A stretch of 64,000 bases of DNA. Source: Armatimonadota bacterium. Its GTDB lineage: Bacteria; Sysuimicrobiota; Sysuimicrobiia; Sysuimicrobiales; Humicultoraceae. Under the pieces are notes generated by a model, which made no database searches, was not told where the DNA came from, and saw nothing but the letters and a program-made list of their open reading frames with translations. Positions 1-64,000 of this stretch are shown here, piece after piece (position 1 is the first letter of the stretch; each line of letters opens with the position of its first letter). The stretch spans positions 1,674,429 through 1,738,428 of the forward strand of contig JAVKHP010000001.1 of the NCBI GenBank assembly GCA_031459855.1, in the 5' to 3' direction. The position numbers were made by a program, and so were the translations under genes.

Positions 1-1
1 T

Positions 2-190
2 CCTGCGCCCCGTGCTCAGCACCGCGTGGCGCGCGTAGCGCGCCCGTCACGGTCGTGCTTACGGGTGACTGGCGACCCTGCGTCGCTCACTCCAGCACCG
101 CGTGGCGCGCGTAGCCTGCCCGGCACAACCGTGATTGCAATGACTGAACGACCTGCGCCCCTCACTCCAGCACTGCATGGAGCACGTGGC
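2..190. repeat. 75-bp imperfect tandem repeat
   Basis: Three successive units begin with CCTGCG at 2, 77 and 152, an exact 75-bp period. Units 1 and 2 share the long core CAGCACCGCGTGGCGCGCG and following bases. The third unit is more diverged and overlaps the last codons of the phosphodiesterase gene that ends at 162. The repeat therefore looks like a duplication of that gene's 3' end and downstream flank. No convincing gene is present in 1-161. Confidence 0.75.
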
Positions 191-2099
191 CTTCAGCATC
201 GCGGGGCGTGGGGATGCCCAGCAGGTGCGCCAGCGTGGGGGCGAGGTCGATCAGGTTGATCGGCTGCTGCGGCCAGACGTGCCTGACCCCGGGGCCCGCC
301 AGGATCGCGGCCGCATGCATCTCCCGCACCGTGGGGAGCGTCAGGTGGGCACCCGTGAAGTTGTGCAGCAGGCGCGAGGCCTCGAACTTCTCGGTGTTGA
401 CGATGATGCGCTCGGTGCCGTCACGGTACTTGACGGCGGCGCGGTAGACGTAGGGGTTGGCCATGTACCCGGGCTTCCAGGCGTAGAGCACGTCGCCGAT
501 GCGATCGTAGCCACGCCCCTCGTGCACGCCCAGCAGACGGGCGTCCTCCTTGCGCACGGCTGCGGCCACGATCGGTTCGCCGGTGACCGGATCGCGCAGG
601 CGCATCAGGGCGTCGATGATCTCGTCCTGCACCCTGCCGTAGTCCTTGGGGTCCACGCAGCCCTGGGGATCACGTCCCTTGAGGTTGATGAAGATGTGGG
701 CGTGGCCCGGTTCCAACGGGTAGCACTTGGTGCGCGTCCAGTCGACGAGCATCTCACCGCTTGTTGGGTCCAGCGTGAACGCCATGAGCCCGGCTTCGGC
801 CAGGCAGTACTTGAGGAACGGAAAGACGTCGAGGTGGGTGAAGCCGTGGTCGGAGACCGCGAGCACCAGCGTGCGCTCGAGGTCCACGGCCTGCAGGATC
901 CGCGCCACGCCCGCGTCGACCTCGCGGTAGACGTCGCGGATCACCCCCAACCAGCGGTCGGCGCTGGCAGGGTCGTAGGTGCGTGCCCGGGGCTCGATCC
1001 CACCGTACAGGACGTGCTCGACGTGGTCGATGGTCCCCACCCACGAGAAGGCGAGGTCCCAGTCGCAGGTGGTCAGCACGTGGGCCGTGGCCCTGGTCCA
1101 CCAGGTCGTGTGGGCGGTGAGCTGTGCCGTGAACGCCTCCAGGGGAATCCAGCCGTCCATGAACGCCCACGGGTCGTCCACCTCCATGTAGGGACCCGCT
1201 ACGGCCTCCAGGGCCGGCGTGAGCTCGGCCGGGATCGTGTAGGGCTCGGCGGTGTTGATGGCGGTGACGTAGAGCCGCAGGTCGTGGGCGTCGGGGCTGA
1301 GCGCGACGAGCTGGAAGCGGAACCGCCCGCGCCGGCGACCGCTGGCGGTCTCGAACGTCTCGGTGATCCAGTCGCTGAGCTCGCCGACCCGCAGCCGCGT
1401 CACGGCGGCCTGCCCGTCGCGCTGCGGGGCCACGAGGAGCTGGTCGTAGCCGGCGTCTGTAGTGGCCAGGATGGCCACGTGGTAGCGCACCCCGCGGGCA
1501 TAGGTGGGCGGGACGTCGACGGTGATCTCCAGCGGCGGGCGCGTGCTGGGCGGCAGTCCCGTCCAGGCCCGTGCGGGCTCGGGGGTGACCACCACCATGC
1601 GCCCGGGCACCTGGTTGCACGGGAACCGCTGCGTGGCGAAGAACGAGCTGCTGGCGATGTCGAACAGCGGCATGTAGAAGAAGCGAAACGGCGGGTTGAG
1701 GGCGGCCGCCACCTGGACACCGCGCTCGAGCCCCATGGGCCAGGTGACCGGCCAGTTCACCAGCGCCGGCACCTTGCCGGCGCGCAGCCCCGCCTCCCAC
1801 AGCGTCTCCGCCAGCTGGATCCGCCGGTCGAACGAGGTGTGCCACGCGTCCAGCGGTTCTCCGGGCAGGTGCACCATCAGGCTGGGCACGCCGGTGCTCC
1901 CGGGGCCTGCCCCCGTGACGATGGCCGACCACGCCGCTGCGGTCAGGGGCGGAAAGGTGGTCAGGGCGCGGGCGAAGACGCCCCGCCGCATCAGGCCCGC
2001 CAGCGCGGGGAGCGCGCCCTCGTCGGCGAAGCGCCGCAACAGGTCGGGGAGCGCCGCGTCCAGGCCCAGGATCAACAGCTTGTCGGGTCGTGCTGCCAT
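162..2099 (-). CDS. Type I phosphodiesterase / alkaline phosphatase superfamily protein
   Basis: The 645-aa product belongs to the alkaline phosphatase superfamily (phosphodiesterase/nucleotide pyrophosphatase, PF01663-like). Visible metal-site elements are LILGLDA near residue 14, the nucleophile region LTAAAWSAIVTG near residue 50, GTIDHVEHV in the middle and the typical AVSDHGF motif about two thirds along. It probably hydrolyses a phosphodiester or phosphomonoester; the substrate cannot be read from sequence. No signal peptide is obvious, so it may be cytoplasmic. The ATG follows a clear GGAGG. It is the last gene of a minus-strand operon with an ABC importer, which suggests that the imported ligand carries a phosphoester. 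The 3' end lies in a tandem repeat. Confidence 0.85.
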   Translation of the reverse strand: MAARPDKLLILGLDAALPDLLRRFADEGALPALAGLMRRGVFARALTTFPPLTAAAWSAIVTGAGPGSTGVPSLMVHLPGEPLDAWHTSFDRRIQLAETLWEAGLRAGKVPALVNWPVTWPMGLERGVQVAAALNPPFRFFYMPLFDIASSSFFATQRFPCNQVPGRMVVVTPEPARAWTGLPPSTRPPLEITVDVPPTYARGVRYHVAILATTDAGYDQLLVAPQRDGQAAVTRLRVGELSDWITETFETASGRRRGRFRFQLVALSPDAHDLRLYVTAINTAEPYTIPAELTPALEAVAGPYMEVDDPWAFMDGWIPLEAFTAQLTAHTTWWTRATAHVLTTCDWDLAFSWVGTIDHVEHVLYGGIEPRARTYDPASADRWLGVIRDVYREVDAGVARILQAVDLERTLVLAVSDHGFTHLDVFPFLKYCLAEAGLMAFTLDPTSGEMLVDWTRTKCYPLEPGHAHIFINLKGRDPQGCVDPKDYGRVQDEIIDALMRLRDPVTGEPIVAAAVRKEDARLLGVHEGRGYDRIGDVLYAWKPGYMANPYVYRAAVKYRDGTERIIVNTEKFEASRLLHNFTGAHLTLPTVREMHAAAILAGPGVRHVWPQQPINLIDLAPTLAHLLGIPTPRDAEGHVLHAVLE

Positions 2100-2124
2100 G
2101 GTCGCCTCCTCGGAGGGCCCCGTC

Positions 2125-2991
2125 CTACCGCAGCGCCCCCAGGGTGAGCCCGCGCACGATGTGGCGCTGCATCACGAAGGCCACGACGATCACCGGGCCC
2201 ATGATCATCACCGCCGTGGCGGCGAACGGGCCCCACAGGGTCTCCTCGGTGGTCAGGAAGCCGAAGATCGCCACCGGCGCCATGCGCACACGGGCGCCGG
2301 TCAGCACCGAAGCGTACACGAACTCGTTCCAGGCGTTGATGAAGGAGAGGATGGCCGTGACGGCGATCCCGCCGTAGGCCTGGGGCAGCACCACCCGCAG
2401 AAACGCCGTCAGCCGTGAGCAGCCGTCCACCAGGGCGGCTTCCTCCAGCTCGCGGGGCACGTCGAGGAAGTACGTGGTGACGAGCCAGACGGCGAACGGC
2501 AGCGTGACGGTGAGGTAGATCAGCAGGATCCCGACGTGGGTGTCCAGCAGCCGCAGCCGCGACAGCGCCAGGAAGAAGGGGATGAGGAAGCCGACGGGCG
2601 GCGCCATCTGCGTGAACAGCGTGTAGAAGAACAGCGGCTCGCGGTAGGGGAACCGCACCCGCGCGTAGGCGTATCCGGCCGGCACGCTGACCAGCAGGGT
2701 GAGCGCCATGGTGAGCGTCCCGACCAGGGCGCTGTTGACGATGCTGCGCGAGACGTCGACGGTGCCCAGGGCGGTGCGGTAGTGCTCGAGGGTGGGCGCA
2801 AACCACAGGCGCGGCGGAATCGTGAAGATGTCGGTGCGCGCCTTCAGCGACGTGGCCAGCACCCAGAGCACCGGCACGGCCCAGATGCCGATGGCTGCCA
2901 GCAGGGCCGCGTAGCGGGGCAGGTGGCGGGCGAGACGTCGAAGCCCGAGGGACCTTGCGCTCTGCGCGCGAGGGAGGCGAAGCGGGCTCAT
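2125..2991 (-). CDS. Carbohydrate ABC transporter permease (MalG/UgpE type)
   Basis: This 288-aa integral membrane permease of the binding-protein-dependent transport family has about six hydrophobic segments. It carries the cytoplasmic EAA loop (EEAALVDGCSRLTAFLRVVLP region, around residue 190), which docks the ATPase. It pairs with the MalF-type permease immediately upstream to form the pore of a sugar or polyol-type importer. Its ATG (2991-2989) sits inside a tandem repeat. The sequence around it, CCTGCATGAG, mirrors the CCCGCATGA at the stop of the upstream permease, so the two genes probably once overlapped by ATGA. No ATPase gene is in the operon. Confidence 0.9.
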   Translation of the reverse strand: MSPLRLPRAQSARSLGLRRLARHLPRYAALLAAIGIWAVPVLWVLATSLKARTDIFTIPPRLWFAPTLEHYRTALGTVDVSRSIVNSALVGTLTMALTLLVSVPAGYAYARVRFPYREPLFFYTLFTQMAPPVGFLIPFFLALSRLRLLDTHVGILLIYLTVTLPFAVWLVTTYFLDVPRELEEAALVDGCSRLTAFLRVVLPQAYGGIAVTAILSFINAWNEFVYASVLTGARVRMAPVAIFGFLTTEETLWGPFAATAVMIMGPVIVVAFVMQRHIVRGLTLGALR

Positions 2992-3143
2992 GCAGGGCCC
3001 CTTGACGCCACGACGCGTCCCGGTGGCGGTGCGTGGCGGGCGCGGGGCGGCCTCGTGCGGGGCCCTCTACCCCCTACGACGCGTCGCCGTGGCGGTACGT
3101 GGGATGCGCGCATGCGGGGCGACCTCATGCGGGGCTCTCCACC
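2988..3143. repeat. Imperfect tandem repeat (65-71 bp units) between two permease genes
   Basis: Repeat units begin with TCATGCAGGG at 2988, TCGTGCGGGG near 3053 and TCATGCGGGG at 3124. They share the inner blocks ACGCGTC(C/G)C(C/G)GTGGCGGT and GCGGGGCG(G/A)CC. The first unit contains the start codon of the downstream permease and the last contains the stop codon of the upstream permease. About 135 bp of duplicated sequence thus separates two genes that look as if they were originally joined at an ATGA overlap. Confidence 0.75.
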
Positions 3144-4108
3144 GCAGCGCGCAGGCGGCCGAAGAGCACGGTCATCGCCGCGGTCACCAGGAGGAGGGTG
3201 ACCGTGAGCGTCGCCCCGTACCCGAGGTTGAGCGCGTTGAACGCCACCCGGTAGGCGTAGAGGTTCAGGATCTCGGTGGCGGTACCCGGCCCGCCGCCCG
3301 TGGCGGCGTAGATGGCGTCGAAGGCGCGCAGCGCCACGATGGTCCGGATGATGACCACGGTGACGATCGCCGGGCGCATCAGCGGCAACGTGATGTAGCG
3401 GAATCGCTGCCAGGCGGTGGCGCGGTCCAGCAGGGCGGCCTCGAAGGGTTCCACGGGCAGCGCGGCCAGGCTGGCCGTGAACACCAGGAAGGCGAACGGG
3501 GTCCACTGCCAGGTGTGCAGCACGATCACCGCGCCCAGCGCCAGCGTGGGGTCGCCCAGCCAGCTGTGGGAGCCGATGCCGAGCACCGTGGCCAGGTAGT
3601 CGAGCAGCCCGTAGCGCGGCGTCAGCAGCAGGGTGCGCCAGACGAGCCCCACCACCACCGGGGCCAGGACCATGGGCAGCAGCACGGCGGTGCGCAGGAC
3701 GTTGCGCCCGCGCATCTCCCCCGCCAGGGCCAGGGCGAAAGCGAGCCCCAGCACCACCTGCAGGGCCACGCTGGTGACGGTGTAAACGGCAGTCACCCGC
3801 AGGCTGTGCCAGAACCGGGGGTCGGTGAGCATGGCCGTATAGTTGGTCAGGCCGGCGAAGCCCGTGGCCCACGGTCGGGTCAGCTCGATCCGGAAGAAGG
3901 TCACCGCGACCAGGAAGACCAGCGGCAGGGTGGAGACGACGGCCAGGACCAGCAGACTCGGCCCGGTCAGGAGCAGCCCGAACCGCGCCTCGTCGTCGAA
4001 CGTTCGGCGGCGGCGCGGAACGGCCCGGGCCGCCCCGACCGCCGGCGGGATCAGGGCGCCCGGGAGGCCGTTCCGCGCGTCGGCCGCCTGCTGCGTTCTG
4101 CGCGTCAC
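3125..4108 (-). CDS. Carbohydrate ABC transporter permease (MalF/UgpA type)
   Basis: The 327-aa permease starts at a GTG overlapping the TGA of the binding-protein gene (GTGA). The longer open frame upstream is only overlap with that gene. The product has six or so hydrophobic segments beginning with LLLTGPSLLVLAVVSTLPLV, and a typical EAA loop (PFEAALLDRATAWQRFRYITLP) about 100 residues before the C terminus. With the MalG-type permease it forms the membrane channel of a family-1 carbohydrate importer. Translational coupling to the binding protein supports one operon. The 3' end is embedded in the tandem repeat. Confidence 0.9.
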   Translation of the reverse strand: MTRRTQQAADARNGLPGALIPPAVGAARAVPRRRRTFDDEARFGLLLTGPSLLVLAVVSTLPLVFLVAVTFFRIELTRPWATGFAGLTNYTAMLTDPRFWHSLRVTAVYTVTSVALQVVLGLAFALALAGEMRGRNVLRTAVLLPMVLAPVVVGLVWRTLLLTPRYGLLDYLATVLGIGSHSWLGDPTLALGAVIVLHTWQWTPFAFLVFTASLAALPVEPFEAALLDRATAWQRFRYITLPLMRPAIVTVVIIRTIVALRAFDAIYAATGGGPGTATEILNLYAYRVAFNALNLGYGATLTVTLLLVTAAMTVLFGRLRAAVESPA

Positions 4109-5496
4109 CGTCGCAGGATGCGCGAGAGCTCGGCGTTGGCGTCGTCGAGGGCCTGCTTCGGCGTCTTGCGGCCCACCAGGGCCTCCTGGATGGCGATGGC
4201 CATCGCCTCGCCGATCTCCGGCCACTCGGGGATGCGGGGCCGCCAGTCGGCGTCGGTGTCCTCGCGCAACGAGGTCAGCACCACGTCGGCGTAGTCACGG
4301 GTGAACGCGATGACCTTGCGGTACTCGGGGTCCTGCCAGATGGACATGCGGTTGACGCCGGTGCGCACCACCGCGTCGGGCGCCTCCTTGAAGGTGGCCG
4401 ACGACAGCTGGGTGGGGCGGCTGGCGAGCCACTGGATGTAGAGCCAGGTGGCCTGCTTCTTGCGGGAGGGCAGCGCGGCGTTGATGGGCATCGCCCAGTT
4501 CCAGATGCTGGTGACGCGCTTGTTGGCCGGGCCCTTGGGCCAGCGCTGGTAGCCGATCTGCCCGGCCACCTTCGACTTGGCCGGGTTCTCGATGACCGAC
4601 GCGGTGCTGTTGGCGTCGATGTACTGCACCACGGTGCCCGCGGCGAACGCCTCCATGATCTCCGGCCAGTTCCAGTTCTCCACGCCCCTGGGCGCAAACT
4701 CCCGCAGGACGCTCACGTAGTACTCGAGGGACCTGACGCCGGCCTCGCTGTTGACCGTCGGGCGGCCGGCGTGGTCGAACCACTGCCCGCCGTAGGCACG
4801 GAACAGCGAGGGCCAGATGTACATGTTCTGCCCCGCGCCGCGAAATCCGCGCAGGGCGAGCCCGAAGAGGTTCTGGGCCGGCGCGTGGCTGCGCCGGGCG
4901 GTCTCCCGCAGCTCGTCCAGGGTCTCCGGTGGGCGCAGCCCCAGGCGGTCGTAGACGTCCTTGCGGTAGATGTGGATGGTGACCTCGCCCTCCACCGGCA
5001 TTCCCCACAGCCGGCCGCGGACGGTGTTGGCCCGGCGCCACAGCGGTACGATGTCCTCGAGGGCGAACCAGGCCCGGTCGGTGAGCTTCGCGTCGTCCAG
5101 GAACAGATCGAGCGGCTCGACCCAGTTGTTGGCCGCGTAGAGCGGCAGGAACATGGGATCGGCCGTGTGGCTGGCGTAGTTGGCGGTGCGGGCGCCCAGG
5201 TCGAGCACCGCCTTCTCGCGCATCTCGCGCGGCGGGATCACCTCGAAGGTGACCTCGATGCCCGTGAGCCGGGTGAACTCGGGCGTCACGGCCCGGAACT
5301 TGGTGAAGTAGTGGGCGGGCGTCACCAGGATGTGGATGCGCTCGCCCGCCAGTTGCCGCCAGTTGATGCGCGCTGCCGCGTAGGGGTCGGTGCGGGCGGC
5401 CGCAGCCCAGACGGCCTCTCCGGCTCGCCCAAAGTACCCGGCGGCCAGGCCCCCGGCGGTCATGCGGAGCAGTTCGCGTCGCGACATCCTACGCAT
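4105..5496 (-). CDS. Extracellular solute-binding protein, family 1 (sugar-type)
   Basis: About 463 aa. The chosen ATG (5496) has GGGAGG seven bases upstream; an in-frame ATG also occurs at 5511. The N terminus MRRMSRRELLRM followed by a small hydrophobic stretch and AAA resembles a twin-arginine signal, so the protein is probably exported folded. The mature part has the family-1 layout (PEFTRLTGIEVTFEVIPP, then LYAANNWVEPLD, then a GMPVEGEV segment). It would deliver a carbohydrate-like, possibly phosphorylated, ligand to the two downstream permeases. First gene of the operon; no ATPase follows. Confidence 0.88.
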   Translation of the reverse strand: MRRMSRRELLRMTAGGLAAGYFGRAGEAVWAAAARTDPYAAARINWRQLAGERIHILVTPAHYFTKFRAVTPEFTRLTGIEVTFEVIPPREMREKAVLDLGARTANYASHTADPMFLPLYAANNWVEPLDLFLDDAKLTDRAWFALEDIVPLWRRANTVRGRLWGMPVEGEVTIHIYRKDVYDRLGLRPPETLDELRETARRSHAPAQNLFGLALRGFRGAGQNMYIWPSLFRAYGGQWFDHAGRPTVNSEAGVRSLEYYVSVLREFAPRGVENWNWPEIMEAFAAGTVVQYIDANSTASVIENPAKSKVAGQIGYQRWPKGPANKRVTSIWNWAMPINAALPSRKKQATWLYIQWLASRPTQLSSATFKEAPDAVVRTGVNRMSIWQDPEYRKVIAFTRDYADVVLTSLREDTDADWRPRIPEWPEIGEAMAIAIQEALVGRKTPKQALDDANAELSRILRR

Positions 5497-5565
5497 GGTC
5501 TCGCCTCCCATCTGGAGTCTGTCTCACCTGCCACGCGCGGTACAGCACGCCCGCACGCTTTTCGC

Positions 5566-6708
5566 CTACCGCAACCCTGCGCGCACGCCGACCGGCGCCG
5601 CCTGCCCGTACAGCGGCAGCACGGGCTCCAGCCGCCACACCAGCGCGGGGACCACGGCCAGCTGCACGACGATCCCCGGCAGTCCGGTGACGATCGCCGT
5701 GGCCAGATAGGTCCTCGCGGGCACCGGGAGGCCCATGACCGGCCCGACCACGGCTGCCACCAGTCCCAGCACCGCCCGGCCAGCCGTCAGGGCCACGACC
5801 AACGCCACGTACTCTGCGACCAGCGCCGACCAGGAACGCCCGCCTGATGCAGGCGACGTGCGCGCCGGCGAATCGGGTATCGCGTAGCCCGCGGGCCCCC
5901 GGGCCGGCACGAGGCGGCGACGTACTGCGCCCATGACCAGCCCGTAGGTGGCCAGCTCCGCCGTCATGAGCGGGGCGACCGGCGGGACCAGGGGCGGCAT
6001 GCCCGTCAGCAGATGCGAGAGGCCCGGTGCGAGCAGGCCCACCAGACACCCCACCCGCGGGCCGACCAGCGCCCCCAGCAGCAGGACCGGCAGGTGCATG
6101 GGCAGCAAGCTGGGGCCCAGCCCCACGGCGTGGAACGCCACGGGCAGCACGACCGCCAGGGCCACGCCCACGCCGACCATCGTGACGGTTGCAGCGGCAC
6201 CCAGCTCTGGCCACGGGGCGCGCGCCCGGTGGCGTGCGCGTCCCCTGGTGGCCACGCGCGCTGCGGTCTCCCGCACGGCCGCCACGGCCTCGTCCAGGTC
6301 GCCGCCGCGGTCCAGCACCTGGGCGACGGCGGTTTCGAACGGACACGGCCCCGTTCCCGCGCGGTTCGTGATCATGGGAACCCGACGGTCGGCTGTAAAC
6401 GTCAGGCCGAGGGCCCGGGCATGTCGCTCTGCGGCGTCGCTGGCCACCCCGGCGTGGACGGCCTCCAGGCCGCCCCACGCCGCCACCACCACGGCGGCCG
6501 CGCCGACGATCCGATCGGCCAGGGCTGCCCCGCGGCAGCCCGCGTCGCGCAGGTGCGCTGCAGCGTCGAGCAGGGCGCCAAGGCCGGGATCGGCCGACTC
6601 CGCCAGCACCCGGCCCTCGTGCACGATCACGAACCCCAGGTGGCTGGTCCGCAGGCGCGCCGCTGCCAGCGCGAGGTCTTCGGCGAGGGTATCAGGAGGG
6701 CGCGGCAT
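5566..6708 (-). CDS. DUF1893 domain fused to ECF-transporter S-component-like membrane domain
   Basis: About 380 aa. Residues 1-120 match the DUF1893 pattern: LGFVIVHEGRVLAES, ALADRIVGAAAVVVAAWGG, then ITNRAGTGPCPFETAV with the conserved N-R-x-G-x-x-x-C-P-x-E core. The structure known for this family (Thermotoga TM1506) has a cytidine-deaminase-like fold. Residues from about 165 to the end are hydrophobic, with segments resembling ECF S components (PMHLPVLLLGALVGPRVG, APLMTAELATYGLVMGAV). The start ATG at 6708 has GGGGAG upstream and overlaps the preceding dehydrogenase by 17 bp; a TTG at 6723 is possible. The fusion suggests uptake of a vitamin- or nucleobase-like compound coupled to a deaminase-fold domain. 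Function unknown. Confidence 0.7.
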   Translation of the reverse strand: MPRPPDTLAEDLALAAARLRTSHLGFVIVHEGRVLAESADPGLGALLDAAAHLRDAGCRGAALADRIVGAAAVVVAAWGGLEAVHAGVASDAAERHARALGLTFTADRRVPMITNRAGTGPCPFETAVAQVLDRGGDLDEAVAAVRETAARVATRGRARHRARAPWPELGAAATVTMVGVGVALAVVLPVAFHAVGLGPSLLPMHLPVLLLGALVGPRVGCLVGLLAPGLSHLLTGMPPLVPPVAPLMTAELATYGLVMGAVRRRLVPARGPAGYAIPDSPARTSPASGGRSWSALVAEYVALVVALTAGRAVLGLVAAVVGPVMGLPVPARTYLATAIVTGLPGIVVQLAVVPALVWRLEPVLPLYGQAAPVGVRAGLR

Positions 6709-7717
6709 CTTCGGACTCCCCAACAGGAGGCTGCGCCAGACGCTCGTACACCTGCACCAGCGCAGCGCTGTCCAGTCCGGCCAGGCCGCGTGCGCGCGCC
6801 AGGTGGTTCAGCACCTGCACCATCGTCGTCAGCACCGGTGCGGCCCCTGCGGCGCGGGCCATGTGCACCGCCAGATCGGTGTCCTTGCACAGCAGGTCGA
6901 TGGAGAAGACAGGGGAGAAGTCGGCCCGGGCGATCTTGCCGCCGGCCTCGCGGAACAGCCCCGAGACCGTCGCGGCCCCGCTGGAGACGATCGCGTGGTA
7001 CAACACGTCCGGCGCGATGCCGACGCGCGGCGCGGCGGCCATCAGCTCGGCCGTCGCCGCGTTGATGATGGCGAACATCATCTGGTTGAGCAGCTTCACC
7101 GTGTGCCCGGCGCCGGCGGGCCCCACGTGGATGACGGTGGCGGCGAACGCCTCCAGCACGGGCCGTGCCCGCTCCAGCACCGCGACCTCGCCGCCCACGG
7201 GCACCGTCCAGCGCCCTGCGGTCGCCGGGCGCCCGAGGATGGGCGCGTCGAGGTAGCCGACGTGCGCGGCCGCGGCCCTGGCCGCCAGCCTGCGGCTGAT
7301 CGCCGGGTCGCTGGTGCTCGTGTCGATGATGACCTGCAGGCTGCCGGGGTGCGCCAGCAGGCGCCCCGTGACCTCGACGATCTCCGCCGGGCCGGGGAGC
7401 GACAGCACGACGGCGGCGATGCGGCTGCCCAGGTCGTCCAGCGTCGGCACGGCGGTCGCGCCGGCGTCGACAGCGGCCGTCCGCGCCCGGGGGTCGGGGT
7501 CGTAGGCGACCACGGGATACCCTGCAGCGTGCAGGGCGGTGACCAGCAACCGGCCCATCGTCCCGCACCCGGCGACGCCCACCGGCGCCGGCGGGACCAG
7601 CGGTGAGACGGGACCGGTTGCCACCGCGACGGCGTCGCTGCTGGCGGTCAGCCGCCGCGCTGGCCGCGCGCTGGTGGGGGCTGCTTTGCCGGCGGTCCGG
7701 CGGGACGCGGGCGTCAT
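6692..7717 (-). CDS. NAD(P)-dependent oxidoreductase, 3-hydroxyisobutyrate/6-phosphogluconate dehydrogenase family
   Basis: The 341-aa protein has an N-terminal Rossmann domain with GVAGCGTMG near residue 50. The substrate-binding segment contains DAPILGRPATAG (family DAPVSGG region), and the catalytic helix contains GAGHTVKLLNQMMF with the expected Lys and Asn. The C-terminal helical domain is complete. About 45 residues precede the Rossmann fold, more than usual. The ATG overlaps the stop of the LarA-like gene (ATGA), so the two are co-translated. It probably oxidises a beta-hydroxyacid or reduces a tartronate-semialdehyde-type compound; the exact substrate is not determined. Confidence 0.88.
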   Translation of the reverse strand: MTPASRRTAGKAAPTSARPARRLTASSDAVAVATGPVSPLVPPAPVGVAGCGTMGRLLVTALHAAGYPVVAYDPDPRARTAAVDAGATAVPTLDDLGSRIAAVVLSLPGPAEIVEVTGRLLAHPGSLQVIIDTSTSDPAISRRLAARAAAAHVGYLDAPILGRPATAGRWTVPVGGEVAVLERARPVLEAFAATVIHVGPAGAGHTVKLLNQMMFAIINAATAELMAAAPRVGIAPDVLYHAIVSSGAATVSGLFREAGGKIARADFSPVFSIDLLCKDTDLAVHMARAAGAAPVLTTMVQVLNHLARARGLAGLDSAALVQVYERLAQPPVGESEDAAPS

Positions 7718-9168
7718 GGCGGGACGGGGACCTCAGTGTGGGCGCGTGACGCGGCGTGCAGGTGTACCTGCACGCGCGACAGCCGCGGCACGATCAGCAG
7801 ACGTGGCCGCCCGCCGACGTGGCGCGCGGCGTGTCGCAGCGCCTCGTCGAAGGTGGCCACGGGAATGCAGTTCATGCCCCGGGCATACCCGGGGTCGCGG
7901 GCGCCGACGAGGTAGACGGCGCGCGCGTAGCGGTCGGCCAGTCCGCCCATGTAAGCCATGGAGAACCCGTGGAACGGGTGGTAGGCGTAGGCATGGCGGT
8001 ACCGGCGGGTCCACTCCGGTCGCGTGCAGACGTCGTCTTCGTAGCGGGCGAGGTCGTCCACGCGGTGACAGCGCTGCAGCAGGTCGTAGATCTCACGGTA
8101 CGCCGGGAACCACTCGTCGTTGAACCAGCCGTCGCACACGCACGCGGCGATGACCACGGGAAACGGCACGAGCGCCCCGAACGCGCGCGCCAGGGAGGCA
8201 CCGATCGCCTGCTTGAGCAGCAGCGGGTTGGACCCCATGCCGGGGCCGTAGTGGAAGGTGCGGGGAATGCCCAGTACCAGCACGTCAGCGGGCTCGCCCG
8301 GCACCGTCACCTCCGTGCGGCGCCCGGCGGCCGGCCAGGTCGCCTGCTCGACGTCCGCCAGGCGGCCGGCGACCACCGTCAGCTGCTGGTTCTGGCCGTT
8401 GAGCACGGCGTCGACGGCAAAGAACGGCTGCTTCATTGCGCGTTCCATGGCCTCCCCGATGCGGCGCAGCTGCTGGCGAAAGCGGCTGCCGGTCGAGATG
8501 GGCACGAAGTCGGGTCGGAACATGGTGCCGGGCGCGTGGTGGCAGCGAATGGAACGCCAGCCCACGAGCCCCGTGCACGGCATCTTGTAGCCACCGCTGT
8601 AGCCGCCGTAGGGGTTCCCCAGCGTGTGCCCCAGCACGATGGTCAGGTCGGCCTCCAGCACGGCCCGGTTCACCTCGACCACGTCGCCGTCCTCGGTCTC
8701 GCCCAGGTGCACCATCCCCTGGGGGTCTTCGGCGTCGTGGTTGACCAGGCGCTGTCCCCGGAACCGTGCGACCACCTCGGCGCCGAGGTAGCTCTCGAAC
8801 TCGTGCGGCAGGTTCTTGCGGTGCAGCCCGATCGCGCACAGCAGGGTGACGTCGCGGTCGCGGACGCCGGCGTCCTGCAGCTCCTCGAGCAGCAACGGGA
8901 TCGTCACGCGCCGGTGGGCCGTGCCGTGCGTGCCGCCCTTCACCCGATCCGGAAAGGCGATCACGACCCGCGCACCGGGGCCCACGAGGGCGCGCAGACG
9001 CGGCGTGCCCAGCGGGTGGGCCAGGGCCTGCCGGGTGAGGGCGACCGGGTCCGCGGTCGGCACGGGGTCGTGGTAGACCGTGCCGGGCTCGACGACGATC
9101 GCGTCGTCGGGGACCTCGATCTCCATGATGCCGTCGCCGTACTCCAGGGGTACCCGTTTCGTCGCCAT
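7714..9168 (-). CDS. LarA-like (lactate racemase family, DUF2088) protein
   Basis: About 484 aa, starting at the ATG of MATKRVPLEYG. The N-terminal DUF2088 domain includes GARVVIAFPDRVKGG and AIGLHRKNLP (His equivalent to LarA His108). The cofactor segment is NPYGGYSGGYKMPCTG, with the Lys that in LarA is linked to the nickel-pincer nucleotide, and 16 residues later comes CHH, matching the LarA nickel-ligand His200. At the position of LarA His174 there is Asn instead. The protein is probably a racemase or epimerase of a 2-hydroxyacid or related ligand, but may not use the same chemistry. First gene of a minus-strand operon, divergent from a GntR regulator. Confidence 0.8.
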   Translation of the reverse strand: MATKRVPLEYGDGIMEIEVPDDAIVVEPGTVYHDPVPTADPVALTRQALAHPLGTPRLRALVGPGARVVIAFPDRVKGGTHGTAHRRVTIPLLLEELQDAGVRDRDVTLLCAIGLHRKNLPHEFESYLGAEVVARFRGQRLVNHDAEDPQGMVHLGETEDGDVVEVNRAVLEADLTIVLGHTLGNPYGGYSGGYKMPCTGLVGWRSIRCHHAPGTMFRPDFVPISTGSRFRQQLRRIGEAMERAMKQPFFAVDAVLNGQNQQLTVVAGRLADVEQATWPAAGRRTEVTVPGEPADVLVLGIPRTFHYGPGMGSNPLLLKQAIGASLARAFGALVPFPVVIAACVCDGWFNDEWFPAYREIYDLLQRCHRVDDLARYEDDVCTRPEWTRRYRHAYAYHPFHGFSMAYMGGLADRYARAVYLVGARDPGYARGMNCIPVATFDEALRHAARHVGGRPRLLIVPRLSRVQVHLHAASRAHTEVPVPP

Positions 9169-9260
9169 CGTCTGCCCCGCCGTGCGCCACACGGGCCGGG
9201 CGCGGAGGCCGCCTGCCCTGCGGTCGGTGCGTGGTGCGCCGTTTCGACGGGCATGTTGTT

Positions 9261-9282
9261 TATTCCTCTAGACAATTGGCGG
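9261..9282. promoter_or_regulatory. Candidate GntR (HutC-type) operator / promoter region
   Basis: The AT-rich TATTCCTCTAGACAATTGGC lies upstream of the LarA-like gene in a GC-rich divergent intergenic region. CTCTAGAC plus AATTGG resembles half of the TGGTCTAGACCA sites bound by HutC/NagR-type GntR proteins. GACAATTGGCGG (9271-9282) recurs inverted at 9556-9567, close to the GntR gene. A regulatory role is inferred. Confidence 0.4.
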
Positions 9283-9405
9283 AAAATTTGGACGTGCCGT
9301 GGCCCCGTACGGGGGCCCCGGCCGCCGCAGCGAGGTGGTCGTCCCGGGGGGAGGGTGCCCTGGGTGGATGCTCGCGGAGCGCCCACCGTCCCCGGTGGCG
9401 GGGTT

Positions 9406-9520
9406 GCCGTGGGGACAGAGGCTCCCTGCAGCGGAGAGGACGGACCAGCCACCTCTCGGCCTCCCGTTTCCAGGGTGGGTGCCGTGGGGACAGGAGGGTC
9501 GCTGCAGCGGGCGGGTGCTG
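9406..9520. repeat. 75-bp spaced direct repeat in divergent intergenic region
   Basis: GCCGTGGGGACAG occurs at 9406 and again at 9481, exactly 75 bp apart. In each copy it is followed after a few bases by CTGCAGCGG. The same 75-bp period is seen at the left end of the window. The whole interval 9169-9627 has no gene; it holds the two promoters, these repeats and the inverted GACAATTGGCGG sites. Confidence 0.6.
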
Positions 9521-9555
9521 GCAGCTGGCGGCCTGCGCGCGGCGGGCCGGCCGCG

Positions 9556-9567
9556 CCGCCAATTGTC
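9556..9567. promoter_or_regulatory. Inverted partner of the 9271 site, upstream of the GntR gene
   Basis: CCGCCAATTGTC is the exact reverse complement of 9271-9282. It lies about 60 bp upstream of the regulator start, followed by AGGTCAGGACAAGTGTTACCATG, which may hold the promoter. This is a plausible second operator for autoregulation and looping; it could instead be the end of a small decayed element. Confidence 0.35.
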
Positions 9568-9627
9568 CACAGGTCAGGACAAGTGTTACCATGCGGGAGG
9601 CCGCCTGCGGGGCGGCGGGAGTCACCG

Positions 9628-10434
9628 GTGCGGCTCGATCGGAACAGCGGCGTTCCCCTGCACGTCCAGATCCGGGAGCTCATCCGGCTGGGGATCGCCC
9701 AGGGCGCGTGGCGCGTGGGCGAGACCCTCCCGCCCGAAGAGGAGCTCTGCCGTACCCTGGGCGTGAGCCGGGGCACCATTCGCCAGGCCCTCAACCGCCT
9801 CGTGCAGGACGGCCTCCTGGTGCGGCAGCGTCGTGCGGGGACCCGTATCGTGCGCGGCGTGGCCGACGCGGGCCTCCTGTTCATCTCACCCTATCGCGCC
9901 ATTCAGGCCGCCGGCATGGATCCCAAAGTGCAGGTGCTGGCACTGGAGAAGCGGCGGGCGCCCGATCGGGTCCTGGCGGCCTGGGCCGCGGGGGCGCGCG
10001 AGCGTCCGCGGCCCGGACGCACCGGCCGGCAGGCGATCCACTTCGACCGCGTCTTCTGGGCCAACGGGGAGCCCGTGGCCCGGGGCAGTTCGTGGGCGCC
10101 CCTGCCGCGCTTCGAACGCCTGCTCACCATGGATCTCACCGACCGCGCCTTCCTGGACGTGCTCGCCCGGGAGTTCGGCGTGGTCATCACCCGCATCGAC
10201 GAGCGCATGGAGCTCACGGCGATGTCCGCCGAGAACGCCCGCTTGCTCCGAGGACGCCGCGGCGCCCCGTGTCTGGCCGTGACGCTGTGCCAGTGGTCCC
10301 GGACCGAGCCGGTGGAGTACGCGGAGTTCTGGCTCGATCCCGCCAAGTCGCGCTTCCTGCTCACCGGCGTCCTGGGGATCGATGCCCGGCTGGCGCGCGG
10401 GCCTGCGGCCCCGGGGCTGCCCGGGCCCCGGTGA
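9628..10434 (+). CDS. GntR family transcriptional regulator with UTRA domain (HutC subfamily)
   Basis: The 268-aa protein starts at a GTG preceded by GGCGGCGGGA. Residues 1-70 form a GntR winged helix (PLHVQIRELIRLGIAQGAW, then LGVSRGTIRQALNRLVQDGLL). The remainder is an effector-binding UTRA domain of about 170 residues (FDRVFWANGEPVARGSSW, then a terminal VEYAEFWLDPAKSRFLLTG). It probably represses or activates the divergent LarA-like operon in response to a small ligand. The open frame extends far upstream, but only this part has GntR homology and a ribosome site. Confidence 0.9.
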   Translation: MRLDRNSGVPLHVQIRELIRLGIAQGAWRVGETLPPEEELCRTLGVSRGTIRQALNRLVQDGLLVRQRRAGTRIVRGVADAGLLFISPYRAIQAAGMDPKVQVLALEKRRAPDRVLAAWAAGARERPRPGRTGRQAIHFDRVFWANGEPVARGSSWAPLPRFERLLTMDLTDRAFLDVLAREFGVVITRIDERMELTAMSAENARLLRGRRGAPCLAVTLCQWSRTEPVEYAEFWLDPAKSRFLLTGVLGIDARLARGPAAPGLPGPR

Positions 10435-10707
10435 GCGGCGGGTCACCGGTAGCGCCCTGCAACGTGCCAGGCGCGATCGGTACCGGCCCGCGGGCCTCGT
10501 GCGCGGGCCGGTTGCGGCGCACGATGGCCGGAATGCCGCGGGCGGTCGCTGGTGCGGTCTGCGAGGCTCTGCCTGGCGAGGGCCCCGGACCGCCCTGGTG
10601 CGGTGACGCCCGTCGTGCAGGGCTCCGGGCCGTGTGCGTCGGAGTCTCGCGATGCAAGTAGACAGCCACGAGCGTGGCACATCCGTGGCACCTCCAGGAG
10701 GGCATCG
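10435..10707. other. Intergenic region upstream of the D-aminopeptidase gene
   Basis: This 273-bp interval has no credible gene. It contains repeated CTGGTGCGGT words near 10549 and 10597 and the ribosome-binding site CCAGGAGGG (10694-10702). No clear promoter elements are visible. Confidence 0.5.
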
Positions 10708-11547
10708 GTGCGCGTCTACATCTCGGTCGACATGGAAGGCATCACCGGCGTCGCGGTCAGCAAGCACGTCACGCCCGGCGAGAAGGAGTACGATCGCTTC
10801 CGCAAGCTAATGACCCAGGAGGCCAACGCGGCGGTCGAAGGTGCGCTGGCGGCCGGGGCCACGGAGGTCGTGGTCAGCGACGGCCACGGGCCGATGACCA
10901 ACCTGCTGGTGGAAGAGCTGCACGAGGCGGCACGGCTGCTGTCGGGCAGCAACAAGTTGCTGGGCCAGCTGGAGGGCATCGACCGCGGCTGGGACGCGGC
11001 GTTCTTCGTCGGCTACCACCAGCGCGAGGGCGGCGGCGACGGCATCCTCAACCACACCCTGCTGGGCCGCATCGTCTACGAGGTGCGCCTCAACGGCGAG
11101 CCGGTGGACGAGGCGGCGATCAACGCCGGGCTGGCGGGCGCCTTCGGAGTCCCCGTGGCGCTGGTCACCGGCGACGCGGCGGTATGCGCCGAGGCCGCGC
11201 GCCGTCTGCCCGGCGTGGTGACGGTGCCGGTGAAGGAGGCGATGGACCGGGTGGTGGGTTTGAGTCTCACCCCGGCCCGTGCCCACGCGCTGATCCGCGA
11301 CGGCGCGGCCCGGGCACTGCGCGCCGTACGCGAGGGGACGATCGCACCCTACCGGGTGCCGGTGCCGGTCGTCTTCGAAGTGGACTTCAAGCGCACGCCG
11401 CCGGCCCGCATGGCGACCCTCTTCCCGGGCGTGCAACGACGCGGCCCCCGCACCATCGCCGTCACCGACGTCGACTACGTGAAGGCGTTCAAGCTGTTCT
11501 GGGGGTGCCTGATCGTCGGCATGGCGACGGCAGAGGGGCTGCTGTAG
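10708..11547 (+). CDS. M55 family D-aminopeptidase (DppA-like)
   Basis: The 279-aa protein starts at a GTG with CCAGGAGGG five bases upstream. It matches zinc-dependent M55 peptidases across its length. VYISVDMEGITGV near the N terminus holds the metal-binding Asp and Glu, VVSDGHGPMTNL a conserved loop, and GYHQREGGGDGILNHT the pair of histidines. The C terminus has FEVDFKRTPPARMATL, typical of the family. DppA cleaves D-amino acids from short peptides and forms a decameric barrel in Bacillus. It lies downstream of the GntR gene but is separated by 273 bp, so it probably has its own promoter. Confidence 0.92.
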   Translation: MRVYISVDMEGITGVAVSKHVTPGEKEYDRFRKLMTQEANAAVEGALAAGATEVVVSDGHGPMTNLLVEELHEAARLLSGSNKLLGQLEGIDRGWDAAFFVGYHQREGGGDGILNHTLLGRIVYEVRLNGEPVDEAAINAGLAGAFGVPVALVTGDAAVCAEAARRLPGVVTVPVKEAMDRVVGLSLTPARAHALIRDGAARALRAVREGTIAPYRVPVPVVFEVDFKRTPPARMATLFPGVQRRGPRTIAVTDVDYVKAFKLFWGCLIVGMATAEGLL

Positions 11548-11574
11548 ACCACGGCTGGTGGGATCGTCGCCGGC

Positions 11575-12057
11575 TCACCCGTCCTTCCAGGCTCCCAGCA
11601 CCCGCCGCACCACGATCAGCTGCCCGATGTGGTAGGCGTTGTGGTCGATGAGGATGAGCACCTCCCGCAGGTAGGTATGCCGCTTCGCGTGCGGGATGGG
11701 CGCCAGGAGGTCGATCGCCCGGTTGGCCACCAGGCGCTCCATGCGCCGGAGGTCTCGCTGGAAGGCCGCGATGCTGGCAGTCCAGGCGCCCGCGGTGGGA
11801 GGCGCCGGATCCTTTGGCCAGTAGCCCTCGGGCCACGGCGGCGAGACATGCCCGGGGTTCAGGCAGTACTCGACGATGTCCCACTGGGCGATGCGCAGGT
11901 GCTCGAGCAACATCCACGGCGAGTACGGCAACCCCCGCGGCTTGACGCCCCGCAGCCTGGAGGACAGGCCGGCCACCGCCTTCTCGAACGGCACGTGGGC
12001 ATGGCCGCCGCGCAGCTGCCAGCGGAGCCAGCGGCGCAACGCAGGATCGGTGCTCAT
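11575..12057 (-). CDS. DinB-like four-helix protein
   Basis: This 160-aa protein has the start chosen at ATG 12057, preceded by AGGAGG. It looks like the DinB/YfiT four-helix-bundle superfamily, which uses three histidines to bind a metal. Candidates are the His in MLLEHLRIAQ and the two in LIDHNAYHIGQL near the C terminus. DinB-like proteins include thiol transferases and uncharacterised stress proteins; the role here is unknown. It is convergent with the M55 peptidase gene, whose stop is 27 bp away. Confidence 0.75.
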   Translation of the reverse strand: MSTDPALRRWLRWQLRGGHAHVPFEKAVAGLSSRLRGVKPRGLPYSPWMLLEHLRIAQWDIVEYCLNPGHVSPPWPEGYWPKDPAPPTAGAWTASIAAFQRDLRRMERLVANRAIDLLAPIPHAKRHTYLREVLILIDHNAYHIGQLIVVRRVLGAWKDG

Positions 12058-12129
12058 CGGATTCCTCCTGTGTCGAGAGGTTGGACGTGCTCCCGGCGGA
12101 GGCCCTCTTGCCGGTGGCGGCACAGCATC

Positions 12130-12915
12130 CTACACCGCCATCCCCATCGCCCTGAGCATCTCCAGGTCGGGGGGTACCGGTCCGCCGATGCTGCGCATGC
12201 CCTGGGGGCCGGCCTCCACCACATGGCGCACGCCCGGTGGGACCACCAGCGCGCACGCGGCGTGGAGCGCCACGCGCTCACCCGCATCGAGGTCGTGGGC
12301 CCACCCGGAGCCCGCCAGCACGAACAGGCTGTCCTCGGAGGTCGGGTGCACGTGGGGGCGGTTCGCTTCGCCCGGCGCGAGCTCCACCAGGTTCATCACC
12401 GCATACCGCGCGCCCGTGTGGGGGGCGATCACCAGCCACGACCGGCGGGCGATTATGGGCATGGGGATGCCGTCCTGCAGCGGATCGAAGATGCGCAGCG
12501 CGGCCGGCGGGTAGCCGCGCGGGACGCTGCCCGCAGGGTCGGCGAGGTCGACTGTGCCTCCCGCGCCGGCGAAGAGGGTCGGGTCTGGTGGGCACGGCCC
12601 GCCGGCGAAGACGGCCGGTCCGACCAGCCGGTAGGCGACCCCCGGCGGCACGTAGAGCATCTGGGCCTCGCGCACCGGATGCGCGGGCCCGTCGGGTTCC
12701 GCGTGCACGGCGCCCGCCCCGTGCACGACGAAGTACGCTGCCTCGTACGGATGGCACAGGACCGCGGTGGCAGCCTGCGCCGGCAGCTCGACGTACAGGA
12801 GCGCCCGCTCGCGCGCTCCGACCTCGGGCCGTAGCAGGGCCCGCACGCGTCCGCCGCCGGCCGCCAGCGGGAGCTCGGGGGCGTCGTCGAGGCGCGCGAC
12901 GCGGATCGCGCTCAC
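12130..12915 (-). CDS. Two-domain cupin protein
   Basis: About 261 aa, beginning at a GTG that overlaps the TGA of the cyclase gene (GTGA). The upstream open frame is a shadow of that gene. The N-terminal half has a cupin-like segment (CHPYEAAYFVVHGAGAVHAE). The C-terminal half has RPHVHPTSEDSLFVLAGSG, with the cupin H-x-H and E metal ligands and a downstream VVPPGVRHVVEAG containing the last His. Bicupins of this type include ureidoglycolate- or gentisate-related enzymes, but no specific activity can be assigned. Coupling to a cyclase/formamidase suggests a ring-opening or amide pathway. Confidence 0.75.
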   Translation of the reverse strand: MSAIRVARLDDAPELPLAAGGGRVRALLRPEVGARERALLYVELPAQAATAVLCHPYEAAYFVVHGAGAVHAEPDGPAHPVREAQMLYVPPGVAYRLVGPAVFAGGPCPPDPTLFAGAGGTVDLADPAGSVPRGYPPAALRIFDPLQDGIPMPIIARRSWLVIAPHTGARYAVMNLVELAPGEANRPHVHPTSEDSLFVLAGSGWAHDLDAGERVALHAACALVVPPGVRHVVEAGPQGMRSIGGPVPPDLEMLRAMGMAV

Positions 12916-13673
12916 GCCGGCACCTCCACGTCGAGGAACGCGACGATCCGGCAGATCGACGCTTCCCCGCCCACGAACTTCCACGGGAAGGCGCCCACCA
13001 CGCACCGGCGGTTGAGGACCTGCGCGAGGTCGCCGCCGAGGTTCTCGGCGTGCACTACCCCGTGGCGAAACGGCTCGTGGTGCATGACGAACAGGTGCTC
13101 CTCCGGGAAGCGCTCCTCGACGCTGACCCCGAACCGTCGCTCGTACTCGCGCGCGAGGTCCGGGCGCTTCCAGCGGATCGAGGTGTTCATGGGGTGGTCC
13201 GCGGAGCCGCAGTCGACGCCGATCCAGCGGAAGCGCATCTCGACCGCCCACTCGGCGAACCGGCGGTCGGGGCCCGGGTGCTTGCAGAAGTACTTGACCA
13301 GGTCTTCCTCCGACATGCCCGCGTAGTACCGATGCCAGCCGGTGTGGAGGATGAGGATGTCGCGCGGGCGCACGTCCACCTTCTGCATCACCAGCTCCGG
13401 GGTGTAGACGCCCCACTCTCCGACCTCGGACACGTCGGCCACGGCCGCAGGGCCCACGAGCTGGTCCAGGGGGAGCGAGGCGATGTCCGCCCCGCCGGAG
13501 ATGCCGTGCATGGGCGCGTCGAGGTGGGTGCTGAGGTGCAGGGGCGTCTCGATCATCTGGCTCACGATGCCGTGGGTCTGGTGCGTTTGCAGGTACCACA
13601 GCTTCAGGCCAGGGTAGCCGACCCACCCTGGCGAGTGGATCGTCACGGGATGGCTGAGGTCGACCAGGCGCAT
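12912..13673 (-). CDS. Cyclase family protein (kynurenine formamidase-like)
   Basis: The 253-aa protein starts at the ATG of MRLVDLSHPVTIHSPGW. It carries the family metal motif HLSTHLDAPMH (H-x-x-T-H-x-D-x-P-x-H) near residue 50. Later elements are ILILHTGWHRYY, the conserved GVDCGSADHP block and a C-terminal VVGAFPWKFVGGEAS. The family hydrolyses N-formylkynurenine, isatin or cyclic amides and uses Mn or Zn. It is translationally coupled to the cupin gene. The substrate is unknown. Confidence 0.88.
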   Translation of the reverse strand: MRLVDLSHPVTIHSPGWVGYPGLKLWYLQTHQTHGIVSQMIETPLHLSTHLDAPMHGISGGADIASLPLDQLVGPAAVADVSEVGEWGVYTPELVMQKVDVRPRDILILHTGWHRYYAGMSEEDLVKYFCKHPGPDRRFAEWAVEMRFRWIGVDCGSADHPMNTSIRWKRPDLAREYERRFGVSVEERFPEEHLFVMHHEPFRHGVVHAENLGGDLAQVLNRRCVVGAFPWKFVGGEASICRIVAFLDVEVPA

Positions 13674-14117
13674 CGGTATCCCTCGAACGTGGTCTTCACG
13701 GAGTGATTGACGACGACGCGGGCGATGTCCTGCATCGGTCGCAGGGTGCGGTGTCCCGCGCAGGCCCATCGCGGTGCCCGGTCGTGGCGGTTCCGGGGTT
13801 GGGTTGTGCGGTCACGATGCCCGAGCGTGGTGGTCATGGCAGCGGAGCGTGCGGTTACCGTCGCCAGCGCGCACCCCACGATGCGCCGTGCCCAGAGCGT
13901 AGCAGTGAGGGTGCCCGGTCGTGTGGTCACTGTGTCCGAGCGTGGTGGCCGCGAAACCCGGCCGTGGCGATGGCGGTGCCCGGCCGTGCGGTCGTGGCGC
14001 GGCAGCGCACTACGGGTGGGACCGGGGCAGGAGGGGACGCCCCGAGGAGGCGAAGTTTAAGCCAGGTTGAAAGGGCGCGCCCGGCCGATCGCCGTCCGGC
14101 GCGCGAGGGGGTGGCCG
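13674..14117. repeat. Gene-free region with degenerate ~65-70 bp repeats
   Basis: GGTGCCCGG(T/C)CGTG recurs at 13773, 13910 and 13975 (spacings of 137 and 65 bp). GCCCGAGCGTGGTGG near 13818 is matched by GTCCGAGCGTGGTGG near 13933. The array is imperfect and lies between the divergently oriented cyclase and M20 genes. No supported gene is present. The promoters of both genes must lie here, but no confident -35/-10 pair is seen. Confidence 0.6.
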
Positions 14118-15419
14118 ATGAGCATCGTCTCCGCAGCGGAGGCGGAAGGTGTCCTGGCCCGCATCGACCGCGAGGAGCTCGTCACGCTCGCCCTGGACCT
14201 GGCCAACATCGACAGCCCCACGGGCCAGGAAGGCCCGGTGGCCGACTACCTGGTGGCGACGCTGACCAGCTGGGGGCTCGCGCCCCGCAAGGTGGCGCTG
14301 CTCCCCGACCGCCCGAACGTCGTGGCACGGCTGCGGGGTACCGGGGGCGGGTGCAGCCTCATCTTCAACAGCCACATGGACACCACCATCGCCAAAGACG
14401 AGCTCTGGGTGACCCCGCGCGCCGCCGACCCGATCTTCCACAGCGGCTGGCGCGACGGCGACTACCTGATCGGCAACGGGGTCTGCAACAACAAGGGGCC
14501 CATGGCCTGCTGGCTGATCGCGGCCAAGGCGATCCACGAGAGCGGCGTGCGGTTGCGCGGCGACCTGATCCTCACCATGGTGGCCGGCGAGATCGGGCAG
14601 GAACCTGTCGACGAGTTTGTGGCCCCGCACTACCTGGCCAAGGAGACCGGGGCCCGCTACCTGGTCGAGCACGGCACCGTGGCCGACTTCGCCCTGGTGG
14701 CCGAGGGCACCGACTTCGCCCTGGGGTGGGTCGAGGCGGGGAAAGCCTTCTTCAAGGTCACGGTGTACGGCAGCGACTTTCCCCTGTACACGCCCTACAT
14801 CACGCGCCCGACCCCGCTGGAGGAGAGCCCCAGCGCCATCGTGCGGGCCGCGCGGGTGATCGAGCGGCTGGAGGCCTGGGCGGCCGAGTACGAGCGCCGC
14901 CACCGGTACGAGTCTCCCGGCGGCACCGTGGTCCCCAAGGTGAACATCGGCGCGATCCGCGGTGGGGTGCCGTGGAAGATCACCAAGACCGTGGGGGTCT
15001 GTACGCTCTACGTGGACGTGCGCATCACCCCCGTGCAGGACCCCCTGGACGTCCAGGAAGAGCTGCAGGCCGTGCTGCGCGCGGCAGGAGTGCCCGGCGA
15101 GGTCGAACTCTACGTCTACCGCCGTGGCTACGAAGGGCGCGGGGTCGAGCCCCTGGTGGAGGCCATCGGCCGCGCCCACGAACGGCTGATCGGCGGCCGT
15201 CCGGGCCTGGCGGCGGCACCATACACCAGCATGTGGCGCGACGTCAACGTCTTCAACGCGGCGGGCATTCCGTCGGTCATGTACGGGCCCGGGCCGAGCG
15301 TGGGCGGCGGCCAGCTGGCCATGCGCATCGACGACATGGTGCGGGCGGCCCAGGCGTATGCGCTGATCGCGCTCGACGTGTGCACCCAGCCGCGCCCGGC
15401 CCGGCGCGCGGAGGGATGA
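14118..15419 (+). CDS. M20 family metallohydrolase
   Basis: The 433-aa protein starts at the ATG of MSIVSAAEAEGV, preceded by a G-rich stretch. It has the di-zinc peptidase layout: IFNSHMDTTIAKDELW holds the first His and Asp, GNGVCNNKGPMACW the bridging-Asp region (here Asn-Asn-Lys-Gly), and MVAGEIGQEPVDEF the catalytic Glu. The C-terminal metal His is less obvious; the end reads IPSVMYGPGPSVGGG. It resembles the ArgE/DapE/YgeY group rather than carnosinases. It starts an operon with an amidohydrolase and an SsuABC-type importer, so it may open or deacylate the imported compound. Confidence 0.85.
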   Translation: MSIVSAAEAEGVLARIDREELVTLALDLANIDSPTGQEGPVADYLVATLTSWGLAPRKVALLPDRPNVVARLRGTGGGCSLIFNSHMDTTIAKDELWVTPRAADPIFHSGWRDGDYLIGNGVCNNKGPMACWLIAAKAIHESGVRLRGDLILTMVAGEIGQEPVDEFVAPHYLAKETGARYLVEHGTVADFALVAEGTDFALGWVEAGKAFFKVTVYGSDFPLYTPYITRPTPLEESPSAIVRAARVIERLEAWAAEYERRHRYESPGGTVVPKVNIGAIRGGVPWKITKTVGVCTLYVDVRITPVQDPLDVQEELQAVLRAAGVPGEVELYVYRRGYEGRGVEPLVEAIGRAHERLIGGRPGLAAAPYTSMWRDVNVFNAAGIPSVMYGPGPSVGGGQLAMRIDDMVRAAQAYALIALDVCTQPRPARRAEG

Positions 15420-15435
15420 GCCGGACGGTGGCGGC

Positions 15436-15473
15436 CACGACCACGCAGGGCACGACCACGCAGGGAAAGGAGG
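15436..15473 (+). promoter_or_regulatory. 15-bp tandem duplication followed by a strong ribosome-binding site
   Basis: CACGACCACGCAGGG is repeated without gap at 15436-15450 and 15451-15465, followed at once by AAAGGAGG (15466-15473). Seven bases downstream lies ATC (15481), the expected start position. The first standard start codon is the GTG at 15490, sixteen bases from the ribosome site. Confidence 0.55.
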
Positions 15474-15489
15474 CACGACCATCGACCTG

Positions 15490-16728
15490 GTGATCCGCCG
15501 CGGACGCCTGCGCGGCCGGGAGGGGCTGTGGGACCTCGCCGTGACCGGGGGCAGGATCGCGGCGGTGGCCCCGGCCATCCCGGAGCGCGGCCGCGAGGAG
15601 ATCGACGCCGCCGGCGGCCTCGTCACGCCGACGTTCGTGAACCCCCACGTACACCTCGACAAGACCATGCTGGGCGACGTGATGCGCCCCAACGTCTCCC
15701 AGACGCTGCAGGAAGCGATCGAGATCACCTGGGAGTTCAAGCGCGCGTACACCGACGACGACATCGTCGGCCGGGCCGGGCCGGTGGTGGAGGCTGCGGT
15801 CGCGTACGGGACCACCGTGCTGCGGGCCTTCGCCGACGTGGACAGCCACGCGGAACTCCGCGCCGTCCGCGGGCTGCTGGCCCTGCGCGAGCGCTACCGC
15901 GGCATCGCCGACATCCAGGTGGTAGCCTTCCCGCAGGAAGGCATCGTGCGCGATCCCGGCACCGACCGGTTGCTGCGCGAGGCGATGGCGCTGGGCGCCG
16001 ACGTGGTCGGCGGACTGCCCTGGTACGAGCGCACCGACGAGCACATGCGGCGCCACATCGACATCGTCTTCGAGATCGCGCAGGCCTGCGACGCCGACAT
16101 CCACATGCTGGTCGACGACACCGACGACCCCAACGCCCGCAGCCTGGAGTACCTGGCGGTGAAGACCCTGGAGACCGGGTACCGGGGACGGGTCGTCGCC
16201 AGCCACTGCGGGGCGCTAGCGGCCTACAACGACACCTACGCCGCCAAGGTCGTCGGCATGGTCGCCGAGGCCGGCATCACCATCTGCAGCAACCCCCACA
16301 TCAGCCTGGTGCTGGCCGGCCGGCGCGACCGCGAGCCGATCCGACGCGGCATCACCCGTGTCCGGGAGTTGCTCGCCGCCGGGGTGAACGTCGTCTCCGG
16401 CCAGGACGACGTCAACGACCCCTACTACCCGTTCGGCCGCAATAGCCAGGCGGAGGTCGCGCTGTTCATGGCCCACACCGCGCACCTGACCTCTCCGGAC
16501 GAGATCGAGCGCTGCTTCGACATGGTGACCGGGAACGCGGCCCGGGCGCTGCGGCGCGAGGGCTACGGGACCCAGCCGGGTGACCGCGCCGACCTGAACG
16601 TCTGGCGCGCCGCGAGCGCGAAGGAGATCCTGCGGTGGCAGCAGCCGCCGGCGTACGTGCTGAAGGACGGGCGGGTCCTGACCGCCTGGAGCTGGCAGGC
16701 GCACCACCGGTGGGCCGTCCCGGGGTAG
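15490..16728 (+). CDS. Amidohydrolase family protein (cytosine-deaminase-like)
   Basis: This 412-aa protein (415 aa if initiated at ATC 15481) is from the metal-dependent amidohydrolase superfamily. TFVNPHVHLDKTM holds the H-x-H metal pair, DIHMLVDDTDD the next His and acidic site, RVVASHCGAL another His, and NVVSGQDDVNDPYYPFG the final Asp. It resembles CodA-like deaminases and N-heterocycle hydrolases. GTG 15490 is the first conventional start, but the ribosome site is ideally spaced for ATC at 15481 and the resulting N terminus (IDLVIRRGRL) is typical of the family. It is likely to act with the M20 enzyme on a compound brought in by the downstream importer. Confidence 0.85.
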   Translation: MIRRGRLRGREGLWDLAVTGGRIAAVAPAIPERGREEIDAAGGLVTPTFVNPHVHLDKTMLGDVMRPNVSQTLQEAIEITWEFKRAYTDDDIVGRAGPVVEAAVAYGTTVLRAFADVDSHAELRAVRGLLALRERYRGIADIQVVAFPQEGIVRDPGTDRLLREAMALGADVVGGLPWYERTDEHMRRHIDIVFEIAQACDADIHMLVDDTDDPNARSLEYLAVKTLETGYRGRVVASHCGALAAYNDTYAAKVVGMVAEAGITICSNPHISLVLAGRRDREPIRRGITRVRELLAAGVNVVSGQDDVNDPYYPFGRNSQAEVALFMAHTAHLTSPDEIERCFDMVTGNAARALRREGYGTQPGDRADLNVWRAASAKEILRWQQPPAYVLKDGRVLTAWSWQAHHRWAVPG

Positions 16729-16841
16729 GCGCCGCCCGCCGCGGCAGCCTGGCATGCTGGCCGCCGGCACGGGCGGGGGGCGAGCGTGGCCCGGCGCAGG
16801 TGCAGCGCGTGCGGGAGTGCTGGATGGAGGAGGGGAGGGGC

Positions 16842-17819
16842 ATGCGGCGTGCAGGCATGGTGATCGCAGCAACGCTGCTGGTCGTGGTCACAGCGGGCGC
16901 AAGCGCGGCACCGGCGCCGGACTTGGTCCGGGTGCGGATGGCACGGCTCGCGTTCCCGTCACTGGTCACGGTCATGGTCGATGTCGTCAAGGGGGCCGGC
17001 CTGGACCGTACGCACGGCCTCGACCTGGAGCCGGTGTCGTACAGCGCGGTCTCGGCCTTCTACGCCGCCCAGGCTACGGGCGAAGTCGACGCAGGGGTCG
17101 GCGGTCCCCACGTCTACCAGCGCCTGCGCCTGGAGGGCGCGCCGATTCAGATCGTGGCGTCGTACGTGGGGCTGGCGGCCATGGTGGTGATCTCCCGCAA
17201 CCCGCAGGTGCGCACCGTCGCCGACCTGCGCGGCCGCACCCTGGCGGCCGACATGGGCTCCTCGGAGTTCCAGATCCTGGCCATCTACGCCAGGAGCAAG
17301 GGCCTGGACCTGCGCCGCGACGTCACGGTGGTGCAGGCCGGGCCGCCGCTGGCCCGTGCCCAGCTTGCCGCCGGCCGCGTGGACGCGGCCATGACGTGGG
17401 AGCCGACCGCGACGCTGACCCTGCGCGACAGCACCGAGTACCGGATCATCCTCAACGGGCGCGCAGCGTGGCGTGAGCTGACCGGCAAGGACGGGTGGGA
17501 GCTCGTGGTGCAGGTGCGGGAGGACGTCGCCCGACGCACCCCCGAGGCGGTGGCACGGCTGCTGGCCGCGCTGCAGGAGGGGCAGCGGTTCCTGCGCACC
17601 AACCTCGACGACGCCGACCGGATCGTCGCCCAGAGCGTCGGCCTGCCCGCGGGCGTGTTGAAGGAAGCCGTGCTCTTCCGTCGCATCGTCTACGACGTCC
17701 GGCCCGCCTGGACACCCGCGGTCCGGGCGTCGCTGCAGGAGATGTTCCAGGCCGGCGTCGACCAGGGCATCCTGCCGCGCCTGCCCGACGCGGGGATCAT
17801 CTACCAGCCGCCGCGGTGA
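16842..17819 (+). CDS. ABC transporter substrate-binding protein (NMT1/SsuA/TauA type), copy 1
   Basis: The 325-aa protein has a signal peptide (MRRAGMVIAATLLVVVTAGASA) and the ABC importer layout for taurine, sulfonate, thiamine-precursor or aromatic ligands. Typical blocks are FYAAQATGEVDAGVGG, VADLRGRTLAADMGS and AGRVDAAMTWEP. It starts at ATG 16842 after GGAGGAGGGGAGGGG. A close paralogue lies 1.7 kb downstream on the other side of the permease and ATPase, sharing for example GLDLRRDVTVVQA and LARAQLAAGRVD. The upstream amidohydrolase and M20 genes suggest an N-heterocyclic or amide ligand. Confidence 0.88.
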   Translation: MRRAGMVIAATLLVVVTAGASAAPAPDLVRVRMARLAFPSLVTVMVDVVKGAGLDRTHGLDLEPVSYSAVSAFYAAQATGEVDAGVGGPHVYQRLRLEGAPIQIVASYVGLAAMVVISRNPQVRTVADLRGRTLAADMGSSEFQILAIYARSKGLDLRRDVTVVQAGPPLARAQLAAGRVDAAMTWEPTATLTLRDSTEYRIILNGRAAWRELTGKDGWELVVQVREDVARRTPEAVARLLAALQEGQRFLRTNLDDADRIVAQSVGLPAGVLKEAVLFRRIVYDVRPAWTPAVRASLQEMFQAGVDQGILPRLPDAGIIYQPPR

Positions 17820-17864
17820 GCCCGTGGGGCGACCGACGGCGTCCGGCCGGTAGGGACGACGGCG

Positions 17865-18656
17865 ATGCAGCGACCCGGGATCGTGGCCCAGACCGAAGCG
17901 GTGGAAGCCCTGGAGGCCCGGGTGTCCCGGGCCGGCCGCATCCCCCGCGAGACGCTGATCGCCCTCCTGCTGTTCGCCGTCGCCTGGCAGGTCGCCTCGC
18001 TCTTCCTGCCCCCCTACGCCGTGCCGTCGTGGCCGCGCATCTGGCGGGCGCTGCTGGGCCTGCGCCTGGAGTTCGTCACGATCACCGTGGCGCGCGTGAC
18101 CGTGGCGCTGGTCCTCTCGTTTGGCCTGGGCATCCTGGCCGCGGTCCTCATGTACCAGTGGCAGGCCATCGAGCGCTACGTCCTGCCGCTGGTCCGCCTG
18201 GTGATGGCGGTGCCGGTCGTCTGCTGGATCCTGTTCGCCGTCCTGTGGTTTCGCGGCGTGGAGCTGCGCATCGCGTTCGTTCTGGTCGTGGTGTGCGCGC
18301 CCATTTTCCTCATCGACGTGCTGGACGCCATGCGCGGGGTGAGCAAGGACCTGCGGGAGATGCTGCGGGCGTTCCGGCCCACGCGCACGCAGTTCTTCGC
18401 CAAGCTCATCCTGCCGGCGGTGGTGCCCGCGATCCTGACCTCCTGGAAGATCAACCTCAGCCTGGCCATCCGCGTGGTGACCATGGCCGAGCTGGTGGGC
18501 GCCACCACGGGGATCGGGTACGGGCTCGTCATCGCCCAGGAGCTGTTCTCGGTGGCCGACGTCTTCGCCTGGACGGTGGTGCTGGTGCTGATCCTCCTGG
18601 CGACCCAGATGGTCGTCGGGCAGATCGAGCGGCGGGTGCTGCTGTGGCGGGAGTGA
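17865..18656 (+). CDS. ABC transporter permease (SsuC/TauC type)
   Basis: The 263-aa permease has about six transmembrane segments and the family loop (LREMLRAFRPTRTQFFAKLILP around residue 165) that contacts the ATPase. The C-terminal GATTGIGYGLVIAQELF is a hallmark of this subfamily. It sits between the first binding protein and the ATPase, and its TGA overlaps the ATPase GTG. Confidence 0.92.
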   Translation: MQRPGIVAQTEAVEALEARVSRAGRIPRETLIALLLFAVAWQVASLFLPPYAVPSWPRIWRALLGLRLEFVTITVARVTVALVLSFGLGILAAVLMYQWQAIERYVLPLVRLVMAVPVVCWILFAVLWFRGVELRIAFVLVVVCAPIFLIDVLDAMRGVSKDLREMLRAFRPTRTQFFAKLILPAVVPAILTSWKINLSLAIRVVTMAELVGATTGIGYGLVIAQELFSVADVFAWTVVLVLILLATQMVVGQIERRVLLWRE

Positions 18657-19489
18657 CGCCGGCCCGCGTCGACGGCGGCGCGCACGCCCCGGGGGGCCGG
18701 GGCGGGGCCGGGACGATCTCCGTGCGCGCCCTGCGCAAGGTCTACCGGCAGAAGGGCACCGGGGTCCAGGTCGTGGCGATCGACCGGCTGGACTTCACCG
18801 TGCAGCGCGGCGAGATCGTGGCGATCGTCGGGCGGACCGGGTGCGGCAAGTCGACGTTCCTGCACATCCTCATCGGGCTGGAGTGGCCGTCGGCGGGCGC
18901 GATCGAGATCGACGGGCTGACGCCCTACGGCGACTTCGCCGCGTTCCGCGGGCGCATCGCCGCCGTCTTCCAGCAGGATCGGCTGCTCCCCTGGCGCACG
19001 GTGCTGCACAACGTCGAGCTGGGGCTGGAGATCCTGGGCGTCGAGCCCCGTCGGCGGCGCGAGGTGGCGGAGGCATGGCTGGCCCGGCTGGGCCTGGACC
19101 AGTTCCTGGGGGCGTTTCCCGGTGAGCTCTCCGGCGGCATGCGCCAGCGCGTCGCCCTCGCGCGGGCCTTCGCCGTGAACCCCGAGATCCTGGTCGCCGA
19201 CGAGGCGTTCGGCCACCTCGACGAGGTGACGGCGAGCCAGATCCGACAGGACTTCTTGAACCTGGCCCGCGCCGAGGGCAAGACGGTCTTCATGGTCACC
19301 CACCAGATCGAGGAGGCGCTGGCCGTCGGGCAGCGCGTGCTGGTCTTCGGCCGTCCTGCCACGGTGCTGGCCGACGTGCGGCCCGACGCCCTGGCAGGAG
19401 GCGACCGGGCGGCTGCCCGGGAGATGATCCAGGCGATGCTCAACAAGGGACGGGGCGTGGGGGTGGAGGAAGGAGGCCGGCTGGGGTGA
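18653..19489 (+). CDS. ABC transporter ATP-binding protein (SsuB/TauB type)
   Basis: This 278-aa protein starts at a GTG that overlaps the permease stop (GTGA); the longer upstream frame is a shadow. It has Walker A GRTGCGKST, a Q-loop VFQQDRLLPWRT, signature LSGGMRQR, Walker B ILVADEAF and the H-loop MVTHQIEEAL. LLPWRT after the Q-loop is typical of nitrate/taurine/sulfonate-type ATPases. The first 25 residues are Gly/Ala rich and not conserved. It energises the permease and probably serves both flanking binding proteins. Confidence 0.93.
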   Translation: MTPARVDGGAHAPGGRGGAGTISVRALRKVYRQKGTGVQVVAIDRLDFTVQRGEIVAIVGRTGCGKSTFLHILIGLEWPSAGAIEIDGLTPYGDFAAFRGRIAAVFQQDRLLPWRTVLHNVELGLEILGVEPRRRREVAEAWLARLGLDQFLGAFPGELSGGMRQRVALARAFAVNPEILVADEAFGHLDEVTASQIRQDFLNLARAEGKTVFMVTHQIEEALAVGQRVLVFGRPATVLADVRPDALAGGDRAAAREMIQAMLNKGRGVGVEEGGRLG

Positions 19490-19512
19490 CCTGCGGCGGG
19501 GAGGAGGACGAG

Positions 19513-20514
19513 ATGCGCGGGGGCGGACGTGCGCGCGGGTCGTGCGGGGCGTGGTGGCGTGCGCTCGTGGTCGGGCTCGTCACGCTGGTGGCGGTGCTGC
19601 TGGCGTACCCGCCGGCGGCGGCCCAGCGGCCACGCCTGCGCATGGCGGTGCTGTCGTTCCCGGCCATCAGCACCTTTGTGGGCGCGGTCATCCGCGAGGC
19701 CGGACTCGACCGAGCCCACGGCCTCGACGTGGAGACCGTGCCGTTCGCCACCATCTCGGCCTACTACGCGGCCATCGCCACGGGCGAGGTCGACATGCTC
19801 GGTGGTGGTCCGAACGTGTTGCAACGGATGCGCCTGGAAGGCGTGCCGGTGCGGGCCGTGGCGACGCTCGTGCGCCCGAGCGACCTGGTGCTGATCGCGC
19901 GGCATCCGGAGGTGCGCAGCGTCACCGACCTGAAGGGAAAGACCCTGGCGGCGGACATGGGGTCCCAGCAGTTCCTGCTGCTCTCGATCTACGCCCGCTG
20001 GAGGGGCCTGGACCTGCGCCGCGACGTGACCGTCGTGCAGGCCCCGTTCCCGCTGGCCCGGGCCCAGCTGGCGGCGGGCCGGGTCGATGTCGCCATGCTC
20101 ATCGAGCCCGTCGCCACCCTGGCCATGCGGGACAGCACCGCCTACCGCATCATCTTCAACGGCCGGCGCGCCTGGCGCGAGATGACCGGCAACGACGGGT
20201 GGGAGCTCATCGTCTGGATGCGGGACGACGTGGTGCGCCGCGCCCCGGGGCAGGTGGACGCGGTGGTGAAGATGCTGGCCGGGTTCCAGGAGTTCGTGCG
20301 CACGAACCTCGACGAGGCCGACCGGATCGTGGCCCGCACCACGGGCCTGCCGGCCGGTGCTTTCAAGGAGGCCGTGCTCTACCGGCGGCTGCAGTTCGAG
20401 GTCTACCCGGCCTGGGGCCGCGAGCGGAGCGCGATCGAGCAGATGTTTCGGCTCGCGGTGGACGCGGGCGTGGTCGAGCGTCTGCCGGACGCCGGGGTGA
20501 TCCACCGGCCGTGA
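19513..20514 (+). CDS. ABC transporter substrate-binding protein (NMT1/SsuA/TauA type), copy 2
   Basis: This 333-aa paralogue of the 16842 protein has a signal peptide ending near AYPPAAAQ and the same blocks (YYAAIATGEVDMLGGG, DLKGKTLAADMGS, LARAQLAAGRVDVAMLIEP). The ATG at 19513 follows GGGGAGGAGG. The ligand-site segments differ from copy 1 (TWEP becomes LIEP, and VGGPHVYQ becomes LGGGPNVLQ), suggesting altered specificity. Two binding proteins for one permease/ATPase pair implies a duplicated receptor that widens substrate range. Confidence 0.88.
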   Translation: MRGGGRARGSCGAWWRALVVGLVTLVAVLLAYPPAAAQRPRLRMAVLSFPAISTFVGAVIREAGLDRAHGLDVETVPFATISAYYAAIATGEVDMLGGGPNVLQRMRLEGVPVRAVATLVRPSDLVLIARHPEVRSVTDLKGKTLAADMGSQQFLLLSIYARWRGLDLRRDVTVVQAPFPLARAQLAAGRVDVAMLIEPVATLAMRDSTAYRIIFNGRRAWREMTGNDGWELIVWMRDDVVRRAPGQVDAVVKMLAGFQEFVRTNLDEADRIVARTTGLPAGAFKEAVLYRRLQFEVYPAWGRERSAIEQMFRLAVDAGVVERLPDAGVIHRP

Positions 20515-20832
20515 TGGTGTGCCGGGCGGGTAGGCGTCGCAGGGCGCGCCCGCACCCGTCGCAGGGCTTTCCGAGGGCCGCCAGCGGGGCCATGGCGATG
20601 CGGCCCCTGGCCGTGTGGTCGAACGACGCTGTCGGCACAGTACGAGTCGCAGGGCGCGAGGCGCCCGGGGCTAGCGCCGCTCTCGCTGAACAAGTGTACT
20701 ATGACATTAGGCGGGGCAAGCGCAGACCGCACGGCGCACACGCACTGTGGTCGGTTGCGACGCCGCACGGGCGTCGCTGTGAGGCGCGCGGGATAGGCCA
20801 TTTGACTACACGGGCCGTGAGGGGAGGAGACC
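20515..20832. other. Gene-free region with possible promoter
   Basis: GTCGCAGGGC is repeated at 20536, 20558 and 20646. A relatively AT-rich patch near 20690-20712 (GAACAAGTGTACTATGACATT) may carry a promoter for the small gene at 20833. No coding sequence is supported. Confidence 0.35.
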
Positions 20833-21018
20833 GTGCGCGAGCGTGACCGGGAGTTGCGGCGCCGGCGTCACCGGCGCAGGAAGATCAGGAAGCTGCTGGC
20901 GCGCCTGCAGGCGGCGCGGACCGAGGACGAGCGGCAGAAGCTGCTGGAGAAACTCGCCCGGCAGTCGCCGGCGCGGGCGGCCGAGGTACGGCGGACCCTC
21001 CAGGCAGGGCGGAAGTAG
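20833..21018 (+). CDS. Small highly basic protein of unknown function
   Basis: A 61-aa protein starts at a GTG preceded by GGGGAGGAGA. It is almost entirely charged: VRERDRELRRRRHRRRKIRK at the start, then an alpha-helical LLARLQAARTEDERQKLLEKL segment. It resembles small coiled, Arg-rich hypothetical proteins found next to RNA genes in some bacteria, but I do not recognise it with certainty. It could bind nucleic acid. It ends 62 bp before the tRNA-Ala. Confidence 0.6.
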   Translation: MRERDRELRRRRHRRRKIRKLLARLQAARTEDERQKLLEKLARQSPARAAEVRRTLQAGRK

Positions 21019-21079
21019 CGGCGCCGGCAGCGCTGGCCTGCTGGAGGCGACGAGATCTGCCTGGACGGCGGGCGCTACG

Positions 21080-21154
21080 TGGTGGAGACGAGGGGATTCG
21101 AACCCCCGACCCCCTGGTTGCAAACCAGGTGCTCTCCCGCTGAGCTACGTCCCC
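21080..21154 (-). tRNA. tRNA-Ala (anticodon TGC)
   Basis: This is a complete cloverleaf on the minus strand, 75 nt including an encoded CCA. The acceptor stem GGGGACG pairs with CGTCTCC with one G-T pair. The D arm is GCTC...GAGC, the anticodon stem CCTGG/CCAGG with loop TTTGCAA, and the T arm GGGGG TTCGAAT CCCCT. The anticodon TGC specifies alanine. The 3' half is duplicated 30 kb away at 51254-51305. Confidence 0.95.
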
Positions 21155-21200
21155 CGTCGTGCCGTCACTCATCTTACGGGACGCCGGCGGTTCGAGCAAC

Positions 21201-21340
21201 GGCTCCGAATGTCAGGCGCCTGGAGAACCACCCCTCTGCAAGCCAGGGGGCCAGGACCGGAATGGGTCCTGGCCCCCATTGCGAGACCAGACCGCGACGC
21301 TGCTGCCTATGGAGCCGTGAGGTTCACACCGAAGTAGGCC
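21201..21340. repeat. Left copy of 140-bp direct repeat (island border)
   Basis: The block GGCTCCGAATGTCAGGCGCC to GAAGTAGGCC is found again at 52441-52579 in the same orientation with only a few differences. Together with the duplicated tRNA-Ala sequence it brackets the catabolic island. Inside it lies a perfect 13-bp hairpin (21246-21258 with 21265-21277, loop GGAATG). Its high conservation suggests a mobile-element end or recombination site. Confidence 0.8.
21246..21277. terminator. 13-bp perfect hairpin without T-run
   Basis: GGGGGCCAGGACC pairs perfectly with GGTCCTGGCCCCC around the loop GGAATG. No run of T follows on either side, so a simple intrinsic terminator is unlikely; the second copy has one wobble or mismatch. 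It may be structural DNA of the repeated element. Confidence 0.5.
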
Positions 21341-21550
21341 AGGGCCTCGCTGTGGGAACGTAGTGGGGTTGAACTGCGAGTCGGTGAACAGCAGGATCGT
21401 CTCCCCTGGCGCACCGCACACAGCCCCAGCTTCTTCCGGAACAGGGGGACCAGGTCGGTCGCCCCCGACGAGGTCAGCGGGAACTTCTTCACTACCGGTG
21501 GAAAGCCGCGCGTCGCCACCTCAGTCACCTCCGCTTTGCGGGGCAGGCCG
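21307..21550 (-). pseudogene. Probable decayed coding fragment (possible transposase C terminus)
   Basis: On the minus strand, short reading-frame pieces follow one another across frameshifts: KKFPLTSSGATDLVPLFRKK, then GETILLFTDSQFNPTTF, then SEALAYFGVNLTAP and a stop at 21307. The pattern of an LLFTD segment followed about 15 residues later by an A-L-x-x-(F/L)-G-V end resembles the tail of some IS4-type transposases. No family can be assigned with confidence. The terminal codons lie in the border direct repeat. Confidence 0.3.
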
Positions 21551-21590
21551 CCCCGGATTCTTTGATCCGGCCCAGGCAGGAATCTCGCTT

Positions 21591-21621
21591 TTGACGGCGA
21601 ATATGTTGCAAACCATATAAT
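21591..21621 (+). promoter_or_regulatory. Sigma70-type promoter for the island operon
   Basis: TTGACG (21591-21596) and a perfect TATAAT (21616-21621) are separated by 19 bp, 66 bp upstream of the M20 start. Between them ATATG...CATAT forms a small inverted repeat (21601-21605 and 21614-21618) around TTGCAAAC, a possible operator. It is strikingly AT-rich compared with the rest of the window. Confidence 0.6.
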
Positions 21622-21687
21622 TGACGGAATTCCTGCGTCCTCCTTGACTGGCGGGGTCGGCCGGGCGGCCGGATGACCAAGGGGTAG

Positions 21688-23040
21688 ATGGACGGGTTCG
21701 ACGCGTACGTGGCCGACAACCAGGCGCGCTTCGTCGCCGAGCTGCAGGCGTTCTGCCGGCTCCCCAGCGTCGCCGCCGAGGGCCGGGCCGTCGCTGAGAC
21801 TGCCGACGCGGTCGCCGCACGCCTGGCGCAGGCCGGCGCGGCGGCGCGTGTGGTGCCCGTCCCGGGCGGCTCGCCCGTGGTACTGGGCGAGGTCGGCCGC
21901 GGCCCGCGCACCCTGCTGATCTATGGGCACTACGACGTGCAGCCGGCCGACCCGCTGGCCGAGTGGCACTCCGACCCGTTTGGGGCCGAGGCGCGTGACG
22001 GCCGCGTCTACGCCCGCGGTGTCTCGGACAACAAGGGTCCGGTCATGGCGCGCATCCAGGCGGTGGAGGCCTACCGGCACGCGGCCGGCGACCTGCCGGT
22101 CCGGGTGCGGTTCCTGATCGAGGGCGAAGAGGAGATCGGCAGCCCTCACCTGGCGGCCTTCGTGGAGGCCCACCTCGCAGACCTGCGCGCCGACCTAGCG
22201 CTGTGGGAAGGCAACGGCCGCGATGCCACCGGCCGTCCGATGGGCAGCCTGGGCCAGAAGGGCCTAGCGTCGTTCAACGTCCGCCTGCGCACCGCCCGGC
22301 AGGACCAGCACTCGATGTGGGGCACGCTCGTGCCCAACGCCCTCTGGCGCATGGTCTGGGCGCTGGGCACGCTCAAGGATCCGGAGGACCGCATCACCAT
22401 CGAGGGGCTATCGGACCAGGTGCGGTCGCCGGGCGCCGCCGAGCTGGCGTTGCTGGACCGGATCCCCTTCGATGACGACCGGATCCACCAGCAGTTCGGC
22501 ATCCGCGGGTTCGTGCGCGGCCTGCGGGGCCGCGACGCCCTGCGGCGTCACCTGTTCGAGCCCGCGTGCACGATCAACGGCCTGTGGGGCGGCTACACGG
22601 GCCCCGGCGGGAAGACGGTCCTCCCGGCCGAGGCGCAGGCCAAGATCGAGATCCGCCTAGTCCCCGACCTGACGCCCGACCTGGTGGCCCGGCTGCTGCG
22701 GGTGCACCTGGACCGCGCTGGCTTCGCCGACGTGGAGCTCGAGCCCGTCGACCGGCTGACACCCTTCCGTTGCCGTCCGGATCACCCGCTGGTCGCAGAG
22801 GCGCTCGCGGCGGCGGAGGAGACGTACGGCGAGCCGGTGGCGCTCTACCCCACGTCGCCCGGCTCCGGCCCGATGTTCCAGGTCTGCGGCCCGCTGCAGA
22901 TCCCCGGCATCTCCATCGGCGGGATGAACCACGCTGGGGCGAACATCCACGGGCCCAACGAGAACATCTTTATCAGCGACTACCTGCTCGGCATCCGCTT
23001 TGCGGGCCGCCTGTTCGCCCGGCTGGGCGGCACGCGGTGA
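21688..23040 (+). CDS. M20 family dipeptidase
   Basis: The 450-aa protein resembles carnosinase/PepV-like dipeptidases. Metal and catalytic elements are IYGHYDVQPADP (His, Asp), GRVYARGVSDNKGPVMA (bridging Asp), LIEGEEEIGSPHL (catalytic Glu pair) and a C-terminal GGMNHAGANIHGPNENI with the last His. The lid domain contains RTARQDQHSMWG. The length is normal. It should cleave dipeptides or N-acyl amino acids and is the first gene of the island operon, consistent with a peptide importer further downstream. Confidence 0.9.
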   Translation: MDGFDAYVADNQARFVAELQAFCRLPSVAAEGRAVAETADAVAARLAQAGAAARVVPVPGGSPVVLGEVGRGPRTLLIYGHYDVQPADPLAEWHSDPFGAEARDGRVYARGVSDNKGPVMARIQAVEAYRHAAGDLPVRVRFLIEGEEEIGSPHLAAFVEAHLADLRADLALWEGNGRDATGRPMGSLGQKGLASFNVRLRTARQDQHSMWGTLVPNALWRMVWALGTLKDPEDRITIEGLSDQVRSPGAAELALLDRIPFDDDRIHQQFGIRGFVRGLRGRDALRRHLFEPACTINGLWGGYTGPGGKTVLPAEAQAKIEIRLVPDLTPDLVARLLRVHLDRAGFADVELEPVDRLTPFRCRPDHPLVAEALAAAEETYGEPVALYPTSPGSGPMFQVCGPLQIPGISIGGMNHAGANIHGPNENIFISDYLLGIRFAGRLFARLGGTR

Positions 23041-23098
23041 GGGGCCCATGGTGAGGGGCTCACGATAAGGAGCGCACACTGACGGTCGAGGAGGCACG

Positions 23099-24169
23099 AT
23101 GACGCGGACCAACGACATCTCTGATCTCTGTGAGGCGATCCTGACGCTCTCGAAGGTGAGGCCCGGCGAGAAGGTCTGCCTGGTGACCACGCACGTTTAC
23201 GACGACCGGGTGCTCGAGGGGTTCCGGACGGCGCTGGGCCGGCTGCGCGCCGACGCCGTGCGCCTGGTCCTGCCGCCGCTCACGGACGGCGCCGACTGGA
23301 TCAACCCGGTGCAGCTCGGCGCCTACGCGCACCAGATCCTGAAGTCGGCCGATATGGTCGTGCGGGTCAACACCCTGCGGGCCGTGGCGGACATCAGCAT
23401 GTACACCCAGGCGGTCCACGAGGTGCTCTTCGCCGGGGTGCGCTGGCTCGACGTCAACGGCGAGGAGATGATGATGCGGCGGCTCTTCCCGTCCGAGGCG
23501 ATGATCGCCCGGACGCGGGCCGGGGCCGAGCGGATGGCTGTGGCGCACACGCTGCGCATCACCTCTGACGCCGGCACCGACCTGACGGTGCGGAAGCAGG
23601 GTCGGAAGGGCCACGCCCAGATCGGCCTGGTAGACGAGCCGGGCCGGTGGGACAACTACGGGTTCGGGCTGGTGGCCTGCGCGCCCGAGGAGGACCAGAC
23701 CGAGGGCGTCCTGGTGTTCGACGTCGGTGATTCGCTGGGGCTCTTCCTCGGCTCCTACGCGAACCTGCTCTTCGAGCGGGTCCGGTTCATCTTCGAGGGC
23801 GGCCGGATCGTCCGGATCGAGGGCGGCCGGATCGCAGGCATGTACGAGGACTTCCTGCGCAGGCTCAACCGCCCCGAGCACTACCGCATCGCCCACATCG
23901 GCTGGGGAACGCACGAGAAGGCGCACTGGAGCGGGCCGCACTTCACCGTGGCCGACTGGGAGTCGTATTACGGGAGCGTCATGATCCACCTGGGCCACAA
24001 CATCTTTGACACCCCGGTCCGCAACAGCGGGCTGGGCGGCCGCAACCGGCCCACGACCGACTGGCCGATCCCGCAGCACTCTGGTGGCGTCGTCCTCAAC
24101 CACTCGCTGTGGCTGGACGGGGAGCAGATCCTGGACCACGGACGGATCGTCGCGGAGGGGCTGGCGTGA
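23099..24169 (+). CDS. M29/NicX-like metalloenzyme
   Basis: This 356-aa protein starts after GAGGAGGCACG. It fits the group containing 2,5-dihydroxypyridine 5,6-dioxygenase (NicX) and thermophilic M29 aminopeptidases. Recognisable parts are VVRVNTLRAVADISMYTQAV in the N-terminal half, HIGWGTHEKAHW, and a C-terminal GGVVLNHSLWLDGEQI. In the NicX block expected to read C-H-L-D-I-P the sequence is TTDWPIPQH, so one metal His appears replaced or shifted. It could be a dioxygenase, a peptidase or neither. It overlaps the next gene by GTGA. Confidence 0.65.
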   Translation: MTRTNDISDLCEAILTLSKVRPGEKVCLVTTHVYDDRVLEGFRTALGRLRADAVRLVLPPLTDGADWINPVQLGAYAHQILKSADMVVRVNTLRAVADISMYTQAVHEVLFAGVRWLDVNGEEMMMRRLFPSEAMIARTRAGAERMAVAHTLRITSDAGTDLTVRKQGRKGHAQIGLVDEPGRWDNYGFGLVACAPEEDQTEGVLVFDVGDSLGLFLGSYANLLFERVRFIFEGGRIVRIEGGRIAGMYEDFLRRLNRPEHYRIAHIGWGTHEKAHWSGPHFTVADWESYYGSVMIHLGHNIFDTPVRNSGLGGRNRPTTDWPIPQHSGGVVLNHSLWLDGEQILDHGRIVAEGLA

Positions 24170-25329
24170 TCCCTGCCGCGATGCTGCCCCGGGCGGCAGG
24201 GACCGGGCTGGCCATGCGCGTCACCGGCGTGGAGTGCATCGTCCTCCGGCTGCCCGAGGTCAGGCTCATCGCCGACGGGACACAGGACACGCTATTGGTG
24301 CGCGTCCACACCGACGCGGGGATCGTCGGCGTCGGCGAGGCCCACACGGCGCCCTGGGTGCTGAAGGCGATTATCGAGGCGCCGCCCTCCCACATCTACG
24401 CCCAGGGGTTGCGTGACCTGCTCATTGGCGAAGACCCGTTCGACCGGGAGCGCATCTGGGACAAGCTCTACCGGTACAGTACGGTCTACGGCCGGCGCGG
24501 CGCCGTGATCCACGCGATCAGCGCGCTGGATCTGGCCCTGTGGGATCTCGTCGGCAAGGCCGAGGGCAAGCCGGTGTGGCAACTGCTGGGCGAGCGCCGG
24601 CGCAGCCGGGTCCCGGCGTACGCGAGCACCCTGATGCCGGAGGACGCCGCCGAGGCCGCGGAGGAGACGCTACGCTGGCACGCTGAGGGCTTCCGGGCCG
24701 TGAAGCTCGGGTGGGGCAGCCTGGGGCAGGACGTGGCCAGGGACCTGGCGATGGTGGCCGCGGTACGCGAGCGGGTGGGGGCGGACGTGGACCTGCTCAT
24801 CGACGTCGGCTACGGCATGGACGTGGAGAGCGCGATCAGGCTGGCACGCGGTCTGGAGGCCCTGGACGCCTTCCTCCTAGAGGAGCCGCTCTCGCCGGAC
24901 GACCTGGACGGCTACGCGCGCCTCGCCGACGCCGTGGCCCTGCCGATCGCCGCCGGCGAGAAGGAGACCACGCGCTTCGGCTTTCAGGACCTGATCGAGC
25001 GCGGGCGGGTGGACATCGTCCAGCCCGACCTAGCCCGCGCCGGCGGGTTCACCGAGTGCCGGCGCATCGCTGGGCTTGCGGCCGCGCGCGGCGTCACCGT
25101 CCTGCCCCACTGCTGGAGCACGGACATCCTGGTGGCGGCCACGCTGCACTTCGTCTCCGTGCTGCCCGAGTGCCCCTACCTGGAGTACTGTGTGCTGGAG
25201 ACGCCGCTGCGGCGCGAGCTGGTGCGCGAGCCAATCCGCGCGCGGGGCGGGTTCGTCGAGGTTCCTGAGGGGCCGGGGCTGGGGGTGGAGGTGAACGAGG
25301 AGACGGTGGCGCGGTTCAGGTACGCGTAG
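24166..25329 (+). CDS. Enolase-superfamily (mandelate racemase/muconate lactonizing) enzyme
   Basis: About 387 aa if started at the GTG that overlaps the previous TGA; ATG 24214 (MRVTGVECIVLRLP) is an equally plausible start. The capping domain includes YGRRGAVIHAISALDLALWD. Barrel landmarks are FRAVKLGWG (catalytic Lys), LLIDVGYGMD, FLLEEPLSPDD and AAGEKET (three acidic Mg ligands), DIVQPDLARAGG and VLPHCWSTDI with the His of a His-Asp pair. This arrangement is typical of acid-sugar dehydratases or racemases of the MR group. The substrate is unknown. Confidence 0.88.
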   Translation: MIPAAMLPRAAGTGLAMRVTGVECIVLRLPEVRLIADGTQDTLLVRVHTDAGIVGVGEAHTAPWVLKAIIEAPPSHIYAQGLRDLLIGEDPFDRERIWDKLYRYSTVYGRRGAVIHAISALDLALWDLVGKAEGKPVWQLLGERRRSRVPAYASTLMPEDAAEAAEETLRWHAEGFRAVKLGWGSLGQDVARDLAMVAAVRERVGADVDLLIDVGYGMDVESAIRLARGLEALDAFLLEEPLSPDDLDGYARLADAVALPIAAGEKETTRFGFQDLIERGRVDIVQPDLARAGGFTECRRIAGLAAARGVTVLPHCWSTDILVAATLHFVSVLPECPYLEYCVLETPLRRELVREPIRARGGFVEVPEGPGLGVEVNEETVARFRYA

Positions 25330-25359
25330 CACGGCAGACTGACGAGGAGGCCGGCGGCT

Positions 25360-26361
25360 ATGGCAGGCAGGTTCAGTATCGGCGACATCACGGTCGGACC
25401 CGGCGAGGTCGGGCGCGGGGCAGTGGCCCGTTTCCGCCTGGGCGACTCGCAGGAGGTCAGGGTCCCGGCGGTGGTCGTGAACGGCAGGGAGGATGGGCCG
25501 ACCCTGCTGGTGACGGCCGGCGTGCACGGCCGGGAGGTCTGCGGCATCGGCGCGCTCCTGGACGCGCTCAAGCAGATGAATCCGTCCCAGATGTCCGGGC
25601 GCGTGATCGGGGTCACCGTGGCCAATCCGCTTGCAGTCCAGCTCGGGACGTACATCACACCCCACGACTCGATCAACCTCTCCAGCCCCATCTACTTCCC
25701 CGCCAACGCGCGCGGCACGGTGACCCAGCGCATGGCCGCGGGTATCGAGCAGGCCATCGAGGCGGCCGACTACGTCATCGACATGCACGCCAACCCGCTG
25801 CCCTCCATGCCGTTCGTCCTCACCTGCGTCTCGCTGGCGCCGGACGAGAAGAGCAAGGCCGAAGCGAAGCGGTTCGCCCGGGCGTTCGGCGTCACGGTCA
25901 TCGAGATGGTGAAGACGACGGCCAGCAGCATCCGGGACTTCGCCACCCAGCGGGGGAAGCCGGGCATCACGCCCGAGCTCGCCGGCAACCACTTCCTCTG
26001 GGACAGCATCACCAGCGTCGGGACGCGCGGCATCCTGAACTGCGCGAAGGCGGTGGGTATCCTGCCCGGCGAGCCCGAGCCGCAGACCGGGGCCGAGCCG
26101 ATCCTGGAGGGCGACTACGTCTTCCACGGGATGCTGCGCAGCAACGCCGGCGGGTTCCTCAAGGTGCACCGGAAGCCGGGGGAGTTCATCCGGGCCGGCG
26201 ACCGCGTGGCGACGATCCTCGACTGCTACGGCGAGGTCCTGGAAGAGATCCCCATGCCGGTCGACGGCTACTGCTGGGCGTTCCTCGGCGGCAGCCTGCC
26301 TCAGTCCTGGGTGATCACCGAGGGCGACAGCATCGCGTACGTGTTCAGGAAGCAGGCGTGA
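25360..26361 (+). CDS. Succinylglutamate desuccinylase/aspartoacylase family protein
   Basis: This 333-aa protein starts after GACGAGGAGGCC. It is a zinc-dependent M14-like deacylase: TAGVHGREVCG holds the H-x-x-E metal pair, YVIDMHANPLPS the third ligand, and GNHFLWDS lies in the catalytic part. A beta-rich C-terminal domain follows (GGFLKVHRKPGEFIRAGD). Relatives remove N-acyl groups from amino acids or ectoine derivatives. In this operon it would act after import or after the dipeptidase. Confidence 0.85.
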   Translation: MAGRFSIGDITVGPGEVGRGAVARFRLGDSQEVRVPAVVVNGREDGPTLLVTAGVHGREVCGIGALLDALKQMNPSQMSGRVIGVTVANPLAVQLGTYITPHDSINLSSPIYFPANARGTVTQRMAAGIEQAIEAADYVIDMHANPLPSMPFVLTCVSLAPDEKSKAEAKRFARAFGVTVIEMVKTTASSIRDFATQRGKPGITPELAGNHFLWDSITSVGTRGILNCAKAVGILPGEPEPQTGAEPILEGDYVFHGMLRSNAGGFLKVHRKPGEFIRAGDRVATILDCYGEVLEEIPMPVDGYCWAFLGGSLPQSWVITEGDSIAYVFRKQA

Positions 26362-26420
26362 TGGAAGGGGTGTGGGTCAATCGGAGAGCGAAGCACCGGA
26401 CTCTGCGAGGGGGGAGACGC

Positions 26421-28019
26421 ATGGTGGCAATCCGTCTGGTGGCCATAGGCCTGGTACTCGTCCTGAGCGTGCCGGCGCTCTTGGCGCCAGGCACCGCGGC
26501 CCAGGGCCGGAAGGTGCTCGTCGTTGCCCAGGCGGGCGACATCGACAGTCTGGACAACGAGAAGGCTCTGGGGCCCTCGAAGAACGCGATCATCCTCTGC
26601 ACCGACTGGCAGTATCTTGCGTTCAAGCCCGTGCAGTTGAAGAGCGGGCTGTGGACCGTCGACACGAACGTCCTGGTGCCCCGCATCGTCGAGAAGTGGG
26701 AGGAGCGCGCCCTGCCCAACGGGCGGTACCAGTACGCCTTCCAGATCAAGCGCGGGTTGAAGCACCAGAGCGGCAACCCGGTCACGGCGCACGACATCGT
26801 CTTCTCGATGCAGCGGCGCCAGGCGTTCAAGCGTGACACGCTGGAGCGCACGCTCGGGCGGTTCGAGGCCAACAAGGACCTGGCGGTGCCCGACGACTAC
26901 ACCCTGCAGATCAACGCGGCCGGCGTCGCCCCGCTGTTGTTCAAGTCGGTCATGACCCAGCGCAACCTCTACGACTCGAAGCGGGTCAAGGAGCTGGCCG
27001 GCGCCAGCGATCCCTGGGGCGAGGAGTACTTGAAGAAGAACTGCGTGGGCGGCGGCCCCTACCGGCTCAGCAAGTGGACGCCCGGCGTGGAGATGGTCTT
27101 CGACCGCTGGCCCGACTGGTGGGGGAACCAGACCTGGGAGAAGACGACCGTCGACCAGATCGTCCTCCGCGTGGTGCCCTCGGTCGAGACCCGGGCCCTG
27201 CTGCTGCAGCGGGGCGAGGTGGACATCGCGCTGGACATGCCCCCCCGCGAGATCGACCGACTGCGCAGCGTGCAGGGGGTTAAGATCCTGTCATACCCCA
27301 GCCAGAACATGCTGTACGTCGGGATCAACCCGGTTATCAAGCCCTTCGATAACGTGAAGGTGCGCAAGGCGATGGCGCTCGCCTTCCCGTACCAAACGGC
27401 GATCGAGCAGGTCTTCCGCGGCGACGCCCGCCGGCTGAACGGGCCGGTGCCCACCGGCGTCGCGCTGGCGCGCAAAGTCGCGGCGTACTCCACCGACCTC
27501 AATAAGGCGAAGGGGCTGCTCACGGAGGCCGGCGTGCCGGGCGGCACCGAGATCGCGCTGACATTGGACGCCAAGTTCCAGACCCACGAGGACCTGGCCG
27601 TGCTGTACAAGGCCAACCTGGAGCAGCTCGGCCTGAGGGTGAACATCCAGAAGATGCCATCGGCGCAGTTCAACACCGAGACCCGGGCGAAGCGGATCGC
27701 GTTCTTCTTCTACGAGGCCCTGTGGTGGGTGCCCGACCCGCTCTACATCCTCAGCCTAAGCTTCGAGAGCAAGGCCCACACCAACGTCAGCAACTACCAG
27801 AACGCCCAGGTGGACGACATGCTGGCGAAGGCGCTGGAGACCGCTGACGAGAAGCAGCGGCTGCGGCTTCTGGAGCAGGTGCAGAACTTTGTAATCGACG
27901 ACGTGGGCTGGGTGACCGTGGCCCAGCCGAACTTCAACCTGGCGGTGCGCGCGAACATCGATCGCTACGTGCATCAGAACACCGAGCTGCACCACCTCTG
28001 GCTCGTCCAGAAGAAGTGA
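26421..28019 (+). CDS. Dipeptide/oligopeptide ABC transporter substrate-binding protein (family 5), copy 1
   Basis: The 532-aa protein starts at ATG 26421 after GAGGGGGGA. It has a signal peptide (MVAIRLVAIGLVLVLSVPAL... cleaved near GTAAQG) and the family-5 fold: GDIDSLDNEKALG, LKHQSGNPVTAHDIVFS, NCVGGGPYRLSKW and a late ALWWVPDPLYILSLSF. It presents peptides or similar ligands to the downstream permeases. A 17-bp hairpin directly follows its stop codon. Confidence 0.92.
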   Translation: MVAIRLVAIGLVLVLSVPALLAPGTAAQGRKVLVVAQAGDIDSLDNEKALGPSKNAIILCTDWQYLAFKPVQLKSGLWTVDTNVLVPRIVEKWEERALPNGRYQYAFQIKRGLKHQSGNPVTAHDIVFSMQRRQAFKRDTLERTLGRFEANKDLAVPDDYTLQINAAGVAPLLFKSVMTQRNLYDSKRVKELAGASDPWGEEYLKKNCVGGGPYRLSKWTPGVEMVFDRWPDWWGNQTWEKTTVDQIVLRVVPSVETRALLLQRGEVDIALDMPPREIDRLRSVQGVKILSYPSQNMLYVGINPVIKPFDNVKVRKAMALAFPYQTAIEQVFRGDARRLNGPVPTGVALARKVAAYSTDLNKAKGLLTEAGVPGGTEIALTLDAKFQTHEDLAVLYKANLEQLGLRVNIQKMPSAQFNTETRAKRIAFFFYEALWWVPDPLYILSLSFESKAHTNVSNYQNAQVDDMLAKALETADEKQRLRLLEQVQNFVIDDVGWVTVAQPNFNLAVRANIDRYVHQNTELHHLWLVQKK

Positions 28020-28020
28020 G

Positions 28021-28057
28021 GGCGCGGGGGCCGGGCGGTTCGCCCGGCCCCCGCGCC
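28021..28057 (+). terminator. Perfect 17-bp GC hairpin after the binding-protein gene
   Basis: Positions 28021-28037 pair perfectly with 28041-28057 around a GTT loop, two bases after the stop codon. There is no T-run. In an operon this position often protects the upstream mRNA or attenuates transcription, so the binding protein can be made in excess over the membrane parts. Such a role is inferred. Confidence 0.7.
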
Positions 28058-28074
28058 GGTCCGGTAATGCGGCG

Positions 28075-29085
28075 ATGGGCGTGATCGCGGTACACTTGGA
28101 GGTGCCGGACCTGGCCGTCCCCGAGGCGCCGATCCTGCGGGTGGAGGACCTCCGCAAGACCTTCGTGGTGAAGGGCGCTGGATGGCGGCGGTGGCGCCTC
28201 CACGCCCTCAGCGGCGTGACGTTCGACGTCCGGCGGGGCGAGACGCTCGGCCTAGTGGGCGAGAGCGGCTGCGGGAAGTCCACCACCGCCCGCTGCTTGG
28301 TCCGGCTGCTCCGGCCGGACGGCGGGCGGATCGTCTTCGACGGCCAGGACATCACGCGCCTGACCGACCGGCAGTTCTGGCCGCTGCGCCGGCGCATCCA
28401 GATGGTCTTCCAGGACCCGACCGACTCGCTCAACCCCCGCATGACCGTGGAGGAGATGGTCGGCGAGCCCCTCGACCTGCACTTCAGGCTGACGCCGCGG
28501 GAGCGGATGGAGCGGATCGTGGCGGTCCTGACCCTGGTGGGGCTGAAGGACGAGCACCTCGACCGCTACCCCCACCAGTTGAGCATCGGACAGCAGCAGC
28601 GCGTGGGCATCGCGCGGGCCGTGGCCACCGGCGCGGACCTGCTGGTGTTGGACGAGCCCACCTCGGCCCTCGACGTGTCCGTGCGGGGGATGGTGCTCCG
28701 TCTGCTGGAGGAGCTGCGCGAGCGGCTGCACATGACCTACGTCTTCATCTCGCACGACCTTAGCGTGGTGAAGCACATCTGCCACCGGGTGGCGGTCATG
28801 TACCTGGGGATGGTCGTCGAGGTGGGCTCCACCGAAGAGATCTTCCGCCGGCCTCGCCACCCCTACACGGAGGCGCTGCTGCAGGCGGTGCCCATCCCCG
28901 ACCCGCGCGCCCGCCGCGAGCGCCTGATCCTGCCCGGCGAGGTGCCGAGCCCCCTCAGCCTGCCGGCCGGGTGCTTCTTCTACTCGCGGTGTTCCATCCG
29001 GCGCGAGGAGTGCGCGACGACGCCGCAGTGGCTGCGGCCCGCCGGGGCCGGGCACTACGTGGCGTGTCACGTGCGGGTGCCCTAG
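28075..29085 (+). CDS. Oligopeptide ABC transporter ATP-binding protein (DppF/OppF type)
   Basis: The 336-aa ATPase has Walker A GESGCGKST, Q-loop MVFQDPTDSLNPR, Walker B LLVLDEPTSALD and H-loop FISHDLSVV. The C-terminal oligopeptide-type extension has four cysteines in the CFFYSRCSIRREEC...C pattern that usually binds an Fe-S cluster in DppD/F proteins. The signature motif reads LSIGQQQR instead of LSGGQ, an unusual substitution. It pairs with the ATPase encoded at 31008. Confidence 0.92.
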   Translation: MGVIAVHLEVPDLAVPEAPILRVEDLRKTFVVKGAGWRRWRLHALSGVTFDVRRGETLGLVGESGCGKSTTARCLVRLLRPDGGRIVFDGQDITRLTDRQFWPLRRRIQMVFQDPTDSLNPRMTVEEMVGEPLDLHFRLTPRERMERIVAVLTLVGLKDEHLDRYPHQLSIGQQQRVGIARAVATGADLLVLDEPTSALDVSVRGMVLRLLEELRERLHMTYVFISHDLSVVKHICHRVAVMYLGMVVEVGSTEEIFRRPRHPYTEALLQAVPIPDPRARRERLILPGEVPSPLSLPAGCFFYSRCSIRREECATTPQWLRPAGAGHYVACHVRVP

Positions 29086-29094
29086 GGATCGCCT

Positions 29095-30105
29095 ATGCGC
29101 CTCCTCAAGTACACGGTCAAACGCCTGCTCTTCCTCGCGCCGGTGATGCTCGGGGTCCTGGTGGTGACATTCATCGTCGCCCGCATCCTGCCAGCCGATC
29201 CGATCTACCTGCTCGTCCCGGCCGACGCCGACAAGATCACGGTCGACGCGGTGCGCAGGGAGCTCGGGCTGGACAAGCCGGTCTACGCTCAGTTCATCGG
29301 GTACCTCAAGGGCGTGGTCCGCGGGGACCTGGGCACATCGATCCACACCGGGAACCCGGTGACGGCGGACATCCGGCACCGGTTTCCCGCGACCCTCGAG
29401 CTGACACTGCTGGGGCTGGCCCTCTGCGTCTTCGTGTCCATCCCGCTGGGCGTGTTCGCCGCGGTGCGGCGCGACGGGCTGGTCGACCACGTCGCCCGGA
29501 TCGTCTCCCTGGTGGGCGTGTCGCTACCCTCCTTCTGGCTCGCCCTGCTGCTGGTCTACTTGCTCTTCTTCAAGCTCGGATGGGCGCCGCCGCCGCTGGG
29601 CCGGGGCCCGGTGGGCTTCTCGCCGCCCACCATCACCGGCATGTACTCGGTAGACACGCTGCTGGCCGGCGACTGGCAAGGCTTTCTCGTCGTGCTGCGC
29701 TACCTGGCCCTGCCGGTGATCAGCCTGGCCCTAATCAACATGGCGCCGCTGACCCGCCTGACCCGCTCGAGCATGATCGAGGCCCTGGGGTCGGAGTACG
29801 TGCGCTTCGCGCTTGCCGCGGGGATCCCGAAGCGCACCATCTACTTCCGGCTGGCGCTGAAGAACGCGCTGCTGCCGCCCATCACGCTGCTGGGGATCAT
29901 CGTCGGGTTCCTGCTGGGCGGGGCGGTGATTATCGAGACGATCTTCGCCTGGCCCGGGCTGGGGCTGTGGGCCGTCAATGCCGCCATGCAGAGCGACTAC
30001 GCGCCGGTCCAGGCCTTCGCGCTGCTGGCCGCGGGGGTGAAGGTCATCGTCTACCTGCTCACCGACCTGGTCTACTTCGCCATCGACCCGCGGATCAGGT
30101 ACTGA
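29095..30105 (+). CDS. Dipeptide-type ABC permease (DppB-like), set 1
   Basis: This 336-aa membrane protein shows the DppB pattern. The N-terminal transmembrane segment is followed by a periplasmic loop (LGLDKPVYAQFIGYLKGVVRGD). The EAA-like loop is EYVRFALAAGIPKRTIYFRLAL, and the C terminus ends IDPRIRY. It starts 9 bp after the ATPase stop and forms a heterodimeric channel with the next gene product. Confidence 0.93.
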   Translation: MRLLKYTVKRLLFLAPVMLGVLVVTFIVARILPADPIYLLVPADADKITVDAVRRELGLDKPVYAQFIGYLKGVVRGDLGTSIHTGNPVTADIRHRFPATLELTLLGLALCVFVSIPLGVFAAVRRDGLVDHVARIVSLVGVSLPSFWLALLLVYLLFFKLGWAPPPLGRGPVGFSPPTITGMYSVDTLLAGDWQGFLVVLRYLALPVISLALINMAPLTRLTRSSMIEALGSEYVRFALAAGIPKRTIYFRLALKNALLPPITLLGIIVGFLLGGAVIIETIFAWPGLGLWAVNAAMQSDYAPVQAFALLAAGVKVIVYLLTDLVYFAIDPRIRY

Positions 30106-30114
30106 GGCGCGCCC

Positions 30115-31011
30115 ATGGTCACCGTCGAGACCACCGCCATCGCCAGCGCCGCCCGCCGGTGGACGCGCCTCAAGAGCCGCTGGAGCCACATGGCCTACCT
30201 GTTCCGCCGCAACCCCCTCTCGATGGTGGGGCTGGGGATCGTGTTGTTCTTCCTGGCCCTGGCGGTCCTGGCGCCGGCCATCGTTACTCACGATCCGCTG
30301 GCGCCAGATCCCGTCAACCAGGCGCAGCCCCCGGGCCGGACGCACCTCTTTGGGACGGATGGGCTGGGGATGGACGTGTTCAGCCGCGTCATCGCTGCGG
30401 CGCGGGTCGACATGTACGTGGCCATCGCCTCGGTGACCCTGGCCATCCTGGTAGGACTACCCCTCGGTGCCGTGGCCGGCTACTTCGGCGGCGTGGTGGA
30501 CGACATCGTCATGCGCGCGCTGGACAGCCAGCAGGCGTTCCCCAGCTACATCCTGGCGCTGGCCATCGTCACCGCCACGGGACAGTCGCTGACGAACATC
30601 ATCCTGGTCATCGCCTTCGTGAACTATCCCATCTATGCGCGGCTGGTCCGGGCCCAGATGCTCTCTGTCAAGGAGAGCCAGTACGCCGACGCCGCGCGCG
30701 TGCTCGGCAACCCGCGCTGGCGCATCATCTTCCGGCACCTGGTGCCCAACTGCCTGGGGCCGGTGTACGTGCAGGGGTCCCTTAACGCCGGGTGGGCGCT
30801 GCTGCTGGCCGCCAGTCTCTCGTTCATCGGCCTGGGCGTGCGGCTACCGACGCCCGAGTGGGGGCTGATGGTCTCGCAGGGCTCCCGGCACCTCGTCTTC
30901 GGCGAGTGGTGGATGTCGTTCTTCCCGGGGCTGGCCCTCTTCCTGGCCGTTCTGGGCTTCAACCTGCTCGGCGACGGTCTGCAGGACATGTTCGATCCGA
31001 AGCGGCGGTGA
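30115..31011 (+). CDS. Dipeptide-type ABC permease (DppC-like), set 1
   Basis: The 298-aa permease has an N-terminal cytoplasmic stretch, LFGTDGLGMDVFSRVIAAAR (the DppC hallmark), about six membrane segments and an EAA loop (ESQYADAARVLGNPRWRIIFRH). Its TGA overlaps the GTG of the next ATPase gene. It is complete. Confidence 0.93.
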   Translation: MVTVETTAIASAARRWTRLKSRWSHMAYLFRRNPLSMVGLGIVLFFLALAVLAPAIVTHDPLAPDPVNQAQPPGRTHLFGTDGLGMDVFSRVIAAARVDMYVAIASVTLAILVGLPLGAVAGYFGGVVDDIVMRALDSQQAFPSYILALAIVTATGQSLTNIILVIAFVNYPIYARLVRAQMLSVKESQYADAARVLGNPRWRIIFRHLVPNCLGPVYVQGSLNAGWALLLAASLSFIGLGVRLPTPEWGLMVSQGSRHLVFGEWWMSFFPGLALFLAVLGFNLLGDGLQDMFDPKRR

Positions 31012-32048
31012 GCCCGCAGATGATGCCCCTGCTGACCATCCGCGGCCTACGGGTGCACTTCGAGACGTTCAGGGGGACGGTGCACGCGCTGAACGGCGTG
31101 GACCTTTCGGTCCGGCCGGGCGAGATCCTCGGGCTGGTCGGCGAGACCGGGTCCGGGAAGTCAGTGACCGCGTACGCCAGCCTCAACCTGGTCCGGCCGC
31201 CGGGCCGGATCGTCGCCGGCGAGGTGTGGTTCCGCGAGCAGGACCTGCTCGCCCTCCCCGAGCAGGAGCTGGAGCGCATCCGCGGTCGCGACATCGCCAT
31301 GATCCCGCAGTCACCGCGCGCGGCGCTGAACCCGCTCTTCAGCATCGGGGATCAACTCGTGACCTACATCCGGGTGCACCAGCAGGCCGCGCCGGCCGCC
31401 GCCCGCCGGGCCGCCCTCGAGATGCTGGAGAAAGTGCGCATCGCCGATCCCGCCCGGGTCCTGCGCGCGTTCCCCCACGAGCTGTCCACCGGCATGTGCC
31501 AGCGGGTGCTTATCGCCATGGCGCTGTCCTGCGGGCCGGCCCTCCTGATCGCCGACGAGCCGACGACCGGGATCGACGTCACGCTACAGGCCCAGATCCT
31601 GCGGCTGATCACGGATCTGGTGCGGGACGAGCACACGGCGACGGTGTTGATCACCCACGACCTGGGCGTCGTCGCTGAGACGTGCGACCGGGTGGCCGTC
31701 ATGTATGCGGGCCGCGTCGTGGAGGAGGGCCCGGTCGAGGCCCTGTTCTCCGACCCGCGCCACCCGTACACGCAGGGGCTCATCGCTTCCACGCTGCGGG
31801 TCGATCAGGACCGTCCGATCCACGTCATCCCGGGCACCGTGCCCAACATGCTGGAGCCGCCGCAGGCGTGCATGTTCCGCTTCCGGTGCCCGATGGCCGA
31901 GGCGGTCTGCGCCCAGATCGACCCGCCGGTGACGGCGGTGCAGCTGGGACAGGCGGCGCGGTGCCACTTCGCAGACCGCACGGCTGGGTTTCTCGCGGCT
32001 CAGCGGCAGCGGGCGGCGCAGTTGAACGCGCAGGATGTCGCCGTCTAG
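31008..32048 (+). CDS. Dipeptide ABC transporter ATP-binding protein (DppD type)
   Basis: About 346 aa from the GTG overlapping the permease stop; ATG 31020 or 31023 could also be used. It has Walker A GETGSGKSV, a Q-loop MIPQSPRAALNP, Walker B LLIADEPTTGID, H-loop LITHDLGVV and the oligopeptide C-terminal cysteine cluster (CMFRFRCPMAEAVC...C). The signature reads LSTGMCQR rather than LSGGMRQR. With the 28075 ATPase it completes the only full Dpp-type importer in the window. Confidence 0.92.
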   Translation: MSPQMMPLLTIRGLRVHFETFRGTVHALNGVDLSVRPGEILGLVGETGSGKSVTAYASLNLVRPPGRIVAGEVWFREQDLLALPEQELERIRGRDIAMIPQSPRAALNPLFSIGDQLVTYIRVHQQAAPAAARRAALEMLEKVRIADPARVLRAFPHELSTGMCQRVLIAMALSCGPALLIADEPTTGIDVTLQAQILRLITDLVRDEHTATVLITHDLGVVAETCDRVAVMYAGRVVEEGPVEALFSDPRHPYTQGLIASTLRVDQDRPIHVIPGTVPNMLEPPQACMFRFRCPMAEAVCAQIDPPVTAVQLGQAARCHFADRTAGFLAAQRQRAAQLNAQDVAV

Positions 32049-32084
32049 GAATCGGAATACGACACCTCGGGAGGAGGAGATCGC

Positions 32085-33002
32085 ATGGACCGGCACAGCG
32101 TCACCTGGGAGGGGAACTTCAACGCCGTGGTCACGCCCTTTGCGGCGGACGGCAGCGTCGATGCAGAGAAGTTCGTGCGCAACTTGACCCTGCTCATCGA
32201 CGAGGGCATCGACGGCTTGGTCGTCACAGGCTGCACGGGCGAGTTCTGGGCGCTTGACCGGCGGGAGCGCATCGAGCTCTACCGGCTGGCCGTCGCGACG
32301 GCCGCGGGCCGGGTGCCCGTGATCTGCGGGACCTCGGCGATCCGCACCTCGGAGGTCATTGAGCTGTCGCGCGCGGCGGAGACGGCCGGCGCCCAGGGCG
32401 TCATGATTACGCCCCCGTTCTACGCGCTGCCCTCGCCGCGGGAGATCGCCGCGCACTACCAGACGATCAGCGACCAGATCGGCCTTCCCATCTTGGTGTA
32501 CAACATCCCCAAGCGGCAGGCGGTGGGGATCGGGCCCGAGCTGCTGCAACGGCTGGCCGATGTGGACAAGGTCGTGGCCATCAAGCAGAGCGCGCCGTCG
32601 TTCGACGACGTGACCCAGGCCGTCGCGCTGGTGGGCGACCGGATCCGCATCTTCGCCGGCCACTCGGTCACGCGCGGCTTCCCGGCGATCGCCATGGGCT
32701 GCGACGGGTACGTCAGCAGCGTCGAGCCCCAGGTGATGGGCCGGGAGGCGATCGAGCTCTTCCGCCTCTCGCGCCGCGGCGACGTCGCGGCCGCGCGGGC
32801 CCTGCAATACCGGTGCATCGCCCTCGACGAGGCGATCCATGGCGTGGGCACCTTCCCAGCGTCACTGAAGGCCGCGATGAACCTGGTCGGCCGGCCGGGC
32901 GGCTATCCCCGCGAGCCCCTGCTCCCGCTGACCGCAGAGGAGCAGCAGCGCCTGGAGCGCGTCCTGACGGCGCTCGGGCTGCTGGCTGCGGTGCCCTCGT
33001 AG
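32085..33002 (+). CDS. Dihydrodipicolinate synthase family lyase, copy 1
   Basis: This 305-aa TIM-barrel class I aldolase starts after GGGAGGAGGAG. VVTGCTGEFWALDRRER corresponds to the G-x-x-G-E loop, ILVYNIPKRQ contains the catalytic Tyr, and KVVAIKQSAPS the Schiff-base Lys. The family covers DapA, N-acetylneuraminate lyase, KDG aldolase and 1-pyrroline-4-hydroxy-2-carboxylate deaminase. Its place among FAD amine oxidases makes a degradative role likelier than lysine synthesis. A second member is at 46035. Confidence 0.88.
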   Translation: MDRHSVTWEGNFNAVVTPFAADGSVDAEKFVRNLTLLIDEGIDGLVVTGCTGEFWALDRRERIELYRLAVATAAGRVPVICGTSAIRTSEVIELSRAAETAGAQGVMITPPFYALPSPREIAAHYQTISDQIGLPILVYNIPKRQAVGIGPELLQRLADVDKVVAIKQSAPSFDDVTQAVALVGDRIRIFAGHSVTRGFPAIAMGCDGYVSSVEPQVMGREAIELFRLSRRGDVAAARALQYRCIALDEAIHGVGTFPASLKAAMNLVGRPGGYPREPLLPLTAEEQQRLERVLTALGLLAAVPS

Positions 33003-33011
33003 GAGGCTGCG

Positions 33012-34139
33012 GTGGACGAGGTCGAGGTCCTGATCGTCGGGGCCGGCGTTGTCGGCGTCTGTACGGCCCTGGAGATGCTCCGCGAGGGCCGGGGGGTCCT
33101 GGTGGTCGAGCGCCGGGAGATCGGCGCCGGCGCGTCGGGCAACAACGCCGGATCGTGCGCGGTGCAGAACAAACTCCCGCCTTTCGTTGCGATTGCGCGG
33201 GAGGCCGTGGCGATCTGGCAGGCGCTGCAGCAGGAACTCGAGCACGACGGCCTCGACCTCGGATACGTGCGCACGGGCGGCCTCCGGCTGGCAGAGACGC
33301 CGGAGGAAGTGAAGGAGCTCAGACAGTCGTACCGGGTGCAGCGGGCCCTGGGCGCTCCGGTCACCTTCATGTCCGGGGACGAGGCCAGGGCGGTGGCCCC
33401 GTACCTGGGGCCCGGCATCGTGGCGGCCAACTGGTGCCCGGAGGACGGGTTCTGCGACGTCCTCCAAGCGATGCGCGTGCTCGCCACGACGGTGCGCCGG
33501 CGCGGCGGCACGATCTGGACCCACACCGAGGTTTCGGCGATCACCCGCGACCGCACGGGTTTCCGCGTGCAGACCTCGCGCGGGCCGGTGCGCGCCGGCC
33601 GGGTGGTGGTCGCCGCCGGCCTGTGGGCGCGCGACTTGGCCACCACGCTGGGCGCTCCGGTCCCGCTGCGGCCGAAGATCAACATCCTGTCGGTCACGCC
33701 GCGGGTAGCCCCGGTGATGCATCACATGATCACGCACGCCTCCCACAGGCTCACAATGAAGCAGCTCCAGGTCGGCACGGTGGTGATCGGCGGCGGCTGG
33801 CAGGGCGAGGGCGACTACCGATCCTACCGCGTCTGGCCGACCTTCCCGCACCTGATGGGGAACTGGCAGCTGGCGGTCCGCGCGGTGCCGGCGCTGGCGG
33901 ACCTGAACATCCTGCGGGCGTGGGCCGGGATCGACGGCCGGTCGCCGGACAACCTGCCGCTCGTCGGGCCGGTACCCGGGCTGCCCGGGGCCTATCTGAT
34001 GGCGTGCTGCCCTGGCGGATGGACGATGGGGCCGTTCATGGCCCGCATGCTCGCGGAGATGATCCGCACGAGGCGCACCCCGCGCGCGGTCGAGCCGTTC
34101 GGCCTGCACCGCTTCGTCGAGACCGGGAGGGGCGCGTGA
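33012..34139 (+). CDS. FAD-dependent oxidoreductase (DAO family), copy 1
   Basis: This 375-aa protein starts at a GTG preceded by TAGGAGG that overlaps the previous stop. The FAD-binding motif is VLIVGAGVVGVCTALEM, followed by RREIGAGASGNNAG and a C-terminal GSPDNLP-type segment (IDGRSPDNLPLVGPVPG) with GGWTMGPFMA. It resembles glycine/sarcosine/D-amino acid oxidases and the HcnC-like beta subunits of D-hydroxyproline dehydrogenase. It probably oxidises a secondary or D-amino acid. Confidence 0.88.
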   Translation: MDEVEVLIVGAGVVGVCTALEMLREGRGVLVVERREIGAGASGNNAGSCAVQNKLPPFVAIAREAVAIWQALQQELEHDGLDLGYVRTGGLRLAETPEEVKELRQSYRVQRALGAPVTFMSGDEARAVAPYLGPGIVAANWCPEDGFCDVLQAMRVLATTVRRRGGTIWTHTEVSAITRDRTGFRVQTSRGPVRAGRVVVAAGLWARDLATTLGAPVPLRPKINILSVTPRVAPVMHHMITHASHRLTMKQLQVGTVVIGGGWQGEGDYRSYRVWPTFPHLMGNWQLAVRAVPALADLNILRAWAGIDGRSPDNLPLVGPVPGLPGAYLMACCPGGWTMGPFMARMLAEMIRTRRTPRAVEPFGLHRFVETGRGA

Positions 34140-35068
34140 TCCAGACCGCGCTCATCTACCAGCCCAGGTTCGGCCCGCTCCTGGCCGAGGAGCTGCGGCG
34201 CCGGGAGCCCGGCCTGGAGGTGCGCCTGGCGGTGCAGCCCGAGCAGGTCGCGGGCCTCATCGGGGAGGCCGACGCGCTGCTGACCACGTCGCGGTTCCCG
34301 ATGGAGGCGCTCGCACAGGCGCGGCGGCTGCGCTGGATTCAGGTCACGGCCGCCGGCGTCGATCACTTCGTCGGGTCGCCGCACCTGCGCTGCGGCGTCA
34401 GGCTGACGCGTCTGGTCGGCACCTTCGGCCCGCGGATGGCGGAGTACGCCTTCGCTTACGCGCTGGCGATCAGCCAGGATGTCGTCCGTGTGTTGCGCCA
34501 GCAGCAGGCGCGGCGTTGGGAGTCGTTCGATCAATGGTGGCTGCTGGGCAGAACGCTGCTGCTCGTCGGGGTGGGAACGATCGGCCGCGCGGTGGGGAAG
34601 GTCGGCCGGGCCTTCGGGATGCGCGTGATCGGCGTGGGCCGGCGCGCCCGGCCAGGGCAGGCGGGCGGGATCAAGGCGGTCTACCCGCGCGAGCGCCTCA
34701 ACGACGCGCTGGCGGCCGCACACCTCATCGTCGTCACCGTGCCGCTGACCGCCCAGACCCGGGGGATGTTCGGCCCCGTCGAGTTCGCGACCATGCGCGA
34801 CGACGCGGTCTTCATCAACATGGGCCGGGGCGCCGTCGTGCAGCAAGACGCGCTGGTCGCGGCGCTGCAGCAGGGCCGGCCCGCGTGGGCCGTGCTCGAC
34901 GTGTTCGAGCAGGAGCCGCTGCCCGCCAGGCACCCGCTCTGGGGCCTGCCCAACGCGATCGTCACCCCGCACCTGGCCGGGCACACACAGCCCCACGAGA
35001 CGCTGGAGGCGTTCTTCGAGAACCTGCGCCGGCTGCGCGCGCGGGGCGGCAGCTACGCCACGCCGTGA
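34136..35068 (+). CDS. D-isomer-specific 2-hydroxyacid dehydrogenase
   Basis: The 310-aa protein starts at a GTG overlapping the oxidoreductase stop (GTGA). The NAD domain has LLVGVGTIGRAVGKVGRAFG. Catalytic residues are the Arg in FINMGRGAVV, the Glu in VFEQEPLP and the His in VTPHLAGHT. It probably reduces a 2-ketoacid or oxidises a D-2-hydroxyacid, in keeping with deamination products from neighbouring enzymes. Confidence 0.88.
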   Translation: MIQTALIYQPRFGPLLAEELRRREPGLEVRLAVQPEQVAGLIGEADALLTTSRFPMEALAQARRLRWIQVTAAGVDHFVGSPHLRCGVRLTRLVGTFGPRMAEYAFAYALAISQDVVRVLRQQQARRWESFDQWWLLGRTLLLVGVGTIGRAVGKVGRAFGMRVIGVGRRARPGQAGGIKAVYPRERLNDALAAAHLIVVTVPLTAQTRGMFGPVEFATMRDDAVFINMGRGAVVQQDALVAALQQGRPAWAVLDVFEQEPLPARHPLWGLPNAIVTPHLAGHTQPHETLEAFFENLRRLRARGGSYATP

Positions 35069-35096
35069 CGCTGTCGAGAGGGTACTAGACGAAGCG

Positions 35097-36419
35097 ATGG
35101 CAATCGAGACCGGACTCCTGGTGGCAGGCGGAGGACCCGCCGGGCTGGCGGCCGCAACCGAGGCTGCAGAGGCGGGCGTCGAGGTTCTGGTGGCCGACGA
35201 GCACCGCACCGCCGGCGGCGTGCTGGCGTGCCTGGGCCAGATGCCGGTGGCGACCGACGCCGGGCCGGCGCCGGCCGCAGACCTGCGGCGCGCGCTGGCC
35301 GACGCCGCCCGCGCGGCCGGCGCCACGATCCTGACCGAGACGCTGGTGTGGGCCGCCTTCGAGGACCTCAGCGCCGGCGTGCTCACGCCCGGGGAGAACC
35401 TGGAGGTCCGCGCGCAGGCGATCGTCGTTGCCGCCGGCGCCGCGGACAGGCCGCTGCCGTTCCCGGGGTGGGAGACGCCGAACGTGCTCAACGCCCAGGA
35501 GGCGCTGCGGCTCGTCTCGTTCCATGACGCGCTGCGCGACCGCATCGCCGTGGTGGCCGGCGCAGGCGGCGCCGGCGTGCCCGTGGCCCTAGCACTGCGC
35601 GCCGGCGGCCTGACGGTCGCCGCCCTCGCGGAGGCAGCGTCGCTGGCCGACGACGAGCGGGCGGCGCTGGCCGGCGCGGGCATCCCAGCCGTCGAGGGTG
35701 CGCGCGTCGCGGCCGCAGAAGGGCAGGAGTACCTCAGAGCGGTCATCCTGCAGCGCAACGGTGAGCGGCGCCGGATCGATGCCGATGTCCTGGTGCTGGC
35801 CACAGGCCGGATGCCGCTCATCGAGCTCCTCGGGGTGGCCGGATGCGCCACGGAGTGGCGGCCGGACCTGGGCGGGTACATCCCGGTGCGGTCGGCGCGC
35901 CTGGAGACCTCGGTCGCCGGCCTGTTCGCCGCCGGCGCGTGCGGCGCTGTCTGCGGGCCGCTCACCGCGGTGGCCGAGGGTCGCCTGGCCGGCGCCGCGG
36001 CGGCACTGCGCCTGGGCCGCGGCAGCGGGGCGCGGGTCGAGGCGCTGGAGCAGGCGCTGGTTCGGGCCAGATCGCAAGAAGCCGCGCAGGTCGCGCGCGA
36101 GATGACCGTGCTGGCGGAACTCGAAGCCGACGCGGTGGCGGCGGCGCTGCGCGATCCCGATCAGATCTTCTGCCGGTGCGAGAAGGTCCCGGTGGCGAAG
36201 GTGCAGGCGGCCATCGAGTGGGGCGCACGCACGGCCGGCGAGGTGAAGCGGCTCACGCGGGTGGGCATGGGCGAGTGCCAGGGCCGGGCCTGCCGGCCGC
36301 TGCTCTCGCGGGCCGTCGCGCAGATCCTGGGTGAGGACATCATCCGCGTCCAGCCCATCACCTACCGGCCGCCGGTGCGTCCCATCCCGCTGGCGGCCCT
36401 GCTGCGGGGGACGGAATGA
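35097..36419 (+). CDS. FAD oxidoreductase with C-terminal [2Fe-2S] BFD-like domain (HcnB/sarcosine oxidase alpha type)
   Basis: This 440-aa protein has an N-terminal dinucleotide-binding motif LVAGGGPAGLAAATEAAEAG, an internal second Rossmann motif (VVAGAGGAGVPVALAL) and an FAD-site ATG-type loop. The C-terminal domain has CRCEKVPVAKV and, 33 residues later, CQGRAC, the four cysteines of a BFD-like [2Fe-2S] site. Such proteins are alpha subunits of heteromeric amine dehydrogenases, for example D-hydroxyproline dehydrogenase or HcnB. The next gene overlaps it by ATGA and would be the beta subunit. Confidence 0.85.
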   Translation: MAIETGLLVAGGGPAGLAAATEAAEAGVEVLVADEHRTAGGVLACLGQMPVATDAGPAPAADLRRALADAARAAGATILTETLVWAAFEDLSAGVLTPGENLEVRAQAIVVAAGAADRPLPFPGWETPNVLNAQEALRLVSFHDALRDRIAVVAGAGGAGVPVALALRAGGLTVAALAEAASLADDERAALAGAGIPAVEGARVAAAEGQEYLRAVILQRNGERRRIDADVLVLATGRMPLIELLGVAGCATEWRPDLGGYIPVRSARLETSVAGLFAAGACGAVCGPLTAVAEGRLAGAAAALRLGRGSGARVEALEQALVRARSQEAAQVAREMTVLAELEADAVAAALRDPDQIFCRCEKVPVAKVQAAIEWGARTAGEVKRLTRVGMGECQGRACRPLLSRAVAQILGEDIIRVQPITYRPPVRPIPLAALLRGTE

Positions 36420-37444
36420 GCCGGCCCACGGCCTACGGGGTCATCGTCGGCTCCGGCATCCGGGGCGCTGGCGCGGCGTACTTCATGGCGCGCAGGGGAT
36501 GGCGCGTGCACGTGGTCGAGGTCGGTGAGGTCGGGGGCGGCACGAGCACCGCCACCAACGCCAACTTGGCGCCGCACAACCGCGACCCGCTCTCGCCCGA
36601 GTTCGGCCTGGCGATGGCGACCGCGGCCATGTACGCGTCGCCGGAAGCCGACTTCAGCGCCGATCTGGAGTTCCGGCGGTGCGGCAGGGTGATGCTGGCG
36701 GAGGACGTAAACCCGCTGCTCGCCGTCGGCGCGTACCTGCGGGCGGTGCGCCGGATGGGCGGTCAGGTGTGGACGCAGACGCCGGCGACCCGCGTCCGCG
36801 TCGAGCGCGGCCGCGTCGTCGAGGTCCAGACGCCGCACGACCCCATCGCCACCGGGCTCGTCATCGACGCCGCCCGCGCGTCGGCGGGCGCGGTGGCGTG
36901 TATGGCCGGCATGCCGTTCGACATCACTCTGGTGTGGGGACAGCTCGTGGTGACCGAGCCGGTGCCGTCGCGCGGCGTCGGGACGTGGAACGAGGCAGCG
37001 GTCGTCCTCCACCACCACGACCGCACCGGGTATGCAGTCCGGTTCCTGGCGACCAGGGTGGCGAGCGGGAACCTGCTGATCGGGCGGTGCGAGCTGGCCG
37101 GCGAGGCGCAACGCCGCGTCATCCTCGAAGCGGTGGCGCCGGTCCTGCGCCGCGGCGTGCGCTTCATCCCGGCCATCCGTGACCTGCGGGTGATCCGCAT
37201 CTTCGCCGGCATCCGGCCCTACAGCCCCGACGAGCGGGCGGCGATCGGCCTGGTGCCCTCCCCGTTGGGGTTCGCGCTGCTGGCGGGGTTCGGCGACAAG
37301 GGCATCGGGCTCAGCGCCGGGACGCGGCTGCTGACGCAGGCGCTCTGCGGCGAGCGGCCCGATCTGCCGCTGGAGCCCTTCGATCCAGCGCGCTTCTCCG
37401 CCCGCGAGCCCCACATCCCCGCGCTCAAAGGAGGCCCGGCGTGA
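36416..37444 (+). CDS. FAD-dependent oxidoreductase (DAO family), copy 2, probable beta subunit
   Basis: This 342-aa protein begins in ATGA overlap with the alpha-type subunit. It has VIVGSGIRGAGAAYFMARRG for FAD binding, EVGGGTSTATNANLAP, and the C-terminal FGDKGIGLSAGTRL. It is shorter than copy 1 and than HcnC (about 400 aa). The likely partnership with the upstream [2Fe-2S] protein gives a two-gene membrane- or quinone-linked amino acid dehydrogenase. No separate small [2Fe-2S] subunit is seen nearby. Confidence 0.82.
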   Translation: MSRPTAYGVIVGSGIRGAGAAYFMARRGWRVHVVEVGEVGGGTSTATNANLAPHNRDPLSPEFGLAMATAAMYASPEADFSADLEFRRCGRVMLAEDVNPLLAVGAYLRAVRRMGGQVWTQTPATRVRVERGRVVEVQTPHDPIATGLVIDAARASAGAVACMAGMPFDITLVWGQLVVTEPVPSRGVGTWNEAAVVLHHHDRTGYAVRFLATRVASGNLLIGRCELAGEAQRRVILEAVAPVLRRGVRFIPAIRDLRVIRIFAGIRPYSPDERAAIGLVPSPLGFALLAGFGDKGIGLSAGTRLLTQALCGERPDLPLEPFDPARFSAREPHIPALKGGPA

Positions 37445-38784
37445 GCCACATCTTCTGGCGGGACCTGCGCGCGACATACCCGACCATCGTGCGCGGCGAA
37501 GGCGTCTACCTGTACGACAACACCGGGCGGCGGTACCTGGACGGGTGCTCCGGCGCGCTCGTCACCAACATCGGCCATGGGGTCGCCGAGATCGCCGATG
37601 CGATGGCCGCGCAGGCGCGCCGGGTGGCCTTCGCGCATATCTCGAACTTCGTTACCGAGCCGGCGCTGCATCTGGCGGCGCTGCTGGCCGAGCGCGCACC
37701 CCAGGGGTTGCGCTCGGTGTACTACGCTTCTGGCGGCTCCGAGGCCGTGGAGACCGCGCTCAAGCTCGCGCGCGCGTACTTCCTCGAGCGCGACGGCGCC
37801 GGGACGCCCAAGCACCTGATCATCGGCCGCTGGCACGGGTACCACGGCAACACGCTGGGCGCCCTGTCCGCGTCGGGGCATTGGCCCCGGCGCCGGCCGT
37901 ACGAGCCGCTGCTGCTGCCCTTCCTGCACATCGAGCCGTGCAACGCCTACCGCCAGCCCTACGGCCCGGACTGCGCCGACTGGGACGTCCGGGCGGCCCG
38001 GGCCCTGGAAGCCGCCATCGTCGAGGCGGGGCCGCAGCGCGTGGCCGCCTTCATCGCCGAGCCCGTGGTCGGCGCGGCGGCCGGCGCGGTCGCGGGCACG
38101 CGGGCGTACTTCGAGGAGATCCGCCGCATCTGCGACCGCCACGACGTGCTCTTCATCGCCGACGAGGTGATGACCGGGTTCGGGCGCACCGGCCGGCAGT
38201 TCGCCATCGAGCACTTCGGCGTGACGCCCGACATGCTGGTGATGGGCAAGGGCATGGCCGCCGGCTACGCGCCGCTGGCCGGCGTGCTGGTGCACGACCG
38301 GATCCGCGAGGTCTTCGCGCGCGGCTCCGGCCGGTTCGTGCACGGCCACACCTACAGCGCGCACCCGGTGGCGTGCGCGGCCGGGTGCGCGGTGCAGGAG
38401 TACATGGACCGGCACCGGCTCGTGTCGCGCGCCGCAGCCCTCGGCCCCGGGGTCTGCCAACGCCTCCAGGTGCTGCGGCGGTGGAGGATCGTCGGCGACG
38501 TGCGCGGGATGGGCATGATGTGGGGGGTCGAGTTCGTCCGCGACCGGGCGACGAAGGAGCCGTTCCCGCGGGCGCTGCGCCTGGTCGAGCAGGTCGTCGC
38601 GGAGACGATGCGGCGCGGGGTCATGGTCTATCCCGGCACCGGTGGCGTCGACGGGGTCAATGGCGATCATCTGCTGGTGGGCCCGCCCCTCACGATCTCT
38701 GAGGCCGAGCTGGACGAGCTCGTCGGAGCACTCGACGAGGCCGTGGGGGCCGTAACTCGGGCCGTCCTGGCGGGGCAGTCGTAG
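37441..38784 (+). CDS. Class III aminotransferase, copy 1
   Basis: The 447-aa PLP enzyme starts at a GTG overlapping the previous TGA. Landmarks are DNTGRRYLDGCSGALVTNIG, YYASGGSEAVETALKLAR, GRWHGYHGNTLGALS, IADEVMTGFGRTG and the PLP Lys in VMGKGMAAGYAPL. The subfamily includes omega-amino acid:pyruvate and 4-aminobutyrate transaminases. Its coupling to amino acid dehydrogenase subunits supports amino-compound degradation. Another class III enzyme lies at 44535. Confidence 0.9.
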   Translation: MSHIFWRDLRATYPTIVRGEGVYLYDNTGRRYLDGCSGALVTNIGHGVAEIADAMAAQARRVAFAHISNFVTEPALHLAALLAERAPQGLRSVYYASGGSEAVETALKLARAYFLERDGAGTPKHLIIGRWHGYHGNTLGALSASGHWPRRRPYEPLLLPFLHIEPCNAYRQPYGPDCADWDVRAARALEAAIVEAGPQRVAAFIAEPVVGAAAGAVAGTRAYFEEIRRICDRHDVLFIADEVMTGFGRTGRQFAIEHFGVTPDMLVMGKGMAAGYAPLAGVLVHDRIREVFARGSGRFVHGHTYSAHPVACAAGCAVQEYMDRHRLVSRAAALGPGVCQRLQVLRRWRIVGDVRGMGMMWGVEFVRDRATKEPFPRALRLVEQVVAETMRRGVMVYPGTGGVDGVNGDHLLVGPPLTISEAELDELVGALDEAVGAVTRAVLAGQS

Positions 38785-38810
38785 AGCGCGCGAAGGGCGG
38801 GGAGCTGAGG

Positions 38811-39341
38811 ATGAGCGGAGGAGCCAACATGCAGCAGACAGGGGCCGCGACAGCGTTTCAGACGGGCACGCGCTGGGCCTCGGGGCGACTGGGCCGGCTC
38901 GTGGTCGTCCGGCTCGCGCCTCGGGAAGACGTGAAGCGGGCGATCGAGGCGATCGCCGAGGCCGAAGGCCTGGCGGGCGCACTGATCCTCGGCGGCGCGG
39001 CCAGCCTGCGCCGCGTCACGCTGCGCAACGTCCGGGTGGCGCCGGAGCGGTGGCCGATCACCGACTCCAACCGCATCTGGACCACGCTTGAGGGCCCGCT
39101 CGAGCTGGTGTCGATCATGGGCAACATCTCGCGGTGGCCCGACGGCCGGCCGTTCGTGCACGCGCACGTCGTGGTCTCGACGGGCCGGCCCGACGGCGTG
39201 GCCTACGGCGGCCACCTGGTGGACGGCGCGGAGGTCCTGACCGCTGGGGAGCTGGCGCTCGCCGAGGTCCTGGAGGTGAGGATGAGGCGTGACCGCGACC
39301 CGGGTACCCTCGGCGAGGAGCTCTTTCCCGACACGACATGA
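38811..39341 (+). CDS. PPC (DUF296) domain protein
   Basis: About 176 aa from ATG 38811; ATG 38829 with GGAGGAG five bases upstream is an alternative start. The single domain matches the PPC fold: LILGGAASLRRVTLRNV, LELVSIMGNISRWPDG, then PFVHAHVVVS and AYGGHLVDGAEV. The conserved His residues in HAH and GGH bind a metal in some homologues. Prokaryotic PPC proteins are stand-alone and of unknown role. Its position just before the RpiR regulator hints at a regulatory or sensing function. Confidence 0.8.
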   Translation: MSGGANMQQTGAATAFQTGTRWASGRLGRLVVVRLAPREDVKRAIEAIAEAEGLAGALILGGAASLRRVTLRNVRVAPERWPITDSNRIWTTLEGPLELVSIMGNISRWPDGRPFVHAHVVVSTGRPDGVAYGGHLVDGAEVLTAGELALAEVLEVRMRRDRDPGTLGEELFPDTT

Positions 39342-39360
39342 CCACGAGGAAGGGATCGCG

Positions 39361-40272
39361 ATGATGAGAGAGAGCGCAACGAAGGCGGCCGCGACGTGGG
39401 AGCCGGCCCGCCCGGCCTACGATGACCTGATCCAGCGCATCCGGGACCGGCTCGACCAGATGAGCAACGGGTACCGGCAGGTTGCCGACTACATCCTTGA
39501 GCACTACGATCGCGCGGCGTTCCTGACCGCGGCGAAACTCGGCCGGACGGTCGGGGTCAGCGAGTCCACTGTGGTGCGGTTTGCCACGGCGCTGGGATAC
39601 GGCGGCTATCCCGAGCTGCAGGGCGTCCTCCAGGAGATTGTCAAGAGTCGACTCACCACCGTCGACCGGGTCATCGGCTCGGCGGACACCCTCGGCTCCG
39701 AAGAAGACATCCTGACGGCCGTGATGCAGGGCGACATCGAGAACCTCAGGCTCACCCTGCGCGATCTGGACCGGAAGGCGTTCCATGCAGCGGTCTCGAT
39801 GCTGCGGGGCGCCCGGCGCATCTTGGTCGTCGGGCTCCGCAGCTCCGCGGCCCTGGCGCTGTTCCTAGGCTTCAACCTCGACTGGATCCTGGGCAACGTG
39901 AAGGTCGCCGGCTTCGTGGCACAGGACGTCTGGGAGCACCTGGTGCACCTGGGCCGGGAGGACGTCGTCGTTGGCATCAGCTTCCCCCGTTACACGAAGG
40001 CCACCGTGCAGGCGCTGGCCGCGGCGCGGGAGCGCAGGTGCAAGATCATCGCGCTGACCGACAGCGTCGTCTCGCCCCTCAGCAAGTACGCCGATGTGGT
40101 GCTCGCGGCGCGCGACACTGTGCCCGCCTACACCGACTCGTTCGTGGCGCCGCTGTCGATCATCAACGCCCTGCTGGCCGCCACGAGCATGGCCGACCGG
40201 GCGCGCACCACGCGCAATCTGCGCCGGCTCGAGGAGCTCTGGAAGGAGTACGGGGTGTATCACCAGCCGTGA
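39361..40272 (+). CDS. MurR/RpiR family transcriptional regulator
   Basis: This 303-aa protein starts at the ATG of MMRESATKAAAT. Residues 20-95 form the RpiR helix-turn-helix domain (MSNGYRQVADYILEH, AKLGRTVGVSESTVVRFATALGYGGY). Residues 130-290 form a SIS domain (RRILVVGLRSSAALALFLGF, VVGISFPRYTKATVQ) that senses a phosphosugar or metabolite. It sits in the middle of the island, between the two catabolic modules, and is the only recognisable regulator there, so it probably controls both. Confidence 0.92.
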   Translation: MMRESATKAAATWEPARPAYDDLIQRIRDRLDQMSNGYRQVADYILEHYDRAAFLTAAKLGRTVGVSESTVVRFATALGYGGYPELQGVLQEIVKSRLTTVDRVIGSADTLGSEEDILTAVMQGDIENLRLTLRDLDRKAFHAAVSMLRGARRILVVGLRSSAALALFLGFNLDWILGNVKVAGFVAQDVWEHLVHLGREDVVVGISFPRYTKATVQALAAARERRCKIIALTDSVVSPLSKYADVVLAARDTVPAYTDSFVAPLSIINALLAATSMADRARTTRNLRRLEELWKEYGVYHQP

Positions 40273-41072
40273 ACGCCGGGGTCGACTACGGCCTGACCGG
40301 GAAGGTGGCCCTGGTCACGGGCGGGAGCCGGGGCCTGGGACGCGCCATCGCCGCGGCGCTGCTGCGCGCCGGCTGCCGCGTGGCGATCGTGTCCCGGAAC
40401 GCCGAGAGCCTGGAGGCCGGCCGCCGGGCGCTGGCGCCGTTGGGCGACGTCGTCGTCGTCCAGGCTGACGTGACCGTGCGGCGGCAGGTTGACGAAGCCG
40501 TGCGCGCGGTGGAGTGCCGGGCCGGGCCGGTGGACATCCTGGTCAACAACGCCGGCGTCACCAGCCGGCGGTCGCTCGCCGAACTGACTGACGATCACTG
40601 GGACGAGGTCATGACCACCAACGTGAAGGCGCTGCTCTTCACCTGCCAGGCGGTCACCCCCTGGATGATGCGGAAGCGGTGGGGCCGCATCATCAACGCG
40701 TCCTCGTACGCTGCCTGGCACCCGCGCCTCAACCGCGGCGTGTACGCGGCCAGCAAGGCGGCGGTCGAGGCGCTGACCCGGGCGTGGGCGGGCGAGCTGG
40801 CGCCTTATGGCATCACGGTGAATGCCTATGCGCCCGGCGACATCGCCACGGACATGATGGCCGACATGCTGGCCGCGGGTGCCGGCGAACTCACCCGGCA
40901 CATCGCGTTGGGACGGATCGGCACGCCCGAGGACGTCGCCGACGCCGTGGCGTTCCTGGCCTCCGAGCGGGCGGCGTACATCACGGGCACGGTGATGGCC
41001 ATTTCCGGAGGCAAATACATCGTTCAGAATCCCTGGGATGCCTGGCCGCAGGCGCCCGGCGCCGGACCGTAG
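40269..41072 (+). CDS. Short-chain dehydrogenase/reductase
   Basis: The 267-aa SDR starts at a GTG overlapping the RpiR stop (GTGA). It has the classical motifs GGSRGLGRAIA for cofactor binding, ILVNNAGVTS, the catalytic Ser in NASSYAAW, Tyr and Lys in YAASKAAVEAL, and ITGTVMAISGGKYI at the end. It would reduce or oxidise a hydroxy/keto intermediate. Overlap with the regulator means they are co-expressed. Confidence 0.9.
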   Translation: MNAGVDYGLTGKVALVTGGSRGLGRAIAAALLRAGCRVAIVSRNAESLEAGRRALAPLGDVVVVQADVTVRRQVDEAVRAVECRAGPVDILVNNAGVTSRRSLAELTDDHWDEVMTTNVKALLFTCQAVTPWMMRKRWGRIINASSYAAWHPRLNRGVYAASKAAVEALTRAWAGELAPYGITVNAYAPGDIATDMMADMLAAGAGELTRHIALGRIGTPEDVADAVAFLASERAAYITGTVMAISGGKYIVQNPWDAWPQAPGAGP

Positions 41073-41139
41073 AGACCGCGCGACCGTCCCCCGAACGGGG
41101 AGACACCGGACGGGGAGATACAGGAGGGGGTGAGGAAGA

Positions 41140-42654
41140 ATGCCGCGCAGGCTGGTGACTGTGACGCTGATCGCGCTGCTCGCCGCCACGCTGTTGCTCG
41201 CCAGGGTCAACGCCGCTCCGCCCACCCAGATCACCATCGCCGTGCCCAGCGACATCGTGTCCATGGACCCGCATGCCACCAGCGACTTTGTGACCAACCA
41301 GGTCATGACGGGCACCGTCTACGAGACGCTGGTCAAGGTGGGCACGAAGGGCGAGTACGAACCGGCCCTGGCCGTCTCGTGGAAGATCCTGGACAACCAA
41401 ACCTGGGAGTTCAGGCTCCGGCCCAACGTGAAGTTCCACAACGGCGAGCCGCTGACCGCCGACGCCGTGAAGTTCAGCCTTGACCGCTGCCTGAACCCGG
41501 CCAACCGGTGCCCGCGCCGCGGGCAGCTCTCGGTCGCCCAGAGCGTCGAGGTCGTCGACCCCATGACCGTGCGCATCAAGACCGAGGGCGCGTTCGCGGC
41601 GCTGCCGAGCGCGCTGATGTTCGGCTTCATCGTCGCCCCCCGCGCCGTGCAGACCGATCCCCAGGCCCTCCAGAAGCAGGCTATCGGCACCGGAGCCATG
41701 CGCCTGGTGGAGTGGCAGCGGGGCCAGCGGCTGGTCTTCGAGCGCTTCAACGACTACTGGGGGAAGAAGCCGCAATTCGAGCGCGTGATCTACCGGCCCA
41801 TCCCGGACGAGATCGCGCGGGTCGCGGCCCTGCAGGCTGGCGAGGTACACCTGGTTACGGCCATGCCGCCCGAGATGGTGCCCGTGCTGACCCGCAACCC
41901 CAAGACCGCGGTCGCCCGCCGCGGCCAGCGGCAGATCTACATCGGCATGGACGCCACGGGCACGAACCTCAAGCCCCTGGCCGACGTGCGGGTGCGGCAG
42001 GCGATGAACTACGCTGTGAACAAGGACGTCCTGGTGAGCCGCATCCTGGAAGGGAACGCCGTGCCCAACGTCGGCGGGATGTTCCCCCAGGCGCCGGGTT
42101 TCGACACCCGGCTCAGGCCCTATCCCCACGATCCCGGGAGGGCGAAGCGGCTCCTGGCCGAAGCCGGCTATGCCGACGGGTTCGAGGTCACCTTAAACTT
42201 CGTCCCCGGCCTGGAGGGATCGCTCAAGACCAAAGAGGTCGTCGAGTCCGTCGCCAGCGACCTGGGCAACGTGGGGATTCGTGTCAGACTAGTCCAGATG
42301 GAGGCGGCCGCCTTCTGGGACGGGTACTTCGGAAAGAAGTACCAGATGTACCTGCTCACCTGGGGGACAAGCCCGGAGGCCGGGCTGTACTACCGGACGC
42401 TGCTCCACTCCAGGACGCGCGGGCTCTACTACCGGAACTCGAAGACGGACGAGTTGATCGACGCTTGGTTCGCCGCGCTGGAGCCCAGGCAGCGCGTCGA
42501 GACCGGCCGGGTGCTGCACCGGCATGTCTACGAGCAGGCGCCCTTCATCTTCCTCTTCAACCAGTTCTCGCTGTTCGGTATGAGCGCCAGCCTGACGTGG
42601 GTCGAGCGGCCCATCGAGGTCATCTGGGCCTACGACCTGGGCTGGCAGGAGTGA
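41140..42654 (+). CDS. Dipeptide-type ABC transporter substrate-binding protein (family 5), copy 2
   Basis: This 504-aa protein has a signal peptide (MPRRLVTVTLIALLAATLLL, then A-x-A cleavage near VNAAP) and family-5 landmarks: PSDIVSMDPHATSDF, VKFHNGEPLTADAVKFS, IGTGAMRLVEWQRG and LLTWGTSPEAGLYY. It starts after CAGGAGGGGG. It is only distantly similar to copy 1 (26421), so the two receptors probably bind different ligands. Permeases follow but no ATPase. Confidence 0.92.
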   Translation: MPRRLVTVTLIALLAATLLLARVNAAPPTQITIAVPSDIVSMDPHATSDFVTNQVMTGTVYETLVKVGTKGEYEPALAVSWKILDNQTWEFRLRPNVKFHNGEPLTADAVKFSLDRCLNPANRCPRRGQLSVAQSVEVVDPMTVRIKTEGAFAALPSALMFGFIVAPRAVQTDPQALQKQAIGTGAMRLVEWQRGQRLVFERFNDYWGKKPQFERVIYRPIPDEIARVAALQAGEVHLVTAMPPEMVPVLTRNPKTAVARRGQRQIYIGMDATGTNLKPLADVRVRQAMNYAVNKDVLVSRILEGNAVPNVGGMFPQAPGFDTRLRPYPHDPGRAKRLLAEAGYADGFEVTLNFVPGLEGSLKTKEVVESVASDLGNVGIRVRLVQMEAAAFWDGYFGKKYQMYLLTWGTSPEAGLYYRTLLHSRTRGLYYRNSKTDELIDAWFAALEPRQRVETGRVLHRHVYEQAPFIFLFNQFSLFGMSASLTWVERPIEVIWAYDLGWQE

Positions 42655-42692
42655 GGGTCGAGGGGTGAGCCCCTGAGGTAGGGCGGACGGCG

Positions 42693-43610
42693 ATGCGGCG
42701 TCTGCTGACGCTCCGCCTGGCCGAGGCGGCGGTGGTGCTGGTGGGGGTGCTCACCATCACGTTCTTCATCGCCCGCCTTAGCGGCGACCCCGTGCACCTG
42801 CTCGCCGGGTCGGAGGCGACCGCGGCCGACATCGAGAGCCTGCGGAAGGCGTATGGCTTCGACCAGCCGCTACTGGTGCAGTACGCGCGGTTCCTGGCTG
42901 ATGTGGTTCAGGGCCGGCTCGGCGAGTCGCTTCGCTACCGCCAGCCGGCTCTCGACCTGGTGATCGAGCGCCTCCCCGCCACGGTGCAGCTCGCCGCGGC
43001 GGCCCTGGCCGTCTCTGTGGCCAGCGGCATCCCGCTGGGCGTCTTCGCGGCCACACGGCCCCACTCGCTGTGGGATCACGGGAGCATGGTGCTCGCCCTC
43101 ATCGGGCAGACCGTGCCCGCCTTCTGGCTGGGCATCATGCTTATCCTGCTCTTTCCGCTGCGCCTGGGGTGGTTCTACACCTCGGGCTATGGGACGCTCG
43201 GGCACCTGGTGCTGCCGGCGATCACCCTCGGCGTCTTCCACACCGCGCGCCTGGCCCGGCTCACGCGCGGCGCCATGCTCGACGTGCTCACCCGCGACTA
43301 CGTCCGCACCGCGAAAGCCAAAGGGCTGACTTATTGGACCGTTGTGCGCCACCACGCGCTGCGCAACAGCCTGCTGCCGCTGCTCTCGATCCTGGGGATC
43401 GAGGTCGGGACGCTCATGGGCGGTTCGGTCGTCACCGAGACCATCTTCGCCTGGCCGGGGATCGGCCGGCTGGCCGTCGAGTCCGTGTACGCGCGCGACT
43501 ATCCGGTCGTGCAGGCCGTCGTGCTGGCGGCCGCGGTGACCTTCATCCTCAGCCATCTGGCTGTGGACGTGCTCTACGGCGTCGTGGATCCCAGGATCCG
43601 GTACGACTGA
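42693..43610 (+). CDS. Dipeptide-type ABC permease (DppB-like), set 2
   Basis: The 305-aa permease has the DppB pattern: an N-terminal segment, then GFDQPLLVQYARFLADVVQG, an EAA loop (RDYVRTAKAKGLTYWTVVRHH) and the C-terminal VDPRIRYD. It overlaps the next permease start by one base (TGATG). Confidence 0.93.
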   Translation: MRRLLTLRLAEAAVVLVGVLTITFFIARLSGDPVHLLAGSEATAADIESLRKAYGFDQPLLVQYARFLADVVQGRLGESLRYRQPALDLVIERLPATVQLAAAALAVSVASGIPLGVFAATRPHSLWDHGSMVLALIGQTVPAFWLGIMLILLFPLRLGWFYTSGYGTLGHLVLPAITLGVFHTARLARLTRGAMLDVLTRDYVRTAKAKGLTYWTVVRHHALRNSLLPLLSILGIEVGTLMGGSVVTETIFAWPGIGRLAVESVYARDYPVVQAVVLAAAVTFILSHLAVDVLYGVVDPRIRYD

Positions 43611-44512
43611 TGAGCAGGTCTGTCGTCGTCATCACCGCGCCCGCGGGTGCCGGCATCCGACGGCCCCGGCCGGTGGCCCGTCACCTCCGGCGCCACTTGA
43701 AGGGGATCGTCGGCCTAGTCATCTTCGCGGCCGCCGTCGTCGGCGCGCTCGGCGCGCCCTGGATCTCCACCTACAACCCGCGCGTCGCCGACCCCACCAA
43801 CCGCCTCCTGCCTCCGGCGTGGGCCGGGGGCCAGCCCGGGTATGTGCTCGGGACCGATCAGCTCGGCCGCGATCTCTTCACGCGGCTGCTCTACGGCGCC
43901 CGGATCTCGCTGGCCGTGGGGATGCTCTCCGTGGCCATCTCTGCACCGCTCGGCGTGCTGGCCGGGCTGGTGGGGGGATTCCGGGGCGGGCTCACTGACG
44001 AGGTCGTGATGCGGATCGTGGACAGCCAGCTCTCGATCCCGTTCCTGCTGCTGGCCATCGCCATCATCGCGGTGGTCGGCGTCAGCACGGTCAACACCAT
44101 CGTGGTGCTCGGCATCGGCGGCTGGCCCACCTACGCGCGCATGGTGCGGGGCGAGGTGCTGTCGCTGCGGGCGCAGGAGTTCGTGGAGGCAGCGCGGGCG
44201 ATCGGCGCCTCAGACGTGCGCATCGTGTTCCGGCACATCCTCCCCCACGTGATGACCACGACGACGGTCATCGCGTCGTTCGCGGTGGCGCACATGATCC
44301 TGCTAGAGTCCACGCTGTCGTTCCTCGGGCTCGGCGTGCAGCCGCCGACGCCGTCGTGGGGGCAGATGCTCGCCGACGGTAAGAGCTACGTCAGCCTGGC
44401 CCCGTGGCTGGCCATCTTCCCCGGCCTGGCCATTGCGGTGACGGTGCTGGCGATCAACTTCATCGGCGACTGGGCGCGGGATGTGCTCAGCCCGCAGACG
44501 CGCACCCTGTGA
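43610..44512 (+). CDS. Dipeptide-type ABC permease (DppC-like), set 2
   Basis: The 300-aa permease starts at the ATG of TGATG. LGTDQLGRDLFTRLLYGARI is the DppC hallmark, and QEFVEAARAIGASDVRIVFRH the ATPase-docking loop. No ATPase genes follow, so this set must borrow ATP-binding subunits, most simply those at 28075 and 31008. Confidence 0.93.
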   Translation: MSRSVVVITAPAGAGIRRPRPVARHLRRHLKGIVGLVIFAAAVVGALGAPWISTYNPRVADPTNRLLPPAWAGGQPGYVLGTDQLGRDLFTRLLYGARISLAVGMLSVAISAPLGVLAGLVGGFRGGLTDEVVMRIVDSQLSIPFLLLAIAIIAVVGVSTVNTIVVLGIGGWPTYARMVRGEVLSLRAQEFVEAARAIGASDVRIVFRHILPHVMTTTTVIASFAVAHMILLESTLSFLGLGVQPPTPSWGQMLADGKSYVSLAPWLAIFPGLAIAVTVLAINFIGDWARDVLSPQTRTL

Positions 44513-44534
44513 GGGCATGACGGAGGAGACGACC

Positions 44535-45920
44535 ATGGACGAGCTCGGCACCAGACTCCCTGAGATCCGCGTGACTCCGCCGGGGCCGCGCAGCCGCGCG
44601 CTGCTCGACCGGCTGCGGCCCGTCGAGTCGCCCGCGGCGCTGTGGGCCGAGCCGCCCGAGGTCCCGGTCGTGTGGGCTCGTGCCCGCGGCGCCAACGTTG
44701 AGGACGCCGACGGCAACGTGCTCATCGACTGGACCGCCGGCTTCTCGGTGGCCATCGCCGGGCACGGGAACCCGGCCATCGTCGCGGCGGTCAAGGAGCA
44801 GGCCGACCGCCTGCTGCACGCCCAGGGCGTGCTCAACGCGTCCGACCGCCGCGTCGAGCTGGTGGAGCGGCTCGCGGCTCTGGTCCCGAGACCGCTCGAG
44901 GTCGTGCACTTGACGACTACCGGCTCGGAGGCCATCGACGTCGCGCTGAAGACCGCGGTGCTCGCCACCGGTCGCACGCGCTTCCTGGCCTTCCAGGACG
45001 GTTACCACGGGAAGGGCCTGGCCGGCACCAGCCTCTCGGCGAACCGCAAGTTTCGCGCGCCGTTCGCGCCCGTGCTCGCCAACGCCACGCACCTGCCGTT
45101 CCCCTACGCGTACCGCAGCGTATTCGGCGGGACACCGCAGGAGTGCACCGACCGGTGCCTGGCGTACATCGCCGACCTGATGGACAATCCTGCGAGTGGC
45201 CTGGTCGGCATCGCCGCGATGATCGTCGAGCCCGTGCAGGGCAACGGCGGCTGGATCGTCCCGCCGCCGTCGTTCCTGCGGGGCCTGCGGGCGCTGTGCG
45301 ACCGCCACGGCATCCTGCTCATCACCGACGAGATCATCACCGGCTTCGGTCGCACCGGCCGGTGGTTCGCCTGCGAGCACAGCGACGTGACGCCCGACCT
45401 GATGGTGTGCGGCAAGGGCATGGCCAGCGGGCTGCCGATCTCGGCGGTCATCGGCACCCACGAGGTCATGCGCCACTGGCGGCCGATGTTGCAGACGAGC
45501 ACCTTCCTGGGCCATCCCCTGGGATGCGCTGCCGCGCTGGCCTCGATCGGCGAGATCGAGCGGCTGGGCCTGGTGCCGCGCGCGGCGGCGCTGGGCGAGC
45601 GGTTCTACGCCGCCCTGCAGCGGCTGGCCGGCCGGCACCCGCTCATCGGCGACGTGCGCGGGCTGGGCATGATGCAGGCGATCGAGCTCGTCACCGATCG
45701 TGAGACGAAGGCGCCGGCGGCGGCCGAGGCCGCGGCCGTCGTGGCCGGCGCCCTGCGGCGGGGGCTGCTCATCAACAACCGCGGCGGGCGGCTGGGCAAC
45801 GTGCTGAAGTTCTCGCCGCCGCTTGTCATCACCGAGGTGCAGCTCGAGACAGGGCTGCAGATCCTGGACGAGGCGATCGAGGAGGTGGAAGCCCGGATGC
45901 CCGGGCGGATGACGGTGTAG
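44535..45920 (+). CDS. Class III aminotransferase, copy 2
   Basis: About 461 aa from the ATG preceded by GGAGGAG; an in-frame ATG also lies at 44517. PLP-enzyme landmarks are VLIDWTAGFSVAIAGHGNPA, TTTGSEAIDVALKTAV, QDGYHGKGLAGTSL, ITDEIITGFGRTG and the PLP Lys in VCGKGMASGLPISA. It belongs to the 4-aminobutyrate/omega-amino-acid group, with the large domain complete. It forms a module with the binding protein, permeases and the following DHDPS-family lyase, repeating the layout of the first half of the island. Confidence 0.9.
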   Translation: MDELGTRLPEIRVTPPGPRSRALLDRLRPVESPAALWAEPPEVPVVWARARGANVEDADGNVLIDWTAGFSVAIAGHGNPAIVAAVKEQADRLLHAQGVLNASDRRVELVERLAALVPRPLEVVHLTTTGSEAIDVALKTAVLATGRTRFLAFQDGYHGKGLAGTSLSANRKFRAPFAPVLANATHLPFPYAYRSVFGGTPQECTDRCLAYIADLMDNPASGLVGIAAMIVEPVQGNGGWIVPPPSFLRGLRALCDRHGILLITDEIITGFGRTGRWFACEHSDVTPDLMVCGKGMASGLPISAVIGTHEVMRHWRPMLQTSTFLGHPLGCAAALASIGEIERLGLVPRAAALGERFYAALQRLAGRHPLIGDVRGLGMMQAIELVTDRETKAPAAAEAAAVVAGALRRGLLINNRGGRLGNVLKFSPPLVITEVQLETGLQILDEAIEEVEARMPGRMTV

Positions 45921-46034
45921 GGGCACGACGGAGGCCAGTCGCGCGCGGAACCGCGCGCACGCCGACAGGGTCGCACTCGGTTCAGAATCATGCGCGGGGA
46001 CGGAGGTCAGGTCGTACACAGGGGAGGGAGTCGA

Positions 46035-46955
46035 ATGGGGAGAGGGCTGCCGTGGGAAGGGGTCTTCGCGGCCATCATCACACCGTTTGATGAGGACGGA
46101 CGGATCGACGAGAAGGGCTTCTCGACCATCGTCGAGCGCTTCACCGAGTGGGGGATCCACGGACTGGTCATCGCCGGCCACAACGGCGAGTCGTGGGCGC
46201 TGCGGGCCGGCGAGCGGTCGCGCTTGGTGCGGCTCGCCCGCGGGGTCTTCGGCGATCGGTTGCCGGTGGTGGTGGGCATCGACGCTGTGGCGCCGGCCGA
46301 GATCATCGAGGAGGCCCACCAGGTGCTCGACGCCGGGGCCGACGGCATCATGGTGGAGCCGCCTTTCCTGGTGACGACCGCAACCCGCGACGAGACGCTG
46401 ACGCGCTACCGCGCGGTGCTCGACGGCGCCGGGTGCCCGGTCCTCGTCTACAACAACCCGCGCCGCACCCAGATCAACCTGACCCTGGACATCACGGTCG
46501 AGCTAGCTCGCCACGAGCGGGTCGTGGGCGTCAAGGAGAGCGTGCGCGACCTGGCGCACCTGATCATGCTCATCAGGCAGGTCGGCGACGACGCGACGGT
46601 GTTCGTCGGGCCGGCGCCGTTCATACTGCCCGGCCTGATCATGGGCGCGAAGGGCTTCATCAGCTCGGGCCCCCTCGAGCTGCTCGGGCCCAGGGGCGTC
46701 GAACTTTACGAGGCCGCGCGGGCCGGCGACCTGGAGCGCGCGCGGCCGCTAGCGTACACGGCCACCGCGATGTACCCTGTGCTCTTCGGGATCGGCACCT
46801 GGCCGGCATCGCTGAAGGCGGCGATGAAGATGCTCGGCCTGCCCGCGGGCGTGCCGCGGGCGCCGGTGCTGCCGCTCGATCGGCAGGCCACCGAGAAGCT
46901 GCGCCAGCACATGATCGAGCTGGGAATTCTGCAAGGCGCGGCCGCGCGGGCGTGA
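46035..46955 (+). CDS. Dihydrodipicolinate synthase family lyase, copy 2
   Basis: The 306-aa TIM-barrel aldolase starts after GGGGAGGGA. VIAGHNGESWALRAGER is the G-x-x-G-E loop (Asn replaces the usual Thr), VLVYNNPRRTQ has the catalytic Tyr, and RVVGVKESVRD the Schiff-base Lys. It shares general layout, including the C-terminal GIGTWPASLKAAM versus GVGTFPASLKAAM, with copy 1. It probably acts on a 2-keto or imino acid in the second module. Confidence 0.88.
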   Translation: MGRGLPWEGVFAAIITPFDEDGRIDEKGFSTIVERFTEWGIHGLVIAGHNGESWALRAGERSRLVRLARGVFGDRLPVVVGIDAVAPAEIIEEAHQVLDAGADGIMVEPPFLVTTATRDETLTRYRAVLDGAGCPVLVYNNPRRTQINLTLDITVELARHERVVGVKESVRDLAHLIMLIRQVGDDATVFVGPAPFILPGLIMGAKGFISSGPLELLGPRGVELYEAARAGDLERARPLAYTATAMYPVLFGIGTWPASLKAAMKMLGLPAGVPRAPVLPLDRQATEKLRQHMIELGILQGAAARA

Positions 46956-46974
46956 TCGCGCGGCCCCGGCGCTG

Positions 46975-48219
46975 ATGCCGGCCTGGACGCCGGCCCTGCC
47001 GATCCGCGCCCGGCCGGGTCGCGAGGGCGAGGCGTGGCGCCTGCTGGTCTTGCTCTTCACCGAGGCGCTCTCGTCGTACATGCTGCGCCCGGTCGTCCCG
47101 CTGCTCGCCGTGGCGCTCGGCGCGGGGCCGGCGATCGCCGGGACGCTGCTCGCGACGCAGGAAGCCGTCTCGGCCCTGGTCCGTATCCCAGCCGGCGCGA
47201 TGGCGGTCGTCGTGGGACGCCGGTCGGTGCTGCTGGTCTGCTTCGTGGGCGGGATGCTGGCCGCCGCGCTCTTCGTCCTGGCCCCGTCGATCGGCTGGCT
47301 GTTCCTGGCGCAGGTGCTGTGGGGCGCGTCTACGGCGTCGTTCTGGCCGGTGCAGTGGGCCTACCTGACCGACCTGGCGATGCCGCAGCAGAACGCCGCG
47401 GTCGTCGGGTTCGGGATGGGCGTCAGCGGCCTGGGGCTCCTGGTCGGCCCGCTGGCGGGCGGCGCAGCAGCCGATGCCTGGGGGATGCGGGCGCCATTTG
47501 CCCTGGTGGGGTTCCTGATGGTGGCTTCATTCGCCGTGGTCTGGATGCTGCCGCGCTGGACCGGCCGGACGGCCGCGGGCGAGCTTCTGCTGTTGGGCGC
47601 CGCGCGCGCGGGCCGGCGGGCCCTGGCGATGCTGCGCCACAGGCCCGTGGCCGCTTCATGCGCCGGCAGCTTCATCAACCAGACCGTCGACGGCGCGTCC
47701 ACGGTCTTCATCCCGCTGCAGCTCCACGCGGCGGGGTTGCCCATCGCCGCGATCGGTGCCCTGATCACGATGCGCAAGGCGACGACCGTGCTCATGCGGT
47801 TCCTGTTCCCGGCGCTCAACCGGCGCCTGCCCCTCAGCGCAATCGTCGCCGCGGGGTTCGCACTCGACCTGGGCGGGCTCACGGCATTCGCGCTAGCCGG
47901 GCAGTGGTGGTGGCTGGCGCTCGCGGCGCTGGTCTCGGGGACCGGCGGCGGGGTCGGCGAGCCGGCCGCGAAGACCCTGGTCGCCAACTCGACGCGCGAC
48001 GAGCAGCGCGACCTGGGGCTGAGCGTTGAGGGCACCGCGCTCGTGATCGGCCGGGCGACAGGGGCGGTGGGACTGGGTGTGCTCGCCGCCACGGCGGGCG
48101 TGACCAGCGCCATGCTGGCGGCCATGCTCATGCTGGCCGGGCTGGCGACCGGCGTGGCGCTCTGGTGGCGTCAGGTCGAGCGGCCGCGGCCCGCGGCCGC
48201 GATGGCGTTCGGCAATTGA
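46975..48219 (+). CDS. Major facilitator superfamily transporter
   Basis: The 414-aa protein has about twelve hydrophobic segments in two halves and MFS-type loops (VVGRRSVLLVC after the second segment; GFGMGVSGLGLLVGPLAGG in segment five). The central cytoplasmic loop runs about residues 195-225. It may export or import a compound of the pathway. No specific subfamily is clear. It is followed by the ThDP enzyme. Confidence 0.85.
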   Translation: MPAWTPALPIRARPGREGEAWRLLVLLFTEALSSYMLRPVVPLLAVALGAGPAIAGTLLATQEAVSALVRIPAGAMAVVVGRRSVLLVCFVGGMLAAALFVLAPSIGWLFLAQVLWGASTASFWPVQWAYLTDLAMPQQNAAVVGFGMGVSGLGLLVGPLAGGAAADAWGMRAPFALVGFLMVASFAVVWMLPRWTGRTAAGELLLLGAARAGRRALAMLRHRPVAASCAGSFINQTVDGASTVFIPLQLHAAGLPIAAIGALITMRKATTVLMRFLFPALNRRLPLSAIVAAGFALDLGGLTAFALAGQWWWLALAALVSGTGGGVGEPAAKTLVANSTRDEQRDLGLSVEGTALVIGRATGAVGLGVLAATAGVTSAMLAAMLMLAGLATGVALWWRQVERPRPAAAMAFGN

Positions 48220-48273
48220 GCGGGTTCGAGGAGGTTGAATGGCGTTCGGAGACGAGCCAGTCGAGGAGGTCGC

Positions 48274-49980
48274 GTGGTGGCGACGTGCGCCGAGATCATC
48301 ACCGATGAGCTGAAGCACCTGGGCGTCCGGCACTTCTTCCTGCTCACCGGAGGCGACCACGCGCTCTGGGTGAGCTTCAAGCGCGCGGGCATCCACCAGG
48401 TGCTGGCCCGCAGCGAGCACGCCGCGGTCTACATGGCCGACGCGTACGCGCGCCTCACGCAGGAGCCGGCCTGCGTCTACGGGCAGTACGGCCCGGGTGC
48501 CGCCAACGTCGCAGGCAGCCTGGCCGAGCCGTGGTGGTCATCGAGCCCCGTGGTCGCCCTGCTCTCGACCATGCGGCGGCCCCACCGGTACCGCTTCGAG
48601 TACCAGGAGCTCGACCAGCTGCCGCTCTTCGCGCCCGTGACCAAGTGGCAGGCCGAGGCAGCCATCCCCGCGCAGATCCCGCACCTGATCCGGGCCGGGC
48701 TGCTGCGCTCGGTCACCGGGAATCCCGGCCCGGTGTACATCGGGATCCCCAACGACCTCACCGGCGCGCCCTACGACGGCGAAGATCCCGCCCCCTCCCG
48801 CCGCGCCCTGCCGCGGTCGCTGCGGTTCCCGCTGCACCGCCCGAAGGCACCGGCCGAGACCGTAGCCCTGGCGGCGCGGCTGCTCGCGCGGGCGGCGCGC
48901 CCGGTGATCCTGGCCGGCAACGGGGTGCACGCCTCTGGTGCCTATGCCGAGCTGCTCACCCTGATCGAGCGCCTAGGCGCGCCACTGGTGACCAGCCTGG
49001 CCGGCAAGGGCGCGATCCCAGAGGACCACCCGCTCGCCATGGGCACCGTGGGCCGCTACTCGCGCACGTACGCCAACCGCTGCATGCAGGACGCCGACGT
49101 GATCCTTGCGGTCGGCAGCCGGCTTGGCGGCCTGGTGACCGACTCGTACCGGCTGGTCGGACCAGAGTGCACCGTCATCCACGCCGACATCGACCCCGAA
49201 GCCATCGGTCACAACTTCTCCACGGCCATCGGCGCCCAGGCCGACGCGCGGACCTTCCTGGAGGACCTGCTCGCGGCCCTGGACAGCGCGCGCGAGCTCG
49301 ACCGCCATCGAGACGACCGCGCGCGCTGGGCCGGACAGGCTCTGGAGGAGAAGGCGGCTTGGCAGCGGAGGTTCGCCGAGGTGGCCTCGCGCGATGGCAT
49401 GCCGATGCGGCCCGAGGCGCTGGTCCAGGCGCTGCAGGACGTCATGCCGCCCGAAGGCTTGCTGCTCGCCGACACGGGCTACGCCGCCGCGTGGGTCGGC
49501 GCGCTCTACGAGGTGCGCACCGCCGGCCGCGGGTTCGTGCGGTCAGACGGGTCGCTGGGCTGGGCGTTCCCGGCCAGCCTCGGCGCGAAGCTGGCCGCCC
49601 CATCGCGGCCTATCGTGGCGGTGACCGGCGACGGCGGCTTCGGCTACCACGTCGGCGAGCTCGAGACCGCCGTGCGGCTGCGGCTGCCGGTAATCGTCAT
49701 CGTGCTGAACAACAGCTCCCTCGCCTTCGAGTACCACATCCAGAAGCTGCTCTACGGCGACCCCGTGTTCGAGGTGGACGACTTTGCGGACGTGGATCAC
49801 GGCGCCGTGGCGCGCGCGTTCGGGGCTGACGGGGTCCGGGTGCGCACTCCGGCGGAGTTCCGCCAGGCGTTTGGGCGGGCGCTCGCGGCCGGCCGGCCGG
49901 TGGTGATCGACGCGATTATCGACAAGGACGCGATCGCGCCGGTCACACGATATGACGCGATCCGGGAAAGAGAGCTGTAG
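48274..49980 (+). CDS. Thiamine diphosphate-dependent enzyme (acetolactate synthase-like)
   Basis: This 568-aa protein starts at the GTG with GAGGAGGT upstream. The N-terminal PYR domain has the catalytic Glu in ARSEHAAVYMADAYAR. The central domain has LAGNGVHASGAYAEL. The C-terminal PP domain has GDGGFGYHVGELETAVR followed by VLNNSS, the GDG-NN ThDP/Mg motif. The family includes acetolactate synthases, benzoylformate decarboxylases and glyoxylate carboligases. As the last gene of the second module it may decarboxylate a 2-ketoacid. The exact activity is not resolved. Confidence 0.88.
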   Translation: MVATCAEIITDELKHLGVRHFFLLTGGDHALWVSFKRAGIHQVLARSEHAAVYMADAYARLTQEPACVYGQYGPGAANVAGSLAEPWWSSSPVVALLSTMRRPHRYRFEYQELDQLPLFAPVTKWQAEAAIPAQIPHLIRAGLLRSVTGNPGPVYIGIPNDLTGAPYDGEDPAPSRRALPRSLRFPLHRPKAPAETVALAARLLARAARPVILAGNGVHASGAYAELLTLIERLGAPLVTSLAGKGAIPEDHPLAMGTVGRYSRTYANRCMQDADVILAVGSRLGGLVTDSYRLVGPECTVIHADIDPEAIGHNFSTAIGAQADARTFLEDLLAALDSARELDRHRDDRARWAGQALEEKAAWQRRFAEVASRDGMPMRPEALVQALQDVMPPEGLLLADTGYAAAWVGALYEVRTAGRGFVRSDGSLGWAFPASLGAKLAAPSRPIVAVTGDGGFGYHVGELETAVRLRLPVIVIVLNNSSLAFEYHIQKLLYGDPVFEVDDFADVDHGAVARAFGADGVRVRTPAEFRQAFGRALAAGRPVVIDAIIDKDAIAPVTRYDAIREREL

Positions 49981-50039
49981 GCCATAGGGCCCCTGGTCGC
50001 GTCGGTCGCGCCCGTCGCGTCCGGTCGCGTCGCCTGGCG

Positions 50040-50101
50040 TGCCCAGGTTCAGATAGATCCGAAACACCCTGACTGACTGAGGATGTTGAAGCTCAAGCGC
50101 C
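50040..50101. mobile_element. Solo IS end (same as the right end of the IS481-like element)
   Basis: TGCCCAGGTTCAGATAGATC and the following 40 bp match, in inverted orientation, the terminal 60 bp of the IS at 51306-52439, including the ATGTTGAAGCTCAAGCG start of its first reading frame. It differs by a duplicated GACT. The rest of the element is missing; a terminase fragment begins at 50102. It is the scar of a second insertion with an adjacent deletion. Confidence 0.8.
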
Positions 50102-50876
50102 ACCTCAATCTGTTGGGAGGTCCGGCAGGCCGCCCAGCAGGAACCGGACTGGTACTTCTCGACCCGTGAGCACTGCGCATCCTGGATCTCCGAGACCTGG
50201 CTGGCACAGCAGCGTCGGACGCTCCCCCCCTCACGTATTCGCGCGGCTCCACGAGTCACGGTGGGTCGAGGGTGCCGGGGCTTTCCTGCTAGCCGCCGAG
50301 GTAGACGCGATCTTCGACCACACTCTGCGGCTGGCGGCCCAGCGCACGGCCGACGTCGCCCATGCCATCGGCCTCGACCTAGGGCTTGTGCGCGATCGCA
50401 ATGCAGCCTGTGTTGCGCACAGGAATCAACAGACCGGCCATGTTGTCGTAGACGACATCCGCACGTGGACGGGTCGGCCTGGAGCATCGGTGGATCTGGT
50501 GGACGTGGAGGCCGAGGTGGCGGGGCTGGCCCAGATCTTTGGCGCATCAGTCGTCATAGACCCCTATCAGGCTGCACTGCTCGGACAGCGTCTCCATCGG
50601 GCAGCGGTCAGGGTCATGGAGCACCCGTTTACGGCGGAGAGCCGACGGCGCTTGTTTGGTCTCCTGCTCCAGCTCGTCAAAGACCGTCACCTGCGCTGCT
50701 TCCCCCACAATGACCTGCAACGCGAACTGCTCGCTCTGGAGGTCTCGGAGACTGCCAGCGGGTGGCGCGTGGATCACCGGCTAGGCCGGCACGACGACCA
50801 CGTGGTGGCGTGGGCGGCCCAGGCGCTGACGGCCACGCGAGAACTGATCTACGGGGTAGACTACGGCATCTGCTGA
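50102..50876 (+). pseudogene. Truncated, frameshifted phage terminase large subunit (nuclease part)
   Basis: From 50166 a 236-aa frame shows a terminase-type RNase H nuclease: LGLVRDRNAACVAHRN, VIDPYQAALLGQRLH, TAESRRRLFGLLLQL and RVDHRLGRHDDHVVA. Upstream, another frame continues the same protein (VRQAAQQEPDWYFSTREHCA, then WISETWLAQQRRTL). The two frames join across a run of seven C at 50224-50230, so one base has been gained or lost. The ATPase half is missing: the fragment abuts the solo IS end. This is a phage relic at the island edge; a read error in the C-run is possible but would not restore the N terminus. Confidence 0.75.
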
Positions 50877-51253
50877 CCGTTGGGTCCCCTGGCGCCGGTC
50901 ACCTCGTCCGCCTCGGCGGTCAGGCGGCGTAGCCACCAGGTGTAGGCCTGGAGAGTGGCTTCGGCGCAGCCGATGACGCGCATGGTCGGCAGAGGCGTCC
51001 CGCAGGGCCATGGCGCGGCGTACCCGTTGAACGTGCCTCAGGTTCATCCTCGTTCGCCTCTCCCGCTGTCATGCTCGATTGGCTGCAGTTTGGCTGCAGT
51101 AGAGCCTCTAGAGGGCTTCAAGCTGTGCCTGAGAGCGCCGGCTAGAATGCCCACTGCATGCGCACTTGCGCCATCAGGATGCCCAAAACCCTTGGTGTAT
51201 GGGCCTTTTTGCGAGGATGACGGCTGGAATGCTGATTCTGAACGGTTCTTGGC
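50877..51253. other. Gene-free phage-like remnant region
   Basis: No gene is supported in this 377-bp interval. It is somewhat less GC-rich than its surroundings and contains the repeated TTGGCTGCAG near 51090. A hairpin plus T-run lies at 51181-51210. It separates the terminase relic from the tRNA fragment. Confidence 0.5.
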
Positions 51254-52257
51254 TGGTGGAGACGAGGGGATTCGAACCCCCGACCCCCCTGGTTGCAAAC
51301 CAGGTTGTACTGGCTCAGTAGCTCCGAAACACTTTCCTCCTTTCGCTGCTGGGTTTGCCAGCGGGTGACGTACTCCTGCGGTGTTTGGTACTGAAGGGCC
51401 TGGTGAGGCCGGACGGTGTTGTAGACCTGCTCCCAGGCCTGGAGCAGGGCATTGTGCTCAGCCAGGGAGTCGGGCACCTCTACCAGGTCGTAGAACTCCT
51501 CCTGCACCGTCCGGTGGGCGCGCTCGACATGGCCGTTCAGTTTCGGGCTCCGGGGCGGCAGCACGAACAGCCGACTCCCCAGGGCCTTGCACGCCTCCTC
51601 GAACCGCGCCTTGAACTCACTGCCTCCGTCGATCTGGATCGCCCGCACCGGGAACCCCAACCGGGGCAACGCCTTCCGCAGCACCCATGCCGCCGCCCGG
51701 CTGCTGCCCTGCGCGTGGGCTGCCAGCACCCCCGTGCGGCTGACGACATCGGTGGCCGTGAAGTGAATCCGCCGCAGCCCCGGCCGGACCTCGATCGGCG
51801 TGCTGTCGATCTGCACCAGATCCCCCGGCGCCCGGGGGACGTAGTCCCAGGGCTTCCGCTGCGCCCAGCGCCGCCGCCGGCTCCGACGCTGGCGTCGAAG
51901 CTGCTGCACCCGCACCACCGCCGGTTCCCGGAGCTGTCCCACTGCCCGCAGCCGGCTCAACGTCCGGCCCACCGTCGACGCCGAGACCACCCAGCCCTCC
52001 CGCTGCAGCAGCCAGGCCAGCTTCGCCTTCCCCCACCGGGGATAGGCCTCCCGTAGCGCTCGGATCCGCCCCACCAGCGCAGGCGGTGTCTGGGGCTGCC
52101 GCACCCGCCGCGGCCGTCGGGTCCGCCGCTCGTCCTCCAGGCTCTCCAGCCGCCGCGGGTGATACCGACGCCACCACCGGTAGAACGTCGCCGGACTGAT
52201 CCCAAAGTGCCGACAGGTCAGCCGGGCGTTCCCGCCATGGGCCAGATAGAAGTCCAT
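51142..52257 (-). CDS. IS481-family transposase (main frame)
   Basis: The 371-aa frame has an N-terminal helix-turn-helix (RHFGISPATFYRWWRRY) and an rve-type DDE core: LVQIDSTPIEVRPG (first Asp), IQIDGGSEFKARFEE (second Asp) and NGHVERAHRTVQEEFYD (Glu). It ends with NTVRPHQALQYQTPQEYV, where relatives normally stop. The frame then runs through the terminal repeat and into the tRNA fragment to 51142, so about 50 residues are foreign. Homology also continues upstream of the ATG at 52257 (GPSLSREARQRLRW) and joins a second frame by a -1 shift at 52293-52299. Confidence 0.85.
   Translation of the reverse strand: MDFYLAHGGNARLTCRHFGISPATFYRWWRRYHPRRLESLEDERRTRRPRRVRQPQTPPALVGRIRALREAYPRWGKAKLAWLLQREGWVVSASTVGRTLSRLRAVGQLREPAVVRVQQLRRQRRSRRRRWAQRKPWDYVPRAPGDLVQIDSTPIEVRPGLRRIHFTATDVVSRTGVLAAHAQGSSRAAAWVLRKALPRLGFPVRAIQIDGGSEFKARFEEACKALGSRLFVLPPRSPKLNGHVERAHRTVQEEFYDLVEVPDSLAEHNALLQAWEQVYNTVRPHQALQYQTPQEYVTRWQTQQRKEESVSELLSQYNLVCNQGGRGFESPRLHQPRTVQNQHSSRHPRKKAHTPRVLGILMAQVRMQWAF
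51181..51210 (+). terminator. Possible intrinsic terminator
   Basis: GCCCA pairs with TGGGC around an inner ACC/GGT pairing, followed by CTTTTT. The stem is short, so it is only a candidate. Confidence 0.35.
51254..51305 (-). pseudogene. 3' fragment of tRNA-Ala(TGC)
   Basis: These 52 bp match the 3' part of the tRNA at 21080-21130, from the encoded CCA through the T arm and anticodon loop to the first anticodon-stem strand, with one extra C in the variable region. The 5' half is absent: the IS481-like element begins at 51306. The fragment cannot form a tRNA. Confidence 0.9.
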
Positions 52258-52400
52258 CCACCGCAGGCGCTGCCGAGCCTCCCGCGACAGCGAGGGCCCA
52301 TCCGCACCCTGCGGCCTTCCGGGAGCACGATCTCCTGGACATTCATAGGGCCAGTATAGCCCCGGCGGACCGGCTTGAAACGGCGCTTGAGCTTCAACAT
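52218..52400 (-). CDS. Short upstream transposase frame (possible frameshift partner)
   Basis: ATG 52400 opens a 60-codon frame beginning MLKLKRRFKPVRRGYTG and reaching VLPEGRRVRMG. Its first 36 codons look like the true N terminus of the transposase. A -1 shift on G GGC CCT would carry ribosomes into the main frame. A simple frameshift mutation is the alternative. Confidence 0.45.
   Translation of the reverse strand: MLKLKRRFKPVRRGYTGPMNVQEIVLPEGRRVRMGPRCRGRLGSACGGWTSIWPMAGTPG
52293..52299 (-). other. Candidate -1 frameshift heptamer G GGC CCT
   Basis: In the zero frame the codons are ATG GGC CCT. The sequence fits X-XXY-YYZ, so both tRNAs can re-pair after slipping back one base (GGG, CCC). 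It lies exactly where the two transposase frames must be joined. Confidence 0.45.
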
Positions 52401-52440
52401 CCTCAGTCAGGGTGTTTCGGATCTATCTGAACCTGGGCAC

Positions 52441-52579
52441 GGCTCCGGATGTCAGGCGCCTGGAGAACCACCCCCTCTGCAAGCCAGGGCCAGGACCGGA
52501 ATGGGTCCTGGCTCCCATTGCGAGACCAGACCGCGACGCTGCTGCCTATGGAGCCGTGAGGTTCACACCGAAGTAGGCC
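52441..52579. repeat. Right copy of the island-border direct repeat
   Basis: GGCTCCGGATGTCAGGCGCC to AAGTAGGCC matches 21201-21340 with about four small differences. It lies directly against the right end of the IS481-like element. Downstream the sequence is unrelated to the left copy, which marks the outer island boundary near 52579. Confidence 0.85.
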
Positions 52580-52745
52580 CCGCTCCAGCGTACGCCACAG
52601 TTGGACGCTCCGCCGCACATGATCGTGGGATCGTAATCCCAGTTGATCGCTGCCATGTCTACTGCCAGCGGGGCGCCCCCTCGTCCTCCCGCGCCCGGCG
52701 TTGGAGGCACCTGCCGTTGCGTCGCGCCCCCCGTTCGTCGCCAGG
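52580..52745. other. Intergenic segment after the island
   Basis: This segment has no supported gene. It contains an imperfect palindrome around GATCGTGGGATCGTAATCCCAGTTGATCG (given in parts: GTGGGATC and its partner near 52627-52645). It separates the island border from the 3' end of the hydroxylase gene. Confidence 0.4.
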
Positions 52746-55001
52746 TTAGGACCCTTTCGCCCCTGCCATCGGAAGCCCACGGGCCAGCCGCGCCGGCGCC
52801 ACCGGCAGCGAGGCGACGCGCACCCCTGTGGCGTCGGCCACCGCGTTCGCAATCGCCGCCGCGCCCGCTACCACCGGCGGCTCCCCGACCCCCTTGGCCC
52901 CGAACGGCCCCTCGTCGGAGGGCACTTCGACGATCACGGTCTCCACCCGGGGCACAGTGGTCGCCCGGGGGAGAGGGTAGTCGGCAAACGTGGCCGTCAC
53001 CAGCGCCCCGGCCCCGTCGTAGACCACGCGCTCCAGCAGCCCCCAGCCGATGCCCTGCGCGGCGCCCCCGATCATCTGGCCCTCGACCGCCGGGGGGTTG
53101 AGGGCTCGGCCCACGTCCTGGACGACCACGTGGTCGGTGACCTGTACCTCGCCGGTCTCGCGGTCGACCCGTAGCCGGACCAGGTGCCCGGCGAAGCCCG
53201 GCGACTGCCGGGTGATCACGGTGTTGCCCACCCCGAAGACTGGCGCGTACTGGGCGCCAAAGCGCATGCTCATGGCGGCGATCTCGGCCAGGCTGACCGC
53301 GGCCGTGGGCGTCCCTTTGACGACCACCTGGCCGTCCCGCAGCTCAAGGTCGTCGACCCGCGCCTCGAGGTGGCTGGCCGCGATCTGGAGGATCTGGCGC
53401 CGCGCGTCTTCGGCTGCCAGGCGGACGGCGGTGCCGACCGTGTAGGTGATCTTGCTGCCACCGGACATGCCCGCGTAGGGCGCCTGGCTGGTGTCCGCGG
53501 TGCGGACGCGGACCCGCTCGGGCGGCAGCCCCAGCACCTCGGCGGCGATCAAGCCCATGGTGGTGAGGGTACCGGTGATGTCCACCGCGCCGACCACGAC
53601 CTCGAACGTGCCGTCGGTGTTGGCGCGCACGCACGCCGAGGCCGACTCGATGCCGCCCAGCCATCCGCCCACCGCGACGCCGACCCCCTCGTCGGGCGCC
53701 TTCGGCCGGTGGCGGAGGGGATGGGCCTCCAGGACCTCGAGCACCTCGCGCAGGCCCATCTTCGCCCACGGCCGGCCGTTGGGCATCGGGTCGCCGGGCC
53801 GCGAGGCGTTCTTGAGGCGCAGCGCCACCGGGTCGATGTCCAGGCGCCGGGCAAGTTCGTCCATGGCCGACTCGATGGCGAACGTCGCCTGCGGTGCAGC
53901 GGGCGCCCGGTAGGCGCCCACCGGCGGCTTGTTGGTGAGCACCTCGAGGCACTCGATCGCCAGGTGCGGCACCCGGTAGTACCCGCCCAGCAGGATGCCG
54001 CCCGTGGCGAGCGGCGCGCCGGGCCTGGCGCCGGCGTCCATCAGCACGCGGCCGCGCAGCGCCACCAGGGTGCCGTCGCGCCGGGCGCCGAGTTCCAGGT
54101 CGATCACGGTGGCCGGGGCGGGGGTGGTGGTCAGGAAGTCCTCCATGCGCGTGAGCACCAGGCGCACGGGTCGGCGCAGCAGCAGCGCCAGCGCGGCGAC
54201 CAGCGGCTGGTGCAGCAGGATCTTCCCGCCGAAGCCGCCGCCCACGTGCATGGGCACCACGCGGACCTGCGCCTCGGGGAGCCCCAGGACCTTCGCGGTC
54301 TCGCGCCGCACGTAGAACTGCCCCTGGGTGGCGGTGTAGATCGTCACGTCACCTGTTGCGGGATCGACGGTGGCGACGGTGGCATGGGGCTCGAGGTACC
54401 CCTGGTGGACGCGCGCGGTGGTGTAGGTGCGCCTGACCACGACCTCGGCCTGCGCGAGCCCGGCCGCGACGTCACCCCGGGTGAAGGTCACGCGGTTGGT
54501 CACGTTGCCCGGGGTCTCGGCGTGCTGTTCCTGCACCTCGACGGTGGCGTGGGCCTGCGCGTCGCCCTCCTCGAACTCCACGGCCTCCTGCACCAGCGGC
54601 GCGCCCGGCGCCAGCGCTTCGTCGATGGTCAGCACCGCGGGCAGCGGTTCGAAGCGTGCCGCCGCCCGCAGCGCCTCCACCCCGTCGGCTGCGGCGGCTT
54701 CCGAGGCGGCCACCACGACCGCGACGGGCTGGCCGGTGTAGGCGGTGCGGCCGTTGGCCAGCTCGCGCCGGGCCTGGCCGATGCGCGCCAGGTCGTCGGC
54801 GGTGACCACGGCGACGACGCCGGGCACGGCCAGCGCCGCCGCGCGCGGGATCTCGACGATGCGTGCCCGCGGGTGCGGGCTGGTCAGCAGGCGGGCGTGC
54901 AGCATGCCCGGCAGCCGGAGGTCTTCGGTGTACTGCATCGCGCCGGTGACCTTCTCCCGGCCGTCGGTGCGCTTGTGGGGCTTGCCGATCACCAGGGCCA
55001 T
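52746..55001 (-). CDS. Xanthine dehydrogenase/aldehyde oxidase family molybdopterin-binding subunit
   Basis: The 751-aa protein starts at the ATG of MALVIGKPHKRTDG; the open frame continues upstream without homology. Landmarks are KVTGAMQYTEDLRLPGMLHA at the N terminus, MHVGGGFGGK for molybdopterin binding, AYRAPAAPQATF, and the catalytic Glu in GAKGVGEPPVVAG near the C terminus. It hydroxylates an aldehyde, purine or aromatic heterocycle. The usual partner genes for the FAD subunit and the [2Fe-2S] subunit are not adjacent, so it is an orphan here or relies on partners encoded elsewhere. Confidence 0.92.
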   Translation of the reverse strand: MALVIGKPHKRTDGREKVTGAMQYTEDLRLPGMLHARLLTSPHPRARIVEIPRAAALAVPGVVAVVTADDLARIGQARRELANGRTAYTGQPVAVVVAASEAAAADGVEALRAAARFEPLPAVLTIDEALAPGAPLVQEAVEFEEGDAQAHATVEVQEQHAETPGNVTNRVTFTRGDVAAGLAQAEVVVRRTYTTARVHQGYLEPHATVATVDPATGDVTIYTATQGQFYVRRETAKVLGLPEAQVRVVPMHVGGGFGGKILLHQPLVAALALLLRRPVRLVLTRMEDFLTTTPAPATVIDLELGARRDGTLVALRGRVLMDAGARPGAPLATGGILLGGYYRVPHLAIECLEVLTNKPPVGAYRAPAAPQATFAIESAMDELARRLDIDPVALRLKNASRPGDPMPNGRPWAKMGLREVLEVLEAHPLRHRPKAPDEGVGVAVGGWLGGIESASACVRANTDGTFEVVVGAVDITGTLTTMGLIAAEVLGLPPERVRVRTADTSQAPYAGMSGGSKITYTVGTAVRLAAEDARRQILQIAASHLEARVDDLELRDGQVVVKGTPTAAVSLAEIAAMSMRFGAQYAPVFGVGNTVITRQSPGFAGHLVRLRVDRETGEVQVTDHVVVQDVGRALNPPAVEGQMIGGAAQGIGWGLLERVVYDGAGALVTATFADYPLPRATTVPRVETVIVEVPSDEGPFGAKGVGEPPVVAGAAAIANAVADATGVRVASLPVAPARLARGLPMAGAKGS

Positions 55002-55384
55002 TGCATCACGCTCCACGGTGGATCTGCAGAGTAGCGGAATCACGGATGGGAACACCGGGGTCCCCACAACAACATGCGCTGCGCGCCGCTGCGTCCGGTC
55101 TGCGCGCAGCGCTCTCGGACGCAACACTATTCTATGCAAGAACATTCGTCGCGGAGGCGTCCGGAGCCTTGTGCCGCGCGCCCCAGGGCCGGGGGTGCCA
55201 CCGCTTGCGGCACACCGGAGCCCGGCAGGGACGGCCATGGGGCGCGTCATCCTGACCCTGCGGGCATCACAGCACGAGGCAACCCCGGGGGCGACGGAAC
55301 CGAAGAGATGCGCGCAGCGCCGCGGTTGTCGTCGCCCCAGCGGCTGCGTATGATGCAGGCGAGACCGCCGAGAGGAGGACGGCC
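55002..55384. other. Divergent intergenic region between hydroxylase and queF
   Basis: About 380 bp without a supported gene, holding the promoters of two divergent genes. A less GC-rich stretch (CAACACTATTCTATGCAAGA, near 55122-55141) may be a promoter. No preQ1 riboswitch consensus is visible upstream of queF. Confidence 0.45.
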
Positions 55385-55822
55385 ATGCACCGGCCCGCAG
55401 GTACCTCAGTCGACGCGCCCATGCCCGTCGAGCGGCGCTGGGACGTCGAAGGGTACGACCGCATCGACGCCGCACGCCTGGAGACGTTCGCCTACGAGTA
55501 CCCGGGCAGCCCCGCCGTGGTCGAGATCGCGACCGACGAGTTCACGGCGGTCTGCCCCTGGTCCGGGCTGCCCGACTTCGGCCGGCTGCGGGTGCGCTAC
55601 CTGCCCCGCGAGCGCGTGCTCGAGCTGAAGTCGTTCAAGTACTACCTGCACTCGTACCGCAACGTCGGCATCTACCAGGAGCATGCGGCCAACCGCATCC
55701 TGCAGGACCTGGTGGCCGCCACCCAGCCGGTCTGGATGGAGCTCCAGCTGGACTACAACGTCCGGGGCGGCCTGCACACCACGGTGACCGTGCGCTGGCC
55801 GCAGGACGGGCGAGGCCCGTAG
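55385..55822 (+). CDS. queF: NADPH-dependent 7-cyano-7-deazaguanine reductase (QueF)
   Basis: The 145-aa protein is a type I (YkvM-like) QueF and reduces preQ0 to preQ1 in queuosine synthesis. The active-site Cys is in FTAVCPWSGLPDFG, and the diagnostic QueF motif is LELKSFKYYLHSYRN. The C-terminal Glu/His substrate residues are in the region NVGIYQEHAANRIL. The ATG follows AGAGGAGGA. It is followed by a queuosine-precursor-type transporter, which suggests salvage of preQ0; queC, queD and queE are not in the window. Confidence 0.95.
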   Translation: MHRPAGTSVDAPMPVERRWDVEGYDRIDAARLETFAYEYPGSPAVVEIATDEFTAVCPWSGLPDFGRLRVRYLPRERVLELKSFKYYLHSYRNVGIYQEHAANRILQDLVAATQPVWMELQLDYNVRGGLHTTVTVRWPQDGRGP

Positions 55823-55935
55823 CCGTGCGCGCGCCGCGGACATGACCACGTGACAGGAGCTCGGCGGGTGGGGCGGGTTGGGCCAGGACGAGTAGCCGTG
55901 GGCGCCCCGCGGACATGACCAGGCGACAGGAAGGC
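55819..55935. repeat. 73-bp tandem duplication at the queF-transporter junction
   Basis: GTAGCCGTG(C/G)GCGC(G/C)CCGCGGACATGACCA begins at 55819 and again at 55892, 73 bp apart. The first copy contains the queF stop codon and a silent ATGACC; the second contains the real transporter start ATG. The junction was duplicated, inserting one extra unit between the two genes. Confidence 0.8.
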
Positions 55936-56457
55936 TGGGTCTTCGCCGGAGCCTTCGTCGGGTCGATCTGGCTTGCCAACTACCTGATCCGCCACGTGGG
56001 GACGGCGTGCCCGCCCGACGGCCCGTGCCTGGTCCCGGTCTGGCCGGGGGTGATGGCGCCCTCGGGCGTGCTGGCGATCGGGCTGTCGTTCACGCTGCGC
56101 GACCTGGTGCAGCGACGGCTGGGGCGCGGGGTCGCGGTGGCGGCCATCGTCGCGGGCGCGCTGCTCTCGGCGCTGCTGTCGGCGCAGCTGGCCCTGGCGT
56201 CGGGGACGGCGTTCCTGCTCTCGGAGACGATGGACCTGCTGGTCTACACGCCCCTGCAGGAGCGCAACCTCGTGGTGGCGACGGTGGCGTCCAACCTCGT
56301 GGGCCTGGTGGTCGACTCGGCGGTGTTCCTGTTCCTGGCCTTCGGCTCGTTGCAGTTCATCGGCGGGCAGATCATCGGCAAGGCGTGGATGACGGCGGTG
56401 GCCCTGCCCCTGGTGGCCTACCTCCGGCGGCGCGACGCGCAGGAAGAGACCACCTGA
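55915..56457 (+). CDS. VUT family protein, putative queuosine precursor transporter (YhhQ-like)
   Basis: This 180-aa membrane protein has about five or six hydrophobic segments. MAPSGVLAIGLSFTLRDLVQ is the signature block of the VUT/YhhQ family, followed by a variable segment and a C-terminal FIGGQIIGKAWMTAVALPLV. YhhQ imports preQ0 and preQ1 in E. coli. Adjacency to queF strongly supports transport of a 7-deazapurine precursor. Confidence 0.85.
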   Translation: MTRRQEGWVFAGAFVGSIWLANYLIRHVGTACPPDGPCLVPVWPGVMAPSGVLAIGLSFTLRDLVQRRLGRGVAVAAIVAGALLSALLSAQLALASGTAFLLSETMDLLVYTPLQERNLVVATVASNLVGLVVDSAVFLFLAFGSLQFIGGQIIGKAWMTAVALPLVAYLRRRDAQEETT

Positions 56458-56479
56458 GCGCCAGCAGCAGGTCGCTGCC

Positions 56480-57247
56480 CTAGAATGGCGTCGTGCCCGC
56501 GGCGACGGTCACGAGCGCCCAGGCGACGAGCGCTGCGCCTGCGGGTTTCGCCAGGCGCCTGCCCCAGGGCATCGTACGTTCCGCCGTCATCAGGGCTCCC
56601 AGCCCGAGCATCCACCCCAGGTGCGCGACCCCCACCGCGAACATCACCAGCATCAGCGTCCAGCAGCAGCCGACACAGAAGAGACCGTGGTGCAACCCCA
56701 GGGCCCACGCCTCCCGGCCGGGGGCGCTGCCGCGCCAGCGTCCGGCGACGAAGGCCAGCGGCGAACGGCACACGGCAAGGCAGCGCTCCTTCAGCCTGGT
56801 GAACTGGTACGCGCCCGCTGCCAGCAGGACCGCAGGCGGGAGCAGGGCGTCCAGCCCGGCGACGCGCTCGGCTACCGCGTGCACGACGGTGTCTCCTGCC
56901 AGCGCCGCCGCGCCCACCGCCGCCCACATGGTCAGATAGCCCGCGCCGAGGCGCGCCAGCAGCCCTGCACGCCCGGGCCGCGCCGCCACCATGCGGCGGA
57001 ACAGGGTGAGCAGTGGCAGGCTGCCGGGGAGCATCATGGCCACGGTCATGACGAGCCAGCCGACGAGGAACACGGCCGCCCGGGAGGCCGGGGCTGGAGC
57101 CACCGCCCCGGCCTCCCGGTGGCTGAGCCAGATCGCGTGCGGCGATGCACCCCACCACGCCATCACCAGCCATGCCGCGCCGATCAGCACCACGAGCGCC
57201 AGCCGGTACCAGCGGGCGTCGTCGGGGGTGCGGAACGCACCGATCAC
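56480..57247 (-). CDS. DUF2182 membrane protein
   Basis: This 255-aa protein has about six membrane segments. Family landmarks are the MTVAMMLPGSLPLL segment, YQFTRLKERCLAVCRSPLAF with two cysteines, and HHGLFCVGCCWTLMLVMFAV, a Cys-Cys pair in a membrane helix. The C-terminal AERTMPWGRRLAKPAG is also typical. DUF2182 proteins are predicted metal-binding membrane proteins and often lie beside DUF1326 genes, as here. Function unknown. Confidence 0.88.
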   Translation of the reverse strand: MIGAFRTPDDARWYRLALVVLIGAAWLVMAWWGASPHAIWLSHREAGAVAPAPASRAAVFLVGWLVMTVAMMLPGSLPLLTLFRRMVAARPGRAGLLARLGAGYLTMWAAVGAAALAGDTVVHAVAERVAGLDALLPPAVLLAAGAYQFTRLKERCLAVCRSPLAFVAGRWRGSAPGREAWALGLHHGLFCVGCCWTLMLVMFAVGVAHLGWMLGLGALMTAERTMPWGRRLAKPAGAALVAWALVTVAAGTTPF

Positions 57248-57265
57248 CGTCGATCCTGGGACCGG

Positions 57266-57868
57266 TCAGGCAGTGAACCGAAACGGTCCGAGCACCGCGT
57301 TGCGCCCCTGGTACTCCCAGTGGATGCGGTGCTGCGGCACGTCGGCCCGGAACGAGGTCGCTTTGCCGACCGTGGCGGCAGACCCGGGAATGGTGGAGAA
57401 CACGCTGTCCACCAGCTTCGTGGGGTGCCCCTGGAGGTCGGTGAGGGGTTCCATCTCGCTGGCCACGGCGTCGCCGATCCTGATGTGGCCCTTGCCGTCA
57501 CGGAAGCTGAAGTCGATGGGCGCGTCGTAGACGCCCAACACCTCGCCGACCAGCGGCGCCAGGTCGGCGAGCGGGCCGCCCAGCCTACCGGTGTGCGCTG
57601 CCAGGATGGCCTCCTTCTGCTGCTGGGTCGCCCGGCTGTCGACGAAGACCACCGCCTTCCAGTTGCCCTTGAGGACGTTCCCGGGAATCTGGACCGCCAG
57701 GGCCAGCGTCAGACCGGCCACGTCGACGCCGCCGATCTGCCCGCGGTCGTAATGGTACGCGATGAGGCCCTGGCAGGCCCCGCCGTCGGGGTCCTGCCCC
57801 ACCCAGCAGGGGCACACCGCCGCACACGAGCACGCTTCCAGCATCTGCCCTTCCAGTGCGTATCCCAT
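57266..57868 (-). CDS. DUF1326 domain protein
   Basis: This 200-aa protein starts at the ATG of MGYALEGQMLEACSCAAVCP, preceded by GGGGGGAG. The N terminus holds a cysteine-rich signature C-S-C-x-x-x-C-P-C, and GQIGGVDVAGLTLALAVQIP follows. The end, WEYQGRNAVLGPFRFTA, is typical of the family. Such proteins may bind a metal or thiol ligand. It is 18 bp upstream of the DUF2182 gene in the same orientation and likely functions with it. Confidence 0.88.
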   Translation of the reverse strand: MGYALEGQMLEACSCAAVCPCWVGQDPDGGACQGLIAYHYDRGQIGGVDVAGLTLALAVQIPGNVLKGNWKAVVFVDSRATQQQKEAILAAHTGRLGGPLADLAPLVGEVLGVYDAPIDFSFRDGKGHIRIGDAVASEMEPLTDLQGHPTKLVDSVFSTIPGSAATVGKATSFRADVPQHRIHWEYQGRNAVLGPFRFTA

Positions 57869-58054
57869 GGCGCTCCCCCCTATGCGGGGCCCCGGAGATC
57901 GTCGCGTTCGCGGGGCCCGCAGCGTATCGTATCGAGCAACGATCGCGGATCGGTCTCCCAATGGCCGATCGGCCGATGGTGGTCTGCGCCCCTACCCGGT
58001 GCCGCACCGTGCACCCCGGGCGGGGCGCTCAGGCGGCGCGCCGTCGGCACGACG

Positions 58055-58639
58055 CTACGCTGGCTGCGTCCCGTCGCCCAGGACCGCCTCGACCAGGTCG
58101 GCCTGCTCCAGGAAGAACGGGTCGGTCTCGACGCCGAGCGCCTCGTAGACCCGGCTGCGCAGCGCGCGCAGCGTGGCCCACACCGCCACGTCGATGATGG
58201 CGCCGTCGTCGAGGCCGACGGCCCGCAGCCGGTCGACCTGTGCTGCCACGGGGTGCCCGGCGGCCGCCGCCAGGGCGTAGTCCAGGATGGCCACGGTGCG
58301 CGCGTCGAGTCCGGCGGTGCGGTAGTCGTGGAGCACGGCGCGCACGCGATCCAGGCCGCCCAGGTCGCGCTCGACGTCGACGGCGTAGACCAGCACGCAG
58401 TACGTCGAGCGCAGGCGGTGGGCCACCAGCAGGCTGATCAACCGGCGCTCGTGCGGGGTGAGCGCCGAGACCTGCTTCACGGCTGCCGTGAAGGCGTCCA
58501 GCGCGGTGGCCAGCTCAGGCCGCAGCGACAGCGCCCGGGTGGCCTCCATGACGAATCCCAGCCGTGCCAGGTCGGCTTCGTAGGCCTGCCGCAAGGCCCC
58601 CGTCACGTCGTTCTCGTCCAGCGTGCGCACCCAGGGCAT
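58055..58639 (-). CDS. AhpD-like / carboxymuconolactone decarboxylase family protein without CxxC
   Basis: The 194-aa all-helical protein resembles peroxidase-related AhpD-like proteins (MPWVRTLDENDVTGALRQAY, LTPHERRLISLLVAHRL, a late FFLEQADLVEAVLG). The active-site region expected to read C-x-x-C-x-x-x-H is STYCVLVYAVDV, so the second Cys and the His are absent. Peroxidase activity is therefore doubtful. It is the last gene downstream of the sigma/anti-sigma/methyltransferase cluster. Confidence 0.78.
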   Translation of the reverse strand: MPWVRTLDENDVTGALRQAYEADLARLGFVMEATRALSLRPELATALDAFTAAVKQVSALTPHERRLISLLVAHRLRSTYCVLVYAVDVERDLGGLDRVRAVLHDYRTAGLDARTVAILDYALAAAAGHPVAAQVDRLRAVGLDDGAIIDVAVWATLRALRSRVYEALGVETDPFFLEQADLVEAVLGDGTQPA

Positions 58640-58729
58640 GTCACCTCAGCCTCCGTTCAGCCCGCGTCGACGACCCACCGCACCGGCGTCCGCACACGCC
58701 GCGTCCGCGGCCCGCCCCAGCAGCGCCGG

Positions 58730-59560
58730 TCACCCCCGCGGCTTGCGCGCCGAGAAGATCACCGAGCGCGCCACGTGCGGCTGGCGCTCCGGGGGGATGA
58801 GGCGGCGCATGAGCGCGATCAGTTCCGGGGTGAACAACGGGTACTGCTCGCACTCGTCCACGCCGAACGGCAGCTCCTCCCCCCGCGCGATCTCGACGAA
58901 CCCGATCTTCTGCAGCTTGCTGACGAAGACACGCTCCGCCAGGGCGCCCGAGAGTCAGCCCGCCCACGCGGCGGCGCTGGTCAGCACCTGCGGGGGCAGG
59001 TCCTCGTCCACCACGATGTCCGCCACCGCCATCCGGCCGCCTGGCCGCAGGATGCGGAACACCTCGGCGAAGGCCCGCGACTTGCGCGGCGAGAGGTTGA
59101 TCACGCCGTTGCTGATGGCGACGTCCACGCTCGCGTCGGGCAGGGGGATCGCTTCGATCTCGCCGCGCAGCCACTCCACGTTGGTCACACCGGCCGCCTC
59201 GGCGTTGCGGGCGGCCACCGCCAGCATCTCCGGCAGCATGTCCAGCCCGATGGCCCTGCCGTCCGGCGCCACCGCGTGCGCCGCGAGGATCGTGTCGATC
59301 CCACCGCCGCAGCCCAGGTCGATGACGACCTCGCCGGGGGCGAGCGCCGCCGCCCGCACGGGGTTCCCCACACCCAGGGCCTGCGCGATGGCGCCCGGCG
59401 GGAGCAGGCGCAGCTGCTCTGCGGTGTAGAGGCGCTCGGCCACGCTGGTCGTGGTGCCGATGACGGCGCGGTAGGCCTGCCGGACGAGGTCGCGGATCCC
59501 CTCCTGGTCCAGCAGATCGTCGGTAGTGCGCACGGCCGGGTGGGGCACGTGGTGGCTCAT
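58730..59560 (-). CDS. arsM: Arsenite methyltransferase-like protein with in-frame TGA (candidate selenoprotein)
   Basis: This 276-codon gene has a TGA at codon 202 (58957-58955). Before it are ALGVGNPVRAAAL, the SAM motif VVIDLGCGGGIDT (residues 79-90), GVINLSPRKSRAFAEVFRIL and SAAAWAG. After the TGA the same frame continues for 74 codons with clear family sequence (LSGALAERVFVSKLQKIGFV, later CEQYPLFTPELIALMRRL and VIFSARKP) and a normal stop at 58730. Relatives have Cys where the TGA lies, corresponding to the As(III)-binding Cys174 of the Cyanidioschyzon ArsM. Selenocysteine insertion is the favoured reading; nonsense mutation or base error is the alternative. The start overlaps the anti-sigma stop (ATGA). 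Confidence 0.8.
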
Positions 59561-59796
59561 CGCTGCTCTCCCAGGCTCCTGACGAAGGCCTCGAGCTTGT
59601 GGCGGGTCTCCGGCGGGAGCGTCACCGCCGGCCCCTCCTGCCGCAGGCGCGTGCGCAGCTGCTGGGCGAACTCCAGCTCCCCGCAGCAGTGGCGGCACAG
59701 GCCGAGGTGTTCTTCCAGCTCGCGCTCCTCGACGCGACCGAGGTTGCGGTCGAGGTACTCCCACAGGCGTGCCACGGCGTCCTTACAGCTGATCAC
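59557..59796 (-). CDS. Zinc-finger (ZAS-type) anti-sigma factor
   Basis: This 79-aa protein starts at a GTG overlapping the sigma-factor stop (GTGA). ISCKDAVARLWEYLDRNLG, then EEHLGLCRHCCGELEF, gives the zf-HC2 pattern H-x-x-x-C-x-x-C with an upstream Cys. No membrane segment follows, so it is a soluble anti-sigma factor, possibly redox- or metal-sensitive through its cysteines. It is overlapped in turn by the methyltransferase gene. Confidence 0.88.
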   Translation of the reverse strand: MISCKDAVARLWEYLDRNLGRVEERELEEHLGLCRHCCGELEFAQQLRTRLRQEGPAVTLPPETRHKLEAFVRSLGEQR

Positions 59797-60383
59797 GTGG
59801 ACCCCTCCCGGGGCGGACTCAAGAGCCGGTGGCGCTGCGCGTACTCCCAGAGCTCCCGTTCCAGCTGGCGGCGGCCACGGTGCAGCCAGGACAGGACGGT
59901 GCCCACCGGCCGGCCGGTGATCTCGGCGATCTCGCGTGCCTTGTACCCGTAGATGTAGGCAAGGATGAGGGCCACGCGGTGCAGCGGCGGGACTTGCTGC
60001 AGGACGTCGAGGATGCGGGCGTCGTCGAAGAGCTCGAGGAAGTCGAGGTGCACGCGGTCGGAGTAGGGGAAGGGGTCGTCCTCGACGATGGTGTCGAAGA
60101 GGTCGAAGCGGTCGTCGCCCGACTCCGTGGCGGGCGCGTGCGCGTCGGCATCGACGCGGTCGTAGTACGCGCGGGTGAGGATGCGCGTGAGCCACACCCG
60201 CGGACGGTCACGGTTGCGCAGGCCCGCAAAGCCCCGGAACGCGCGCAGCAGGGCGTCCTGCACGAGGTCCTCGGCGGCGGTCCGGTTGCCGCACAGCCGC
60301 ACCGCGACCGCGTACAGGTAGTCCAGGTGCGGCCGGACGACGTCTTCGAAGGTCGTGCGGGGTACGGACGAGAGCTCGGCCAT
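59793..60383 (-). CDS. ECF-type RNA polymerase sigma factor
   Basis: The 196-aa protein has sigma region 2 (HLDYLYAVAVRLCGNRTAAE, DLVQDALLRAFRGFAGL, RVWLTRILTRAYYD) and region 4 (VPPLHRVALILAYIYGYKAR, EIAEITGRPVGTVLSWLHRG). It is followed by an overlapping anti-sigma gene. Group assignment is not possible by eye, but it is SigR/RpoE-like in layout. It probably transcribes this operon and stress or metal-response genes. Confidence 0.93.
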   Translation of the reverse strand: MAELSSVPRTTFEDVVRPHLDYLYAVAVRLCGNRTAAEDLVQDALLRAFRGFAGLRNRDRPRVWLTRILTRAYYDRVDADAHAPATESGDDRFDLFDTIVEDDPFPYSDRVHLDFLELFDDARILDVLQQVPPLHRVALILAYIYGYKAREIAEITGRPVGTVLSWLHRGRRQLERELWEYAQRHRLLSPPREGST

Positions 60384-60482
60384 GCGTCCCCCCGATTCAC
60401 CTGCGCCTGCTACCAGAGACGGCGCGCGCGCGCCGGTTTATTGCGCGGGGCGTCTGACGGGCGTCATCCTGGTGGCGGCCGG

Positions 60483-60941
60483 TCAATCGCCCGCCTCGGG
60501 CGGCGCTGCCAGCGTGCTGGCCCACCCGGCGCCGCCTGCAACCAGCCAGCGGGGGAGGACCGCCGGCAGCACCCTCGGTTCCACCCGCGCGGCGTCCAGA
60601 CGGTCGACGGGCTGCCAGAGGAACTGCAGCTGCGCTTCCCGCGACCTGGGCGCGATCGTCGGATCGAGCTCGGGCGCCGCCACCAGGAACAGCAGGTTCA
60701 GTTCGTGAGCGTAGCCGGCAGGCGTCTGCCACCCGTGCTCGACGGCGCCCAGGAACCGCTCGACCCGCCCGCTGACGCCCAGCTCCTCGCGCAGTTCCCG
60801 CAGCACGGCGTCGGCGGCCGGCTCGCCTACCTCGATGTGTCCACCCGGGAGGAAGGTATGGGACGCGCCCGGCTTGCGGGCCAGGAGGATCCTGCCCCCG
60901 GCCACGATGACCGCACGCGCGATTAGCTCGACAGCCGCCAT
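60483..60941 (-). CDS. Nudix hydrolase
   Basis: This 152-aa protein starts at the ATG of MAAVELIARAVIVAGG; upstream open frame lacks homology. The Nudix box GGHIEVGEPAADAVLRELRE followed by ELG matches G-x5-E-x7-R-E-U-x-E-E-x-G-U. It hydrolyses a nucleoside diphosphate linked to another moiety; the substrate is unknown. It lies between the sigma factor operon and gltB, all on the minus strand, with gaps of about 100-145 bp. Confidence 0.9.
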   Translation of the reverse strand: MAAVELIARAVIVAGGRILLARKPGASHTFLPGGHIEVGEPAADAVLRELREELGVSGRVERFLGAVEHGWQTPAGYAHELNLLFLVAAPELDPTIAPRSREAQLQFLWQPVDRLDAARVEPRVLPAVLPRWLVAGGAGWASTLAAPPEAGD

Positions 60942-61086
60942 GGGTCCAGGATAGCAGGCCCGCAGCGTCATGCGCGGCGGAATCGCGATCCGGCGCACCG
61001 GGAGGTAGGCGTGCCGAGCTACCTCTGGACGCGTTCCCAGCGCCTCCCGGCGCTTGGCAGCCCCATCCCGCGCGGACAGCGTCGCG

Positions 61087-64000
<2,914 letters not shown>

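Follow-up and report, generated by a model that had tools for sequence, protein, structure and literature searches.

Is a gene that a TGA codon appears to split into two pieces a broken arsenite methyltransferase gene, or does it encode an intact selenoprotein, and what would such a protein act upon? The question arises in the window, a 64,000-nucleotide stretch of the genome of an Armatimonadota bacterium (GTDB phylum Sysuimicrobiota), in which the initial annotation had proposed that the TGA of an ArsM-like frame is read as selenocysteine (Sec) and puts a selenolate where the enzyme binds As(III).

An in-frame TGA at the position of a conserved ArsM cysteine

The minus-strand frame runs from 59560 to 58730 and comprises 201 codons, the TGA at 58957-58955, 74 sense codons and a terminal stop, which is itself a TGA, at 58732-58730. 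Our reading is identical to the original one, which had seen SAAAWAG, the TGA, 74 codons and a proper stop. Domain assignment identifies the read-through product as a class I SAM methyltransferase of 276 residues. The TGA lies in the context AAWAG-U-LSGAL and aligns with the Cys of the CxxGAL motif, previously recognized as a conserved ArsM cysteine, which corresponds to Cys224 of CmArsM. The gene and the elements discussed in this and the following section are:

58730..59560, minus strand: gene for a putative SAM methyltransferase with the ArsM fold and Sec (276 aa including U202)
58955..58957, minus strand: TGA codon predicted to be read as selenocysteine (U202, the CmArsM Cys224 position)
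58920..58942, minus strand: candidate SECIS hairpin with a 9-bp stem (CUGGCGGAG/CUUCGUCAG) and the loop CGUGU, delineated by comparison and synonymous shuffles

The fold predicted for the full-length product has a mean pLDDT of 93.9, with block values of 95-98 across residues 201-276, and its closest PDB structures are those of ArsM/AS3MT. Since residues 203-276 belong to this confidently predicted fold, a product terminating at the TGA would miss the last strands of the domain. The sequence following the TGA is kept in several genomes, in proteins that are 66-81% identical over their whole length and have a TGA or a Cys codon in the same column. This conservation among relatives, together with the predicted fold, in which the downstream segment is built into the domain, argues that the TGA is not there by chance.

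Within the phylum, 11 further intact genes from 10 genomes carry a TGA in the same column (identity of 67-81% in clade A and 48-55% in clade B), and the relative from Bacterium HR32 has TGC in its place. Dozens of actinobacterial genes, forming two paralogue groups in the class of a relative labelled Nitriliruptorales (L036), also have a TGA at this site. The alignment of homologues suggested by the initial annotation hence returned either TGA or Cys codons: the residue is Sec or Cys in 107 of the 107 homologues read and is never Trp. The gene thus has an in-frame UGA that is aligned with Cys and followed by conserved coding sequence, as expected for a selenoprotein. A plasmid search with one of the paralogues gave matches annotated as methyltransferases or ArsM.

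A SECIS hairpin and the machinery for selenocysteine insertion

A CUC...GAG / CGC...GCG stem had originally been drawn right after the TGA. The conserved hairpin is a different one, found at 58942-58920, which spans 13-35 nt after the UGA and exposes a CGUGU apical loop at 58933-58929, 22 nt past the UGA. The free fold of a 66-nt region has no excess stability (z +0.57), and we therefore used comparison and synonymous-codon shuffles. A hairpin is present in all 51 scorable Sec genes (one of the 52 was left out as N-masked), with a loop beginning 17-25 nt past the UGA. Synonymous shuffling gave a mean z of -2.12 for Sec genes, against -0.17 for Cys genes of the same clade and -0.37 for canonical ArsM; the Mann-Whitney p for Sec versus Cys genes is 6e-13, a value that overstates independence because the homologues are related. 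For the window gene alone, the shuffle fractions were 0.07 and 0.11 in two runs; the single-gene signal is modest, and the strength comes from the comparison.

Codon usage delineates the same element. In clade A Sec genes, codons 5-7 and 9-11 following the UGA (nt 13-33) have invariant third positions, the third position of the loop codon scores 0.89, and third positions vary on either side of the hairpin; those of the Cys genes are variable over the same stretch. The CGUG[UC] loop lies at +22 in clade A; in the paralogue group it is found at +17, which puts it in another reading frame. In the latter group, pair 11-27 is G-C in 12 of 27 genes and C-G in 14, a compensatory swap which combines a Gly/Ala change with a matching synonymous change. 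The clade B hairpin has a different loop (GGA), and its 8-bp stem includes one compensatory pair. The UGA of the host selD gene is followed by GGCGUA-CGUGU-UGCGCC, with the same loop, as read by eye. A conserved bSECIS hairpin is therefore located just 3′ of the UGA, and the CGUG[UC] loop, which is common to selD, could serve in searches for additional selenoproteins of these bacteria. Another TGA accompanied by a CGTG-loop hairpin, at +43537, was rejected as a chance occurrence, being out of frame within an ABC permease gene.

The host genome (3.19 Mb, 97.7% complete) has the complete machinery, since a search for selA, selB, selC and selD, as advised by the initial annotation, retrieved all four. 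SelC is a tRNA-Sec with a UCA anticodon (ARAGORN, anticodon TCA), selB matches its profile with 349 bits and is adjoined by selA, and selD matches with 388 bits and is itself a Sec form. The latter gene (L016, G000:C1:1149867-1150790) has the Sec motif ACAG-U-ASK. No Sec formate dehydrogenase was found in this genome, as its TIGR01591 matches are free of in-frame stops.

The distribution of selB across genomes provides a natural test. It was not found in four genomes of genus g20, which belongs to the same phylum; one of these (G037, HR32) has the Cys form of the methyltransferase, and all that is left in another (G040) is a remnant, where a piece of the sigma gene runs into residues 141-274 and the TGA is retained. 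The remnant is located at 6598-7169 of L085, with a break near the contig end where an assembly fault is possible. Counting the genome of the window, selB is present in 10 of the 11 phylum genomes with intact TGA genes, and the lone selB-less case (G011) is a genome of 72% completeness. The link is weaker in the actinobacterial class, where selB was detected in 20 of 29 TGA genomes versus 15 of 37 others (p 0.03). We note that genome incompleteness may account for the lack of selB, at the cut-offs used, in nine of the 29 actinobacterial TGA genomes and in G011. In two genomes (G084:C88, L146, and G086:C376, L121), a convergent selB gene directly adjoins the Sec methyltransferase gene.

These data bear on two explanations that do without selenocysteine. 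One base change, through a sequencing error or a nonsense change in a pseudogene, would also yield a single in-frame TGA; this origin is extremely improbable given that many genomes, each assembled separately, share this TGA and the conserved sequence beyond it, and that the SECIS is conserved. Decay after the TGA, which the initial annotation had named as evidence against selenocysteine, is confined to the G040 copy from the genus without selB, and intact relatives keep the sequence. Reassignment of UGA, or its reading through as Trp or Cys independently of the Sec machinery, has an equally negligible probability, because UGA is the ordinary stop of the methyltransferase gene and of its neighbors, the tRNA-Sec(UCA), selA and selB are present, and no homologue has Trp at the site. 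The sel genes, the site occupied by TGA or Cys only, the SECIS hairpin and the switch to Cys or loss of the gene where selB is missing all back the original proposal. The apparently stop-broken gene very probably encodes a selenoprotein, in which SelB and tRNA-Sec(UCA), directed by the hairpin at 58942-58920, would decode the UGA at 58957-58955 as selenocysteine.

Arsenic ligands and relationship to known methyltransferases

ArsM binds As(III) through Cys72, Cys174 and Cys224. Its C72A variant has lost methylation of As(III) and retains that of MAs(III), the C174A and C224A variants methylate neither, and DMAs(III) is bound by one Cys (PMC3877260). In the window protein, the three positions correspond to Val64, Gly152 and U202, and position 202 is the sole invariant Cys/Sec column among 39 aligned subfamily members. 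The protein has the ArsM-type class I SAM methyltransferase fold and falls short of the definition of ArsM as having at least three of the four conserved Cys 44, 72, 174 and 224 (PMC5552862). It scores 240.2 bits with the NCBIfam ArsM model NF008823, below the curated cut-off of 263, whereas four of the five canonical paralogues tested pass and the fifth is short by 0.4 bits.

The ligand sets sort the homologues into two types. Gly174 and the lack of Cys72 characterize 77 of the 107 homologues, with Sec (52) or Cys (25) at the 224 position; the other 30 have both Cys72 and Cys174, and all of them have Cys at 224 (Sec in 0 of 30). The restriction of Sec to the Gly174 subfamily corresponds to a Fisher p of 1e-11, calculated with relatedness ignored. 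In the tree, a branch with an SH-aLRT value of 87 sets the Gly type apart, and at least four Sec/Cys changes are needed within this type. A separate Cys-type ArsM (L030) is encoded in the same genome as the window gene.

With Cys72 and Cys174 lost, the name arsenite methyltransferase given in the initial annotation fails a defining test, and the NF008823 score and the inactivity of C174 mutants also speak against it. The accompanying idea of a selenolate at the ArsM As(III) site holds for the 224 position, which is Sec, and does not extend to the 72 and 174 positions, which are Val and Gly. To judge from its sequence, the window protein probably does not methylate ordinary arsenite and may carry out the same chemistry as ArsM on a substrate needing one ligand.

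Sec-containing ArsM is already listed as a selenoprotein family, and what is new here is a distinctive member with its single-ligand site, operon and taxa. Reviews list arsenite methyltransferase (UxxG) as a selenoprotein, attributed to Fomenko et al. 2007 in PMC13188914; they also list three multi-domain Sec methyltransferases. The published UxxG protein (NF008823, WP_011987699.1) likewise combines the ArsM fold with Sec at CxxG(AL); the window protein differs from it by scoring under the NF008823 cut-off, and its lack of Cys72 and Cys174 may be shared by WP_011987699.1. The NF041537 (ArsM_AhpD_UU), NF041536 (ArsM_DUF2284_UU) and NF047649 (MTase_UXPK_star) families also have Sec (UxxG) methyltransferase domains. 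Their members are multi-Sec, two-domain proteins, whereas the window protein is stand-alone with one Sec and scores 180.2, 161 and 171 bits against cut-offs of 510, 575 and 460, respectively. It accordingly lies outside ArsM_AhpD_UU, which is defined by a fused AhpD domain, several Sec and 510 bits; the window locus instead has a separate AhpD-like gene downstream. NF041537 is the best model match of an actinobacterial Sec paralogue (L140). Canonical ArsM/AS3MT enzymes (CmArsM, 4FR0 and 6CX6; human AS3MT, 8XT7) have the fold and SAM site in common with the window protein and differ from it at Cys174 (Gly), Cys72 (Val) and Cys224 (Sec).

Several gene arrangements and C-terminal extensions were observed among the relatives. 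In actinobacterial relatives, tandem Gly174-type methyltransferases occur at L036 1186-3120, L037 3001-4494 and L038 3001-5092, and the L036 pair consists of one Cys and one Sec methyltransferase. The Cys forms L090, L092, L095, L097, L099 and L107 of the actinobacterial class have a C-terminal cupin extension (checked against Pfam for L090) and a CMDC end. The Sec methyltransferases L103 and L122 have a C-terminal TusA-like stretch, which in L103 matches Pfam TusA with 25 bits, below the cut-off.

Operon context and candidate substrates

The methyltransferase gene is flanked by the following genes, and its start overlaps the stop of the anti-sigma factor gene (ATGA):

59793..60383, minus strand: ECF sigma factor (Sigma70_r2, Sigma70_r4_2), whose gene heads the conserved operon
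59557..59796, minus strand: zf-HC2 zinc anti-sigma factor, RsrA-like
58055..58639, minus strand: AhpD/carboxymuconolactone decarboxylase-like, peroxidase-related protein with no Sec
57266..57871, minus strand: DUF1326 protein, downstream operon gene
56480..57247, minus strand: DUF2182/PpoB2-type membrane protein (Pfam: copper chaperone), downstream operon gene

The order sigma factor, anti-sigma factor, methyltransferase is kept in two phyla, namely the host phylum and the actinobacterial loci L036-L038; clade B methyltransferase genes stand outside such an operon. OsmC and cupin genes neighbor the operon in relatives, and one relative has a heavy-metal ATPase close by. As in SigR/RsrA-type modules, an ECF sigma gene lies next to one for a zf-HC2 anti-sigma similar to RsrA; the window anti-sigma scores 43 bits, below the RsrA equivalog cut-off of 62.5. 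The methyltransferase likely belongs to a stress regulon, responding to metals or to thiols and peroxide.

With U202 at the Cys224 position and the other As ligands gone, the active site would contain a single selenolate. We envision that the selenolate captures a soft electrophile having one exchangeable ligand and offers it to SAM for methyl transfer; as a preferred guess, the substrate could for example be an arsenical with two methyl groups, an organomercurial or some related metalloid species. Expression would probably be controlled by the adjacent ECF sigma/zinc anti-sigma pair, resembling SigR/RsrA thiol-stress control, and operon order suggests that the AhpD-like and DUF1326/DUF2182 proteins act alongside. 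In its most general form, this proposal describes a widespread Gly174 clade (Sysuimicrobiota-like and Nitriliruptoria-like) in which the di- or trithiol As site became a single-selenolate site and whose members methylate soft substrates that are mono-coordinated, for example dimethylarsenite or an organomercurial, under redox-sensing sigma/anti-sigma control, with repeated Sec/Cys exchange. We put it forward as a tentative possibility.

The same context can be read as that of a thiol- or peroxide-stress enzyme, in which Sec would serve as a nucleophile, redox-active or open to alkylation, and the methylated substrate would be a small thiol or selenol or another organic electrophile. The RsrA-like anti-sigma and ECF sigma genes upstream, the AhpD-like gene downstream and the nearby OsmC and cupin genes of relatives make this a serious candidate, to which we give somewhat less than an even chance: the DUF1326/DUF2182 genes, with their copper-chaperone Pfam assignment, and the heavy-metal ATPase of one relative suggest metals, and the motif surrounding U202 has been retained along with the ArsM fold. 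An ordinary As(III) methyltransferase in which Sec merely replaces Cys224 agrees with the nearest structures and the top-scoring family model, all ArsM, and with the listing of Sec at the same site of arsenite methyltransferase in reviews. It is nevertheless unlikely, since the protein has no equivalents of Cys72 and Cys174 and no other conserved Cys, misses the cut-off that most canonical paralogues pass, comes from a genome already equipped with a Cys-type ArsM, and shares the lack of Cys174 with the C174A variant, which methylates neither As(III) nor MAs(III).

A literature search combining Nitriliruptor and selenocysteine found no paper. Our analysis adds a group of stand-alone Sec methyltransferases from two phyla, most of which are probably truncated at the UGA by standard annotation. 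Sec occurs in these lineages only in an ArsM-like subfamily stripped of the other As ligands, which raises the question of whether it compensates for the missing second thiolate or marks a different substrate. If the published Sec-ArsM members all have Gly at 174, then Sec-ArsM in general would be a subfamily acting on substrates other than As(III).
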